Virus record (IMG/VR): IMGVR_UViG_3300025009_000151
Span: 1-49,888 of that record
Length of the DNA stretch: 49,888 nt
Source: a virus
Direction: 5' to 3' (one strand)
Positions 1 to 49,888 of this stretch are shown in pieces. Below the pieces are notes generated by a model. The model did no database searches. It was not told where the DNA came from and worked only from the letters and a program-made list of their open reading frames with translations. The translations under genes were made by a program, and so were the position numbers. The stretch's first letter is position 1, and every line of letters starts with the position of its first letter.

Positions 1-12
1 ACCATATGACAT
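1..12 (-). CDS. terS: Start of small terminase subunit (fragment at left edge)
   Basis: A leftward ATG lies at 12-10 and is followed by three codons (S-Y-G) before the edge. It is preceded on the minus strand by AGGAGG (28-23) with a 10-nt spacer. A terminator ends the previous leftward gene just upstream, so this starts a new transcript segment. If the window is circular, it reads into the open small-terminase frame at the right edge. The frames match if the AC found at both ends is a 2-base overlap. This is an inference; the fragment alone cannot identify the gene. Confidence 0.55.
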
Positions 13-62
13 GAAGTATTCACCTCCTATACTTAAATATATAGTATTAAGTAAAAAAATGC

Positions 63-105
63 AATAAAAAAGACACCTACAGTTTATGCCGATCCTGTAG
101 ATGCC
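63..105 (-). terminator. Rho-independent terminator after the lysis/nucleotide operon
   Basis: On the minus strand GGCATCTACAG (105-95) pairs with CTGTAGGTGTC (82-72), including two G-U pairs, and is followed by a run of T. It lies downstream of the small RHH-like gene and upstream of the presumed terS start. Confidence 0.8.
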
Positions 106-186
106 TTTTAAAGAAAGGAGGAAAAAGGAGGTCAATGAGTACACCGAACCAAGCCAGAATGAAAATGTCCCTGCGCTGCCCTACAT

Positions 187-363
187 TTAATATACTCTAT
201 ACTCCTCGGTGTTGGCAAGTTTTTCTTTGTGATTTTTTGTGAAATAATCTAAAATTATTTTCTCCAATAACGCTGACTGTGTGGTTTCTTCTTGTGCGGC
301 CATTTGTTTGAGTAGACGGTGAGCATTTTTATCCACATAAGTGCCGAGTTTAGTTTTAATCAT
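187..363 (-). CDS. Small ribbon-helix-helix-like protein (58 aa)
   Basis: The product begins MIKTKLGTYVDKNAHRLLKQ, runs through a helical segment ending near EKIILDYF, and finishes ..EEYRVY. A basic N-terminal strand followed by two helices is typical of CopG/Arc-type ribbon-helix-helix DNA-binding proteins. The ATG shares one base with the endolysin stop (TAATG), so translation is probably coupled. It is the last gene before a terminator. A role as a transcriptional regulator is inferred from the fold pattern only; no target site is known. Confidence 0.6.
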   Translation of the reverse strand: MIKTKLGTYVDKNAHRLLKQMAAQEETTQSALLEKIILDYFTKNHKEKLANTEEYRVY

Positions 364-1031
364 TAGATTAACCCGATTAATATCTTAGCCAATTCTGCCC
401 TTGTAACAGGTTGGTCAGGCTTGAATGTACCATCAGAGTAACCTGTCATTAACCCGTTATTCTTAAACACACTAATAAACTTTACCGCCCAGTGATCCAC
501 AGGAACGTCAACGAATGGGCCTTGTGGTTTAGGTGCAGGCAGTAAGTCTTTGAATAGCCTGTCCCAAGGGAACTTAGGGCCGGGGCAATTCGGACGGTTC
601 ACCGAGTCGATACGATAATGGCCGATTATGTGGTCATGGTCAACGAGGATATTATGTTTAGCAATCAACATTTTGTGTAGTTTTAAAGTTGCCTGATACT
701 GCGGTTCGGTTAAGTCACCGTCCAAACCTGCACCTCTGTACCCTTCATGCTCAATACCGATAGTAATGTTATTTGGATTAGTTACACCATGTAAAGGCCA
801 GTTAGGCTTATTTACCTGACCTGCATGCCACGCTCTATTAGAATCGTCGACTAACTGAACAATCTCTCCCTTACGACTCACTACATAATGAGCAGATGCG
901 TCTGAGTCAGGGTTACACAGCCACGATACCGCACCGTCAAATGAACCGGCTGTGATGTGGTTAATGATAGCCACAATTTTATGACCGCCACGGCTACTGT
1001 AATTAGGACTTGCTTTGTATTGTATATCCAT
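363..1031 (-). CDS. Endolysin: N-acetylmuramoyl-L-alanine amidase with one SLH domain
   Basis: Residues 1 to about 165 match the Amidase_2/PGRP fold. It starts with the strand ending NHITAG, contains the HYVV and WHAG segments, and has IIGHYRID followed by NCPGP; the histidines and cysteine fit the zinc site. This enzyme class cuts the amide bond between MurNAc and the peptide stem. Residues 173-222 (FVDVP..HWA, then TGYSDGTFKPDQPVTRAE) form one S-layer homology domain, which normally binds secondary cell-wall polymer, so the host probably displays SLH-anchored proteins. The ATG overlaps the dCMP deaminase stop. It is far from the holin genes at 30.4-30.9 kb. There is no signal peptide, so export depends on a holin. 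Confidence 0.92.
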   Translation of the reverse strand: MDIQYKASPNYSSRGGHKIVAIINHITAGSFDGAVSWLCNPDSDASAHYVVSRKGEIVQLVDDSNRAWHAGQVNKPNWPLHGVTNPNNITIGIEHEGYRGAGLDGDLTEPQYQATLKLHKMLIAKHNILVDHDHIIGHYRIDSVNRPNCPGPKFPWDRLFKDLLPAPKPQGPFVDVPVDHWAVKFISVFKNNGLMTGYSDGTFKPDQPVTRAELAKILIGLI

Positions 1032-1462
1032 TATATAGCCACTCCTTTATACTTATTTACTGATACGTTAACGTCAGATAATAGGTGTATACCGCTATCA
1101 GGATACTCGTTATCGAATATAACAGACGATATACCTGCATCATATATAACATTAGCACATATTCTACATGGTGCATGAGTAACGTACATAGTAGCACCTA
1201 ACGGGTTATTGTAATGTTTGTACGCATCAAGTATGCAACAGACCTCAGCGTGTAACGCTCTGCATACTTCTAACCTCTCACCGCTAGGAATATTTAACTT
1301 ATCCCTTTTACAGCCGTGCATCATACAGGCAAATTTAATGATAGGGCCATTATAACCCACACCTATAACTTTACCATCCTTCACAAGCACAGCCCCTACT
1401 TTACGGTGTAAGCAGGTTGAGTTATTGGCAACGTCTTTAGCCAATTCCATATAGTCAACCAT
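1031..1462 (-). CDS. dCMP deaminase
   Basis: This is a zinc-dependent cytidine/deoxycytidylate deaminase. HAE (in RALHAEVCC) gives a zinc ligand and the proton-shuttling Glu; HAPCRIC gives the PCxxC pair of zinc ligands. The family converts dCMP to dUMP, the substrate of thymidylate synthase, whose gene lies just upstream in the same operon. The ATG at 1462 was chosen because GGAGG sits 8 nt before it; a longer frame using TTG at 1528 has no good ribosome binding site. Family membership is clear. Preference for dCMP over cytidine or deoxycytidine is inferred from context. Confidence 0.88.
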   Translation of the reverse strand: MVDYMELAKDVANNSTCLHRKVGAVLVKDGKVIGVGYNGPIIKFACMMHGCKRDKLNIPSGERLEVCRALHAEVCCILDAYKHYNNPLGATMYVTHAPCRICANVIYDAGISSVIFDNEYPDSGIHLLSDVNVSVNKYKGVAI

Positions 1463-1559
1463 TCTACCAATCCTCCATAACTCTGACCTCGGCGTAGTGT
1501 TCAGCCGGGAAGTTTTTGTTGTACTCAATATCTGCGTATATAATAGGAAGTGATTAAAA

Positions 1560-2234
1560 TTATTTGTATTTAATTAACTGTTTTACCTGCTCCCAGGCGT
1601 AGTCGTAAACGTGCGCTCCTTTAGAGGAGATTATCATACACCCGTCCTTTACCCCTATCTCTGAGGCCATATACTCTTTAAGTAACTGTAAACCTCCAAG
1701 ATTTTCCGGCATAGCGGCGAATATATCCCATGACCTAAAGTAGATTATAAAATGCAATGCACCGTCTTTAATCCGGCAATCAATAGTCCTTAAACAAGGT
1801 GGATCATTCAAGTAAATATCTGACGGTTGCCCTATCTCAATAATAGCCTGATTAGTATTAGGAGTTAATTTCAAAATACCTATAACGTGTTGTAAACTGA
1901 TTTGTATACGCTCACCATAAGTGTAATCCTCGTTGTCAGCAACCTCACAGCCAAAGATATAATTAGCAAAGTATTTCTCTATCTTATCCATGTCTGTAGG
2001 CGGTGCAACATTTATACCTTCTGGTATAATAGGAGTTAATGGTCTATTACCTGGATTAGTTATGACAGCCGTGAGGTAGTCAAGCTCTCTGCGTTCATGC
2101 TGATTCTCAAAACTACCATGCTGTACCATGTACTCTCTACTACCACCGTTAGAATAAGCGTGGTATAATTCGGATAACGACCTGTACCAAACCTCCGGTA
2201 TATCAAAACAAGTTAATACTGTAGGCTTTAACAA
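1560..2234 (-). CDS. thyA: Thymidylate synthase (ThyA family, short form)
   Basis: The product is 224 aa and shorter than the usual 260-320 aa. The catalytic cysteine is C147 in DPPCLRTIDCR. It is followed by the family's YFRSWDIFAAMPENLGGLQL stretch, which binds dUMP and folate, and by a C-terminal ..GAHVYDYAW segment. The reaction methylates dUMP to dTMP with methylene-tetrahydrofolate; a dUMP or dCMP hydroxymethylase cannot be excluded because the folds are shared. The start is TTG with AGGAGGAG just upstream and overlaps the end of the MazG-like gene. Its neighbour dCMP deaminase would supply the substrate. Confidence 0.85.
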   Translation of the reverse strand: MLKPTVLTCFDIPEVWYRSLSELYHAYSNGGSREYMVQHGSFENQHERRELDYLTAVITNPGNRPLTPIIPEGINVAPPTDMDKIEKYFANYIFGCEVADNEDYTYGERIQISLQHVIGILKLTPNTNQAIIEIGQPSDIYLNDPPCLRTIDCRIKDGALHFIIYFRSWDIFAAMPENLGGLQLLKEYMASEIGVKDGCMIISSKGAHVYDYAWEQVKQLIKYK

Positions 2235-2506
2235 TTACTCTCCTCCTCACTATAATAACCCCTCTCTCTGTTCTTCTCTACCATTGCTTCTTGTGTCATC
2301 TTTGTGGATACGCCGTTACGTTCTTCACGCATACGCTGTAGCGTTTCCACACTCTGCCCTAAGTCGCACAGTTCCATGTCCATTTCACCTAGCATACCAT
2401 CGTTATAGGCTTTAAAAACCTCAACCAATTCTGACTGAATGTGGTCAAGTTGTTGCTTGATAGTGTTAGTGTCTGCAAATTTTATACGAGGGAATTTATA
2501 AGGCAT
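2228..2506 (-). CDS. MazG-like nucleotide pyrophosphohydrolase
   Basis: The 92-aa all-alpha protein has an SELVEVF helix followed by EMDMELCDLGQSVE. This resembles the metal-binding ExxE..ExxD pattern of MazG/dUTPase-like hydrolases, which remove pyrophosphate from (d)NTPs. Its location between ThyA and a DUF3310 protein fits dNTP pool control. It overlaps the ThyA start by a few bases. The assignment rests on a short motif, so substrate is unknown. Confidence 0.6.
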   Translation of the reverse strand: MPYKFPRIKFADTNTIKQQLDHIQSELVEVFKAYNDGMLGEMDMELCDLGQSVETLQRMREERNGVSTKMTQEAMVEKNRERGYYSEEESNC

Positions 2507-2789
2507 TATTCCTTATCCTTTCAGAAAAAGTTTCTCGCTTGTCCAATTCCACACCACAAAGAATATGCGAGTAGTCACTTACCTTTTTCAAGTCCTCAAG
2601 GTTACGGGTTTTTTTGAACCGTAACGCATACTTAAGGATGTTAGTTATTGCAAAGTCCTCGAATATGTCGTTAGCCATTGCAACCTCTATAGCATCTATG
2701 CCGTGTTCACGTAGTTTTACGTAATGTGCCGAACCTTCCGTTTGGCAGTAGTCCCTACCGAGTTTACGAATCTCACTAATTGATTTCAC
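2496..2789 (-). CDS. DUF3310 protein (T7 gp1.7-like nucleotide kinase family)
   Basis: The pattern SAHYVKLREHGIDAIEVA, then ITNILKYALRFKKTRNLEDLKKVSDY, is characteristic of DUF3310. The T7 gene 1.7 product, which carries this domain, phosphorylates dTMP and dGMP; other members are not characterised. The start is GTG with GGAGGT before it. Its position between NrdG and the MazG-like gene supports a nucleotide role. Confidence 0.75.
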   Translation of the reverse strand: MKSISEIRKLGRDYCQTEGSAHYVKLREHGIDAIEVAMANDIFEDFAITNILKYALRFKKTRNLEDLKKVSDYSHILCGVELDKRETFSERIRNNAL

Positions 2790-2792
2790 GTT

Positions 2793-3293
2793 TTACCTCC
2801 ATTCCTGCGTATCAGTTACGTCAACGAATTTACCGTCGATACGTTGATATACTCTTTGATTTTTTGACCCTCTGAATCTTAACGATATGTCACGCTGCGA
2901 CTCTATGTAAGGGCCATCCACAATGTAATCCATTAGACCTAGTGTAAGTGAATCATACTCCATTAACTTACTCAAGTTGTAACCTGTATATAACATAAAG
3001 TTTAAGTCTGGTCTTTTCTCTCTTAACATGCCTGTTAAATAATACATACTTGCAGGCTGATCCATAGGTTCTCCGCCTGAGTAAGTTATACCTGTTATTA
3101 GTGGGTTAGCTTCTAAATGATTAAGTATAACTTTACTTAAATCTTTAGGTGTAATAAACATACCACCTTCGTAGTCGTGCGTCTGCGGGTTGTGGCAGCC
3201 TTTACAATTATGACCGCACCCTTGAAAAAATACAACGAGCCTATTTCCCGCCCCATCCACTATAGAGTGTGGTACTATCTGTGCTATTCTCAT
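2793..3293 (-). CDS. nrdG: Anaerobic ribonucleotide reductase activating protein
   Basis: This is a 166-aa radical SAM protein with the CxxxCxxC motif at C26, C30 and C33 (FFQGCGHNCKGCHNPQTHD) and the family's TYSGGEPM segment. NrdG uses S-adenosylmethionine and a 4Fe-4S cluster to make the glycyl radical on NrdD. No nrdD is present in the window, so the phage enzyme would have to activate the host reductase. The length is normal for NrdG. The first 53 nt overlap the upstream zinc-ribbon gene. It points to replication in an anaerobic host. Confidence 0.9.
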   Translation of the reverse strand: MRIAQIVPHSIVDGAGNRLVVFFQGCGHNCKGCHNPQTHDYEGGMFITPKDLSKVILNHLEANPLITGITYSGGEPMDQPASMYYLTGMLREKRPDLNFMLYTGYNLSKLMEYDSLTLGLMDYIVDGPYIESQRDISLRFRGSKNQRVYQRIDGKFVDVTDTQEWR

Positions 3294-3462
3294 CTTTTAA
3301 GGTTGTCCTCCCTCCGAATAGTAGCGTCATTTCTGTTGTAGTGGTTATGGTGTAGTCGCTAAGACACTCTAAGTTTTTACACTTAACAGTGGTTACACCA
3401 GGAGAAAAAATGTTAGACTGATTCGTTGTGCCACACTGTTTGCATGTCCACACATGAATCAT
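3241..3462 (-). CDS. Small zinc-ribbon protein
   Basis: The 73-aa protein has WTCKQCGTTN and VKCKNLEC, two CxxC-type pairs that can form one zinc ribbon at the N terminus. The C terminus is rich in Thr, Ser and Gly. The ATG has AGGAGG 9 nt upstream. Its last 53 nt overlap the nrdG start in another frame. Function is unknown. Confidence 0.65.
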   Translation of the reverse strand: MIHVWTCKQCGTTNQSNIFSPGVTTVKCKNLECLSDYTITTTTEMTLLFGGRTTLKDENSTDSTTLYSGWGGK

Positions 3463-3465
3463 TTA

Positions 3466-3822
3466 TCAGTCCTCCTCGTCCATGTATAGTGGCGGCATAG
3501 TAATACTTTTATCGTCCCAATATTGATCTGCGTAGACTTTCCTCGTATCTACTGCGTCCTGCATCCACTCAAATACTGACGGGTGATGTTCGTTAAAGTA
3601 ATGTATTGGTAGTCTATGCTGCCTTATAAATTTTTTAGCGTCCTCAAGTTTCTCGCCAGCCCTGCATGTCCACAAAATAAAGACAGTGTTTGGCTTACCG
3701 GCTAACTGCGCTTGCATCATGTTAATGGTGGACTCAATAAGTTCCGCTTTGGATATATCCGGCCACCCGTCTTTACACAGAGTGCCGTCGAAGTCTATCG
3801 CAATAAGGTAAGGTTTTTTAAT
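3466..3822 (-). CDS. HAD-like phosphatase-type protein with apparent AUU start
   Basis: Opening the frame upstream of the first ATG (3720) gives residues IKKPYLIAIDFDGTLCKDG, which contain the DxDGT motif I of the HAD superfamily; ILWTCR and KVYADQYWDDKS fit the later motifs. The frame is closed by TGA three codons before ATT at 3822-3820, and no ATG, GTG or TTG precedes the catalytic DFDGT. GGAG sits 9 nt before this ATT. The likely start is therefore AUU, giving 118 aa. Starting at ATG 3720 would remove the catalytic aspartates. Substrate is unknown. Confidence 0.8.
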   Translation of the reverse strand: MKKPYLIAIDFDGTLCKDGWPDISKAELIESTINMMQAQLAGKPNTVFILWTCRAGEKLEDAKKFIRQHRLPIHYFNEHHPSVFEWMQDAVDTRKVYADQYWDDKSITMPPLYMDEED

Positions 3823-3868
3823 ATGTACTCACTCCTCTATAGTTTTATCAATTTTCTCTTCTACAAAT

Positions 3869-3898
3869 AGTATACGCCCTACTTGTATGGTAAGTAAA
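3869..3898 (-). promoter_or_regulatory. Candidate leftward promoter for the 3.8-0.2 kb operon
   Basis: On the minus strand TTTACT (3898-3893) and TATACT (3874-3869) are 18 nt apart. The -10 box overlaps one arm of an 11-bp inverted repeat, so control by a repressor is possible. Confidence 0.45.
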
Positions 3899-3960
3899 GA
3901 ATTATTTAGCAGAAATCTTCTAAATTTTTATTGCTACCACAATAGAGTTTAGGGCGTATA
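3871..3960. repeat. Two-armed 11-bp inverted repeat, candidate operator pair
   Basis: TATACGCCCTA at 3871-3881 is exactly repeated in inverse orientation as TAGGGCGTATA at 3950-3960. One arm overlaps the proposed -10 box. The 68-bp separation suits a protein dimer bound at two sites. Confidence 0.55.
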
Positions 3961-4057
3961 GTTACCACACTTCAATGGGTATACTGTTTACTGGGTACTT
4001 GATTTAAAAATTATAATTTATTCTCACGGTCTTAGCGAATGACCTTCTAAAAAATTT

Positions 4058-4084
4058 AACCACACTTAATGAGTAGGTGTGGTT
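4058..4084. terminator. Bidirectional terminator after the radical SAM gene
   Basis: AACCACAC (4058-4065) pairs with GTGTGGTT (4077-4084). On the minus strand the stem is followed by TAAATTTTTT, and on the plus strand by a pyrimidine-rich T run. It lies directly downstream of the leftward radical SAM gene. Confidence 0.75.
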
Positions 4085-4092
4085 TTTCTTTT

Positions 4093-4998
4093 TTATCTCT
4101 TACTGTACTTTTGTTTAATATACTCTTTGAATGTGCATGATTTAAACAACTGTTTTCTGTTGCACCAACGAGCTAAGTCTTTTACATAAGGTTTAGTTTT
4201 ATCGTAGGCCATAACAAATGGGTCAACACCTAAACTTTTCAATTTTAGCACCCTGTATAAGTCCTCTCTTATCGTAGTATTGTACCCACACAATACATAG
4301 AAAGTTAACCTGTAAGGTTTTATACCTGCTTTACCTAATAACTTTATACCTTGCACGACATGGTACTCGATCTCAGGCTTGTCCCAGGCAAAATAAAACA
4401 TTCTTTTGCGTCCTGTAAAAGACTCGGTTTTAATCTTACTTAACAAGTTAGCATAGAAGTCGTTAACTAATCTAATGTCTAATCCTTGGTCGAAACATAT
4501 GGATAGTTTACGGTCAATAATGTCCTGCAAATGGTCAGGGGCATCCACACACGATAAAAAATTAGAGTCGTATAAAACTACCTTATTAGATGAAGGATTA
4601 ATTAACTTGTCCACAGTATTAACGGTATGTACTAAGTTACCCTCGATACTCGGAACCACACACCACGGGCAATCATTCGGGCATCCTGACGTTAACCTTC
4701 CGAGGCCATAATTTATATTGTATAGGGAGTAGTCAGGTTTGCAGCTATCCACATCTTTAGGTAGGTTTATATAAGCATCGTATCCCGGCCCTCCTGCCAC
4801 AGAGTTAGGATACTTGTTTAATAGTTTATCTACTACCTGCTTGTCCTTGTCAAATATACATGAAATATAGTTTATTCCGGTGCGTAAGACTAATTTGTTT
4901 AGGTGTACCTTGTCACCACAATCATTATGATAAGTTGACAATTTCATTAATGCTAGGTTAGGTCTTGGATGTTTCAAATCTATTAATCCTATATTCAT
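4093..4998 (-). CDS. Radical SAM protein of unknown function
   Basis: The product is 301 aa. C106, C110 and C113 (SGCPNDCPWC) form the CxxxCxxC 4Fe-4S motif. The first 95 residues (IGLIDL, later AGGPGYDAY) resemble the N-terminal region of cobalamin-binding-type radical SAM enzymes, but no cobalamin ligand motif is evident. Later strands such as ICFDQGLDIRLV and TFYVLCGYNT fit the TIM-type barrel. It is a separate transcription unit between two terminator or promoter regions. Substrate is unknown; RNA, peptide or nucleotide modification are all possible. Confidence 0.8.
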   Translation of the reverse strand: MNIGLIDLKHPRPNLALMKLSTYHNDCGDKVHLNKLVLRTGINYISCIFDKDKQVVDKLLNKYPNSVAGGPGYDAYINLPKDVDSCKPDYSLYNINYGLGRLTSGCPNDCPWCVVPSIEGNLVHTVNTVDKLINPSSNKVVLYDSNFLSCVDAPDHLQDIIDRKLSICFDQGLDIRLVNDFYANLLSKIKTESFTGRKRMFYFAWDKPEIEYHVVQGIKLLGKAGIKPYRLTFYVLCGYNTTIREDLYRVLKLKSLGVDPFVMAYDKTKPYVKDLARWCNRKQLFKSCTFKEYIKQKYSKR

Positions 4999-5054
4999 TA
5001 TGTACCCTCCACAGTTAAAAAATATTTAAATACTCATAAATGTACTTATTACCT

Positions 5055-5083
5055 ATTTTAAACTATTATTTATAATTGATCAA
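5055..5083 (-). promoter_or_regulatory. Candidate promoter for the radical SAM gene
   Basis: On the minus strand TTGATC (5083-5078) and TAAAAT (5060-5055) are separated by 17 nt in an AT-rich stretch, upstream of the ATG at 4998. Confidence 0.45.
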
Positions 5084-5157
5084 CTACTATTTTGTATTTA
5101 AAGATTTTTGTATAGTTATACCAGAGGAAAATATGAAAAATTAGAAATTGGGTATAT

Positions 5158-5198
5158 GTATACCACACCATATAGAGCATGTCCTCGATATGGTATAC
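5158..5198. repeat. Inverted repeat GTATACCA/TGGTATAC
   Basis: GTATACCA at 5158-5165 is mirrored by TGGTATAC at 5191-5198. It may be a protein-binding site. Confidence 0.45.
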
Positions 5199-5360
5199 GG
5201 TTCTCCACAAATCAGTGATTGATTTCCACACTTCCCCCGTGTCGGTGTTCTAGTTTGTGTTTGTGTTTTTGTCTGAGTCGTTCTTTTTGTATTATTAAAG
5301 AAATTTGTATAGGAATGGTAGGGTAATGGGCATGTAGAGAGTGGATGCCATTAAGTGGCC

Positions 5361-5387
5361 GGGTCGCTGGGGGGCCGGGTAGGGGGG
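5361..5387 (+). other. G-quadruplex motif
   Basis: Four G runs on the plus strand (5361-5363, 5369-5374, 5377-5379, 5382-5387) are joined by loops of 5, 2 and 2 nt, which meets the canonical G3+N1-7 rule. It stands out in AT-rich non-coding DNA. Confidence 0.6.
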
Positions 5388-5542
5388 TCATAGTATCGCT
5401 CTAGTGTTATACCGTCACTCCTATATACAATTCTATAATAATATACAAGAATCTTTAATGATTAACACAATTCTTTAAGAATAGGGTTATACACAAACAT
5501 TAAGCTGTTAGTGGTGTGTCACTGGTGCACATGACCGCAAAA

Positions 5543-5619
5543 CACCTTATTTTTTTGTGTTTAATTACGGGAACCCGCGTCGTTGCTGGGTTTTAGCACC
5601 TTATTTTTTTTTGTTTAAG
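5543..5619 (+). repeat. Direct repeat of CACCTTATTTTTTT with a hairpin between
   Basis: The copies begin at 5543 and 5597 and continue into a GTTTAA-like segment. Between them AACCC..GGGTT (about 5571-5593) can fold as a hairpin followed by TTT. Confidence 0.5.
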
Positions 5620-5639
5620 TAAATCAACTGACAAGACTG

Positions 5640-5673
5640 ACGTATAAGGGGGGACATTCTGTCCCCTATACGT
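5640..5673. repeat. Long imperfect hairpin
   Basis: ACGTATA (5640-5646) pairs with TATACGT (5667-5673), and GGGGACA (5650-5656) pairs with TGTCCCC (5660-5666). There is a 3-nt bulge on the left arm and a TTC loop. It has no T run, so it is not an ordinary terminator; an origin or operator structure is possible. Confidence 0.6.
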
Positions 5674-5969
5674 ATGTCCATTTTACCTTATACAAGAAAA
5701 AATAAGGCATTATTATTTTATAGGGGATCTCAAAATCGGCCATTTTAGGATTCCCCCGTTTTAACCAGTATAGCCTCAAATAACCCAATTTAATCAATTT
5801 AGCTCACTTGCCTCAAAAACCTAAAATCGGCCCTCGAGCTACAAGAAGCATACACAAGTAAAACAGTGTATTATTGAGTATCAGCGACTTATCTAAAACC
5901 GCCCAAAAACCTAAAATAGGTGGTATAACACTCGAGGTACACTATAAATACTTATACATAAAGATTCAA

Positions 5970-5998
5970 TTGACTAAAACGATCTAAAGTGATACATT
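5970..5998 (+). promoter_or_regulatory. Candidate rightward promoter for the RHH operon
   Basis: TTGACT (5970-5975), 17 nt, then TACATT (5993-5998), upstream of the gene starting at 6076. Confidence 0.45.
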
Positions 5999-6075
5999 AG
6001 TAGTACATTAAATAACACTAGCAATACACTAAAAACCTAATCAAAAAACTAAAAAATCAGAAGGGGTGATTATTT

Positions 6076-6285
6076 GTGGCAGTCTCTAACAAAAACATCC
6101 GTAAGCCAGTGACCATGCCTAAAGAAATGCTGCACGTTATTAACTACTTGGCAGATGTGGATAACAGAACGGCATCTAGCTATATCACTAAGGTATTAGC
6201 TAAACACCTTCGGGCCTTGAAAGGTACGGCAATAATGAAGCAATACGAGGACTTTTATGCTTACGAGGAAGGGGCGAATCTATGA
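6076..6285 (+). CDS. Ribbon-helix-helix-like DNA-binding protein (69 aa)
   Basis: Begins at GTG with AAGGGGTG upstream. The sequence KPVTMPKEMLHVINYLADVD followed by NRTASSYITKVLAKHLRAL gives a short strand and two helices, as in CopG/MetJ-type regulators. It is the first rightward gene after the non-coding region, so it may regulate its own promoter or a plasmid-like copy-control system. The ATG of the next gene overlaps its stop. Confidence 0.65.
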   Translation: MAVSNKNIRKPVTMPKEMLHVINYLADVDNRTASSYITKVLAKHLRALKGTAIMKQYEDFYAYEEGANL

Positions 6286-6476
6286 TAGCTATGTTACTGC
6301 ATAAATATTATGTAAGGGTCATTCCATACTTAGATGCCCATAATAATCTATGTGTGGATAAAGGCTACCTAGTCTATGCCGAGACGGAACAAGAGGCCAT
6401 AGAACTATACCTAAAAGACCGGAAACCGCCTCTAACAGCTACTGAACGTGATCTACTTAAGGCTACATTAATTTAA
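6282..6476 (+). CDS. Small protein of unknown function (64 aa)
   Basis: Overlaps the end of the RHH-like gene (ATGA), so the two are probably co-translated. The pattern YYVRVIPYLD..GYLVYAETEQEAIELYLKDR looks like a small alpha/beta domain. No family was recognised. A hairpin follows. Confidence 0.6.
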   Translation: MIAMLLHKYYVRVIPYLDAHNNLCVDKGYLVYAETEQEAIELYLKDRKPPLTATERDLLKATLI

Positions 6477-6490
6477 AACAACCACAAAAA

Positions 6491-6518
6491 GACCACACAA
6501 CCTTAAAAATGTGTGGTC
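6491..6518 (+). terminator. Hairpin after the RHH operon
   Basis: GACCACACA (6491-6499) pairs exactly with TGTGTGGTC (6510-6518). The following AATCTATT is a weak U tract, so termination is likely but not strong. Confidence 0.55.
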
Positions 6519-6623
6519 AATCTATTCACCAGTTAACACCCAAAATACTAGCAACCAAAAACCGGTAAAATAATACCTTCCATTATATACACAAAAAACT
6601 TTAAACAAAAACATTAATAACTA

Positions 6624-6652
6624 TAGACAAAACTTTAGTTATATGTTATACT
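6624..6652 (+). promoter_or_regulatory. Rightward promoter
   Basis: TAGACA (6624-6629), 17 nt, then TATACT (6647-6652). The same TAGACA -35 box is used at 17950. It drives the gene at 6698 and the hammerhead RNA. Confidence 0.65.
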
Positions 6653-6659
6653 TATAACA
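6644..6659. promoter_or_regulatory. Palindromic operator over the -10 box
   Basis: TGTTATA (6644-6650), CT, TATAACA (6653-6659) is a perfect 7-bp palindrome that covers the -10 element, a typical repressor position. Confidence 0.5.
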
Positions 6660-6697
6660 GTTAAAGAACACGACAAACAACCGGGGGGGTTAACAGT

Positions 6698-6889
6698 ATG
6701 AGAAATTTTGTGGGTTATATCACAGAGAATAGTAGTATTCACGTATGTGGTTATGAAGGGAATTTTGTTCTTATTCAAACTAAACCGGGAGAAAAACCAA
6801 AGAAACTAAGGATGTATACAAAATATGCAACGAATGACTATTTCAAACTTAAAGGCAAGAGGGTATTTTTTAAACCGCAATATGTATAG
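6698..6889 (+). CDS. Small protein of unknown function (63 aa)
   Basis: ATG preceded by a G-rich ribosome binding site. The sequence is rich in aromatic and basic residues and beta-strand-like (MRNFVGYITENSSIHVCGYE, then KRVFFKPQYV). No family was recognised. Its stop codon (6887-6889) directly abuts the hammerhead ribozyme, so its mRNA would be cut just beyond the stop. Confidence 0.6.
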   Translation: MRNFVGYITENSSIHVCGYEGNFVLIQTKPGEKPKKLRMYTKYATNDYFKLKGKRVFFKPQYV

Positions 6890-6942
6890 CCTACCTGATG
6901 AGTCGTAAACGACGAAACATCCCACACAAGGGATGTAGTAGG
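6890..6942 (+). ncRNA. Hammerhead ribozyme (type I)
   Basis: Every part of the hammerhead fold is present. Stem I is CCTAC (6890-6894) with GTAGG (6938-6942). The core CTGATGA is at 6895-6901. Stem II is GTCG/CGAC (6902-6905, 6910-6913) with loop TAAA. GAAA is at 6914-6917. Stem III is ACATCCC/GGGATGT (6917-6923, 6930-6936) with a 6-nt loop. Cleavage is predicted after A6937 (a GUA site). Stem I is open, which makes it type I. Hammerheads are known in phages, but this one's role is unknown; processing the 3' end of the 6698 transcript or releasing the structured RNA downstream are the simplest ideas. Confidence 0.92.
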
Positions 6943-6946
6943 ATGA

Positions 6947-7071
6947 CAGTAACAAACTACCAACAGAATATAAGCCACAAAGCGTAACCCGGTCTAGTCT
7001 GCATGATGCAGGTCAAGGGTTACTGACAACAGACACGAGGCCAACGGAGCTAGATGTGTGGTAAATGTGGC
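6947..7071 (+). ncRNA. Structured RNA downstream of the hammerhead, with alternative pairings
   Basis: GTAACCC (6984-6990) pairs with GGGTTAC (7017-7023) around a CTGC/GCAG hairpin (6999-7011). An outer helix GCCACA/TGTGGC (6974-6979 and 7066-7071) could enclose it. CAGTAAC (6947-6953) can instead pair with GTTACTG (7019-7025), which uses the same GTTAC, so two folds compete. No reading frame fits. It may be a small RNA or switch released by the ribozyme; this is inference. Confidence 0.5.
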
Positions 7072-7146
7072 AAAATTAAGTCTTACCTATGTTACATAGA
7101 GACTTTATTGTGTGGTATAGGTAAAACTTAAAAAGGGGGTAATACC

Positions 7147-7446
7147 ATGAATGAGGGCAGAATAATAAAATATAATTCAGTGATTGAAGGGGATAATTCA
7201 TTAATAACAATAAACTCAAAAACATATGAAGGGTTTTATATTAGTTATAACAATTATGATATTGATATTTACGGATGTAAAACAACGGCCCTGGTACTTG
7301 GTCAAATGCAGAAATTTTATATTCTAAACGGCGATCATCGTAAACAATATACTGAAATTATTGAACAAGGCTTTGACAAATGCCTATCTTACTATAAGGA
7401 TAATATTAAAAATGCTAATAAATACAGCGAACGTATACTTTGTTAA
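7147..7446 (+). CDS. Hypothetical protein (99 aa)
   Basis: ATG with AGGGGGT upstream. Rich in Tyr, Asn and Ile; the central segment is YEGFYISYNNYDIDIYGCKT and the C-terminal half is helical (EIIEQGFDKCLSYYKD). No family was recognised. A leader able to pair TTACCTA with TAGGTAA precedes it, as for several neighbours. Confidence 0.6.
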   Translation: MNEGRIIKYNSVIEGDNSLITINSKTYEGFYISYNNYDIDIYGCKTTALVLGQMQKFYILNGDHRKQYTEIIEQGFDKCLSYYKDNIKNANKYSERILC

Positions 7447-7448
7447 TT

Positions 7449-7515
7449 ATTGATTGTCCCTGCATTGCTTATTTTGTGGGGACGGATGAATAATTAAATT
7501 AAGGAGGTTTAATCT
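7449..7515 (+). repeat. Degenerate copy of the leader repeat
   Basis: Shares TTGTCC..TGC, TTTGTGGG, AATAATTAAA and AAGGAGGT with the leaders at 7929 and 8401. GTCCC can pair with GGGAC to form the hairpin. Confidence 0.5.
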
Positions 7516-7584
7516 TTGTGGGAATTAGCTTTAGGATCGGCTGCCTTTTGGCTTATCGTTCAATACCTATCTGGAAGGGGTTGA
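7516..7584 (+). CDS. Tiny membrane peptide (22 aa)
   Basis: TTG start 8 nt after AAGGAGG; product MWELALGSAAFWLIVQYLSG.. is one hydrophobic helix. The strong ribosome binding site and membrane character argue for a real peptide. Function unknown. Confidence 0.45.
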   Translation: MWELALGSAAFWLIVQYLSGRG

Positions 7585-7588
7585 AACT

Positions 7589-7675
7589 GTGCTACAAGAA
7601 TGGTTAGACGCTAACATGCCGGATACTTGGTACCCTGCACCGGACTATTCAGAACTATTAGAGGAAGGGGAATAA
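7589..7675 (+). CDS. Tiny acidic peptide (28 aa)
   Basis: GTG start with GGAAGGGG 8 nt upstream. The sequence contains WLDANMPDTWYPAPDYSELL and is acidic. It sits 4 nt after the membrane peptide and 3 nt before the next gene, so they may be co-translated. No known family. Confidence 0.45.
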   Translation: MLQEWLDANMPDTWYPAPDYSELLEEGE

Positions 7676-7678
7676 CGA

Positions 7679-7906
7679 ATGATTAAACAAACACTAACAC
7701 AAGTTAGAGCAGAAATAAAAAAGAATGGTACGTGGGAAGGTTGGTTATGTCCTTCTAAGTGTTACCCTTCACCTTCTCACCCGTTTAATGTGTCGATATT
7801 AACAAAGATAGAATCATTAGACGAGTTAAAAGAGAAAGTTAATTCCTTTTCTTATTACAATTGCAACTATGAGGTTGGCTATAACGTGCATTATTACAAG
7901 GTATAA
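7679..7906 (+). CDS. Hypothetical protein (75 aa)
   Basis: ATG with GAGGAAGGGG upstream. It contains GTWEGWLCPSKCYPSPSHPF and a Tyr/Asn-rich C terminus. The C-x3-C spacing could bind metal, but there is only one pair. No family recognised. Confidence 0.6.
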   Translation: MIKQTLTQVRAEIKKNGTWEGWLCPSKCYPSPSHPFNVSILTKIESLDELKEKVNSFSYYNCNYEVGYNVHYYKV

Positions 7907-7928
7907 TGCCCTGCTGCAAGGCCTTAAA

Positions 7929-8000
7929 AATTGTTGTCCGTTGCCCACAATCATAATACTGTTTGTGGGTATAGGAGAATAATTAAAAGGAGGTAATATT
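7929..8000 (+). repeat. Leader repeat, copy 1
   Basis: Contains a hairpin (CCCACAA..TTGTGGG) followed by AGGAGAATAATTAAAAGGAGG and the start of the 8001 gene. Nearly identical to 8401-8470. Confidence 0.75.
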
Positions 8001-8402
8001 ATGTATAATAATGAGTATAGGCAGGAACTTATTGATTCAATGAAGGAGTTATCCAAGGATGGGTTCAAATGTTTCATTCTTAAAGAAAATCCTACTTATT
8101 TATATGGGTACATCGTAACACCTAATGACAATGTTATATATACCCAACGTGATAACTTTGCCTGGAGAGGTTGGACTTTTTCTTTGAAGTATAAACCGAA
8201 CCGTAACACTGGTAACGGGTGTCAATGCTTAGAAGAACCTATAAATAAGATAACAACTGAAAGTATACTGCAAGCGGAGAAGGAAGGGTTAGTTTTTGCT
8301 ACAAAATTAAAAGCTAATCTATACAAAAACAGTGAGGAATTTATAAACAAGGATTTGTGGAATAAAGAACGATTCGAGGAAATTTCAGATATTATTGAAT
8401 AA
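8001..8402 (+). CDS. Hypothetical protein (133 aa)
   Basis: ATG with AAAAGGAGG in the leader repeat. Predicted mixed alpha/beta; includes YLYGYIVTPNDNVIYTQRDN and WRGWTFSLKYKPNR. No family recognised. The stop overlaps the start of leader copy 2. Confidence 0.6.
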   Translation: MYNNEYRQELIDSMKELSKDGFKCFILKENPTYLYGYIVTPNDNVIYTQRDNFAWRGWTFSLKYKPNRNTGNGCQCLEEPINKITTESILQAEKEGLVFATKLKANLYKNSEEFINKDLWNKERFEEISDIIE

Positions 8403-8470
8403 TTGTTGTCCGTTGCCCACAACTAATATATTTTGTGGGCATAGGAGAATAATTAAAAGGAGGTAATACA
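8401..8470 (+). repeat. Leader repeat, copy 2
   Basis: Same layout as copy 1: TTGTTGTCCGTTGCCCACAA, short loop, TTGTGGGC, then AGGAGAATAATTAAAAGGAGG. It places the same hairpin and ribosome binding site before the 8471 gene. Confidence 0.75.
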
Positions 8471-8923
8471 ATGTATAAAGTTGTTAACCCTATCAAGAAA
8501 AAAACTAGGGGAGGAAGAAGTTATAATGTATTTATGGAAATTAATTATACTAATGATGGTAAACTGTCTATAACAGGAATTGAAGGGCCGTTAGCTTCTG
8601 GCAATTGTTTAGGTGGTTGCGGTCAGATTGATATGAGTTTAAGAGAGGAAGATCGCTCTAAGTGGTCATTTAACCCTGGATGGAACTCTGAAATGATGGA
8701 TAAATTCCTAGGTGTATGGGACAAATGGCATTTGAACGATATGAGATCAACTTGTGAACATCAACGCTCAAGAGGGGAAACTTATAAAAATAATCCTTCC
8801 GCTGTATGCCCTGATTGTGGTTATAAGATAGGTTCGGCCTGGTTAAAAGAAGACGTACCACAAGAAGTTATTCAATGGTTAGAGTCTTTACCAGAAGCTA
8901 AAAATAGTTATGCTTGGGTGTAG
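8471..8923 (+). CDS. Hypothetical protein with possible zinc site (150 aa)
   Basis: The first half has YNVFMEINYTNDGKLSITGI and a Gly-rich GNCLGGCGQID. The second half has STCEHQ and AVCPDCGYKIG, whose Cys/His set could bind zinc. No family recognised. Preceded by leader copy 2. Confidence 0.6.
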   Translation: MYKVVNPIKKKTRGGRSYNVFMEINYTNDGKLSITGIEGPLASGNCLGGCGQIDMSLREEDRSKWSFNPGWNSEMMDKFLGVWDKWHLNDMRSTCEHQRSRGETYKNNPSAVCPDCGYKIGSAWLKEDVPQEVIQWLESLPEAKNSYAWV

Positions 8924-8926
8924 AAT

Positions 8927-9088
8927 ATGACAAAAGTAGAACTGAAACAGGAAGGTAAAAACATTTTTTATGCCGTGATTAACCCGCCCGCTGCCGATCA
9001 GATGCCGATCATATTGTGGGGTAGGAATACCAGGACAGTTGAACGCAAACTAATACACTTAGTAAAAAAGCATAAACCCGGCATATAG
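8927..9088 (+). CDS. Small protein (53 aa)
   Basis: Starts 3 nt after the previous stop and reads MTKVELKQEGKNIFYAVINP, ending ..HLVKKHKPGI. The ribosome binding site is weak, so coupling to the previous gene is likely. A hairpin CCCGGC/GCCGGG (9077-9093) overlaps the stop. Function unknown. Confidence 0.5.
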   Translation: MTKVELKQEGKNIFYAVINPPAADQMPIILWGRNTRTVERKLIHLVKKHKPGI

Positions 9089-9122
9089 CCGGGACTTATG
9101 CAATACATAAGGGGGTAATACA

Positions 9123-9587
9123 ATGGACAAATACAAAGTTATTAACGGAACCTCATACCACAAAGAAACGCCGGAGGCAGTATGTAATATATTACAACGT
9201 GCTATGGATAACAAGGATCGTATTCGTGTTTTCTATGGCGACGCCGACACTGGCCGCGTATGGTTAGAAGAACACGACACTATCGGCTATATTGGAAGGT
9301 CAACAGGTAATAGTAAAATACCTTTGTTAATAAAGAATACACGATCACTTGGCGGGGGTGCATTATTAGATAACTGTATAGTACGTATCACAAAGGGTTT
9401 GAAAGACCTGTATAAGCATCCAAACTACATAGAGCCTAGATTAGACGTTGAGCCTATCTTTAACCCTACCGAGGGTAATAGGTGGTATGTATCAGATAAC
9501 GGAGTATTGGTAGCTACTTTTGAAACAGAGACTAAGGCTAAAAACTACCGTGATTTTATGGAAGGTAAAAGGAACCGGCCGTATTAG
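9123..9587 (+). CDS. Hypothetical protein (154 aa)
   Basis: ATG after AAGGGGGT. Features RIRVFYGDADTGRVWLEEHD, TIGYIGRSTGNSKIPLL and RYVSD-like RWYVSDNG; an alpha/beta domain with many charged residues. It resembles small proteins common on plasmids and phages of Gram-positive bacteria, but no function is known. A strong terminator overlaps its stop. Confidence 0.65.
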   Translation: MDKYKVINGTSYHKETPEAVCNILQRAMDNKDRIRVFYGDADTGRVWLEEHDTIGYIGRSTGNSKIPLLIKNTRSLGGGALLDNCIVRITKGLKDLYKHPNYIEPRLDVEPIFNPTEGNRWYVSDNGVLVATFETETKAKNYRDFMEGKRNRPY

Positions 9588-9600
9588 GCCGGTCTTTTTT
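9574..9600 (+). terminator. Rho-independent terminator
   Basis: ACCGGCC (9574-9580) pairs with GGCCGGT (9587-9593) and is followed by CTTTTTT. Confidence 0.85.
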
Positions 9601-9619
9601 CTCCCCGTCGCCCCTGCAG

Positions 9620-9650
9620 TCACTTTATCGCACACGTGATCACTTTATCG
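9620..9650. repeat. Two copies of TCACTTTATCG
   Basis: Exact copies begin at 9620 and 9640, 20 bp apart. More copies lie in the replication-relaxation gene (11020, 11131, 11254). They may be binding sites. Confidence 0.5.
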
Positions 9651-9864
9651 AAAACATCTCTTTCCTGCTGGCCTCTTGACGTTTGGCTTTAATCTTTTCC
9701 CAGGCATCACCGTATAACGATTCCATGCGCTTGTTGAATATTTTCTCTTTGCGTATCTGTTTTTTGTAATGCTTCTCATATTCTGGTGTATCATCCGGTG
9801 GCCCCAGGTGATACAACGTACCGAGAATACAACCGATCCCACGACCTACACCATTTAAATTCAT
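9640..9864 (-). CDS. Small basic helical protein (74 aa)
   Basis: The N-terminal part is Gly-rich (GVGRGIGCILGTLYHLGPP) and the rest is a charged helix (EKHYKKQIRKEKIFNKR). It is leftward while its neighbours are rightward. Its 3' end contains a TCACTTTATC repeat. A different overlapping frame is less plausible. Function unknown. Confidence 0.5.
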   Translation of the reverse strand: MNLNGVGRGIGCILGTLYHLGPPDDTPEYEKHYKKQIRKEKIFNKRMESLYGDAWEKIKAKRQEASRKEMFSIK

Positions 9865-9891
9865 TTTATCACGTCCTTAAATATTGTTGTC

Positions 9892-9907
9892 TAAACACTT
9901 GTGTTTA
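9892..9907. promoter_or_regulatory. Palindromic operator over the -35 box
   Basis: TAAACAC (9892-9898), TT, GTGTTTA (9901-9907) is a perfect palindrome that overlaps the -35 element at 9899. Confidence 0.5.
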
Positions 9908-9927
9908 ACTACATACTATGATATAAT
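9899..9927 (+). promoter_or_regulatory. Rightward promoter
   Basis: TTGTGT (9899-9904), 17 nt, TATAAT (9922-9927). It drives the gene at 9957. Confidence 0.7.
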
Positions 9928-9956
9928 AATAAAAAACAATCGAGGAGGAGTTATTA

Positions 9957-10250
9957 ATGGAGTTAAGAGGTTATCCGAGCGAACACATCATCAATATTTA
10001 CAACCAACCGCCACACGGCAATAAACTTTTACTGCAAGCTAGAAGTTATCTACAAAAACAATATGCCAAGGAAAGCGAGTTGCAAGAGAGACTAGAGGAA
10101 ACAGTCAACCGTTTCGGTAGCACAGACTTCGAGGCGCAGCGCATCAGAAAACAGCTTTCCAAGATTGACAGCGAAGCGCACTACTTCGATGCACACGGGC
10201 ATAAAGTTTACTCCTTCCGCATCGACTTTGGAAAAGTAAGCAGGGTTTAA
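9957..10250 (+). CDS. Hypothetical helical protein (97 aa)
   Basis: ATG with GAGGAGG upstream. Mainly coiled-coil-like: KQYAKESELQERLEETVNRF then DFEAQRIRKQLSKID. It ends in an aromatic strand (YSFRIDFGKV). No family recognised. First gene of a unit under a regulated promoter. Confidence 0.65.
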   Translation: MELRGYPSEHIINIYNQPPHGNKLLLQARSYLQKQYAKESELQERLEETVNRFGSTDFEAQRIRKQLSKIDSEAHYFDAHGHKVYSFRIDFGKVSRV

Positions 10251-10313
10251 TCCCCTGCCGAGCGTCCACAGGGCGTTGGGTAGGAGATTAAAATTAAGAG
10301 GGAGGAATACATA

Positions 10314-10577
10314 ATGTTAAAAGGTATACTTGAAGATTTACGTGACGGTGAATGGATGATTACAGAAATTAACTGCTACAACAGTTCCGACTTGGGGTTA
10401 GGTACCTGTCAGTGTCATAGTCACCCAGTAAGAAATTATTATCCAATACAGCGCAAAAAAGCATTACTTTGCATCCAACAGTATATTGCCGATATTGAGG
10501 CAGATAAAAAGCGTCGTCAGGCTGAAATTCAGTGGCTGGATAATGCGATTGCCGAATTAACAAACGCTACCGCTTAA
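10314..10577 (+). CDS. Hypothetical protein (87 aa)
   Basis: ATG with GGGAGG upstream. Contains GLGTCQCHSHPVR, where two Cys and two His could bind metal, followed by a helical region rich in Lys and Ala. No family recognised. Confidence 0.6.
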   Translation: MLKGILEDLRDGEWMITEINCYNSSDLGLGTCQCHSHPVRNYYPIQRKKALLCIQQYIADIEADKKRRQAEIQWLDNAIAELTNATA

Positions 10578-10645
10578 CTCATCCGGTTCACGGCGGAATC
10601 CGGACAAAAGCCACCTACCAGGAAATTAATTAAGGAGGAATTTTA

Positions 10646-10918
10646 ATGTCATATTATAACAATGTGGTAGTATTATTTTCTAGTTTTGGTCAAAATGATT
10701 GGAGAATGGCAGGTCAAATGCTACCTAAAGGCAGTATTCCAATTGCTGTCATTAACTATCATAATGGAAGCATTATCCAGATAGTTAATGACTTATCTAA
10801 AGATGAAATTATCAACTTTGCTAACAACCTTAGAGAAAATACTTTACATGAAATGCACCAACCGGAAAGTAATACAGATTATATAGCACCAGCACGATGG
10901 CAATATATATCATCTTAA
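10646..10918 (+). CDS. Hypothetical protein (90 aa)
   Basis: ATG with AAGGAGG. Central part SIPIAVINYHNGSIIQIVND looks beta-rich; the C terminus is charged. No family recognised. Ends at a terminator shared with the convergent gene. Confidence 0.6.
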   Translation: MSYYNNVVVLFSSFGQNDWRMAGQMLPKGSIPIAVINYHNGSIIQIVNDLSKDEIINFANNLRENTLHEMHQPESNTDYIAPARWQYISS

Positions 10919-10934
10919 CCGCCTCCGGGCGGTT
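10917..10934. terminator. Terminator between convergent genes
   Basis: AACCGCC (10917-10923) pairs with GGCGGTT (10928-10934); T-rich sequence follows on the plus strand. Confidence 0.65.
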
Positions 10935-10939
10935 TATCC

Positions 10940-11566
10940 CTATTTTATCACATCCTTTACACTCTCTTTAAGACATACTACAAACTTCACTGTATCGCTC
11001 TTGATCACTTTAGCGTATCTCACTTTATCACGCTCGTCATCCACAACCACAATAACTCTAGCGAACTTCCCAGGCATGGGCCAGTCTTTCGTATCCCACC
11101 GCTTACTGAGGGCGTACTGTTCGTACTTAGTCACTTTATCACATATATCTTTGCTGACGTACCTCTGGTACTCCACAAAGTATGGTCTATCCTCTACCAC
11201 ACAGTAAGCGTCAGCGACCCCCATGCCGAAATCGTACTCCTTCACGAATATATTCACTTTATCACGCACAGTCAACCATATATCATTCACGCCTAACCTG
11301 TGGTCAAGCTGCCCCGGCGACTTACCTACCCAATATACATAATCGTTAACACTCATACACTTACCCCTCTGTATGAGCCTAGCATCGTGCAGAGTTTTTA
11401 ACTCCACACGACACTTCCATATTCCATAATCCGATTCATTAAACACTAACTGATTAATCTGCCGACGAGAAAGAACACCATGCTCTTTGAGTAAATTAAT
11501 AATATCGAAACGTCTTAAAGTTATTTTAGGCACTTTAAAGTTATTGAGTTGAAACTTAGCACTCAT
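10940..11566 (-). CDS. Replication-relaxation (MobC-like) family protein
   Basis: The pattern RFDIINLLKEHGVLSRRQINQL is a winged-helix start. The later stretch LDHRLGVNDIWLTV, then FVEYQRY, fits the Replic_Relax family, known from plasmids and integrative elements. The family is thought to act in plasmid replication or DNA relaxation and transfer. ATG 11566 was chosen because GGGGTG is about 9 nt upstream. Its coding sequence holds three copies of TCACTTTATC (minus strand: GATAAAGTGA) and it lies next to an FtsK-like gene, a pair usually found on plasmids. Confidence 0.7.
   Translation of the reverse strand: MSAKFQLNNFKVPKITLRRFDIINLLKEHGVLSRRQINQLVFNESDYGIWKCRVELKTLHDARLIQRGKCMSVNDYVYWVGKSPGQLDHRLGVNDIWLTVRDKVNIFVKEYDFGMGVADAYCVVEDRPYFVEYQRYVSKDICDKVTKYEQYALSKRWDTKDWPMPGKFARVIVVVDDERDKVRYAKVIKSDTVKFVVCLKESVKDVIK
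10987..11264. repeat. Iteron-like TCACTTTATC repeats within the coding region
   Basis: Exact copies at 11020, 11131 and 11254; one-mismatch copies at 10987 and 11005. They encode DKV or related tripeptides on the minus strand and also recur at 9620 and 9640. Confidence 0.45.
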
Positions 11567-11638
11567 AAGACCTAACACCCCGCTATAAAACAAAGTAACT
11601 TATACTTAACTTATATACAAACCTATAACTAAACTAGG

Positions 11639-12919
11639 TTACCAACTTAACGCCGACTCTTTATCTTGCTCAGTAGCCAACACAGTCGGGACAACGCCCT
11701 TCGTTGCTGCGGGAAACATCTTGCGTAACATAGGTACTACTGCTTTAAGATGCAGGTGCATTACTTGAACCTTACGCATACGCTCCTTAGCCTGGAATAT
11801 GCACCGTCCCTGAACCTCCAAATACGCCGCCTGACTCCTCTCCTCGCCCAATATCATACGAGAGTACCGTCTTGAACTAACCTTAAAAGCTATTGCTGTG
11901 GGAATAAGACTCCGTAACTCGCCCGATACGACCTTAGCCGACGTATGCTGAGTGCATATAATAACGTGCATCCCGGCGAATCTGCCCTGCTGTAACAGCG
12001 TCAACGCTGCGCCCTTACTCCCGAACCCCTTACCGTCCTTATCCATTCCGCCGTCAAGACTCATCCATTCGTCTATCACCACAACATCATGGGCCATCTG
12101 TGGGCCTCCTAGAGCGTTGTAGTCGGCTATAGAGGACACATGAGCCTTACCTATAGCTATGGCCTTCTCCTGTAGCCTCCTGAGTGCCCCTGTAAGGACT
12201 CTCTCAGCTCCACCAAGGTCACAGGCGAAGTCTTGAGTGTGTGGAGCCAACTGAAACCCCGATAACTCCACACCGCCGAGTTTCATATCTACGAGGTGCA
12301 ATTTAACCTGATCAGGGGTATAGTTGGTAATCAATGACATTAATGCCTGCCGTAACCAACTACTTTTACCGCCCCCCGGCATACCTGCCACAAGAACCGA
12401 AAAGCACTCGTCATCGGATAGCACCAACCACACAACGCCCTCCCTGCCTATGCCCACAGGCACAGCACAGGGCCACTTCGCACCCCGGGTAACAAACTTA
12501 TCAGTATACTTAAATCTCCTCGGTATAGCCCTCGTAAACACTCTCAGGTGTATTAAGCCTTTACTGTCCTGACTAATCTGCACCTCAGCATTTAAAGCCG
12601 ACTCTATCTGTGGGTGATACTTAAAAAAGTCACCAACCCACAATCCGGGGTAAGTCTTAACGATAAGATGCACCCCGTACGCCGTCTTAATCTGTTTAAT
12701 GATTTGTGGTTTGTAAGTCTTTCCGGTATCTCGATCCGTCCTATCCATCCCGACATTGTGGAATAACTCTTTCGCTTTCTCCTTCTTACTGTCACCCCAC
12801 TTATCCGCAAAGTGTTTAACAACATTACACACGCAGTTTATCCCAGCGTCAGCACCGAGCCACACAGCCTTACCTAACCCATCAAACGCATTAACCGAGC
12901 CGCCGTAACTATTACTCAT
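11639..12919 (-). CDS. FtsK/SpoIIIE-like DNA translocase ATPase
   Basis: The longer frame from 12940 has 433 aa. Walker A is GMPGGGKS (about residues 186-193) and Walker B DVVVIDEW (about 285-292), with a VILCTQ-like sensor (ITCT..QHTS). The N-terminal part binds no recognised domain. FtsK-type ATPases pump double-stranded DNA in division, conjugation or plasmid partitioning. Next to a replication-relaxation gene it looks like a plasmid maintenance or transfer module. ATG 12919 has AAGGAG 10 nt upstream and ATG 12940 has GAGGTAG 12 nt upstream; the true start is uncertain. Confidence 0.8.
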   Translation of the reverse strand: MSNSYGGSVNAFDGLGKAVWLGADAGINCVCNVVKHFADKWGDSKKEKAKELFHNVGMDRTDRDTGKTYKPQIIKQIKTAYGVHLIVKTYPGLWVGDFFKYHPQIESALNAEVQISQDSKGLIHLRVFTRAIPRRFKYTDKFVTRGAKWPCAVPVGIGREGVVWLVLSDDECFSVLVAGMPGGGKSSWLRQALMSLITNYTPDQVKLHLVDMKLGGVELSGFQLAPHTQDFACDLGGAERVLTGALRRLQEKAIAIGKAHVSSIADYNALGGPQMAHDVVVIDEWMSLDGGMDKDGKGFGSKGAALTLLQQGRFAGMHVIICTQHTSAKVVSGELRSLIPTAIAFKVSSRRYSRMILGEERSQAAYLEVQGRCIFQAKERMRKVQVMHLHLKAVVPMLRKMFPAATKGVVPTVLATEQDKESALSW

Positions 12920-13064
12920 TCTCCCACGACTCCTTCGCATCGGGAATATTATCTACCTCGCTCCACATAGACTTAACCTTTTCCCTGCCTAAATACAAAA
13001 CTTCAAACAATCCGTATACGCTAATAGTCAGTAACACAGTCCCTACAGTCATTAATGCACTCAC
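12912..13064 (-). CDS. Small single-pass membrane protein (50 aa)
   Basis: Starts at GTG with AAGGAGGTGG 7 nt upstream. One membrane helix (TVGTVLLTISVYGLFEVLYL) is followed by a charged tail. It overlaps the 3' end of the upstream gene and the start of the FtsK-like gene, so expression is linked. It may anchor or regulate the ATPase; this is inference. Confidence 0.6.
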   Translation of the reverse strand: MSALMTVGTVLLTISVYGLFEVLYLGREKVKSMWSEVDNIPDAKESWENE

Positions 13065-13311
13065 TAACTGCCACCTCCTTAATATTATCTCCCCAAGCGT
13101 CTGACCAATACTCACCATAATCTACCTCTGACCATCCCACAAGCACATCACCGTACACGCCTCTCGCTTTCATAATATACTGAGGGTCTTTCCTCCAGTC
13201 TAGCGACAAACTATATAAATCTCTCTCAGGGTATAGTATATCCAAAGCATTCAATATTCCCTCATTACTGTACTTAGAAAAGTCAGAGTGCCTAACAACC
13301 ATATCAAACAC
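13021..13311 (-). CDS. Hypothetical protein (96 aa)
   Basis: GTG start with AAGGTGG 7 nt before it. Rich in Asp, Tyr and Trp; includes VLVGWSEVDYGEYWSDAWGD. Acidic and lacks membrane helices. No family recognised. Confidence 0.55.
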   Translation of the reverse strand: MFDMVVRHSDFSKYSNEGILNALDILYPERDLYSLSLDWRKDPQYIMKARGVYGDVLVGWSEVDYGEYWSDAWGDNIKEVAVSECINDCRDCVTDY

Positions 13312-13394
13312 TGTCTAACCACCTTACCTCTCCGCTTTGATATAAGTTATGCACCGAGGGCTTGTCTAAGTACCATGTAAATTAAGGTAAAAAA

Positions 13395-13412
13395 ATAACC
13401 CTTTCGGGTTAT
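13395..13412 (-). terminator. Rho-independent terminator
   Basis: ATAACCC/GGGTTAT hairpin (13395-13412) with seven T on the minus strand after it. It ends the small-gene unit 13866-13409. Confidence 0.8.
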
Positions 13413-13618
13413 ATTTCAATATCTTGCTCTATTATTTTAACCTCGTAACGTCTTACCAAAATACCCTCGTCATCCCCTCTATTGCTAAACTTAATTTTAT
13501 CACCATTGTCAAGAGTAACTAGAACTTCATTACCATTGCTGAAAACATCACCTATTTTACGACCTGCCATAAGCCTAGTAAGTTCAACATTCATTTTCAT
13601 TCCTTTACCTAACGTCAT
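13409..13618 (-). CDS. Hypothetical beta-rich protein (69 aa)
   Basis: ATG overlaps the previous stop (TAATG) with GAGGGGGAG upstream. Contains FSNGNEVLVTLDNGDKIKFS, a small beta-barrel pattern. Function unknown. Confidence 0.6.
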   Translation of the reverse strand: MTLGKGMKMNVELTRLMAGRKIGDVFSNGNEVLVTLDNGDKIKFSNRGDDEGILVRRYEVKIIEQDIEI

Positions 13619-13866
13619 TAATATCTCCCCCTCAACTCATTTTTTATACTAAACATTCTACCTACATCGCCTTTGCCTACGGGGTAGCTATCTCCATCGT
13701 CATCAATAATTCTGTAGTCTTTTACTTTACCGTTATTATACCTTTCTGTGATAACAGGATACTCTTTACCTTTAGTGAAATTAGTATATCTGTCTTTAAT
13801 AAATATTAATACTTTACCATCCAAGTTAAGAGTTGTACTTACATGATACTTGCCGTAAAATCTCAT
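13618..13866 (-). CDS. Hypothetical beta-rich protein (82 aa)
   Basis: ATG 13866 with a G-run upstream; TTG 13872 is a less likely start. Contains KVLIFIKDRYTNFTKGKEYP and YRIIDDDGDSYPVGKGDVGR, typical of small phage regulatory or tail-associated domains. Function unknown. Confidence 0.6.
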   Translation of the reverse strand: MRFYGKYHVSTTLNLDGKVLIFIKDRYTNFTKGKEYPVITERYNNGKVKDYRIIDDDGDSYPVGKGDVGRMFSIKNELRGRY

Positions 13867-13961
13867 CCACAAACCGCCCCCCCCTACTCAACTCATTTTT
13901 TACATTATACTAAGCATAAAACTATAAGTCAATACCTTTTTTAAAGTTTTTTACATAAATA

Positions 13962-13983
13962 AAACCACCGTTTAAGGTGGTTT
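13962..13983 (-). terminator. Rho-independent terminator
   Basis: AAACCACC (minus 13983-13976) pairs with GGTGGTTT (13969-13962), followed by TATTT. It ends the operon from the HTH gene to the small membrane protein. Confidence 0.75.
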
Positions 13984-13988
13984 GAAGG

Positions 13989-14264
13989 CTATTCTTTATC
14001 TTTTTTATTCTCTTTGTTTTTCTTATCGGGCTGCGACATTATATATGCAGTAGCCCATGTCACCCATATCACCACAAGATTAAGACCGTGTGAAAGTATT
14101 GTAGCACCGAGATCAATACGCCTGATAAGTAGATTCTCTGGAGTCGGGTAGGTAATGTTAGGCGTATGGGTTAATGATAGCATCGTGCATATTAATGCTA
14201 GACATAGAGTTACTTTGTTAAACAAAGTCATTAAAGTATCCCCCTCGTTATTTTCTTGTTTCAT
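13989..14264 (-). CDS. Small membrane protein (91 aa)
   Basis: Two hydrophobic helices (VTLCLALICTMLSLTHT and HGLNLVVIWVTWATAYIM) are linked by a polar segment. The C terminus is very basic and acidic (DKKNKENKKDKE). Two starts have ribosome binding sites: ATG 14264 and the internal ATG preceded by GAGGGGGAT. No holin or other role can be assigned. Confidence 0.6.
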   Translation of the reverse strand: MKQENNEGDTLMTLFNKVTLCLALICTMLSLTHTPNITYPTPENLLIRRIDLGATILSHGLNLVVIWVTWATAYIMSQPDKKNKENKKDKE

Positions 14265-14265
14265 T

Positions 14266-14847
14266 CTATGACCCCCTGTTAGTATTTAGTACCTTTGCTA
14301 CAATCTTTTCTACCTTATTAGCAGGCTTGACTTCATTACCCCACACGTACCAACCGGGAGTACGGTCACGGGCAAACAATTCAAGCCTTGGTACATCTCC
14401 ACACAGTTCAACTATTTTGTCCCTAACTTCGTCAGGTTTACGGCTATGCTCTCTTACCCTAGAATCTATAATTTGATGAACTTTACGACTTAACACTTTG
14501 GGCGATCCTTTTTTACCAAGTATACATATCTCTGAGTTAGCCCTAGTGTAAGCACCTAAGCCCCAGAACCACCCATCAGATTTTTTATTCTTTTTAACCC
14601 AATTAAAAGCTATAGTTTTGTAACTAAACCCCCAAGCATTTACTAATTCTAAAGACTCCGGCAAGCAAGGAAAAGTAGCCCACAAAAATAAAAAACAATC
14701 CTTATCCGTTAGCATTTGTATTGGGATATTTTTTAACTCTTTAATCGGTAATGTACTGTAATGGTTAGTAACTTCTTTACTAGGAGGGACGGATTTAGTA
14801 TTATAACTCCAAGGCGGGTCAGCATAGATAATTTTAAATCTACTCAA
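14266..14847 (-). CDS. MT-A70-family DNA N6-adenine methyltransferase
   Basis: The catalytic DPPW motif (residues 10-13 from the TTG start) follows SRFKIIYA. Also present is the FLWATFPCLPE stretch and the later GWFWGLGAYTRANSE. Phage members of this family methylate adenine in DNA, usually for protection. TTG at 14847 was chosen because GGAGG sits 7 nt upstream; a start at 14862 would leave the site inside the gene. Overlaps the primase-helicase stop. Confidence 0.85.
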   Translation of the reverse strand: MSRFKIIYADPPWSYNTKSVPPSKEVTNHYSTLPIKELKNIPIQMLTDKDCFLFLWATFPCLPESLELVNAWGFSYKTIAFNWVKKNKKSDGWFWGLGAYTRANSEICILGKKGSPKVLSRKVHQIIDSRVREHSRKPDEVRDKIVELCGDVPRLELFARDRTPGWYVWGNEVKPANKVEKIVAKVLNTNRGS

Positions 14848-16727
14848 CGTATTACCTCCCATGTCTCTTTATTCCCTCTACCTTTCCCAGACTCAGAAAC
14901 TTTTCTAATCTCTTTCTCCTTAGCTAACTTCTCAAGCAGTTGGCCAGTCTTCTTAGGGCCACATCCTGTTACCGCCCTTGCCTCATCCGTTGTAAACGAG
15001 TTAGCACTATACAGCCCACGTATCTTTTCATATACACTGTCCTCTACTTCTACCTCAGTCCTGTACATGAGTTCGCCTGGCTCACTCATTTCAATGTTAA
15101 TCTTACAGCGAGGCGGTTTAGCATAGCCCCTGAACTCCCTCTCTACACTCACCACACCATCTTCTTTAAGGTCTAAGTAAAATGCACTCTCAGTGAAAGC
15201 GTGTAATAGTGCTGAGCCGAGCATCTTTTGACCTCCACGTTTACTAAAACTTGATTTCTTATAGTGGTGAACGACCATGACTGCTGTGTTGTATGTAAAG
15301 TGTAACGATTTCAACCACACTAGAATAGGGCGTAAGTCCTTACTACTGTTCTCGTCAGCATCACCAAGCATTAAATAAAGAGGGTCAAATATAACAAGCA
15401 CTGGTTTAATCCTGATAATCTGTTTCTCAATGTGTAGCTTGTCCTCGGCTTCGGTTAAACAAAAACCTTTATTATTGAGAAAGTATAACGGTAAATCAGG
15501 AGGAAAACTCGCCTCTATAATGTTACCATTAACGTCAGCTTGTCCCTCTAACAAGCCCTTACTGTGGACAACCTTCCGCATCCTGTCCTGCATGATCCAT
15601 TCAGAGTTTTCCTCTTGAATGATTAGCACCGGCCCCTGTTTATGTACCTTACAGCCTAAGAACGGTTCTCCCGAAGCCACTGATGCAGCAAAGTCCGTAG
15701 TGAGAACTGATTTAAACGTCTTAGGTTGCCCTGACACGAAACCGTGACTATCCTCAGCCCACCAATTCTCAACAAGCCAACGCTCCTTCTGTACTTTCTT
15801 ACCCATAAGCTCCGAGTACGACGTACATTCACGATCAACCTGTTCATTCTTTATACCCTCCTCTAACCCGTCTGTTTTTTCTATCTGATTGTCTAACCTG
15901 ACGGTCTCATCATGCCTGCCTGCAAACTTATTCCAAACACTCTGCTCAAGTATTAAGCGTACCTTGTCTTTAGGTACTTTCGCCTCCTCAAGAAGTCTCT
16001 GCAACTCCCACAACCTAGCCGATCTATCCCTATCCCGTGTGGCCTCACTCATGGGAGTATTCAGCAGTTCCCAAGTCCTAGCAATAATTTTCCGCTTATA
16101 TGGATACAATAACTCCCGTAAGTCTAGCTCAGGCTCGTCCTCCACATCTCCGATAACAACCTCTGCACCTTTAGTGTGAATAAAACTCTTAACATCGTAA
16201 ATAGCTTTTGTGGCTTGAATAACTTTGCCCTGCTCACCTTCCGCACCACGTTTAAAGTTAATCGACCCCGGCACTCTAAACACTCGGCTGATATTCCAGC
16301 AACCCTTATCCGCACCTAACGTGTAAGTGAGTTCTCGGTTAATCTTATTAAACTGCTCATTATCTAAACTCTCATTAAGTAACCACACAGCCTGATAGTT
16401 ACCAGGACTCGACTCCCACAACATAGTAGGCTTAGGGTTAATCTTAGTCATAGGCACTCTACCGGGGCGTTTGTCTAGGTCAGCCCACAACATATTAAGG
16501 TTAACTACGTCCTCATTGCGTGTGGGTTCCTTATACACGGCAAGGCCAAAGTAAACGTCACGCCCTAACTCTTGCGCCTTTATAATAGAAGGAAGTAGTT
16601 TATGCTTGTCCTTCGGCCATTTATAAAACTCCTCATCCCACGACCCTGTGGTTGTGGGATCATTTGACGATATACTAACGTAACCCTCGCCTTGCTTGTC
16701 CCACAAATAAAAAGGTATCTTTAACAT
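14844..16727 (-). CDS. Primase-helicase (RepB/AEP-like primase plus RecA-type helicase)
   Basis: 627 aa. The N-terminal half contains LNMLWADLDKRPGR (WADLD 81-85) and a conserved WNISRVFRVPGSINFK, both typical of RepB-like archaeo-eukaryotic primases. The C-terminal half has Walker A GQPKTFKS (333-340), LVIFDPLYLM and TAVMVVHHYKK, as in RepA/AAA_25 helicases. It should prime and unwind the origin for the phage Pol A. It overlaps the cytosine methyltransferase upstream and the MT-A70 gene downstream, so all are one transcript. Confidence 0.85.
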   Translation of the reverse strand: MLKIPFYLWDKQGEGYVSISSNDPTTTGSWDEEFYKWPKDKHKLLPSIIKAQELGRDVYFGLAVYKEPTRNEDVVNLNMLWADLDKRPGRVPMTKINPKPTMLWESSPGNYQAVWLLNESLDNEQFNKINRELTYTLGADKGCWNISRVFRVPGSINFKRGAEGEQGKVIQATKAIYDVKSFIHTKGAEVVIGDVEDEPELDLRELLYPYKRKIIARTWELLNTPMSEATRDRDRSARLWELQRLLEEAKVPKDKVRLILEQSVWNKFAGRHDETVRLDNQIEKTDGLEEGIKNEQVDRECTSYSELMGKKVQKERWLVENWWAEDSHGFVSGQPKTFKSVLTTDFAASVASGEPFLGCKVHKQGPVLIIQEENSEWIMQDRMRKVVHSKGLLEGQADVNGNIIEASFPPDLPLYFLNNKGFCLTEAEDKLHIEKQIIRIKPVLVIFDPLYLMLGDADENSSKDLRPILVWLKSLHFTYNTAVMVVHHYKKSSFSKRGGQKMLGSALLHAFTESAFYLDLKEDGVVSVEREFRGYAKPPRCKINIEMSEPGELMYRTEVEVEDSVYEKIRGLYSANSFTTDEARAVTGCGPKKTGQLLEKLAKEKEIRKVSESGKGRGNKETWEVIR

Positions 16728-17692
16728 CCGGCAGCCCCCTTAAAGACTTTAACTATCTGACGTGCTAATTGATAAGCGAGTAAACACGGAACTCCGTTAC
16801 CAATTATGCGATACTGTGCTGATAAACTAATGTCATCCTTAAAGACGTACCAATCAGGTATAGACTGAATACGCATACACTCACGGACAGTAAACCTTCT
16901 TAACCTTTTGTTTAATTTCCTTAAACCGTAATGGTTAATTAAGAATTGGTGTGGGTTATTGCCTATATTATTTGTGATAGTGTGAGCAGGTTTATTTACG
17001 TCAAATACTCTCACATTCTCTTGACCTGAGTTACTTATAGACTTACTCTTTAACCGGTCTAAAGTATACTGAGGTAACTCCCCCATACTCTCATTATTCA
17101 ACTCAGGTAAGCCACTTATCACATCTCGTAACACTCTCCATTTATGCTCCGGCCATTCTTTCGGCCATTCAAACGTAACGCCTAAATCATTCCGCATCCC
17201 CACAATAAATACTCTCTCACGTTTCTGTGCTACCCCGTAATGCCAAGCATTTAACACCTTCCAATACACAGTGTAACCTAGCTTAGTAAACTCCTGTACC
17301 AAACCCTCAAAAGTATGAATGTGTTTCTTACTCACTATGCCTTTAACATTCTCGAACAGAAACCACTTAGGCTTTAACTCATCTACCTTATTAAGATAGT
17401 CCCACACAAGTTTACCCCTCTCACCTGACTCCCCTGCACCTTTACCGGCTACGCTAAAGTCCTGACACGGAGGCCCACCGATTAACCCATCAATCTTACC
17501 ACACAGTTTTTTAAAGTTTACCTTAGTAATATCCACACATCTAATGTGATTACCTAAGTTATCAGAGTAAGCCTTAACCGCTTGCTTGTCCATGTCACAC
17601 GCCCACACAATCTTAAAGTCTTTCATAAATCCTATATCAAGGAACCCTCCACCGGAGAATACACTAATTACTCGCTGCTTTATCAGTAACAC
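16721..17692 (-). CDS. C5-cytosine DNA methyltransferase
   Basis: Contains the S-adenosylmethionine loop FSGGGFLDIGF, the catalytic PCQ motif (C76 in GGPPCQDFS), WFLFENVKGI (ENV motif) and the C-terminal RLRRFTVRECMRIQ. Length 323 aa is typical. It methylates cytosine at carbon 5; the target sequence cannot be predicted. No restriction enzyme is adjacent, so a protective role is likely. The start is uncertain: GTG 17692 sits on AGGAGG itself, so CTG 17686, 5 nt downstream, may be used. Confidence 0.9.
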   Translation of the reverse strand: MLLIKQRVISVFSGGGFLDIGFMKDFKIVWACDMDKQAVKAYSDNLGNHIRCVDITKVNFKKLCGKIDGLIGGPPCQDFSVAGKGAGESGERGKLVWDYLNKVDELKPKWFLFENVKGIVSKKHIHTFEGLVQEFTKLGYTVYWKVLNAWHYGVAQKRERVFIVGMRNDLGVTFEWPKEWPEHKWRVLRDVISGLPELNNESMGELPQYTLDRLKSKSISNSGQENVRVFDVNKPAHTITNNIGNNPHQFLINHYGLRKLNKRLRRFTVRECMRIQSIPDWYVFKDDISLSAQYRIIGNGVPCLLAYQLARQIVKVFKGAAGC

Positions 17693-17870
17693 CTCCTCTT
17701 TTAGACCTGGGCGGCCACTCGTCCGGCAAATGCTCCTCTCGGATAATCCATGCCCAGCCTACCTTCTCAGCCTTTAGAACACCTTTCTCGATAGCATACA
17801 GGACTTGCTTATAGTTTTTACCGTACAGCTTGCCCACCTGTTCTATCGTAAGCAACCTATTATTTACCAA
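17664..17870 (-). CDS. Excisionase/MerR-like HTH protein
   Basis: From the TTG at 17870, the protein reads MVNNRLLTIEQVGKLYGKNYKQ with a following VLYAIEKGVLKAEKVGWAWI: a winged helix of the HTH_17 (excisionase) type. GAGGTG is 7 nt upstream of the TTG; GTG 17879 has no room for a ribosome binding site. It is the first gene of the leftward operon and overlaps the methyltransferase. Without an integrase it is more likely a transcriptional regulator or plasmid-type Xis. It could bind the palindrome at 17926. Confidence 0.65.
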   Translation of the reverse strand: MVNNRLLTIEQVGKLYGKNYKQVLYAIEKGVLKAEKVGWAWIIREEHLPDEWPPRSKRGGVTDKAASN

Positions 17871-17925
17871 TCTTATCACCTCGTATTCACAGTATAAACT
17901 ACTGCTCAGAAGAATACAATAATTA

Positions 17926-17944
17926 TTTCGTAAAATTTACGAAA
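17926..17944. promoter_or_regulatory. 19-bp palindromic operator between divergent operons
   Basis: TTTCGTAAA (17926-17934), A, TTTACGAAA (17936-17944) is perfect. It lies 5 bp before the -35 box of the rightward promoter and near the start of the leftward HTH gene, so it is placed to control both. Confidence 0.65.
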
Positions 17945-17949
17945 AAGTA

Positions 17950-17978
17950 TAGACAAGCACTTAAACGTATGTTAAGAT
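17950..17978 (+). promoter_or_regulatory. Main rightward promoter for the replication region
   Basis: TAGACA (17950-17955), 17 nt, TAAGAT (17973-17978), each one mismatch from consensus. It leads to GTG 18006. Confidence 0.7.
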
Positions 17979-18005
17979 ACATTCAGACGAGAGGAGAGGA
18001 TAATT

Positions 18006-18419
18006 GTGGAAGAAAGATTACCAAAGATTAGCATAACTAAAGAGGGTGAAACTAAAACTTACGAGGCCCAACACCTTATAATGCTGTTTGAGCATGACCC
18101 CAAGGGTACTAAAATCACCATAGACATAGACGCAGACTTTGAGCATCAAGTAAAAACATTTAGAGAGTTAGCAAACTCCATAGCGGGCAACATTAAAAAA
18201 GCGGAAATGCCTCCACACTCTAAAGGTTTAGCCTTGTCTATCTTAGTAGGTGCATTAGGTGCAGCAATGGAACAGGTCGCTGACGATAACGCCGAGATAC
18301 TAGCAGATTACTTCGCTGGGGAGATGATTACAGATGTACGGGGTAGTAGCGTTCAAAGGGGTAGAGGAAGTAGTAAGAAGGGTACACCGGGAAAAGGAAA
18401 TGGTCTTAGGTTGGTCTAA
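18006..18419 (+). CDS. Hypothetical acidic protein (137 aa)
   Basis: GTG start with GAGGAGAGG upstream. First part has a beta/alpha pattern (KISITKEGETKTYEA), then a helical region (LALSILVGALGAAMEQVADD) and a Gly/Arg/Lys tail. No family recognised. First gene of the long rightward operon, so an early role is likely. Confidence 0.65.
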   Translation: MEERLPKISITKEGETKTYEAQHLIMLFEHDPKGTKITIDIDADFEHQVKTFRELANSIAGNIKKAEMPPHSKGLALSILVGALGAAMEQVADDNAEILADYFAGEMITDVRGSSVQRGRGSSKKGTPGKGNGLRLV

Positions 18420-18654
18420 TAAAATCAAGGACAAGTACCCCACACTTAAAGTGTATGTTTACAGTTGTTTACACGCAACCGAGCCTCCCACAGATGGACA
18501 AGCCAAGAAGAATCAATTGTGGTGTCCGTACTGTGTAGAGTACCGTAAATTCAAGCATGACGGGACTAGGTTAGTATGTCCTGTCTGTGAAGTAAGTACA
18601 GATGATTTCTACACAAAAAAGTATAATAAACTATTCGGTAAGGTTAAAGCATAG
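18400..18654 (+). CDS. Small zinc-ribbon protein
   Basis: Two CxxC pairs (WCPYCVEY and LVCPVCEVS) spaced 17-19 residues apart form a zinc ribbon. ATG 18400 is proposed because upstream codons overlap the previous gene; a longer frame starts at 18334. Function unknown; such proteins are common phage transcription or nuclease adaptors. Confidence 0.65.
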   Translation: MVLGWSNKIKDKYPTLKVYVYSCLHATEPPTDGQAKKNQLWCPYCVEYRKFKHDGTRLVCPVCEVSTDDFYTKKYNKLFGKVKA

Positions 18655-18679
18655 GATATAGTCAGGAGGTGAATTGATA

Positions 18680-18898
18680 ATGAAAAAATACATTACACGT
18701 AAGAACCAAGAAGTTGAAGTTATAAAAAACGCACAAGGCGAAATCAAAAGATGCTGTGCCGAGTGTAGGAACTATCAGGATATAATGCTCGGATCATATG
18801 GATGCGGAGGTTTTAGGTGTTCTAGGTACGAAAATTGTAATGACTGTTTAAATAATTTAACGGCAGGTTGTTTTAAACCAGACCCGCAAACGTCTTAA
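18680..18898 (+). CDS. Cysteine-rich small protein
   Basis: About 72 aa with 9 cysteines in RCCAECRNY, GYGCGGFRCS-like and NCNDCLNN clusters. ATG 18680 has AGGAGGTG 8 nt upstream. It may bind two zinc ions or a metal cluster. No family recognised. Confidence 0.65.
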   Translation: MKKYITRKNQEVEVIKNAQGEIKRCCAECRNYQDIMLGSYGCGGFRCSRYENCNDCLNNLTAGCFKPDPQTS

Positions 18899-18900
18899 AC

Positions 18901-20211
18901 ATGAAATACAAATTCAAAATCAAACCTTTTGACTACCAAAGAAAAATACTAAAGTTAGCACTACAAAAGAAAAAGTACGCCCTCTGGCTAGATCCCGGCT
19001 TAGGTAAAACAAAGTTAGCGGTAGATTTCTGTGGCTGCCTCAATATAATGAAAGGCGTTAATCGTGTTCTTGTTGTATGCCCTAAGTCAGTCAAGGGTGT
19101 ATGGCAAGAGGAGATAGCCCAACACCTTCCCACAATACTTAAACTAGCTTTCAAAATTACTACATACCAGTACCTTGTACTACATGAGAAAGAGTACGCA
19201 AAATGGCAACCACAAGTAATAATAATAGACGAAAGCCATATGCTTGCCAATCCTACCGCCAAGCGATCCAAGTGTGTAAAAAGGTTGGCTAAAGGAGTAC
19301 CGTATCAACTACAGTTAACCGGGACTCCACAACCTAACAACTGCCTTAATTTGTGGAATCAGATAGACACATTATACCCCGGCGTATTAGGTAAATACTC
19401 AAACTTTAAGCAAAGGTACGCAGAGTTTGACTACTTCGGTTTCAAGGTCATCCGCTGGAAAAACCTTGACGAGTTAAGACACAAGATAAGGCCGTACCGT
19501 GTACGTGTTAAGAAGGATGACGTACTGGAACTACCGCCGAGGACGTACCAAAAAATACCCGTTACTCTAACCGGCGCACAAAAAACCGTCTACGATAAAA
19601 TGAGGAAAGATTCTCTCATAAAATTCTCCGAAGTGCAAACTGTAACCGCCGACATACTCTTAACACAAATGTTAAGGTTACAGCAAATCACTGGAGGATT
19701 CACCACAGATGATGACGGCAACGTACTTGATGTTGGCGACGCTAAACTGAAAACTTTAGAAGAACTCTTACCAACGTACGCCGCAAACGGTAAGGTAGTG
19801 GTATTTTGTAGATTCTTACACGAACTCAATCAAATTGTGGAGTTGTGTAAGAAGTTAAAACTAAACCCCGTACAAATCAGGGGAGGTATGAAGGATGCTG
19901 ACAGGGACAATGCGAGAAACTCTTTCCAAAGTAATAAAGATACTAGAGTTATCGTCTGTCAAATCAAAGCCGGAGGAATCGGGATTACACTTCATGCCGC
20001 AGCTACTGCAATCTTTTATTCAACAGGATACGAACTCGACGTATACATTCAAGCCTGCGACCGAATACACAGGATAGGGCAGACTAAACCAGTGCTTTAC
20101 CTACACCTAGTTGCACAACGTACCATTGACGAGGATATATTCAAAGCACTACAAAACAAAGAAAAACTTAATGAAGTCATAGTAAATAATTTTAGGGAGG
20201 TCTTTAAATAA
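18901..20211 (+). CDS. SNF2-family helicase/ATPase
   Basis: 436 aa. Walker A is LDPGLGKTK, motif II is IIDESH, motif III LTGTP, and the C-terminal half ends with QACDRIHRIGQT (motif VI). Phage SNF2-like proteins are usually thought to remodel protein-DNA complexes or help replication and recombination. There is no clear ribosome binding site; its start is 2 nt after the previous stop, so reinitiation is likely. Its stop overlaps the next ATG (TAATG). Confidence 0.9.
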   Translation: MKYKFKIKPFDYQRKILKLALQKKKYALWLDPGLGKTKLAVDFCGCLNIMKGVNRVLVVCPKSVKGVWQEEIAQHLPTILKLAFKITTYQYLVLHEKEYAKWQPQVIIIDESHMLANPTAKRSKCVKRLAKGVPYQLQLTGTPQPNNCLNLWNQIDTLYPGVLGKYSNFKQRYAEFDYFGFKVIRWKNLDELRHKIRPYRVRVKKDDVLELPPRTYQKIPVTLTGAQKTVYDKMRKDSLIKFSEVQTVTADILLTQMLRLQQITGGFTTDDDGNVLDVGDAKLKTLEELLPTYAANGKVVVFCRFLHELNQIVELCKKLKLNPVQIRGGMKDADRDNARNSFQSNKDTRVIVCQIKAGGIGITLHAAATAIFYSTGYELDVYIQACDRIHRIGQTKPVLYLHLVAQRTIDEDIFKALQNKEKLNEVIVNNFREVFK

Positions 20212-20423
20212 TGGCTACTTATGAAACAACAATTAAAATACGTATTGACTCAGGCACTAAAAAATCAGTAGGTAAAAAAGTTAACCGCATACTCAATACC
20301 ACAAAATCTAAGTGGTTTGCCGACGCTAACGGTGAGATAGTATCCGTCACAGCCGTTCCGGTGAATGAGATTATCATTGTCAAGGAGGACGAGTATGAGG
20401 GCGAAGAAAAGATTCAATCCTGA
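20211..20423 (+). CDS. Hypothetical protein (70 aa)
   Basis: ATG overlaps the helicase stop with AGGGAGG upstream. Beta-rich (ETTIKIRIDS, SVTAVPVNEIIIVKE) with an acidic end. No family recognised. Contains the start of the next small gene. Confidence 0.6.
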   Translation: MATYETTIKIRIDSGTKKSVGKKVNRILNTTKSKWFADANGEIVSVTAVPVNEIIIVKEDEYEGEEKIQS

Positions 20424-20499
20424 TAAATGCGTACCGTTGGTATTTACCGTCATGGTGATATTGTGGTCAATCGCATTATCACCCCTCTACTTTAAATAA
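20395..20499 (+). CDS. Tiny membrane protein (34 aa)
   Basis: ATG with AAGGAGG 6 nt upstream, inside the end of the previous gene. Product MRAKKRFNPDKC then a hydrophobic helix (VPLVFTVMVILWSIALSPLY). Basic N terminus and single helix suggest cytoplasmic N terminus. Function unknown. Confidence 0.55.
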   Translation: MRAKKRFNPDKCVPLVFTVMVILWSIALSPLYFK

Positions 20500-20560
20500 T
20501 CTAACTAACCGACAACATGGACAAGCACAAGGGAGAGTGATAATCTAGGAGGTGTAGACA

Positions 20561-20878
20561 TTGCCTCTACCAGAGATATGCTCATCACATGAAAAACGAG
20601 AAACACTCGGCTATGCGTCAACTCCGAAAGCCCTAATATGCCCTGAGTGTGGAGAGTCACTTGACATATTCACGTTAGTACACATAGCCAAGCATGGTTA
20701 TACCCGTGACGAGTTCTTGGACAAGTACCCTGAGTATGACTCACATGGTTATTGGGGTACAGCATGGCACTTGTCAAAGTGTTGTGTACCTGGGTGTAAG
20801 TCAGGCGTAGCATCCGTGAGGTATTGGACGTGCAGAACTCACGCATTGAAGCAGTTAAAGAAGGGGGAGAAGATATGA
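20561..20878 (+). CDS. C2H2/Ros-MucR-like zinc protein
   Basis: TTG start with AGGAGGTG 8 nt upstream. ALICPECGESLDIFTLVHIAKHGYTRDEFLDKYPEYD resembles the MucR/Ros zinc fold and the KHG-T-x2-E-Y pattern. A second Cys/His set (KCCVPGCKS..YWTCRTH) follows. Either a DNA-binding protein or an RNA adaptor. Its stop overlaps the next ATG. Confidence 0.65.
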   Translation: MPLPEICSSHEKRETLGYASTPKALICPECGESLDIFTLVHIAKHGYTRDEFLDKYPEYDSHGYWGTAWHLSKCCVPGCKSGVASVRYWTCRTHALKQLKKGEKI

Positions 20879-21336
20879 GTAACTTGAAAGTACCGGGAAT
20901 AAAAAGAATTAACGCTTTGAAGGAAATACTTAAAAACATACGTAAGGAGAAATTTAAACAGATTAACGACAACTACCCTGAGAGTGCTTATATTGAAACG
21001 GCAGATGAGCATTTTAATGTAAAACCGTTGAAAGATGAGTTTAACTCAGTCCTCAGAGAAATTAAAAAGTTAGAAGAAAAGGCAGATAACATACTGCGCC
21101 ACATACGCTCTATAACACATGAAGGTGAATTTAGTTGTGTTGACTATAACAACTGTTACCTAGACAGTTATAGCAACAGTTCCACATACGGTAAAATGGT
21201 GTTAAAGTTTTCAAATGCTAGGCAAGAGGCTATCATGCTACTGGACGAGAATATCAACCGACTAACTGACAAGTTGTGGACATGCACTACTGTAGAACAA
21301 TGTAATGAGGTAATTGAACTCGCTAAATCTCTATAA
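20875..21336 (+). CDS. Helical protein of unknown function (153 aa)
   Basis: ATG 20875 overlaps the previous stop (ATGA) with GGGGGAGAAG upstream. Mostly coiled coil (FNSVLREIKKLEEKADNILR). No family recognised. Ends just before a consensus promoter, so it closes a transcript segment. Confidence 0.6.
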   Translation: MSNLKVPGIKRINALKEILKNIRKEKFKQINDNYPESAYIETADEHFNVKPLKDEFNSVLREIKKLEEKADNILRHIRSITHEGEFSCVDYNNCYLDSYSNSSTYGKMVLKFSNARQEAIMLLDENINRLTDKLWTCTTVEQCNEVIELAKSL

Positions 21337-21341
21337 AAATC

Positions 21342-21370
21342 TTGACAACACTATCTTAAACATTTATAAT
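21342..21370 (+). promoter_or_regulatory. Perfect sigma-A consensus promoter
   Basis: TTGACA (21342-21347), 17 nt, TATAAT (21365-21370). It feeds the DNA polymerase unit. Confidence 0.9.
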
Positions 21371-21398
21371 TAAAGACAACGCTTAAAGGAGAGTTGTC

Positions 21399-21611
21399 AT
21401 GGACATAGGACTTACAAACGGCAAGTATCTTCCTATTAAAGAGCGTATCAAGTTTCACATAGACGAGGCCAAGGCTTACCAAGCGGAGATTGACGAGCGA
21501 GGTAATATACCGGCTGTCTATGACCACAAAGAGTTTATACAATGGCACAAGAAGCAGGCCAAGATATTATTAGAGGAGGCTAAACAATGTTTAGACAGAA
21601 AGAAAAAATAA
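21399..21611 (+). CDS. Helical protein (70 aa)
   Basis: ATG with AAAGGAGA upstream. IDEAKAYQAEIDERG and EFIQWHKKQAKILLEEAKQC form amphipathic helices. No family recognised. Overlaps the next gene. Confidence 0.6.
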   Translation: MDIGLTNGKYLPIKERIKFHIDEAKAYQAEIDERGNIPAVYDHKEFIQWHKKQAKILLEEAKQCLDRKKK

Positions 21612-22000
21612 CCGCAGCACTATTCCTACTCAACGCCGTTAAAGAGGACGCTAAGAAATTCACCGCACCACAACTTACCACAACTTCAAAGGCCGTGTTG
21701 GTACAGAGTATCGTAAGTAAGATTGAATTAGCTGAGGAAGAATTACAGGAGGCAATGAAAGGCGATCCTGTAGACGTTTCCGAGGACTCCACAGGCATAG
21801 AACCTCCTGTTGAGGAAGAACCCGACACCGTAGAAGAATCTGAGCAAGAGGAAAAGAGATTGGATAAGCACAAAGAGATAGACAGGACAGCCGGAGATAA
21901 GTACATGAAAAGTATTCTTAACCCCGGCAAGAAAAAGAAAATCGTCTACCCTGACGACTTAGAGGTGAATGAGGACGATGACGATTTCATCCTCGAATAA
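21587..22000 (+). CDS. Acidic protein preceding the polymerase (137 aa)
   Basis: Helical N terminus (ITAALFLLNAVKEDAKKF) then a long acidic tract (EPPVEEEPDTVEESEQEE) and a DDDDF end. Low-complexity acidic tails are common in phage SSB or processivity proteins, but no domain proves this. It overlaps the polymerase start. Confidence 0.6.
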   Translation: MFRQKEKITAALFLLNAVKEDAKKFTAPQLTTTSKAVLVQSIVSKIELAEEELQEAMKGDPVDVSEDSTGIEPPVEEEPDTVEESEQEEKRLDKHKEIDRTAGDKYMKSILNPGKKKKIVYPDDLEVNEDDDDFILE

Positions 22001-25000
22001 TTGCACCCTTTGCGAACTACACTCCGAGGTAAACTACCCCTGTATACAAGGCAGGGGTAACACATCCTCAAAAATTATGGTTGTGGGAGAGTACCCGCAC
22101 TGGCAGGCAGATAAGGCCGGGGAGTTACTTACTGGGGAGCCTTACGAGTACCTAAAGAAATCACTACAGGCTAACGGTATAAATAAATTCTACTATACCA
22201 CAGCGGTTAAGTGTAACCTGCCTTACGGTGCTAAGATAGGTAAGACTCATATTAAGGCGTGTCAGCCTTACCTGCATGACGAGATAGCCACAAACAAACC
22301 TAAGTTTATACTGCTGCTAGGCAACACAGCCCTATCTGTTGTGGGTAAGTCAGGCATCACCACATACCGAGGCAAAGAGTTTGTCAAAGACGGCATAACA
22401 TACTTCGCTACATTTAACCCTTCAGCCGTGTTACGTAACCCCAAGTACGAGATAATATTCAAACAGGACATGGCATACTTCGCTAACTTAATAAATGGCG
22501 TAGACAACCAACCACACTATGACGTAAAATTTGTGGAGTCGTTAGACGACTTTAAACAAATGCTAACAGACGCACACAACGCTAAAATGATTTCTTACGA
22601 CTTTGAAACAGAAGGGTTCGACCCACAAACAGGAAAGGTGTGGTTGCTCGGTGTAGCATACTCTCCCACACAAGCATGGATACTCCCGTTACAACATCCT
22701 GACCACCATTTCAGTGTTCTTAAAACTGTAACATGGAAAAAACTCTTACTAATACTTGCAGACGCTATGATGGCTAAACCTAAATGGAGAGTAGCTCATA
22801 ATAGCAAGTTTGACAACAAGTGGTTTAAAGTTAAAGTTAACCGTTCCGTAAAATGCACATGGGATACTATGTTAGCCTCACACTTACTTAACGAGAATAC
22901 ACCTAACAATTTAGAATATCTATCCCAATCAATGTTAGGTTTACAGCCATACAAAGGTAAAATAGTATTCGTTAATAAGTATGACGCTAAAGGTAGGCTC
23001 ATAGAGAAAGTATCCTCGCTTAAAGACATGGGGCTATACTGCGGGGAGGATTGTTGTAACACCTACCGCATAGCACTGAAACAAATACCACAGGTAAAAG
23101 ACGACGCTAGGCTGTGGAATCTCTATACCAAACTCATACTTCCTGCATCCCACACTCTTGAGGACATAGAACTACGTGGGTTATACATGGATAAGGCACG
23201 CCTCATTGAGAGACAGCAAATCTGTGAGGATAAGATTGTGGAAACGGAGGCGAAACTAAATGCACTTGTACCTGACACGTACCCTAGACCATATAAGGTC
23301 TATAAGAAACCTCCTAAACAGGATCACTACCAGACAGACGAGGGTTACATCGTTGACTTACCTGTTAATTTCAGCTCGCCTGATCAAGTAGGTAAATTAT
23401 TATTCTCTGAGGAAGGTTTCAACTGTATTCCTATATCTCTAACAGACTCAGGTAAACCGAGTACGGGAAGCGACGACTTAACATTCTTGAAAGACCAGTC
23501 CCCACAAGAAGTTATTACATTTGTGGATACACTACTTGAGTATCGTAACTGGAAAAAGAAATTATCAACGTACATACAGCCTTGGATAGAGCAGACGATA
23601 GACCAGGGCAAGGATAGAATATACTCCACATTTAAAATGCTAACCGTCACCGGCAGACTCAGCAGCGAAAACCCCAACGTACAGAACTTAGAGCGAGGCC
23701 CATTCATACGAGGCTGTATCTGTGCACCACCTGGATACAAACTTGTGGAGTGTGATTAATACAATGGTTGCACTTTAAAAACCTCTCTAATTCGGTGAAC
23801 ACCCTAACGTAAAGACGAGGGCGATACCGAGCCAAGCGTGTCATTGTTGATACGAAGGTGTAACGACTAGGCGTAAGCCGTAGGGTTCAAGAGAACTCGA
23901 AACGGGAGGGAATTTATTCTTGCGTGTTTTAAACCTACACGGTATACTATAATAAATAATAGAATTACGTGTAGGAGGTAAACTTAATGTCTAAACAAAA
24001 TCCTAGAAAATGGTCAGAAAAGGAAATTGAGTTTCTCGTAGAAAACTACTCTAAGTACCCTAGACAATTCTTCATAGAGTATTTTAAGTGCGACCTATTT
24101 GAGTTAGATACTCAAAGAAAGAAACTAGGGTTACGGAAATTTTCTCAAGTTAAATGGCATGAAAAAGAGATTCAATTCCTTAAAAAATATTTTCCTAAGT
24201 ATGGCGGCAAGTGGTGTGCTGAAAAACTAGGTAGACGCTCTTTCCATGCTACACATAAAATGGCTGAAAAATTAGGATTAAAGATTGATTGGAAATATAA
24301 CTATACCGATGCTGAGGGTTACATTGTCCTATGTCACAACAGGAATAAAAAAATATTAGAGCATAGGTATGTTATGGAACAGCATTTAGGGAGGAAATTA
24401 AAACCTACTGAGTTAGTACACCACATAGACGGTAATAAAAAGAATAATGATATATCTAACTTAGAATTAACCACTAGGAAAGATCATATCAACACTCACA
24501 GACAAAGTTTACTGGATGGCATGAAGAATAGATTTAAGATATAGTCTGCACTCATAGGAAACTATGAGAAGGTATACGGAATCGGTATACCTGCAACAAA
24601 AGGTATTCTCAGATTGAATTACGCATCGCTGCTCATATATCCGGTGAACCTACCATGTTACGAGCGTATCAAACCAACGAGGACTTACACGCACTAACCG
24701 CAGCCACAGTATCAGGCATGACGTTAGCTGAGGTTAAGAAGAATAAAGATGTTAGACAGAAGGGAAAACCTGTCAACTTTGGTTATATTTATGGTATGTC
24801 TGCTGAGGGTTTCAGAACTTATGCTAAGACAGGTTACAAGGTAGATTTAACCCCTGACGAGGCGGTAGAGTTCCGTAACAAATACTTTACAAAGTATAAA
24901 GGTTTACTTACGTGGCATAAGCGTCAAAAAGATTTAGCCAAAAGGTTAGGCTATGTTAGATTTCCTGACGGACGTATACGCAGATTACCTGACATTAACT

Positions 25001-25329
25001 CCGATAACAAAGGTGTACGGGGCGAGGCTGAACGTCAAGCAATAAACTCCCCGGTACAAGGTTTCGCTAGTGACATAACACTACTGTCAATGGTAAGGTT
25101 AAACAAAATACTTGACCCTGCCGAGGCTCAGATAGTTTTATCGGTGCATGACGCTTTATACTTCTACATTAAAGATGATTGTGTAGATAAGTTACTGCCG
25201 GTTATTAAATCCACAATGGAAGACGCTGAGGCCGTGCGTAAAACTTTCGGTGTAGACTTAACCGTACCGTTAGTTGTGGATTGTAAAGTGGGAACGCATT
25301 GGGGCGAGTTGAAGGAGGTAGAAGTATGA
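21969..25329 (+). CDS. polA: Uracil-DNA glycosylase / DNA polymerase A fusion, split by a group I intron
   Basis: Exons 21969-23756 and 24604-25329 join to encode about 837 aa. Residues 1-170 resemble family-4 uracil-DNA glycosylase with four cysteines (C12, C15, C82, C98) for an Fe-S cluster. Residues 205-400 hold the 3'-5' exonuclease, starting at YDFETEG (D211, E213). The polymerase part has motif A CD|YSQIELR with the intron exactly between D and Y, motif B RQKGKPVNFGYIYG and motif C SVHDALYF, where the usual HDE Glu is Ala. UDG-Pol fusions are known in SPO1-type phages. ATG 21969 or 21978 may be used. Confidence 0.92.
23920..23948 (+). promoter_or_regulatory. Internal promoter for the intron HNH gene
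   Basis: TTGCGT (23920-23925), 17 nt, TATACT (23943-23948). Located inside the intron, 40 nt before the ATG. Confidence 0.55.
23934..23975 (+). promoter_or_regulatory. Hairpin masking the HNH ribosome binding site
   Basis: CCTACACG (23934-23941) pairs with CGTGTAGG (23968-23975), which overlaps the AGGAGG (23973-23978) of the HNH gene. The 5' arm is upstream of the start of the internal promoter's transcript, so only long transcripts would be masked. Confidence 0.7.
23987..24544 (+). CDS. HNH homing endonuclease in the polymerase intron
   Basis: 185 aa. Two similar N-terminal modules (WSEKEIEFLVENYSKY and WHEKEIQFLKKYFPKY) look like small DNA-binding helix repeats. The C terminus has LEHRYVMEQHLGRKL, then ELVHHIDGNKKNNDISNLEL, which is the HNH_3 domain. 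It would cut intronless polymerase genes and spread the intron. It sits in the intron and has its own promoter and regulated ribosome binding site. Confidence 0.9.
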   Translation: MSKQNPRKWSEKEIEFLVENYSKYPRQFFIEYFKCDLFELDTQRKKLGLRKFSQVKWHEKEIQFLKKYFPKYGGKWCAEKLGRRSFHATHKMAEKLGLKIDWKYNYTDAEGYIVLCHNRNKKILEHRYVMEQHLGRKLKPTELVHHIDGNKKNNDISNLELTTRKDHINTHRQSLLDGMKNRFKI

Positions 25330-25433
25330 TAGATTTAGTTGAGGTTCTTAAAGAAATAGGCAAAGGTATGGTATTAGGTACTATAGCAATAATCACTTAT
25401 GAAACCGTTAAATGGCTAAATAAAAAAACTTAA
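25326..25433 (+). CDS. Tiny membrane protein (35 aa)
   Basis: ATG overlaps the polymerase stop (ATGA), with GAAGGAGG before it. Product MIDLVEVLKEIGKGMVLGTI contains a short hydrophobic helix (GMVLGTIAIITYETV). Function unknown. Confidence 0.6.
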   Translation: MIDLVEVLKEIGKGMVLGTIAIITYETVKWLNKKT

Positions 25434-25442
25434 ACAAAAGTG

Positions 25443-25471
25443 TTGACATATTACCTGCCGTTTAGTATAAT
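25443..25471 (+). promoter_or_regulatory. Perfect sigma-A consensus promoter
   Basis: TTGACA (25443-25448), 17 nt, TATAAT (25466-25471); drives 25505 onward. Confidence 0.9.
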
Positions 25472-25504
25472 ACTCACAAGAACAAAAACGGGAGTTGATA
25501 CTAA

Positions 25505-25834
25505 ATGGCAGGTGCAAGAAAATATCACGGTGAATACTTGATACCGAATACTATCGAACTGGCGAGTAGGCCAGAGGATACAAGATATTTGTGGATAGCC
25601 TGGGGTGACGATGGTTTCTATAGCGGTTCGTCGTACGGCGGCTTAACTAAAGCAATAAACCGTTTAGGCGGTTGGGAGTCAGAGGATGTAAGCCTAAAGT
25701 TTGTAGACTTATACGAGGATAGAGTAGTAACCATACCTAAGAGATTACCGATAGACAGGTTACTGCAAGTGTGGAGAAACAACTACTTCAACCCTGACTG
25801 GCGGTTAGAACTGAACACAAAGAAAAAAAGATAA
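25505..25834 (+). CDS. Hypothetical protein (109 aa)
   Basis: Aromatic-rich (YLWIAWGDDGFYSGSSYGGL, VWRNNYFNPDWRLEL). ATG with GGGAG upstream. No family recognised. First gene of the recombination unit. Confidence 0.6.
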   Translation: MAGARKYHGEYLIPNTIELASRPEDTRYLWIAWGDDGFYSGSSYGGLTKAINRLGGWESEDVSLKFVDLYEDRVVTIPKRLPIDRLLQVWRNNYFNPDWRLELNTKKKR

Positions 25835-25847
25835 GGAGGAGATACTA

Positions 25848-26354
25848 ATGGGGTGTGACATTCACTTGCATGTGGAGAAGAGAGTAAACGGTGAGTGGGA
25901 GGAAACTGAATGTAATAATGTGTACGACGGTAGAAACTACACGCTATACGCAGCATTAGCAGGGGTAAGAAACTACGATAGGTTTACTCCTATAGCAGAG
26001 CCTAAAGAATTACCTAAAGATGTATCAGCAGAAGTATACAACGAGTCTGAAAGATGGGGTTGTGATGGTCATAGTCATAGTTGGTTAACTCTAACAGAGT
26101 TATTAAACTTTGACTGGAGCCAAAAAATAAAAATTACTCGTATGGTTTCTGCTGAAAGTCGTAGACAATACTTAGAGAATGGTATAACTCCTAACGCATG
26201 GTGTTCATGGACTAATACCGAGGGGTGGGATTCGTTAGAGTGGGAAGAATCATTAGCTGAATACTGTAACGAGTTCATTAACGAGTTTATACCTGAGTTA
26301 CAGAAGTTAGGCAATCCTGACGAAGTGCGGATAGTTTTCTGGTTCGATAACTGA
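25848..26354 (+). CDS. Conserved phage protein (MGCDIH type), unknown function
   Basis: Begins MGCDIHLHVEKRVNGEWEE and has YDGRNYTLYAALAGVR, then GCDGHSHSWLTLTELL. This pattern is recognisable in uncharacterised proteins of many phages; His/Asp residues near the start suggest a metal site. No activity is known. Confidence 0.6.
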   Translation: MGCDIHLHVEKRVNGEWEETECNNVYDGRNYTLYAALAGVRNYDRFTPIAEPKELPKDVSAEVYNESERWGCDGHSHSWLTLTELLNFDWSQKIKITRMVSAESRRQYLENGITPNAWCSWTNTEGWDSLEWEESLAEYCNEFINEFIPELQKLGNPDEVRIVFWFDN

Positions 26355-26370
26355 AATGGAGGTGGGAGGT

Positions 26371-27411
26371 TTGAGTAGGCTACTGTATTTTGGTAATAAA
26401 CCGTCACCGGACGAATTCAAGAAACACGGTCTAATGGTAGGCACATACTCAGAAATGACATGCCGTAGACGTTGCCCTAAAATGCACGATTACTGCTACA
26501 AACAAAAACTAGAGAAGAAAATACCGAGTATGCCGTTAACTCTCGGTGTGCTAGGCCACAGTTTACTTGAGACGATTTATGCTAATGGCGGGATAAACTC
26601 GAAAGGGTTTACATGGGAAGAAGTATTAGAACTTTACAAAGTAGATTCGTGGTCACAATTAAGTGAGGAGCAACAGCAGGAGTACGGCGACTTACCGGAG
26701 ATGGCCCACAGATTATTGACCGGTTACGAGTACCACTGGCAGAATGAGTCATGGAATGTACTTGAAACTGAGGTATCGTTCCTTGCAAGGTTAACCGATA
26801 AAGTAGGTTACGCCGGAGTTATCGACCTCATTGTGGAGGACAGTAATGGCATGATATGGGTAGTTGACCACAAATTTACCAAGAACATACCTGAAGATGA
26901 CTACCTAAGCATAGACCCACAAACATCGCTCTACTACTGGATAGCCACACTCAAGTACGGTAAAGACCGTGTGGCCGGTTCGATACTTAACTACATACGC
27001 ACTAAGCCGCCCACAGTACCTAGTATTAACAAGGACGGCACAATCAGCAAGGCTAAGATTGATACAGACATACCTACCCTAATGAAAGTAATACACGACA
27101 ACGGACTTAACCCTGACGACTACAAGGATCACATTGAGCGAGCCAAAGTCACCACAAATCAATTCTACGTCAGGAAACGCTTAGACCGCCCGATTAACCT
27201 ACTCAAGATGACTCTGCGTGAGGCGGTGGCTACAATCCTAGACTGTAACAGTAAGCGTCCCATAACCCGCACACTAAACAAAAACTGCTCATGGGACTGT
27301 GACTACCAACCGTTATGTATGGCAGAAATACAGGGAGCAGACACAGCCTTTATGATTAAACAGCAGTACCAAATTAAAGAGGATAAGAATAAGGAGGTAT
27401 TCAAAGTATGA
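26371..27411 (+). CDS. Cas4/RecB-like PD-(D/E)XK nuclease
   Basis: TTG 26371 follows GGAGGTGGGAGG; the ATG 26356 would place this site in the gene. It has N-terminal cysteines (MTCRRRCPKMHDYCYK) and C-terminal KNCSWDCDYQPLCMAE, which can bind an Fe-S cluster as in Cas4/AddB. The nuclease core is YAGVIDLIVE, then WVVDHKFTK, followed by a helix with Q..YYW. Likely processes DNA ends in replication or recombination with the Sak4-like protein downstream. Confidence 0.85.
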   Translation: MSRLLYFGNKPSPDEFKKHGLMVGTYSEMTCRRRCPKMHDYCYKQKLEKKIPSMPLTLGVLGHSLLETIYANGGINSKGFTWEEVLELYKVDSWSQLSEEQQQEYGDLPEMAHRLLTGYEYHWQNESWNVLETEVSFLARLTDKVGYAGVIDLIVEDSNGMIWVVDHKFTKNIPEDDYLSIDPQTSLYYWIATLKYGKDRVAGSILNYIRTKPPTVPSINKDGTISKAKIDTDIPTLMKVIHDNGLNPDDYKDHIERAKVTTNQFYVRKRLDRPINLLKMTLREAVATILDCNSKRPITRTLNKNCSWDCDYQPLCMAEIQGADTAFMIKQQYQIKEDKNKEVFKV

Positions 27412-27851
27412 TATGTGATAAGTGTAGGTGTACAATTGACACTGAAGAAGCATATAACATCTGCGGGGACTGTTATGATGAGGCTTTTCCGTTATCTAAA
27501 CCTGTACCTAAGAAACGTAAACCTAAAGGAAGGTGTAAAGTCTGTAATGGCTTATATTGGGAGGGTAAGAACGGTGTGTGTAATGATTGCAGGAGTGACG
27601 AATCACAAGCACCGGAATTAGCCGGTATAGTAAACAGGCCGCAGTTTGATTTAGATTACTATAAAGTAGGGACAGCAGTTCAAGTTGAAGTATTGACAGA
27701 TGATAGCGAGCCGTTTAATGGTATTGTGTTAGAAGTATTCGCAGACCATATATCTATAGGGTTCTTTGATAATGAGGGTTCTGCCGATAGGTATGAACTT
27801 AAAATAGCGTGGGTTATTGATGGTAGTGTTAAAGTAAGAAAATTCATGTAG
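27408..27851 (+). CDS. Zinc-ribbon protein with C-terminal beta domain (147 aa)
   Basis: MICDKCRCTID, NICGDCYDEA, GRCKVCNG and GVCNDCRSD give four CxxC pairs, likely two zinc ribbons. A small beta domain follows (VQVEVLTDDSEPFNGIVLEV). ATG overlaps the nuclease stop. May be a nucleic-acid adaptor. Confidence 0.65.
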   Translation: MICDKCRCTIDTEEAYNICGDCYDEAFPLSKPVPKKRKPKGRCKVCNGLYWEGKNGVCNDCRSDESQAPELAGIVNRPQFDLDYYKVGTAVQVEVLTDDSEPFNGIVLEVFADHISIGFFDNEGSADRYELKIAWVIDGSVKVRKFM

Positions 27852-27864
27852 GAGGTGTTTAAAA

Positions 27865-28050
27865 GTGTCTGATAATAAGTTTAGATTGATAGTAGATTTA
27901 CGTAACAGTGAAGGTAAATTGAATAGGAAACCATTCGAAGTTGACAAACCGGAAATGCTGTCCATTGAAATACAGAAAGCCGTTAACTTATACCTTAACC
28001 AAGGGTACGATATACAGTTAACTATAGAGAGGGTGAAACCTAATGTCTGA
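27865..28050 (+). CDS. Hypothetical protein (61 aa)
   Basis: GTG start with AGGAGGTG upstream. Reads FRLIVDLRNSEGKLNRKPFE, then a helix; may be a small accessory for Sak4. Overlaps the next gene. Confidence 0.55.
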   Translation: MSDNKFRLIVDLRNSEGKLNRKPFEVDKPEMLSIEIQKAVNLYLNQGYDIQLTIERVKPNV

Positions 28051-28819
28051 CAATTTTGTGGAACTCACTCCGCAGCCTGATAACTTTGACCCTTCGGAGA
28101 TAGAATGTCTGATACAGGAAGTAGATAATCAGCCGGTACACCTGTCTATAGTAGTATACGGTGTATCAGGTATAGGCAAAACACGCTTCGGTGCTACAGG
28201 CTCTAAGTGCCTTGTGGTGAACTGTGGAGAACAGAAACCTATCTCTATTAGAGGCATGGGTGCAAAGGTAATAAACATACGCAAAGTACCTGACGACCTT
28301 GAGAAAGTATTCTGGTACTTGCGTAATGGAGGCCATAAGAATTTTGATACACTCGTCATAGACGGTGTATCTAGTATGCAAAAAATGCTACAGAGGTTTG
28401 TGGTTGCCGAAAACTGTAAACTCAACGCCACAAAGAACAAAATACTTACCTCGCAACGTGACTACGGCGAGGTCGGTGACTACCTCACTACCTGGATAAT
28501 GAACTTCCGTAACCTGCAAGACGTAATGGATGTGGTATTCCTAGCACTCGAAAGAGGTCCGGACGAGAAGAACGAACTGTACCGCCCTGACGTTATACCG
28601 TCCGTTCAAAGGATGCTTGAGTCGTCAGTGAATATCGTAGGTAGAATGTACTATAAGGATGTAGTAAGTAAAGGTAAGGAGTTAACAGTACCGTCACTGT
28701 ACGTTGCTCCACATGCTGAGTACATGACGAAAGACTGTACCGGATGTTTAGGCAAAGAGATTCTACAGCCTAGCATACCTAAGATTCTCAAGAAGATTAA
28801 TGAAAACTATAATAAATAA
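28043..28819 (+). CDS. Sak4-like RecA-fold recombinase
   Basis: 258 aa. Walker A YGVSGIGKTRF (40-47) and Walker B FDTLVIDGVSS with MQK fit the AAA_24/Sak4 group of phage single-strand annealing or RecA-like proteins. It works with SSB-like proteins, and the next gene looks like one. No Cas or repair genes nearby. Confidence 0.85.
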   Translation: MSDNFVELTPQPDNFDPSEIECLIQEVDNQPVHLSIVVYGVSGIGKTRFGATGSKCLVVNCGEQKPISIRGMGAKVINIRKVPDDLEKVFWYLRNGGHKNFDTLVIDGVSSMQKMLQRFVVAENCKLNATKNKILTSQRDYGEVGDYLTTWIMNFRNLQDVMDVVFLALERGPDEKNELYRPDVIPSVQRMLESSVNIVGRMYYKDVVSKGKELTVPSLYVAPHAEYMTKDCTGCLGKEILQPSIPKILKKINENYNK

Positions 28820-28839
28820 ATGAGAGGGGATAAATTAAC

Positions 28840-29556
28840 ATGGCTAAAGTATTAAACATTGATTTCACAGGAGTATCAGAAGGTGGCGGTTCACGCATAC
28901 CCGCCGGAGATTATATTTTCAAAATTACCGGCGTTGAGCAGAAACAATCCAAAAAGGAAGGCGGAGGTGCTTACCTTAACTGGAAACTTTCCGGTGTAAA
29001 CGGTGACGCTAAAGGTGCTACCTTATTTGAAATAACTTCACTTAAACCGGCAGCTTTGTGGAATCTTTACAACTTCTTGATTTCCACAGGGTACAACGTG
29101 CCCAAGAACAAGGTCAAGATTGACCTCGATAAAGTTGTGGGTAAGTTCATCGGGTGTACCATTGATGATGAGGAGTTCACCAAGAACGACGGTACTAAAG
29201 CCAAGAAATCCTCTGTGGTATCCACATTCGCTGTCAAGAAAACGTCAGACGGTAAATGGGTTAAAGTCGGCGTAGAAGAAGATGAAACGGAAGAAGAACC
29301 TGAACTCGACGAAGTAGACGAACTCGAAGATGAATCTGAGATTGAAGAAACACCGCCCCCGAAAAAGCCCGCAACCAAGAAACCTGCTGATAAGAAAAAG
29401 CCGGATACTAAAAAGCCTGCACCGAAACCTGAGCCGGAGCCTGAGAACGATGACCTTGAAGTAGACGGTGATGACGATGGCGATCCGAACGGTGACGAGT
29501 TAGACTTAGACGGTCTTGAGGATGAACTTAATGATTTAGAGAACGAGTTAGACTAA
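28840..29556 (+). CDS. SSB-like protein (DUF669 type) with acidic tail
   Basis: Residues 1 to about 140 form an OB-like beta domain (IPAGDYIFKITGVEQKQSKK). The rest is strongly acidic with Lys/Pro blocks, ending DLENELD, as in SSB tails that recruit partners. ATG at 28840 with AGAGGGG. Very likely binds single-stranded DNA for Pol A and Sak4. Confidence 0.8.
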   Translation: MAKVLNIDFTGVSEGGGSRIPAGDYIFKITGVEQKQSKKEGGGAYLNWKLSGVNGDAKGATLFEITSLKPAALWNLYNFLISTGYNVPKNKVKIDLDKVVGKFIGCTIDDEEFTKNDGTKAKKSSVVSTFAVKKTSDGKWVKVGVEEDETEEEPELDEVDELEDESEIEETPPPKKPATKKPADKKKPDTKKPAPKPEPEPENDDLEVDGDDDGDPNGDELDLDGLEDELNDLENELD

Positions 29557-29852
29557 TGGCAGGCCCAGAGTCTAAACTTACCACAAAGATATTAGCCGCC
29601 TTGCGTAAGCGGGGCGGTTGGTGGGCTAAGTTTCACGGTGGTGTTTATCAGCGAGGCATACCTGATTTACTTGGATGTTACAAAGGTAAAATGGTTGCCC
29701 TTGAAGTTAAGATAGGTACAGCATACGGAGCCACAGAACTACAGCAGAAAAACATAGACGAGATTAATAAGTGTGGAGGCAACGCAAGCGTCATTTATTC
29801 TATACAAGATGCTTTAAAAATACTTGACTACATAGATGAGTCTGCCTTATAA
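29556..29852 (+). CDS. VRR-NUC nuclease
   Basis: 98 aa with KFHGGVYQRGIPDLLGCYKG and MVALEVK, the D..ExK active site of VRR-NUC (PD-(D/E)XK) nucleases that can resolve junctions or flaps. Begins at the overlapping stop of the SSB-like gene. Confidence 0.88.
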   Translation: MAGPESKLTTKILAALRKRGGWWAKFHGGVYQRGIPDLLGCYKGKMVALEVKIGTAYGATELQQKNIDEINKCGGNASVIYSIQDALKILDYIDESAL

Positions 29853-29887
29853 TAAGAGTACAAAAATATTAAGGGAGATGTTACATA

Positions 29888-30199
29888 ATGGCTAAAGCAA
29901 ACGTAAAGAAAAATGACGAACTGGACTTGGACTTCACTGACTTAGATGAAAAACAACCAGTCGTACCGGCTGTTTCAGATAAACCTAAAAGAACTCGCAA
30001 GCCCGCACCTAAGAAAGTAACTCCTGCACCTGAGCCTGTAGTTCCGGTAGTACCGACATTTACCGTTAAGCAAGTTACTGCTATCCTCGACTCGGCTAAC
30101 CTTATCGCCAAAGAGTTGATTGACGGGGCTGTTACCGAGGATACCTTGAAAACCACATACGCTAAAGCTTTACGTATTGCAATGAAAACCCATGCCTAA
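29888..30199 (+). CDS. Hypothetical protein (103 aa)
   Basis: ATG with AAGGGAGA upstream. Acidic start (NDELDLDFTDLDEK), Pro/Lys-rich middle and helical end (FTVKQVTAILDSANLIAKEL). The acidic motif resembles the SSB-like tail. Last gene of the rightward region. Confidence 0.6.
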   Translation: MAKANVKKNDELDLDFTDLDEKQPVVPAVSDKPKRTRKPAPKKVTPAPEPVVPVVPTFTVKQVTAILDSANLIAKELIDGAVTEDTLKTTYAKALRIAMKTHA

Positions 30200-30202
30200 A
30201 AA

Positions 30203-30222
30203 TTACCGTAAGGTTACGGTAA
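30203..30222 (+). terminator. Hairpin after the replication operon
   Basis: TTACCGTAA (30203-30211) pairs with TTACGGTAA (30214-30222). It has no strong T run; the bidirectional terminator follows. Confidence 0.5.
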
Positions 30223-30284
30223 AATAAAATAAGTAAGCCTTTTTAACACGGGTCAGCACAAATCCCAGTTTGTGCGACAAAAGG

Positions 30285-30315
30285 AAATAGCCCCCCTTAT
30301 CAAGGGGCTATTTTT
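30285..30315. terminator. Bidirectional terminator between convergent operons
   Basis: AAATAGCCCC (30285-30294) pairs with GGGGCTATTT (30304-30313). T runs follow on plus, and A-rich sequence allows T on minus. It separates the rightward replication genes from the leftward structural operon. Confidence 0.85.
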
Positions 30316-30321
30316 CGTTTC

Positions 30322-30438
30322 TTAGTAATCTCTTAATAACTTTTTACTTAACAAAGGCATACCCTTATTCATTTTCGGCTTATCCTTAACCTTATCAGAA
30401 GTTTTTTCACTTTGGATTGATTTTTTAACCTTAGCCAT
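30322..30438 (-). CDS. Small basic protein (38 aa)
   Basis: ATG with AGGAGG 9 nt upstream. Reads MAKVKKSIQSEKTSDKVKDK and is Lys-rich. Last gene of the leftward late operon; overlaps the holin end. Function unknown. Confidence 0.6.
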   Translation of the reverse strand: MAKVKKSIQSEKTSDKVKDKPKMNKGMPLLSKKLLRDY

Positions 30439-30646
30439 TAGTATTATCCTCCTTCGTATTCATATTTTGTGGCGACTTCTTAGCAATGAACACGCTCGTC
30501 AACGTGAAAAACCACTGAGCAAAATTATTATTATCGCCTGATCCTTGGAAATAAGATACTGCGTAACAAATAAATATTACCACAGTAAGTGCCATCAAGA
30601 ACATATCCACACCATCTAAACCGCTTTCCCACATAAACTTAATCAT
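30431..30646 (-). CDS. Holin-like membrane protein (71 aa)
   Basis: ATG 30646 overlaps the XhlA-like stop (ATGA). One clear membrane helix (FLMALTVVIFICYAVSYF) and a second hydrophobic segment (WFFTLTSVFIA), then a charged tail. Size, position and coupling fit phage holins, which time lysis; the endolysin itself is at 0.4-1.0 kb. Confidence 0.7.
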   Translation of the reverse strand: MIKFMWESGLDGVDMFLMALTVVIFICYAVSYFQGSGDNNNFAQWFFTLTSVFIAKKSPQNMNTKEDNTNG

Positions 30647-30906
30647 TTCCCTACCACCCCTAACACATACACGATTAAACCTATTGAGAGTGAGGATAAA
30701 AAGGTTATAATAACTGCCACAGACCATGAAGGTTTTTTTAATGCTGCATCTAATTTCTCGAATATTTTCAAGATAGAGGACTTAATATCACCGACCTCAG
30801 CACTCATATGTGCAATATCTCTCCCATGACCGTGAACAATTTTTTCTAACTCATGCACAGTCTTGTTCAATTCGCCAACCATCTCCTCGTTAGCCACATA
30901 TACCAC
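30643..30906 (-). CDS. XhlA-like haemolysin protein
   Basis: A coiled-coil N-terminal part (MVGELNKTVHELEKIVHGHG) is followed by one membrane helix (WSVAVIITFLSSLSIGLIVYVLG), as in XhlA proteins that work with holins. GTG 30906 or the internal GTG (30897) is the start. Confidence 0.75.
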   Translation of the reverse strand: MVYVANEEMVGELNKTVHELEKIVHGHGRDIAHMSAEVGDIKSSILKIFEKLDAALKKPSWSVAVIITFLSSLSIGLIVYVLGVVGK

Positions 30907-30930
30907 ATCCTTTATAATTCGGTATCCGTC

Positions 30931-33900
30931 TTACTCTAAATCCCTTACGTCAGGGATCTCCATGCCCTGGTCTTTCAGTAACCTGATTATTGCCCTGAGC
31001 CTATCCCTCTCCTCGTATGTGGCTATCTCCTTAGCCCGACCTGACGCTGCTAATTGTGGGCCTATGAGGAAAGAGAGTAACTTGTTATAGTCCCTAGTTA
31101 AGTCAGGGCTATTGGCTACCTCCTCATTAAAGTTACCCCATATACGAGGATCAGCGAGAGGAGCCATTGTGGTTACGTTGCGGTATAAAGGTATATTGTC
31201 GAGTATATAGTTTAGTCCTCGTTTCTGATCTACCCAAGGTATGCCGGACTGTCCAAGTAACTCTCCCAAGGCCCCATTATTTTTATCAGCCCTCTCGTCA
31301 GGGTAGTTTTCAATCGGTAGACCGGAGAAGAACTTTTTATTGATAGCCATTTCCACAGGAACCCTAAACAGTGGGTTAACATTGGATAACTGCTCCATCA
31401 TACCCTCTAAACTAAGTGGCAACCTGCCTAAGTCCTGATACGGCATAGGAGGTGTTAAGTAAGACTCTCCTCCAGGCAATAACATAGACGCTTGTTTACG
31501 CAAATACTTAGGCGTATTCTCCGGCGTAGTCTCCTCACTTAACCCTTCGTGATACTTACCTGCTGTGGCAAGTTTACCGGGCTGTTTAAGGCTTTCCTTA
31601 ATCTGTAACGGAACGTTCTTTCTGAGCCATGTGTTTCCTGTAGCGAATATATAACCATTATCCCTTGCTATCCAAGTCTCGTTCTCTGTTCTCGGACACC
31701 ACACTGTGCCTGTGTAATCTACCATTTGAACATCTAAGGCTGAATACTTTATCTCCTGCACTTCTTTACGAATATACATACCCCTCTCAGTAAGTTTAGC
31801 TAACTTACCACGAAGGTAGCACAATAACTGAAAAGCGTCTTTAATTGGGCCAGACTCTTTAGCAAAGAAACTACAGTTATTGCCCGATTGAGTACCGTCA
31901 GCCTTATACATAGCATCATAGAGAATGTCTAATTGGTGTGCATCTAACTGAACGATTAAGTTCCATAGATCATCACGACTCTTATAATGAGTCATTATAC
32001 GGTCTTTTAACGTACCTTTCAAATAAAACTGAGCAGTACCATTAGGATGCTGACACTCTCCGTATTCGCCGCCTAGCCTGTCTAGTACACTCCTTATTTC
32101 ATTAACAAAGGACTTTTTCTGGTATATAACATACTCCCAATGGTTACCCCTCTGCCTTATGTGACCGTCCGTGGAGAGCCAACCTATCAACCACAGAATA
32201 GGGTCAGGTATGTCATACTTACTCGGAGCGTTATAGTCACCGCAAAGGGTTAGTCTGTAGTTAGTTCTTATTCTCCATGCCTCTTTTAGCTCAGGGTTAT
32301 GAGTACCGTCTACCCTTCTAACAATCCATTTGTGGTCAGGTGTGCAAAGGGTATCCATACTCTTACCTTTAAAGTGCATCATATTACCCTGGTAAGGCGA
32401 CGATAGAACATTAAGAATAGGTTTCCATTCTGTCTGCTGAGTGTTTATATTGTAGGTTAATATCTCCTCACCCACAACAACTTCGTTGTGTTTCTTCCAC
32501 CCTGAGCGAGTAAGAGCCTCGGTGGTATGACTAAGGCAATAGAAAGGTATGACATTCCTCATAACCTTTTGCTCAAACGGTGTTAATTCCGAGTAGTCAA
32601 ACAGATAAGTCTTAACCTTTGTGGCGGCTGTACCTAAGTCGTCACCCTTCTGTAGATTGTCCACAAAACCCATGATACGGGAGGTGTTATCGGTCAATTT
32701 AGTCTGACGTACAAAAAACTGAGTCCAAGGGTGTTTCTGTGGATTAAGTGTAGTCACCCATGACTTAGTCTTTTCAGACTTAGACATGGCTTTCATGCCT
32801 GCTGTTTCCGGCCCCTCTGTAGCCCACCAACCGGTGTCGATAACTCCCCGGCTGTTAGCCTCCCTGATAACGTCATACATGAGCATATCACCGTTAGGTG
32901 TGGAGATAGTTTTATTCAACCTGCGTTCCACATTCCCTGCACGGTTAGTCCGTACAAACGCCTCAAACTCACCGTCTACAGGACTGTTAGACACTTTCAA
33001 CTTACCGGATGCGGTCTTTACTAGGTAACTCCAACCCTCGCCAGGGGGGTTGTCCCTGTTTATCGCTGTGAGGAAGATAATATTTTTCTCAAGGTCTAAT
33101 GCTGCTGAGTGTGACGTACCTAAATGTTTAGGTGTACGCATACCCATTAACCACAGGTTATACATATTACTCGCAAAATCTCTTGGTATGTGTCCAGGCG
33201 TAACCATGTACGAAAGTGTACGAAACTGTGACGTAGCCTTAGTAATAAATTTATACAACGCACCTGACGACTCATTATAGTGTATCGACTGATAATCTTT
33301 CCACACACGGGCAAAGTCTTTAGGCATGGCGAACATTGTGGAAGTATCTACTGGTTTACCTGTACCTCCCGTGACATTACCGCCGCCCATAAACGTAGCA
33401 TGTTCAGTAGCGTCCACAGGATTAAATACTATCTTACCTGTATTCTTGTCTGTGGCTATCCTAAACACCTCGTAGCCGTCAGGCAGGCTACGCATACCTC
33501 CTGCCTGTAAGTCCTCAGGCTTTAAACCGTACTGATTGATTATTTTATCAACTGCTTTTTTGGTTTCCACAGCACGTATAAACCTCTCGTTTACTGTGGA
33601 CATTACATTATAAAGGTGATCCTCGGCAATAGGCTTGTACCCTGCACCTTTAAGCACGGCGTTAACCTCCTGCGGTGAACCTGCTCCGAAAGTTAACTGA
33701 CGCTGTAGCATATTAGGGTATTGCTTGGCCACAAGGTTAAGTAAATCGTTGTCTAAGGTCTGTGGTACATAATCCTTACCGCCAAAGGCTAATTTAATCG
33801 CCGCACTCTCACCAGTGTTGGGTTTACGATTAAGGATCATCGGAACCCATGACCACATTTCATCCATAGGTATTTGATTATCATTGAATGTCTTAGCAAT

Positions 33901-35142
33901 AGTACCTCGTAGGTCATGGAAAGCCTTAGCCGCTAACGCCTCCTGTGATGAGTACCCTAACTTCTGTATCTCGTCAACGGCGTTTTTACCGTAGGTGTCG
34001 AATAACTTCGTGAAACTACCAGCAGGAGATACTTGATACAGTAACTCACTTTGCCTGTCCTTAGACATACCATCGAACAAAGCATTTAGGTATTTCTCTC
34101 CTTCACCTGCTTGCAGGTGTATAGAGTCCTCAGTACCTTTCACCACACTGTTTAAAAACTCCTGAGCCTCGTTTAGTGTGGAACCTTCTACCCCTGGCTG
34201 ACCTTCTAAACCTCTGAGGACTTTGTAAACGTCTTTAGTATCCAACGGTGAAACGTACCCCGGCATAAACTTTTTCTTAAAGTCATCTACAAGCCTATTC
34301 TTACCTAACCTGTTCACGGCGTTGCTTACTGACGTTACCACAGGGGCAGTTCCCGGTATTCGTGTTTGTGGTAAAACTCTTGTGCTTACTAACGGTATTT
34401 GCAAACCTGCGGTAAGGTGTTTAGTATCTGTGGGTAACTTAGTCTTTAGGTTTAAACCCTGACTCTGAGCAGTATTCAAAAGACCTCGTATATTATTAAC
34501 CTGCTCGTCAGTCAGTGATGGGAACTTGTTAATGATATTATTTACTAAATCCCCTGTGGTAGAACCTCTCAGTCCTCCCACAATCTCAGGAGAAAGGTGA
34601 GATGCTACCTGCTCGGCTGTATTCTGCCCTAGTGCTTTAGTGAGTAACGGCATACCCTGTGCCGCCCCTGCCGCCGCCTTACCCGTGCCAAGAGTTAGCC
34701 AGTTTAACGGGTCAAAGGGGTTAAGAACGTCACCCACAAAACCTGCTACCCCTGCGGTAGACGGGGCAACACGCACGTTAAGGATTTCTTTATCGAACCA
34801 AGGTTCGTCCGACACACCCCAATCTGTGAGTATGTCCTTAGTGCGTAATTTCTCCTCGCCCATGTAACCACGTTTAAGTGCCTGTAACGGGTCAAATTCA
34901 CCGGGAGTTTCACCTATACCGGGAGCAAGAACCTCTGATACTAACCCTGTGGCAGCGTGACCGGAACGCAAAAGATACTCGAAAATTTTAGGTAACGTCT
35001 GGTCATTCTTAGGGGGCATGGTTACATCGTCCTGCCTCACAGCAGATAGACGCTTGCGTGTATTTAATATCTCATTCTGAACCCGTTGCTGATAATCTAC
35101 CTCGTCATCAATGGGCTTTAAGTTAAATGGTACATAGGCCAT
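30931..35142 (-). CDS. Large virion/ejection protein interrupted by an intein
   Basis: 1403 aa precursor; intein residues 869-1170, giving an extein of about 1101 aa. The extein is interrupted at VIPFY|TWLRKNVP. The N-terminal half is helical (ARVAPSTAG.., PGVEGSTLNE); later parts (TLSYMVTPGHIPRDFASNM) resemble internal virion proteins of short-tailed phages that enter the host with DNA. It sits between tail genes and lysis genes. Exact role is inferred from size and position. Confidence 0.7.
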   Translation of the reverse strand: MAYVPFNLKPIDDEVDYQQRVQNEILNTRKRLSAVRQDDVTMPPKNDQTLPKIFEYLLRSGHAATGLVSEVLAPGIGETPGEFDPLQALKRGYMGEEKLRTKDILTDWGVSDEPWFDKEILNVRVAPSTAGVAGFVGDVLNPFDPLNWLTLGTGKAAAGAAQGMPLLTKALGQNTAEQVASHLSPEIVGGLRGSTTGDLVNNIINKFPSLTDEQVNNIRGLLNTAQSQGLNLKTKLPTDTKHLTAGLQIPLVSTRVLPQTRIPGTAPVVTSVSNAVNRLGKNRLVDDFKKKFMPGYVSPLDTKDVYKVLRGLEGQPGVEGSTLNEAQEFLNSVVKGTEDSIHLQAGEGEKYLNALFDGMSKDRQSELLYQVSPAGSFTKLFDTYGKNAVDEIQKLGYSSQEALAAKAFHDLRGTIAKTFNDNQIPMDEMWSWVPMILNRKPNTGESAAIKLAFGGKDYVPQTLDNDLLNLVAKQYPNMLQRQLTFGAGSPQEVNAVLKGAGYKPIAEDHLYNVMSTVNERFIRAVETKKAVDKIINQYGLKPEDLQAGGMRSLPDGYEVFRIATDKNTGKIVFNPVDATEHATFMGGGNVTGGTGKPVDTSTMFAMPKDFARVWKDYQSIHYNESSGALYKFITKATSQFRTLSYMVTPGHIPRDFASNMYNLWLMGMRTPKHLGTSHSAALDLEKNIIFLTAINRDNPPGEGWSYLVKTASGKLKVSNSPVDGEFEAFVRTNRAGNVERRLNKTISTPNGDMLMYDVIREANSRGVIDTGWWATEGPETAGMKAMSKSEKTKSWVTTLNPQKHPWTQFFVRQTKLTDNTSRIMGFVDNLQKGDDLGTAATKVKTYLFDYSELTPFEQKVMRNVIPFYCLSHTTEALTRSGWKKHNEVVVGEEILTYNINTQQTEWKPILNVLSSPYQGNMMHFKGKSMDTLCTPDHKWIVRRVDGTHNPELKEAWRIRTNYRLTLCGDYNAPSKYDIPDPILWLIGWLSTDGHIRQRGNHWEYVIYQKKSFVNEIRSVLDRLGGEYGECQHPNGTAQFYLKGTLKDRIMTHYKSRDDLWNLIVQLDAHQLDILYDAMYKADGTQSGNNCSFFAKESGPIKDAFQLLCYLRGKLAKLTERGMYIRKEVQEIKYSALDVQMVDYTGTVWCPRTENETWIARDNGYIFATGNTWLRKNVPLQIKESLKQPGKLATAGKYHEGLSEETTPENTPKYLRKQASMLLPGGESYLTPPMPYQDLGRLPLSLEGMMEQLSNVNPLFRVPVEMAINKKFFSGLPIENYPDERADKNNGALGELLGQSGIPWVDQKRGLNYILDNIPLYRNVTTMAPLADPRIWGNFNEEVANSPDLTRDYNKLLSFLIGPQLAASGRAKEIATYEERDRLRAIIRLLKDQGMEIPDVRDLE
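31633..32538 (-). mobile_element. Intein with LAGLIDADG endonuclease
   Basis: 302 codons from Cys869 (C-L-S-H-T-T) to Asn1170 (ATGN), followed by extein Thr. The start has GEEILTYN and LCTPDHKWIV blocks typical of Hint domains; the middle has LIGWLSTDGHI and LYDAMYKADG, two LAGLIDADG-like motifs; the end has NGYIFATGN. The penultimate residue is Gly rather than His, as in other phage inteins. Confidence 0.93.
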
Positions 35143-35148
35143 TATTTA

Positions 35149-36504
35149 TCACCTACCGAATCCACCGAAAAAGTTTGCTAAATGGTTAAACGGGTTAATA
35201 GTCTTAGTTGATCCTACCCCTGAGTTAAGCAGCATATCAAGAAAACCGCCGCCTGCTTCTACGCCCTTTGCTTTACCGCCATCATCATACAACTGCTCTA
35301 GGGTATTAATACCCTGATTGGCTAATGTAGGGGATAGTACGCCTGCGTTACGCTGATAGTTCAAGTTCCTTATAGCATCGGCTATAACTTTGTTTCTCTC
35401 TTTTACGGACTTAGACTGACCTAACAAGTTTCCATAAGTGTTCATCATCTCGCTATACGCCGCTTGCTGTGCCTGCATAGATTTAGACTCCTCTTGACCC
35501 CAACCGAAGTTACCTTTAATTCTAGCGTCAGTTTCAGTCTTAGAGGTATTAGCGTTCATACGACTAATGTCGTTCTGCTCTTTACCTAAGGAGTAGGAGT
35601 TATCGGCTTGCTTATTACCTAACATATAATTCCACAAATTACTGAGCAGGTTGTTATCCACACTTTGCTGTGGAATCGGTGTCTTGCCTGCAACTTGAGC
35701 GAATAACTCCTCACCGGACGATTTAGGCATAACCTGCATACCGAACAACTCTGACAATGCTGTGGCAGCCTGAGTGTTGTACTGCCTAATCTGCTCATTT
35801 AGTTTTTCTCTGTCCATTGTCGGTGAGCCTAACAAGTTACCTGTGCGGTCAGACATGCTTAGAGTGTTAGCAAAGTTTTGATTGTCCATATTAGAACTTA
35901 AACCTAAAACGTCATACATATTCTTAAAATCCTGCTGCTTCTGAGCCAAAGCCTGAGCCATGAACATAGGTATCATCTCGGCAAGCCTAGCGTTATAGTC
36001 AGCGTCAATCTGAGCCATCCTGTCACCTGTGGAGGTTGAGTTAACAATACCTCGCCTGTTCAATTGATTCATGGTCTTATTCTGCGAATCTCTTATACCT
36101 CGCTCGGCTACTGACTTTGCTGCTGTGTAGTTTGGGTCGCTTGTAGCGTCGTATTTAAAGTTCCTTAACTCATTCATGTAATTCTGTAGTGCGGTCATTT
36201 GGCTACTCTGTGATTGCGGTGAGTCTTTGTAGCGTTGCTGCATTGGATCGTACCCCACACTTTGTAATGCTCCTAGTAAATCTTGTGGGTTCATGTACGA
36301 CCTACCATCTACCACAGCAGACGGTTTGAACGCTGCTGTTTGACCGTTCGACCCTTTCAGCGAGAATGTGCCTGCACCCTGATCCCATCCGACATTACCA
36401 GGATTGTACCCGTACTGCGAAAGGAATTGCCTAACCCCTACAGTACCCTGTGGGCCTCCTGGGTTAAGCGGTTTAGTTATATCGTTTAAATAACTTATTG
36501 CCAT
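35149..36504 (-). CDS. Probable internal/ejection protein (451 aa)
   Basis: N-terminal region with VVDGRSYMNPQDLLGALQSVG resembles the copper-amine-oxidase-like repeat found in wall-associated proteins. The middle is helical and Gln/Asn rich, with RNRRGIVNST..AQIDADYNARL. No enzyme domain. Position between tail genes and the large ejection protein suggests it is ejected or lines the tail. Confidence 0.55.
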   Translation of the reverse strand: MAISYLNDITKPLNPGGPQGTVGVRQFLSQYGYNPGNVGWDQGAGTFSLKGSNGQTAAFKPSAVVDGRSYMNPQDLLGALQSVGYDPMQQRYKDSPQSQSSQMTALQNYMNELRNFKYDATSDPNYTAAKSVAERGIRDSQNKTMNQLNRRGIVNSTSTGDRMAQIDADYNARLAEMIPMFMAQALAQKQQDFKNMYDVLGLSSNMDNQNFANTLSMSDRTGNLLGSPTMDREKLNEQIRQYNTQAATALSELFGMQVMPKSSGEELFAQVAGKTPIPQQSVDNNLLSNLWNYMLGNKQADNSYSLGKEQNDISRMNANTSKTETDARIKGNFGWGQEESKSMQAQQAAYSEMMNTYGNLLGQSKSVKERNKVIADAIRNLNYQRNAGVLSPTLANQGINTLEQLYDDGGKAKGVEAGGGFLDMLLNSGVGSTKTINPFNHLANFFGGFGR

Positions 36505-36516
36505 ACTATCACCTCT

Positions 36517-37191
36517 TTAAACTTTAAAAATCAAATTAGTAGTTACCACAAAGAACTGATCTGTGCTGTTAGTAAGTACGTTAGGGAACACGTAACCGTC
36601 TAATGTAGTAGGAAAAGCATACATCTCTTGAGTCTTTCCGGAAGTATACGTGGAGCCTGTATATAATTTAGGTTGAATCGTGAACAATGACCCGTCATCA
36701 ACCCTTTTAGTAAACATTGGTGCATCTAAGGCATATGCCGTGTCAGACCCTTCACCATAAAAACCTGACGTACCGACCCACAACCAATACTTGCTATCAT
36801 CAGTAATAGAGTATTTTAACAGTGACCCTACAGTTGACCCATTGTCTGGTGACCGAAGGCAAAAGTTATAAGCACCTTCATAAGCATGAAGTTCGGCAAA
36901 TACTGAATAATACCAAGCAGGGCTAAATAGTGTTACAAGAGGGGTAGTACCTGCTAAATCCATAATGTAAATATTTATATAACCGCTAGAATCACTAGAT
37001 ATTTTTATGCTATGTGGGTTAGTACCACAGGTGAGTATTACAGTCCTCTCGTTACTGCTAGATAGTTCAGTATCACTCACTAGGCTAAACGCAGTATTAT
37101 CTAAAAGAAAATCCATTATAAATCCTACTGTATGACTTGAAGCAGACATACCGTCGGGAGTATCCGTTATTAAACCTATTCTTACACCCAT
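36517..37191 (-). CDS. Tail-associated protein of unknown function (224 aa)
   Basis: ATG with AGGTGA upstream. Rich in Ser/Thr/Gly and beta-strand-like (PHSIKISSDSSGYINIYIMD). Between tail proteins; could be a fibre or adhesin domain. No family recognised. Confidence 0.55.
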   Translation of the reverse strand: MGVRIGLITDTPDGMSASSHTVGFIMDFLLDNTAFSLVSDTELSSSNERTVILTCGTNPHSIKISSDSSGYINIYIMDLAGTTPLVTLFSPAWYYSVFAELHAYEGAYNFCLRSPDNGSTVGSLLKYSITDDSKYWLWVGTSGFYGEGSDTAYALDAPMFTKRVDDGSLFTIQPKLYTGSTYTSGKTQEMYAFPTTLDGYVFPNVLTNSTDQFFVVTTNLIFKV

Positions 37192-37201
37192 TAAATCACC
37201 T

Positions 37202-38038
37202 CTATACCAAACTGAAAGTTTCCTGACCTACAGGACTCTCATAAATATCCTCTAATATAACCACAGGAAGTATGCCGATAACGTTACTTAACACCACCTC
37301 CCCTGTTACCGGGTTAAAAGACACCGCACCCACACCAATAGACTTAGGGCCATCTTGGTATAACATGGGCCACTTACCCGTGAAGTCAGGTGCTATGTCT
37401 ACATCATCAATGTAAACTGTACCACCTGCTGAAAATTTAACGTATATCTTACCTGGAGTACCGCTTGTGTTCACTTGAAACGTCCTATGACCGACAACCC
37501 AATCAGACGCAGACGGATAAGTTATAGACGTTCCTATATTACCACTCTCATCTGTCAGTATTAATGCCGAATCGTCTGATAGTTTGTGGACACTTACCGT
37601 TACAGGATCGCCCTTAGCCTTAAATGCTACCCTCGTGTACGGTGTAAACTCAGCCCACCACGCAGGGTCGGCCATTCCCACACCTGCAACCTGTTCCTGC
37701 TGACACACCTGACCGTCGGTAAGTTTAAGACTATACGATCCGTTAAATGTAGCGTCAGGGCTTACCGCACCCACTGACCAATAATCCGGTTTAAGTGTGG
37801 TAGCATTGAAACCCTCGAAACCGCTATTCCAACACTTATTCGGATAGCACCGGATAAAGAAAGGGTTAATGCCGTAGCTGTCCACAGGCGTTTCAGCGTT
37901 GGATGCTACAAGATTTACGTTATTCCAATCCAAGTGAGCAAGTAACCAAGAGAGGGTTTTGGAATACTGAGCCACAATACCCTTCAATCCTTCAAGGTCT
38001 GTGTCACGCTCAGGTATAGGAAATTTCATTTGTGGCAT
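37202..38038 (-). CDS. Tail fibre-like protein with jelly-roll domain (278 aa)
   Basis: The segment NSGFEGFNATTLKPDYWSV, later YTRVAFKAKGDPVTVSVH and GTVYIDDVDIAP, resembles a carbohydrate-binding jelly roll. Probably a receptor-binding fibre or tip. Function inferred. Confidence 0.55.
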   Translation of the reverse strand: MPQMKFPIPERDTDLEGLKGIVAQYSKTLSWLLAHLDWNNVNLVASNAETPVDSYGINPFFIRCYPNKCWNSGFEGFNATTLKPDYWSVGAVSPDATFNGSYSLKLTDGQVCQQEQVAGVGMADPAWWAEFTPYTRVAFKAKGDPVTVSVHKLSDDSALILTDESGNIGTSITYPSASDWVVGHRTFQVNTSGTPGKIYVKFSAGGTVYIDDVDIAPDFTGKWPMLYQDGPKSIGVGAVSFNPVTGEVVLSNVIGILPVVILEDIYESPVGQETFSLV

Positions 38039-38042
38039 AGTA

Positions 38043-39479
38043 TCACCTCACCCTCATTGTTAAAGTAATATTGTGGACTATACACGACCCTGTACCACTT
38101 ACCTTCAACATGCCCCACTCTTTGTCGTACACCTTAGAGAAATCGGCAGGTATGCGAGCCATTGCTACGTCTGTGGTTGCGTCTGTGATAGTCCTCAAAG
38201 TTGTATAATCACCACTTGCCAAGTCAGGTCTAATAGACACCACAATCTCAGCGTCAGCATGTAACACCTCGTAAGCCATCTCCACACGCTGTAAAGTTAC
38301 TCGGTTCGCTAAGTCCTGTATCTTAATGGGTTTCTCGAATGACCATGTAACGTCACCGTGTAACGCTGTGGACTCTTTTTCGTACAGTTTACCGTCAGCC
38401 TTACCCACAAACAACTCATTCTTGTAGTTAGCCATTGCGGTATATATTGCATCCTGTGACCAGAAGGTTTTTGTATAAGTATCATAAACAATAACTACAT
38501 TATTTGTGGTACTTGTGCCTGTCGCTACAGCAAGATAGTAGAATCTACCGTCTGTACATGATGTAAACTTATCCTTTACCGAAAGGTTTAATGTGTTGAT
38601 ATACTCTTGAACGAATGGCTCAGAGATTAAATACGGTGCCATCCCTCCTCCATAGGATACTATACCCAAGTGAGATAAGCAATACATTGTGCCATCTATT
38701 ACTTGCAAAGACCTTGGAGAGATACACCCGTAAGACGTGGAAATCTCCACAATCTCCATATCACCGTCAGCACCGGGAGTGAAACCCCACAATTCACTGA
38801 TAGAGCGTTCTTTAGGTATAACTAAATGGTCTGCTATAACTGCCAAACCTGTAATGTCCTCACCATACGTACCCTCTATGACGATAATATCAGTCATGTC
38901 AACGGTAGTCCAATCGTCCGGCAGGAGTATGTTACTTATGTTTAGGTTCTTACCCTCCGCAGCAAATAACCTGTTTCTGTGAGCCACAATGAAGTCACAG
39001 TTGTCCGGCGAGTCTGATATGCCACTACCTAGTGTAGAGGTAGAGGGGTCATACTCTCTAACCTCTGTGGCACCGTCAACGAGATAATACTTACCGGACA
39101 TAGGTGCTAACTGAATATAAGATGACGAACCGAATCCCGTTGCTGTTGTGGAGAACTCCGTACCGTTCCATTTGTATAAGGTCGTCCCTGCTAGTACAAG
39201 TATGTGGTCGTCAGGGTCAATGACAAATATACTCCGTACGTTCTGCACCGCACCTGTGTAGCCTAGCTCTGAGTCTTTTTCTATAACTTTAAGAGAGGGT
39301 AACTCTGTGGGCGAAAGGTTTACCACAGAACTTAATTGACCTTCCGTTAACTGTACCGGCGGTGTACCGTTATTTAAACCTGAGTATATAGGAAATGGTG
39401 ACTTAGACACCTGCATACTCGCATAGTCAACGGGAGTCTTATTCAACCATCTCGTCGTTTTGGGCTGTAACTTTCTCAA
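38043..39479 (-). CDS. Tail/head-closure protein (P22 gp10-like pattern)
   Basis: 478 aa, TTG start with GGGGTGATAAG upstream. Begins with NNGTPPVQLTEGQLSSVVNL and then has many beta blades (LVLAGTTLYKWNGTEF, YIQLAPMSGKYYLVDG). This resembles phage head-closure or stabilisation proteins with a propeller-like fold. Follows the connector gene. Confidence 0.6.
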   Translation of the reverse strand: MRKLQPKTTRWLNKTPVDYASMQVSKSPFPIYSGLNNGTPPVQLTEGQLSSVVNLSPTELPSLKVIEKDSELGYTGAVQNVRSIFVIDPDDHILVLAGTTLYKWNGTEFSTTATGFGSSSYIQLAPMSGKYYLVDGATEVREYDPSTSTLGSGISDSPDNCDFIVAHRNRLFAAEGKNLNISNILLPDDWTTVDMTDIIVIEGTYGEDITGLAVIADHLVIPKERSISELWGFTPGADGDMEIVEISTSYGCISPRSLQVIDGTMYCLSHLGIVSYGGGMAPYLISEPFVQEYINTLNLSVKDKFTSCTDGRFYYLAVATGTSTTNNVVIVYDTYTKTFWSQDAIYTAMANYKNELFVGKADGKLYEKESTALHGDVTWSFEKPIKIQDLANRVTLQRVEMAYEVLHADAEIVVSIRPDLASGDYTTLRTITDATTDVAMARIPADFSKVYDKEWGMLKVSGTGSCIVHNITLTMRVR

Positions 39480-39483
39480 CTTA

Positions 39484-40164
39484 TCACCCCGTTACGTTAG
39501 GAGTAACCGCATACCCCGCCTCGCCATTGTCCACAAAACTGTAATTTACAGCCATGAGTGAGAGTAAATCCTTGAACTCTGCGTTATACATATTCGCTTT
39601 CTCGCCATCATCACTTGACTTAGCCAACCGCATACATAGCCCATGCACGAACAGGTCATGGTATTCCACAGGAACGATAGTGGGTGACTCTCCTAAGTAC
39701 ACGGTAGTAGCCGAGGAGTCTGTACCTGCTGTGTTAGTGAATACCTCCGTGTTACTTCTGAAATACCTTACTCTTATGCCGGTGTCGGTGAAAGTAGTGG
39801 CAGGTGTCGGGTACAATGTAATAATACACGAACCGTCTGCTTGATCCTCTGCGGTGAACTCATACCTGCCTTGACGATTCTCACTACCGAATAGTCTAGG
39901 TTCGTACATTTTCCAATCGTCCTCTGTGGCTGTGGCAGACTGTTTAACCTTTAGTACGTCTATGTTACGGGCTTTCATACCTGTGGTTATCGGTACAGTG
40001 TATGCCGCCGTGTCTGCTGTTACTGTTACCTCGTAAATTTTAGGTATCTTTACCGCCTCTAAAACCTGACCGTATATTTGATTCAGCCAACGTACCTTTG
40101 TGGCGGCGGTAATACTGTTAGCCACAAATGTATCGGCGTCAGATAAAATCTCCATTAAAGTCAT
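39484..40164 (-). CDS. Head-tail adaptor/connector protein
   Basis: ATG 40164 follows AGAGGTGAGAGA; upstream TTG gives a poorer site. MTLMEILSDADTFVANSITA then VRWLNQIYGQVLEAVK fits the helical gp4-like adaptor used by short-tailed phages beneath the portal, with a beta insertion (EVTVTADTAAYTVPIT). 226 aa. Confidence 0.65.
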   Translation of the reverse strand: MTLMEILSDADTFVANSITAATKVRWLNQIYGQVLEAVKIPKIYEVTVTADTAAYTVPITTGMKARNIDVLKVKQSATATEDDWKMYEPRLFGSENRQGRYEFTAEDQADGSCIITLYPTPATTFTDTGIRVRYFRSNTEVFTNTAGTDSSATTVYLGESPTIVPVEYHDLFVHGLCMRLAKSSDDGEKANMYNAEFKDLLSLMAVNYSFVDNGEAGYAVTPNVTG

Positions 40165-40186
40165 TCTCTCACCTCTATACAATAAA

Positions 40187-40209
40187 AGCGAGGTAAGTTA
40201 TTACCCCGC
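40187..40209 (-). terminator. Leftward attenuator after the capsid genes
   Basis: On the minus strand GCGGGGTAA (40209-40201) pairs with TTACCTCGC (40196-40188) with one G-U, then TTTTATT. It may reduce read-through into tail genes. Confidence 0.65.
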
Positions 40210-40230
40210 CTTATTTTTTTATTCAATTCG

Positions 40231-40761
40231 TTATATTACAATGTACTCGATATAAGCAAAGCCCACAATCCCTGCTGACGCACCACCAGAAACAACGGAA
40301 CCCGTCACCCATTTACCAGCGGCAAGTTTCTGACGAGACTTACCGTTTGTACCTTTATCGGTAATGTTGTCAAACACCCCTGCCGCGGAGTTAACATCTA
40401 CCGCATTAATAAGATTATCGGACAAAGTTGTTGCTGAGGTTGCGGTAGTACCGCACTCTAACGAGCAAGCACCTGTGGATTTGGTAGTAACGTCAAGTAT
40501 TAACCGTTGAACGATAATGGATGCACCCTCGTCGTTCTGCCAAGAGAATACACCGCCTCCAGTATCTACCGCTGCAAGTGCTATCTTAGCAACCTTTACC
40601 ACACGATCTGAGTTTTTTACGAGATTTATTTCAGTCGTGGTTACTGTAGCACCGGATAATTTATTTATCTCAGCCGGAGTAGCCGTGACTTCCACAGAAT
40701 CAATCTTTAAACTCCCTACATCTATACCATCAGGGAAATAAGTATCGGGCAAATTTATCAC
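40231..40761 (-). CDS. Head fibre/decoration-like protein
   Basis: 176 aa with IDSVEVTATPAEINKLSGAT, the repeat motif seen in phage head-fibre and tail-fibre shafts, followed by a beta domain. GTG 40761 with AGGTAGG upstream. Directly downstream of the capsid gene. Confidence 0.65.
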   Translation of the reverse strand: MINLPDTYFPDGIDVGSLKIDSVEVTATPAEINKLSGATVTTTEINLVKNSDRVVKVAKIALAAVDTGGGVFSWQNDEGASIIVQRLILDVTTKSTGACSLECGTTATSATTLSDNLINAVDVNSAAGVFDNITDKGTNGKSRQKLAAGKWVTGSVVSGGASAGIVGFAYIEYIVI

Positions 40762-40788
40762 CTACCTTTAAACTTTCATAATTAAACA

Positions 40789-41676
40789 TTATAGCCCTGT
40801 AGACGCAACAAGCCCGCGCCACGAACTGTACCCCTGAGAACTTCTCATGTAACCGGAATACTTTTGGATGTGGGTATCGAAGTTAGTCTCACGGTTAAAC
40901 TCAGGTCTAATTCTGTGCCAGAAAATTAGGTTATCGAAGGAGTCATCCTGCAAGAACCACGCAGTTGCAGAAGTCAAGTAGTCCATGATGACCATTCTGA
41001 GTTTACCTTTAACGGAGTTAATGTTGTTGTTAGCGGAGTCTACTTGGTTACTGGACTGTAACAGTACAGTAGCCTTAAACTCAAGGTCTGCTGGAATGAT
41101 TAATTTCTTAGGCATACACTGAATTTTCAAGCCTGCGTCATCTACCTGTCTACGAGCAAGCAGTAAGGCCGCCTGTAAGTTAACTTCGTTCAATGCTCCG
41201 GAGGCGAGGTTATCACAAGTACCGCCTGAGTTACCCCTTAACGGGTGAGAGTCAGAGAACAATGCCACACCATCATAACCAGTGTTAGTGAAACCGTTAT
41301 TCAAAACGTCAGCGGCGTTTTTCTCTACTTTAACCCTGCCGCCTTTACCTAAAGACTTAGGTAACTTTTTAATAACGGAGTACATTTCATCGTCCACGAG
41401 TTTGCGCTCTACTTGGCATCCTTTCGCATACTCTGTGTGGGTATATACAACGTCATCACCGAGATTGATAGCCTCGTAGGAAATTGACCCCATGGACTCT
41501 TTTTCTTCCCACTCGCCCAAACCTGCAACGTGTTGGTCAGTCTCTTTGGCTTTCTTGGAGGTCATTACTTTAAAGACTTGTGGGAACTGCTCCGGTAATT
41601 CCGTGTAGGACTCGTAGAAAACCTTACGAAGTCCAGGCTCAAGCAGTACACCAAAATTTGAACTAGATACAGCCAT
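40789..41676 (-). CDS. Major capsid protein (Mu gpT-like)
   Basis: 295 aa. Features FYESYTELPEQFPQVFKVMT then LGEWEEKESMGSISYEAINL, DGVALFSDSHPLRG and FWHRIRPEF..ETNFD, matching Mu gpT-type HK97-fold capsid proteins. No N-terminal delta domain is evident, so it works with the scaffold gene upstream. Confidence 0.85.
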   Translation of the reverse strand: MAVSSSNFGVLLEPGLRKVFYESYTELPEQFPQVFKVMTSKKAKETDQHVAGLGEWEEKESMGSISYEAINLGDDVVYTHTEYAKGCQVERKLVDDEMYSVIKKLPKSLGKGGRVKVEKNAADVLNNGFTNTGYDGVALFSDSHPLRGNSGGTCDNLASGALNEVNLQAALLLARRQVDDAGLKIQCMPKKLIIPADLEFKATVLLQSSNQVDSANNNINSVKGKLRMVIMDYLTSATAWFLQDDSFDNLIFWHRIRPEFNRETNFDTHIQKYSGYMRSSQGYSSWRGLVASTGL

Positions 41677-41702
41677 TTATATTTCACCTCTTTACTTTTT
41701 AA

Positions 41703-42146
41703 TTAGTTAATTACAGGGGCTTTCTTAGCCGCTAAACACTTAACGTATGCCACACCTGCTGTGTTATCGTACCCCACAACAACCCAAGCACCGTCTGTGG
41801 TGTCGTCCAAGTCAATCTTGTTTAATTCTGTAGCGTCAAGGTCAAATGCTGTGCCAATGTCAGCGTCAGCTAGTGAAGTTTTTGTACCTGCTACATAATC
41901 AACTTTAAACACTACGTCAGGCAAGGCAAGGATAACTCTTACCGGATCGCCTGCTGAGGTTGCGGCAGAGATAGTATCCTGTACCACACCAACAACGGCA
42001 GTATCAGCAGCACCACCATTAGTAATCAAACCTGAGTCCATTGCTACAGTGTAGCCTTTGGTGTATGTCTTACTTGCGGCAGAAGGAAACTCCTTTATAG
42101 GAATTACCGAATCACCGCCCGTTCTGTGGGAGTATTGAAAAGCCAT
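41703..42146 (-). CDS. Head decoration protein
   Basis: 147 aa beta-rich protein (FPSAASKTYTKGYTVAMDSG, GDPVRVILALPDVVFKVD) between scaffold and capsid genes, where cement proteins of DUF2190-like type usually lie. Confidence 0.65.
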   Translation of the reverse strand: MAFQYSHRTGGDSVIPIKEFPSAASKTYTKGYTVAMDSGLITNGGAADTAVVGVVQDTISAATSAGDPVRVILALPDVVFKVDYVAGTKTSLADADIGTAFDLDATELNKIDLDDTTDGAWVVVGYDNTAGVAYVKCLAAKKAPVIN

Positions 42147-42160
42147 TTATAAATCACCTC

Positions 42161-42967
42161 TTATTTTTTCTTCTTTAAAAACGCTAACCAATCATCAATA
42201 TTCTTGGAGTTTTTCAAAGCGTTATGCTCGTCAGCCTCAATCCCGAAAGCGTTTGCCACAAAAGCCTCGTCCTGACTCTCGAATTTATTGGCTTGTCCTG
42301 ACGGAGTACCGTTAGCCGATACCACACCTAACCCTGCATTGGACTCACGTTGAGCAATTGTACGTTGCTCTGCCTCCCTCGCTAACTGCTTAGAACGATT
42401 CTCGCCGTTTACCGCCCAATATGCTTGTCTTAGTGACATGCCTGTTTTAGCAGCGTGTGCTTTAACGGATTCGGCTACTTCGTCATAGTCGGAGTAGATA
42501 GGGTCGGCTTTGAGTTCTGATTCTTCAATCTTTTGCTGTAAGGCTAAATTCTGCTCGTACACTTGACGAACAGTACCGGCCATACCAGATAAGTGTTGGT
42601 ATGTGGTAGGGTCTAAGCCTGACTGTTTCATTTGTTGCTGACGTTCAAATTCTTCGAGTTTTTCCGCTAACTGCTTTTCGTTCATACCCGTCGCTCTCAT
42701 CATTCTGTCAGTGAGAGCCTTATACCCGGCAATTTCCGCATCGTGCTTTGCCTTGAGTTTAGCTTTCTCGGCACGTATCGCAGCGTTAGCGTCCGGTTGC
42801 TTGTCCTGCCCGGCGACAACAGGATCATTGTTAACGCCCGTACCTTCCCCGCCCTGCTCATCAGTACCGGAGAAATCAGCACCTTCACCACCTGCACCAC
42901 CGTCATCCACAAATTTCATAGACTTGTTGAAAAACTTCTCCCAAGGTCTTTTATTTGCTCTAAACAT
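42161..42967 (-). CDS. Scaffolding protein
   Basis: 268 aa, very charged and helical, with a Gly/Asp-rich N terminus (DDGGAGGEGADFSGTDEQGG) and coiled coil (AIRAEKAKLKAKHDAEIAGY), C-terminal KKKK. Upstream of decoration and capsid genes. ATG with AAGGAGG. Confidence 0.8.
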   Translation of the reverse strand: MFRANKRPWEKFFNKSMKFVDDGGAGGEGADFSGTDEQGGEGTGVNNDPVVAGQDKQPDANAAIRAEKAKLKAKHDAEIAGYKALTDRMMRATGMNEKQLAEKLEEFERQQQMKQSGLDPTTYQHLSGMAGTVRQVYEQNLALQQKIEESELKADPIYSDYDEVAESVKAHAAKTGMSLRQAYWAVNGENRSKQLAREAEQRTIAQRESNAGLGVVSANGTPSGQANKFESQDEAFVANAFGIEADEHNALKNSKNIDDWLAFLKKKK

Positions 42968-43050
42968 AGTATCCTCCTTAACGTCACTTGGACGACTCGC
43001 CCGACAATACCCCGGCGACGGGTTTATGTTGTGAAACTAACGCATTTTCG

Positions 43051-43269
43051 TTAGTTTGGTAAGATAATTTCCTGTGAAGTTTGTTTTTTATCAATCTCCA
43101 TTTGTGCTAATAATTCAGCTTCACGCTTGCAGTTCTGTAGATACTCAGTTAATTCTTGACCTTCTGGAATTTGCTTTCCAAATTCATACTCAAAAGAATT
43201 ACCTTCTATTGTGTTAGTGACAACAAATTTATATGCTGTCGACTCTTCAAAAATTTTTGTACTTAACAT
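43051..43269 (-). CDS. Hypothetical protein (72 aa)
   Basis: ATG after GGGGGTGTAATT. Beta then helix (AYKFVVTNTIEGNSFEYEFG, NCKREAELLAQMEID). Lies between the fibre-like and scaffold genes; could be a small fibre chaperone. Function unknown. Confidence 0.55.
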   Translation of the reverse strand: MLSTKIFEESTAYKFVVTNTIEGNSFEYEFGKQIPEGQELTEYLQNCKREAELLAQMEIDKKQTSQEIILPN

Positions 43270-43271
43270 AA

Positions 43272-44549
43272 TTACACCCCCAATGAATAGCCAACGCTGT
43301 AAGTGTAGCTACTTCCATCAGCATGAATGACGGAAACCGACCACGTTCTAGGTAGCTCCCCCGATGTTCTTTGTTTTACCCCTGATGCTGCTGTGTTAAC
43401 AGCAGGACAAACTTCATAGACATTTATTCCAGTGGCAACAACAGCAACAGGGAGTGCGTTTAGCCAATAAACTGTTCCAGTAACAGGGTCATGTCCTCTT
43501 ACAACAACTTGCAAACCCCCAGTACCGGAAACAGCAGTTACGTTTAGTGATACTAAAATCCCTTTTGCGTTTTTATTTGTCATATTTGGGCTGGTCGTAG
43601 TATTAGTTCTTGCTGCACTTGCAAGCAACGTACCTTCAGCATTTAGTACAAAATCTGCTATTCCTTCTGCAACTTTACTACCAATTAGCTTAGTAAGTAA
43701 ATTTCCCTGAGCATCGGTCTGGAGAGTAACAACATCGCCCTCATCCCTAGTAGTAGGAGTAGCATTATACTTACCTGCAAGCAATACAGGATTGCCGTTA
43801 GCTGCTGCATTGTCCGCTGCTTTGCCAACAGTTATTACATCGGCGGTAAGAGGTCTAGCAACACCCACAGCAAGAGATTTCACCGTTAGACTTGTGCTTG
43901 CACCTGCCCCTGATATTACAGCTAAAACTGACTTGTAACCAGACACGTCAAACTTAGATATACCTGCCGTAGTTACTGCGGCAGTACCAGGTAAATCATC
44001 ATAATTAGTACCATCAACACTACCCTTATATGTGACGGTTGCCGTGTCAAACGTACCTGTTACTTGAAACGCTATAGGCCCATATCCACTTACTGTAGCG
44101 GCAGTACCATTGCCATCTGTTGTTGCTGCATTTTGGTGCGTTGTTTCCAGCGTAGTAGCCGGAATACCGCCTTGGGCTAATGTGGCTTGCACGGACGCTA
44201 AAGTAGCCTCGGTTGCTGGTGCTGCAATGATCTTTGCTAAAATAGCTGCCAAAGTTGTCTGAGTGGCGAAATCCTTAGCTATTAAAGTATCTTGCTTTGC
44301 CTCTGTAGCCGGTGCAGCGATAATCTTTGCCAATACTGCTGCAAGGGTAGTTTGTGTAGCAAAATCTTTTGCGTTTAATGTAGTAAGTGCTGTTTCCACA
44401 CCGTCTACGTGAGTAATTATTGTATCTTGCTTGGCTGACGTTGCTGCACCTGTAGGTAGCCCCACATTAGCCGCTATTGAAAATGTACCGTCACCATTGT
44501 CTACAAGTTTTATGGGGTTTCCCCCGATTATTTTGGTTGTATCTGCCAT
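43272..44549 (-). CDS. Repeat-containing fibre-like virion protein
   Basis: 425 aa. A 31-residue unit (AKDFATQTTLAAVLAKIIAA plus PATEAKQDTLI) is present at 60-90 and again in part at 91-114, and forms a coiled, trimeric fibre shaft in many phages. A beta C-terminal domain follows (ATVTYKGSVDGTNYDDLPGT). ATG with GGAGGTG. It may be a capsid fibre since it lies with head genes. Confidence 0.65.
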   Translation of the reverse strand: MADTTKIIGGNPIKLVDNGDGTFSIAANVGLPTGAATSAKQDTIITHVDGVETALTTLNAKDFATQTTLAAVLAKIIAAPATEAKQDTLIAKDFATQTTLAAILAKIIAAPATEATLASVQATLAQGGIPATTLETTHQNAATTDGNGTAATVSGYGPIAFQVTGTFDTATVTYKGSVDGTNYDDLPGTAAVTTAGISKFDVSGYKSVLAVISGAGASTSLTVKSLAVGVARPLTADVITVGKAADNAAANGNPVLLAGKYNATPTTRDEGDVVTLQTDAQGNLLTKLIGSKVAEGIADFVLNAEGTLLASAARTNTTTSPNMTNKNAKGILVSLNVTAVSGTGGLQVVVRGHDPVTGTVYWLNALPVAVVATGINVYEVCPAVNTAASGVKQRTSGELPRTWSVSVIHADGSSYTYSVGYSLGV

Positions 44550-44550
44550 A

Positions 44551-44862
44551 CTACACCTCCATTACATGAACATTTACAGGCGGGCCTCCCACACCGTGAT
44601 AACCACAATGAGGGCAGGTAACGTAAAGTTTATCCTGTGGGTCGCCCTCTCGTCTGTCCCTTAGGGCTACTCTCTCACACCTCACGCAAGTAGGGTTACG
44701 CATGATGTGACCCTGTAAATCACTGCTTCGTGTTAGACTATCTTGAAATGCGTGTCTTAAATATTTTTGTTCAATCTCTCGCATACCTATTCTCGGTTTA
44801 GGCTTTAACTGCATGAGATAATCAGCAACACGTTTAACTTTTTGTTCAAATATCAATGCCAT
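44551..44862 (-). CDS. Zinc-ribbon virion-region protein (103 aa)
   Basis: CVRCER and TCPHCGYHG form a zinc ribbon in a basic protein. ATG overlaps the portal stop (TAATG). Function unknown; conserved location between portal and fibre. Confidence 0.6.
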   Translation of the reverse strand: MALIFEQKVKRVADYLMQLKPKPRIGMREIEQKYLRHAFQDSLTRSSDLQGHIMRNPTCVRCERVALRDRREGDPQDKLYVTCPHCGYHGVGGPPVNVHVMEV

Positions 44863-46679
44863 TACTGACCACCCCCCATTGCACCCATTAGTGCTTGTAG
44901 TATCTCAGGCGGTATGTCGCCGCCCTGCGGTTCTGCATCCTGTGGAAACGCTTGCCCCTCCATACCTGGAGGTATTTGACCGTTCATTTGTGCCGTTACC
45001 TCCGGCGGTACGTTACGCCCTGCGAATGTACCTTGTGGGTTAAGCGGGTCTATAATCGGCCAATTCATCTGATTCTTGAGGAATAGCCTTGCCTCCTCTG
45101 TGGTAACAATACCGTTCTGATGCAACTCGTTAGTTGCTTGATAGAGGAAGGACACACTTGTTGGTAGACCTGCACCGATAGAAAACTCTAAGTCAAAATC
45201 AGCGTCTTTCGTAATCTGTTGTTGTCCTGTTTCATCCATAAGAGGTACGAGAGTGTGTTCTTCCATGCCTGTCTCAGGGTTAAATATAGATTTAGGTATA
45301 AGTTTCGGTATTGAATTAAGGTCTGAACCTCTGAACCAAATGTAGTCGTTATCTTTGGAGTTGAGTATACGGAACGCTCTTTCCTCTGTGAAATACTCTT
45401 TCACGTAGTCGAGCATAAGTTCCATGACTTCTTGCATACCCGCCTGTAACATCATTCTCTTGTGGTTAGCCCGTCTGTTTCCTGCCTCCTGTAAAGCTAG
45501 GATGGCTGCCGCAGCCCTAAGTGATCCCGGCTTACGCCCTTCCACAATATCTGACCTGCCTGATATAATCTCAGCCTCACGGAAGCCCATGTCACGGCGG
45601 TTCTGTATGTATGCAGGCATATTCGGAGGTTCTACCATTTTCCAAGCAGACGGGTCACGTGCTACCACATTTAATCCTGCCTTGTTCGTCCATTTCTTGG
45701 GGTTAATACCTGACGAGATTCCGATAATCTTTTGAATGTTACCCATAAGTCTAGCGTTTGAACGTATCTGGTCATCTAAATCATTTATTAAATCCTGTGT
45801 GGGCATGAGCAACTCAACGTCACCTGTACCCCACAAACGACCTTCGTTAAGGTAGCAGGGTGTTATAACACACGGGTACTTGCCGTGCTTGTAGAAACTC
45901 ATTGACCCTGACTTTTTACGGTGTTCTTTGCTGTCGTATATTAAAGTTTCGTTAGCCACAATGAATAATCGTAGAAATGGTACTCCGTCCTCTAAGTCCT
46001 TTACCCAACACTCTAAGAAAAATATCTTATCCTTAGAGATTGTATCAAGTTCGTCACTACCCTCACCCTCGAATAGTTGAATCGAGCGTGTAACTGACGA
46101 GTTGGCCGGACGTAAATCTTTAGCCATTGGACCGAATATCGGATGACGCTTAATCCAATTTAAAGGTTTATACATAGCGTGAGCGAGGAAGTCACCCTCC
46201 TGCATCTCCTCGGCCATTGTTACTTTAGGGTCGGGGAAAATGTTCACCGGACTTACTGAGTCGAGTATTGGTAGACCTTTACCACGCATAGCATTAGGGT
46301 CGTACCAAATTTTCCATGCCCCTGTGCCTAGTTTAAGCCGGCCTGTTTCATGTCGTGCTAATTTTATGAGTGTCTTATTTTTGTGGAGTAGCCATTTCAT
46401 AATGTGCTGTACGTGTGTGGAAAACATCTGGTCGGATGGTTCTTCGCCCTTCGCCATAACGTCCCAAGGTTGATCCACAAGGTCTGCTACCTGTGACTCA
46501 ATATTCGGCAGGATTATGTTGGTTGACGAGCCGGGATCCTCGGCGTTTATAGGTAGATTAACTCTACCGTAATAATAATCGTCGAACTCTGCCCAACCCT
46601 CATGTAGTCCTAACGCAGCCTTTGAGTCGTAAGCCGACTCGAATTTTTCAATCACTTGCCTTACTATAGGGTCTAACAA
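44862..46679 (-). CDS. Portal protein
   Basis: 605 aa. Contains NIILPNIESQVADLVDQPWD, SVSPVNIFPDPKV, GTGDVELLMPTQDLINDLDD and AGNRRANHKRMMLQAGMQEV, as in portals of short-tailed (P22/epsilon15-like) phages. C terminus is Gly/Pro/Gln rich. TTG start with GGGGTGAG upstream. It follows the terminase and a small membrane protein. Confidence 0.88.
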   Translation of the reverse strand: MLDPIVRQVIEKFESAYDSKAALGLHEGWAEFDDYYYGRVNLPINAEDPGSSTNIILPNIESQVADLVDQPWDVMAKGEEPSDQMFSTHVQHIMKWLLHKNKTLIKLARHETGRLKLGTGAWKIWYDPNAMRGKGLPILDSVSPVNIFPDPKVTMAEEMQEGDFLAHAMYKPLNWIKRHPIFGPMAKDLRPANSSVTRSIQLFEGEGSDELDTISKDKIFFLECWVKDLEDGVPFLRLFIVANETLIYDSKEHRKKSGSMSFYKHGKYPCVITPCYLNEGRLWGTGDVELLMPTQDLINDLDDQIRSNARLMGNIQKIIGISSGINPKKWTNKAGLNVVARDPSAWKMVEPPNMPAYIQNRRDMGFREAEIISGRSDIVEGRKPGSLRAAAAILALQEAGNRRANHKRMMLQAGMQEVMELMLDYVKEYFTEERAFRILNSKDNDYIWFRGSDLNSIPKLIPKSIFNPETGMEEHTLVPLMDETGQQQITKDADFDLEFSIGAGLPTSVSFLYQATNELHQNGIVTTEEARLFLKNQMNWPIIDPLNPQGTFAGRNVPPEVTAQMNGQIPPGMEGQAFPQDAEPQGGDIPPEILQALMGAMGGGQ

Positions 46680-46680
46680 T

Positions 46681-46959
46681 TTATCTTCTCACCCCTTTTC
46701 TCAGAGGTTCTCTTTCCATCTCAGACGGGTCAATAGGGTCTAGGTTTAAACTTTCGGTCGGCTTGAAAAGGTTGCCCGGTTTCCATGAGGTTCGTTTCGT
46801 CCTCATGTTACGAGGCTGTTCTTCTGTGTAAATACCTTTTGTCAAAATATCCGAAATACGTTCAATATCCTCTAACTTACTCCGTCTACCTACATAATAG
46901 CCTATACCTGTAAATAATGCAATACACAAAGCATTAAATAAAGAAAAAAGTATATCCAA
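46681..46959 (-). CDS. Small membrane protein between terminase and portal (92 aa)
   Basis: N-terminal helix (FSLFNALCIALFTGIGYYVG) then a charged tail (SEMEREPLRKGVRR). TTG with AGGGGGT upstream. Unknown role. Confidence 0.6.
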   Translation of the reverse strand: MDILFSLFNALCIALFTGIGYYVGRRSKLEDIERISDILTKGIYTEEQPRNMRTKRTSWKPGNLFKPTESLNLDPIDPSEMEREPLRKGVRR

Positions 46960-47030
46960 TCTACAACCCCCTATACAAGATTCCTAAACAAAAACCCGTA
47001 ACAAACCCCACAAAGGCTATCTCAAGCTGC

Positions 47031-49187
47031 TTACATGAAGTCAATGTATTCAGCCTCCCCCATTACGGTATCCGCATGTTCTTCGTCCTCTTTTATTGAA
47101 GGATGCTCCCATGCCCCTGAGTTTTTACGCTCATTATCCCTGCGTTTCTTCATATCCCACACGTCAAGCCAACCACCTATCGGATTGAGAGAGACTAATA
47201 AGTACGCTAGACTGTCAAATGCGTGGTCGTTCTGTTTCAAACGCTTACCCTCGATGTTAGGATTCCATTTTTGACTCTTTAATGAGTCAATTAGTGACTC
47301 ACAATTCTTACAGATTAAGAGTTTACCTTTGAGTAAGTATTGGTGTACGGTCATAATTTTTGTATCGTCATCGTTAGTTAAAGCAGGTTGTAAAGTTACA
47401 CCTTCATCTAAATAAGCGTCTGCCGGTGATACCTTATTGACCCCTCGGTTACGTGTGGAAGGGTCAGCCCATACCCACGTGAATCCATGCGCTCGTATCC
47501 ATCCTGCCACCACAGAAATATTAGCCTCTGATTGGTGATACTCATCAGTTATGACTACTAAACCTGTGGACGGGTCTTGCCTACCCACAATAATAGCCGT
47601 TGGTGCTGATATTCCGAAGTCGAAACCTGCCTCTTTGTTCCATTGTGATACGTCAATGTCCGCTTTATCGACTGTATGGGTCTGCTCGTCAAACTCTGTG
47701 AAAATCTGACCCTCGAATACGTCGAAAGATGCGTCAAGAAAGCGTTTAACCCATGTATCGGGGTTATTCGCCCGTAACATCTCCTCGTAACCATCAGGCA
47801 GGTAGGGATTTTCCCTTGTTTTAACCACAGTACCATAATAGTTGTTCTTGTCCCTACGGTTAGGGGAGAAGAACCAATGGTAAACCCAATCTCTACCGCC
47901 TGAGTTTGTGGTAACGAACCCTCGTAATGGGCCAACCACACCTCTAAGACGTGCTTGCAGCATTAAAAATGTGGACTCAGGAACTTCTTTGCCGTCTGGT
48001 TCGTGTGCTTCCTATTTTGGACTATATCATCATCTCAATTTCTTGAGAGTCCCCCGTTTCGGCTTTCGCCTACGTGCCATGCACTAGTCTCTGAACCTTA
48101 CTAATCAACATATTCCCACCTATAACCAAAGGCTATAGACTGTACCTTATTACAACAAAATCTAATCTTTCTAGCAAGATATGAAGTCTTTCTTGAGTAT
48201 AAGAATTTTGTCTGCTGTAACCACTCCGCTGCTTTAAAAGAAGACCTAAAATACTTATTATTATCTATACACCTTATCTGCCTAAGAGTTTTAGATTTAT
48301 GAGGTACAGCCATTAGGTTATTCTCTAAATAAGTACCATAACTTAAGTTATAGACCCTGTTATCCGTTTTAACATCGTTTTTATGCAATACTACAGGCAA
48401 ATTATTAGGATTATCTAAAAAGTGTTTAGCCACTAAATTATGAATACTATAAGTTCTCCTCTTAGCATCACACCCTACTAAACATACGCATAAATAGCTA
48501 TTGCCTCTGTTCTGCAGTTTCATTAATTTACATTTACCTGTGTGGTTATAATTAAGTGAACGGATACGACCGTAGTCACTAACCTGGTACTTACCTTCAT
48601 AACCATTAATATCTTTCCATATCTCCATTTTACTAAAACACTCCTTGTGTCTTATATTTGTTGATTAGTCTTGGCTGCTGATTGCCTGTAAGGGTTTCCA
48701 GCAATTAAAGGGATTTACAAGTAGTTGTCACCAACTACAATCGACAAAGCACAATTTTATCGATCCAAAAGCCGTCAATGTCCAGTGAACCCAACGGCCC
48801 TGGCTCGTCCAAATGGCGGAAAAGAATCTCTGAATAAATTTCTGGTTCCCTAGTTTTGATAAGTAACCTACCCCGTGTTTCCTGCCATTGAGCAATCAAC
48901 GCAGGGTTAAGCATATCGAAAAATGTTTTCTGCGTAGTTTCACGTAAGGATGCTGACGTTAAACGACCTACAAGAAAACGGCCTCCTGGGTAAAGTTGTG
49001 CCCACTTCTGAATCTCCTGTACGCCCATTCGAGTCTTACCGCCGCCTACGCCTGATACCATTGCCCTATACTTTGAAGGGTTAGTGTGAAAATCTACTTG
49101 GTGCGGTAAAGGTTCATATACCTGCTCCTCGAATTTCTTAGCCCGTTGAACTCTTTTCTTACCGGGACGGGGAATGGCAAAGGCCAA
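47031..49187 (-). CDS. terL: Terminase large subunit, split by a group I intron
   Basis: Exons 49187-48759 and 48011-47031 join to 469 aa. Walker A is GVGGGKT (46-52). Walker B is GFWID|EAHE, with the intron exactly between D143 and the catalytic E144. The nuclease domain has GFDFGISAPTA, WADPSTR and DHAFDSLAYL. It powers and ends DNA packaging. TTG start follows the TerS stop. Confidence 0.93.
48012..48758 (-). ncRNA. Group I intron in the terminase gene
   Basis: 747 nt on the minus strand. The 5' exon ATCGAT pairs with GTCGAT (around 48743-48738) with the U-G pair at the splice site, and the last intron base is G (48012). Core elements: AATTGCTGGAAAC and GGCAATCAGCAGCC (P4-P6), CAGAGACTA and GATATAGTCC (P7). 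Typical IA-type, phage T4/SPO1-like. Confidence 0.95.
48101..48628 (-). CDS. NUMOD4-HNH homing endonuclease in the terminase intron
   Basis: 175 aa. Begins IWKDINGYEGKYQVSDYGRI (NUMOD4), followed by IHNLVAKHFLDNPNNLPVVL and HKNDVKTDNRVYNLSYGT (HNH), and a C-terminal helix-turn-helix-like part (SSFKAAEWLQQ). Inside a group I intron; resembles I-HmuI type nucleases. Confidence 0.92.
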   Translation of the reverse strand: MEIWKDINGYEGKYQVSDYGRIRSLNYNHTGKCKLMKLQNRGNSYLCVCLVGCDAKRRTYSIHNLVAKHFLDNPNNLPVVLHKNDVKTDNRVYNLSYGTYLENNLMAVPHKSKTLRQIRCIDNNKYFRSSFKAAEWLQQTKFLYSRKTSYLARKIRFCCNKVQSIAFGYRWEYVD

Positions 49188-49888
49188 TTAATTCACCACC
49201 CCGGTAGACGGTTCAATGTGTAGTGCTTTCTCCTCTGGACTGAGCATACCGTCATTGAACGTGAGTGTTACGCCACCGCCGTGTTGGTACACGTTAGAGT
49301 CCACACGATCACGAAATTTCTCTGGTCTGTATGCCTTGAGAAGAAACATTAAAAGTGTGTCTGATTTAGCCTTAGCACGTTCTAATGCCACAGACTCCAA
49401 CTCGTCCGCTATAACGTCCCGCGACTCAAGTACCGCCTCGGCAAACGCCGGACACTCCTCCATCCAGTCACGACGAGTGCTGCTGGCCATAGATACCATG
49501 CTATCAGCGACCTCCACAGTACCGAAGTTAACGTATGACGCAATGTATACGACCATACGCTTTATTACTTCTGTGGGAGTTAGTTTATATTTTGAGCAGT
49601 ATTTAATGAAGTAGTTACTTTTAGAAACTTGTTTAAAGGCTTCCTCTTTGTTCATTAGAGAGATAATTTTTTTCTTCTTACCCTCTTTGTACTTCTCGGA
49701 TGCCAATAATAAAGAGGTTATCTTTTTAGCCTCTTTTTGGTCTTGGATAGTAGGTCTGCCATGTTTACCTTTACGAACGAGTTTCACGGCCTCTTTATAC
49801 AGTTTAGCCTCAAAAGCGTCCGCTATAGGAGTCGGAGTATCGTCCACTTTTTTAGTCTCAACTTTAGGCTTAGATTTAGTTCCTTTAC
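49188..49888 (-). CDS. terS: Terminase small subunit (runs off the right edge)
   Basis: Partial. From the edge the open frame reads KGTKSKPKVETKK before the GTG at 49847, so the true start lies beyond. Helical and basic, with GKHGRPTIQDQKEAKKITSL and AEVADSMVSMASSTRRDWM-like HTH parts. It recognises packaging sites and precedes terL. The start may be ATG at 12 if the ends join, giving about 236 aa. Confidence 0.8.
   Translation of the reverse strand, partial: KGTKSKPKVETKKVDDTPTPIADAFEAKLYKEAVKLVRKGKHGRPTIQDQKEAKKITSLLLASEKYKEGKKKKIISLMNKEEAFKQVSKSNYFIKYCSKYKLTPTEVIKRMVVYIASYVNFGTVEVADSMVSMASSTRRDWMEECPAFAEAVLESRDVIADELESVALERAKAKSDTLLMFLLKAYRPEKFRDRVDSNVYQHGGGVTLTFNDGMLSPEEKALHIEPSTGVVN

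Follow-up and report, generated by a model that had tools for sequence, protein, structure and literature searches.

What would a hammerhead ribozyme do directly behind the stop codon of a small phage gene? We asked this of a virus record of 49,888 nt, the whole stretch of DNA that was analyzed and here called the window. Its portal protein is distantly like the portal of Paenibacillus phages, and it also encodes a primase-helicase, DNA polymerase A, and other proteins. The hammerhead lies within a cluster of small open reading frames (ORFs), mostly without known families. A search of bacterial genomes with the portal protein gave no host or prophage relatives.

A complete type I hammerhead adjoins the stop codon of a small gene

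By its sequence, the element at 6890-6942 is a genuine type I hammerhead, and self-cleavage is predicted. Its parts, all on the plus strand and assigned from the sequence and a base-by-base check, are as follows.

6890..6942, plus strand: type I hammerhead ribozyme, identified from sequence, minimum free energy (MFE) fold, chance estimate, and covariance model; predicted cut A6937/G6938
C6890-C6894 / G6938-G6942, plus strand: stem I, 5 bp
6938..6942, plus strand: 3' strand of stem I, with which the downstream product of cleavage would begin
6895..6901, plus strand: conserved core CUGAUGA
6902..6913, plus strand: stem II, GUCG-UAAA-CGAC (strands 6902-6905 / 6910-6913; loop UAAA 6906-6909)
6914..6916, plus strand: conserved core GAA
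6917..6936, plus strand: stem III, ACAUCCC-ACACAA-GGGAUGU (strands 6917-6923 / 6930-6936)

All 16 stem pairs of the 53-nt element are intact. The core has C3 U4 G5 A6 N7 G8 A9, G12 A13 A14, and the A15.1-U16.1 pair, which is counted in the 7 bp of stem III (loop ACACAA). Loops close stems II and III and the ends of the element lie in stem I, the topology of type I. The cleavage residue is A6937, in a GUA site (6935-6937) that fits NUH with H not G and that was also found in other phage hammerheads. An earlier note on this DNA had described a complete type I hammerhead with a 4-nt loop II, a 7-bp stem III, a 5-bp stem I, and GUA at A6937, and core, pairing, fold, and covariance model all bear out that description.

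The hammerhead fold is unlikely to have arisen by chance. The unconstrained MFE structure of 6886-6946 was exactly the hammerhead fold (-19.5 kcal/mol), and shuffles of the same segment gave -9.7 +/- 2.5 kcal/mol (z -4.0). CUGAUGA occurs four times in the window, and only the copy at 6890-6942 has the three stems. There was no full motif, defined by stems of at least 4/4/5 bp, in 1.31 Gb of order-1 Markov sequence searched on both strands (108,913 CTGATGA cores). By eye, we saw no clear contact between stem I and loop II and no clear pseudoknot in the window hammerhead sequence. In longer transcripts, a thermodynamic model that excludes tertiary contacts and co-transcriptional folding predicted that the 5-bp stem I is out-competed by pairing of GUAG 6938-6941 with CUAC 6957-6960 and by pairing with upstream ORF sequence (Vienna folds).

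The cut-offs of public RNA families missed the element. The window hammerhead has the same catalytic core as Rfam Hammerhead_1 (RF00163), Hammerhead_3 (RF00008), and RAGATH-1-hammerhead (RF03152) and differs in falling under every gathering cut-off; at those cut-offs no Rfam family was found anywhere in the window. At relaxed thresholds the only hammerhead matches were Hammerhead_3 (24.7 bits), which was mis-registered with the wrong topology, and RAGATH-1 (17.3 bits). Our answer was a covariance model of our own, trained on 46 phage type I hammerheads in IMG/VR with the window left out; it scored the window hammerhead at 44.8 bits (E 4.9e-12). The same model gave 58.8 bits for a hammerhead in Agrobacterium phage OLIVR1 and 52.2 bits for one in Xanthomonas phage RiverRider. 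Twelve other phage hammerhead loci also had no gathering-level Rfam hammerhead match, so the Rfam cut-offs miss this class. With RF00163, OLIVR1 (31.4) and a distant relative of the window phage, described below (26.0), scored below the cut-off of 34. Of the covariance-model search that the earlier note had proposed, the part based on Rfam hammerhead families thus came out negative, and support came from the phage type I model.

A distant relative keeps the stems

Relatives of the window phage were located through the portal protein. The distant one, G005 (47,492 nt; proteins mostly 30-70% identical), has a hammerhead at 47,413-47,466 that scored 40.7 bits with the phage covariance model. It starts 1 nt after the stop codon of an unrelated 110-aa ORF and, with the contig taken as circular, shares with the window hammerhead a location among small genes clustered upstream of the replication block. 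Comparing the window with this putative counterpart, 7 of the 16 pairs were changed on both sides, 9 were identical, and none was broken. Stem II has the same UAAA loop with its fourth pair swapped. In the core, the difference is at N7, a free position, and C takes the place of the window's A as the cleavage residue. With A at N7, this hammerhead escaped a plain pattern search and was picked up by the covariance model. In G005, the Shine-Dalgarno sequence of the following gene starts within the 3' strand of stem I. The earlier note had pointed to relatives with broken stems or core as the result that would speak against a hammerhead. G005, with all its pairs kept, is no such case, and in the nearest relative, G002, the whole element is absent rather than broken.

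G005 also has a second arrangement of this region. The first 77 nt of its contig are an exact repeat of a promoter segment at 46,513-46,589, and at the contig start that segment runs straight into the hammerhead's 3' half and the gene after it, without the ORFs. The two arrangements are thus promoter-hammerhead 3' half (L139 1-134) and promoter-leader-ORFs-hammerhead (L141 6513-7492). This junction without the ORFs is suggestive only: it coincides with the end of a contig and may have arisen in assembly. The G005 promoter string also turned up in L146, a third contig, as a chance match.

The nearest relative lacks the small gene and the hammerhead together

Comparison with G002 (contig L136; DNA about 88% identical over shared stretches) delimits a unit that carries both the small gene and the ribozyme. 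The features of this region are as follows.

6624..6652, plus strand: candidate sigma-70-like extended -10 promoter, TAGACA-N17-TATACT, by consensus match only
6671..6680, plus strand: left copy of an imperfect direct repeat, CGACAAACAA, from overlapping alignments with L136
6681..6944, plus strand: 264-nt unit with ORF63 and the whole hammerhead, absent from G002 (query gap 264, subject overlap 11)
6698..6889, plus strand: ORF63, 63 aa, its UAG stop (6887-6889) adjoining the hammerhead
6945-6955, plus strand: right copy of the imperfect direct repeat, GACAGTAACAA, from overlapping alignments with L136
6974..7071, plus strand: structured leader RNA with outer stem 6974-6979/7066-7071, 85% identical in G002
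7076..7131, plus strand: long hairpin just 5' of the Shine-Dalgarno sequence of the next gene
7147..7446, plus strand: ORF99, 99 aa, downstream of the leader; the ORF that follows this leader in G002 is not related to it

Window positions 6481-6680 (86%) and 6945-7150 (85%) matched L136 contiguously; the two pieces are adjacent in G002. Their alignments overlap by 11 nt there because an imperfect repeat flanks the unit in the window, CGACAAACAA and GACAGTAACAA, where G002 holds the single copy GACAGAAACAA. This comparison is based on BLAST alignments; MAFFT of the whole inserted region misplaced the upstream part of L136. A search with all filters off found no hammerhead left in the corresponding part of G002. 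ORF63 had no homolog by family profiles or in IMG/VR or phage records.

The neighbors on both sides of the unit are shared by the two phages. G002 keeps the promoter-like site as TAGACA-N17-TAGAAT, and both copies have the 17-nt spacing and TG before the -10; the number of such matches is near chance, and it is the conservation in G002 that argues for a promoter. A hairpin, GACCACACA/TGTGTGGTC, lies between the preceding genes and the promoter (window 6489-6518) and is kept in G002 with a changed loop; it resembles a terminator or may be a protein site. On the other side, 6945-7146 is 85% identical to G002 and has a consensus fold with 4 double-changed pairs, a count from two sequences only. 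In IMG/VR, G002 was the only match to this leader. A possible pseudoknot seen by eye, GUCUAG/CUAGAU, is not preserved unchanged in G002. In the downstream structured RNA, Rfam found neither a further ribozyme nor a known RNA family at gathering or relaxed thresholds. An ORF of 14 codons located directly behind stem I (6943-6987) is probably no gene, because its ATG is missing from G002.

Intergenic leaders recur within the window (7100-7154, 7433-7512, 7924-8011, 8395-8478, and 9109-9131), several of them ending in AAGGRGGTAATA-ATG. They are 78-90% identical in G002 up to about the start codon and most of the ORFs behind them are unrelated, and thus the region behaves as conserved leaders with exchanged genes.

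Promoter and leader flank this site in both phages, and the gene and hammerhead form one unit that was gained or lost between them. As judged from the alignments, ORF63 plus the hammerhead is one present/absent unit between a conserved candidate promoter and a conserved leader RNA. Gain in the window and loss in G002 fit this pair equally well, and the pair is not polarized. It is the only clean present/absent pair; we found no second clean empty site among the other surveyed hammerhead loci. What is new here is this unit and its counterpart in G002, where the same promoter is joined directly to the same leader. The earlier note had also placed the element in a phage accessory region, against the stop codon of a small gene and with a structured RNA behind it, and this holds: the UAG lies directly before 6890, and the leader (6974-7071) and hairpin (7076-7131) follow.

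Phage hammerheads are common and often overlap the preceding stop codon

We scanned IMG/VR with a query consisting of the hammerhead core and three stem II pairs, and at least 120 contigs matched. Among the matches listed there were 124 distinct sites (window included), 86 with type I stems and 24 with type III, and most of the matches were hammerheads in the gap from one gene's stop codon to the following gene. The alignment of phage hammerheads had 99.9% of cells paired in a set chosen for pairing; this near-perfect pairing is partly by construction, because the parser required stems. The earlier note had called a phage example tied to a small operon rare enough to study. Rarity did not hold up, given these contigs and the clustering in prophages published in 2011 (PMC3088659); phage hammerheads are common between genes, and the ribozyme itself is therefore not rare.

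Gene positions, with ORFs called by a simple rule, were counted for the 71 distinct type I hammerheads with enough flank among the matches listed. An upstream stop codon lay within -12 to +10 nt of stem I in 46 of the 71 (8.9% of random positions), and in 54 the cut was followed by a start codon no more than 60 nt away (random 45%; median 27.5 nt). A stop (within 60 nt) together with a start codon was present in 42, compared with 11.8% of random positions. In about 12 of the 71 the stop codon is apparently the UGA inside CUGAUGA, which corresponds to stop gaps of -9 and -10.

Two of the loci deserve separate mention. One contig (L108) has five near-identical hammerheads (1892, 2389, 2867, 4170, and 6151) between small genes within about 4.3 kb. 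In RiverRider, the hammerhead (L148 1610-1659) is about 350 nt before a tRNA gene cluster and is unannotated in the record.

The hammerhead as a proposed edge of a small gene cassette

Our preferred explanation, which we hold to be probable by a modest degree, is that the hammerhead closes a small gene cassette on its 3' side and acts like an insulator between the ORF63 mRNA and the next leader. From the motif, its conserved structure, its position, and the present/absent unit, we infer cleavage, promoter use, and an insulating effect. RNA would start at the candidate promoter and run through ORF63, the hammerhead, and the leader into ORF99, and the hammerhead would cut it after A6937. The ORF63 mRNA would be split off, ending in the ribozyme stems with a 2',3'-cyclic phosphate, and the leader product would start with 5'-OH GUAGGAU followed by GACAGUAAC. 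The new 5' end would be 7 nt before the point at which the cassette-free sequence resumes, close to the cassette-free RNA; by sequence, the predicted cut product and the cassette-free leader differ in no more than a short stretch at the 5' end. A cut that separates the ORF63 mRNA and gives a nearly cassette-free leader end would be insulator-like: a gene could stand between promoter and leader, or be missing from there, and the upstream mRNA would not stay attached to the next control RNA. The arrangement thus suggests that the ribozyme frees the next gene's control RNA from an extra upstream gene.

Several points count against an insulator at this site. The next start codon is 209 nt away, and in most phage hammerheads the distance is about 20-40 nt. 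The predicted displacement of stem I in longer transcripts would also weigh against it, no stem I-loop II contact was assignable, and the present/absent evidence comes from a single unpolarized pair.

As a tentative extension that we think possible and somewhat doubtful, phage hammerheads in general may be boundaries of exchangeable cassettes. They would move together with the gene upstream of them, have its stop codon in common with it (in many cases the UGA of the CUGAUGA core), and cut only once the terminating ribosome is gone, which would couple mRNA processing to translation termination; the next gene's leader would be insulated from whichever gene stands before it.

The downstream RNA could instead be the purpose of the cut. 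The hammerhead would then mature the 5' end of the RNA at 6974-7131, itself functional as a leader riboregulator or small RNA, and the upstream gene would be incidental. The identity of the leader in phages whose downstream ORFs are unrelated, and its double-changed pairs, are consistent with a functional RNA, although two sequences are too few to test its structure. G002 keeps the leader without any hammerhead, so the leader 5' end needs no ribozyme maturation in general, and we consider this explanation unlikely.

A main effect on the ORF63 mRNA, setting its 3' end or lifetime, seems to us rather improbable. With a ribosome terminating at UAG 6887-6889, the core and the 5' strand of stem I would both lie under it, and translation could in this way gate the cut. 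The stop codon adjoining stem I, the stops in or near stem I or the core in the survey (about 12 of those 46 apparently being the UGA of CUGAUGA), and the joint presence or absence of ORF63 and hammerhead all point to the upstream gene, but tight gene packing alone would also put a stop codon beside the ribozyme.

It is quite improbable that the hammerhead is functionless in this phage, a passenger or a relic in decay that came along with a horizontally acquired gene. The region is an accessory one with fast gene turnover, no ORF63 ortholog was found, and stem I is only 5 bp and predicted to lose out in long transcripts. Against this, the core and every pair are intact, and hammerheads of related and unrelated phages, in a set chosen for pairing, keep their pairing as sequences diverge. 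We give almost no weight to a part in a circular-RNA or retrozyme-like element with two ribozymes or a unit repeat: hammerheads are generally known to be typical of such elements (PMC7761336), but this record has a single hammerhead, Rfam gave no other ribozyme, the unit is not repeated in tandem, and the genes scanned had no reverse-transcriptase match.

Comparison with known systems

Perreault et al. (PMC3088659) described in 2011 hammerheads that flank single genes or gene blocks in prophages. They suggested that long phage transcripts are processed into mRNAs of single-gene or operon length, and found clustered prophage hammerheads active in vitro and the A. tumefaciens one active in E. 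coli. The window hammerhead is like these in its core, three stems, and position between genes of a phage operon. It differs in being the only one in the window, in its GUA site, in a next gene set well back behind a structured leader, and in having a relative that shows gene and ribozyme as a present/absent unit, with promoter joined to leader.

The insulating principle has an engineered parallel in RiboJ, which was made from the sTRSV hammerhead and works by removing upstream leader RNA (PMC6206723). The likeness, self-cleavage that removes upstream RNA and leaves a standard 5' end for the downstream gene, is one of principle, cleavage here being predicted. The window hammerhead is natural, follows a coding gene, and is without the short hairpin directly behind RiboJ.

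Two isolated phages of the Schitoviridae have hammerheads in their own settings. That of OLIVR1 has small genes around it and an annotated gene about 20 nt downstream; that of RiverRider precedes a tRNA cluster, unlike the one in the window.

What the pair of phages means for phage hammerheads

The cut-offs of public RNA families miss many members of a large class of phage hammerheads, whose role in phages has been an open question since large numbers were found. What makes this locus interesting is the natural pair of phages with and without the unit, together with how regularly such ribozymes overlap stop codons; a hammerhead in a phage is not in itself the point. Because the two phages have the promoter and leader in common, active, dead, and absent ribozymes can be compared directly. 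The ribozyme is regularly on the stop codon of the preceding gene, and a coupling of its cleavage to translation would therefore be testable.
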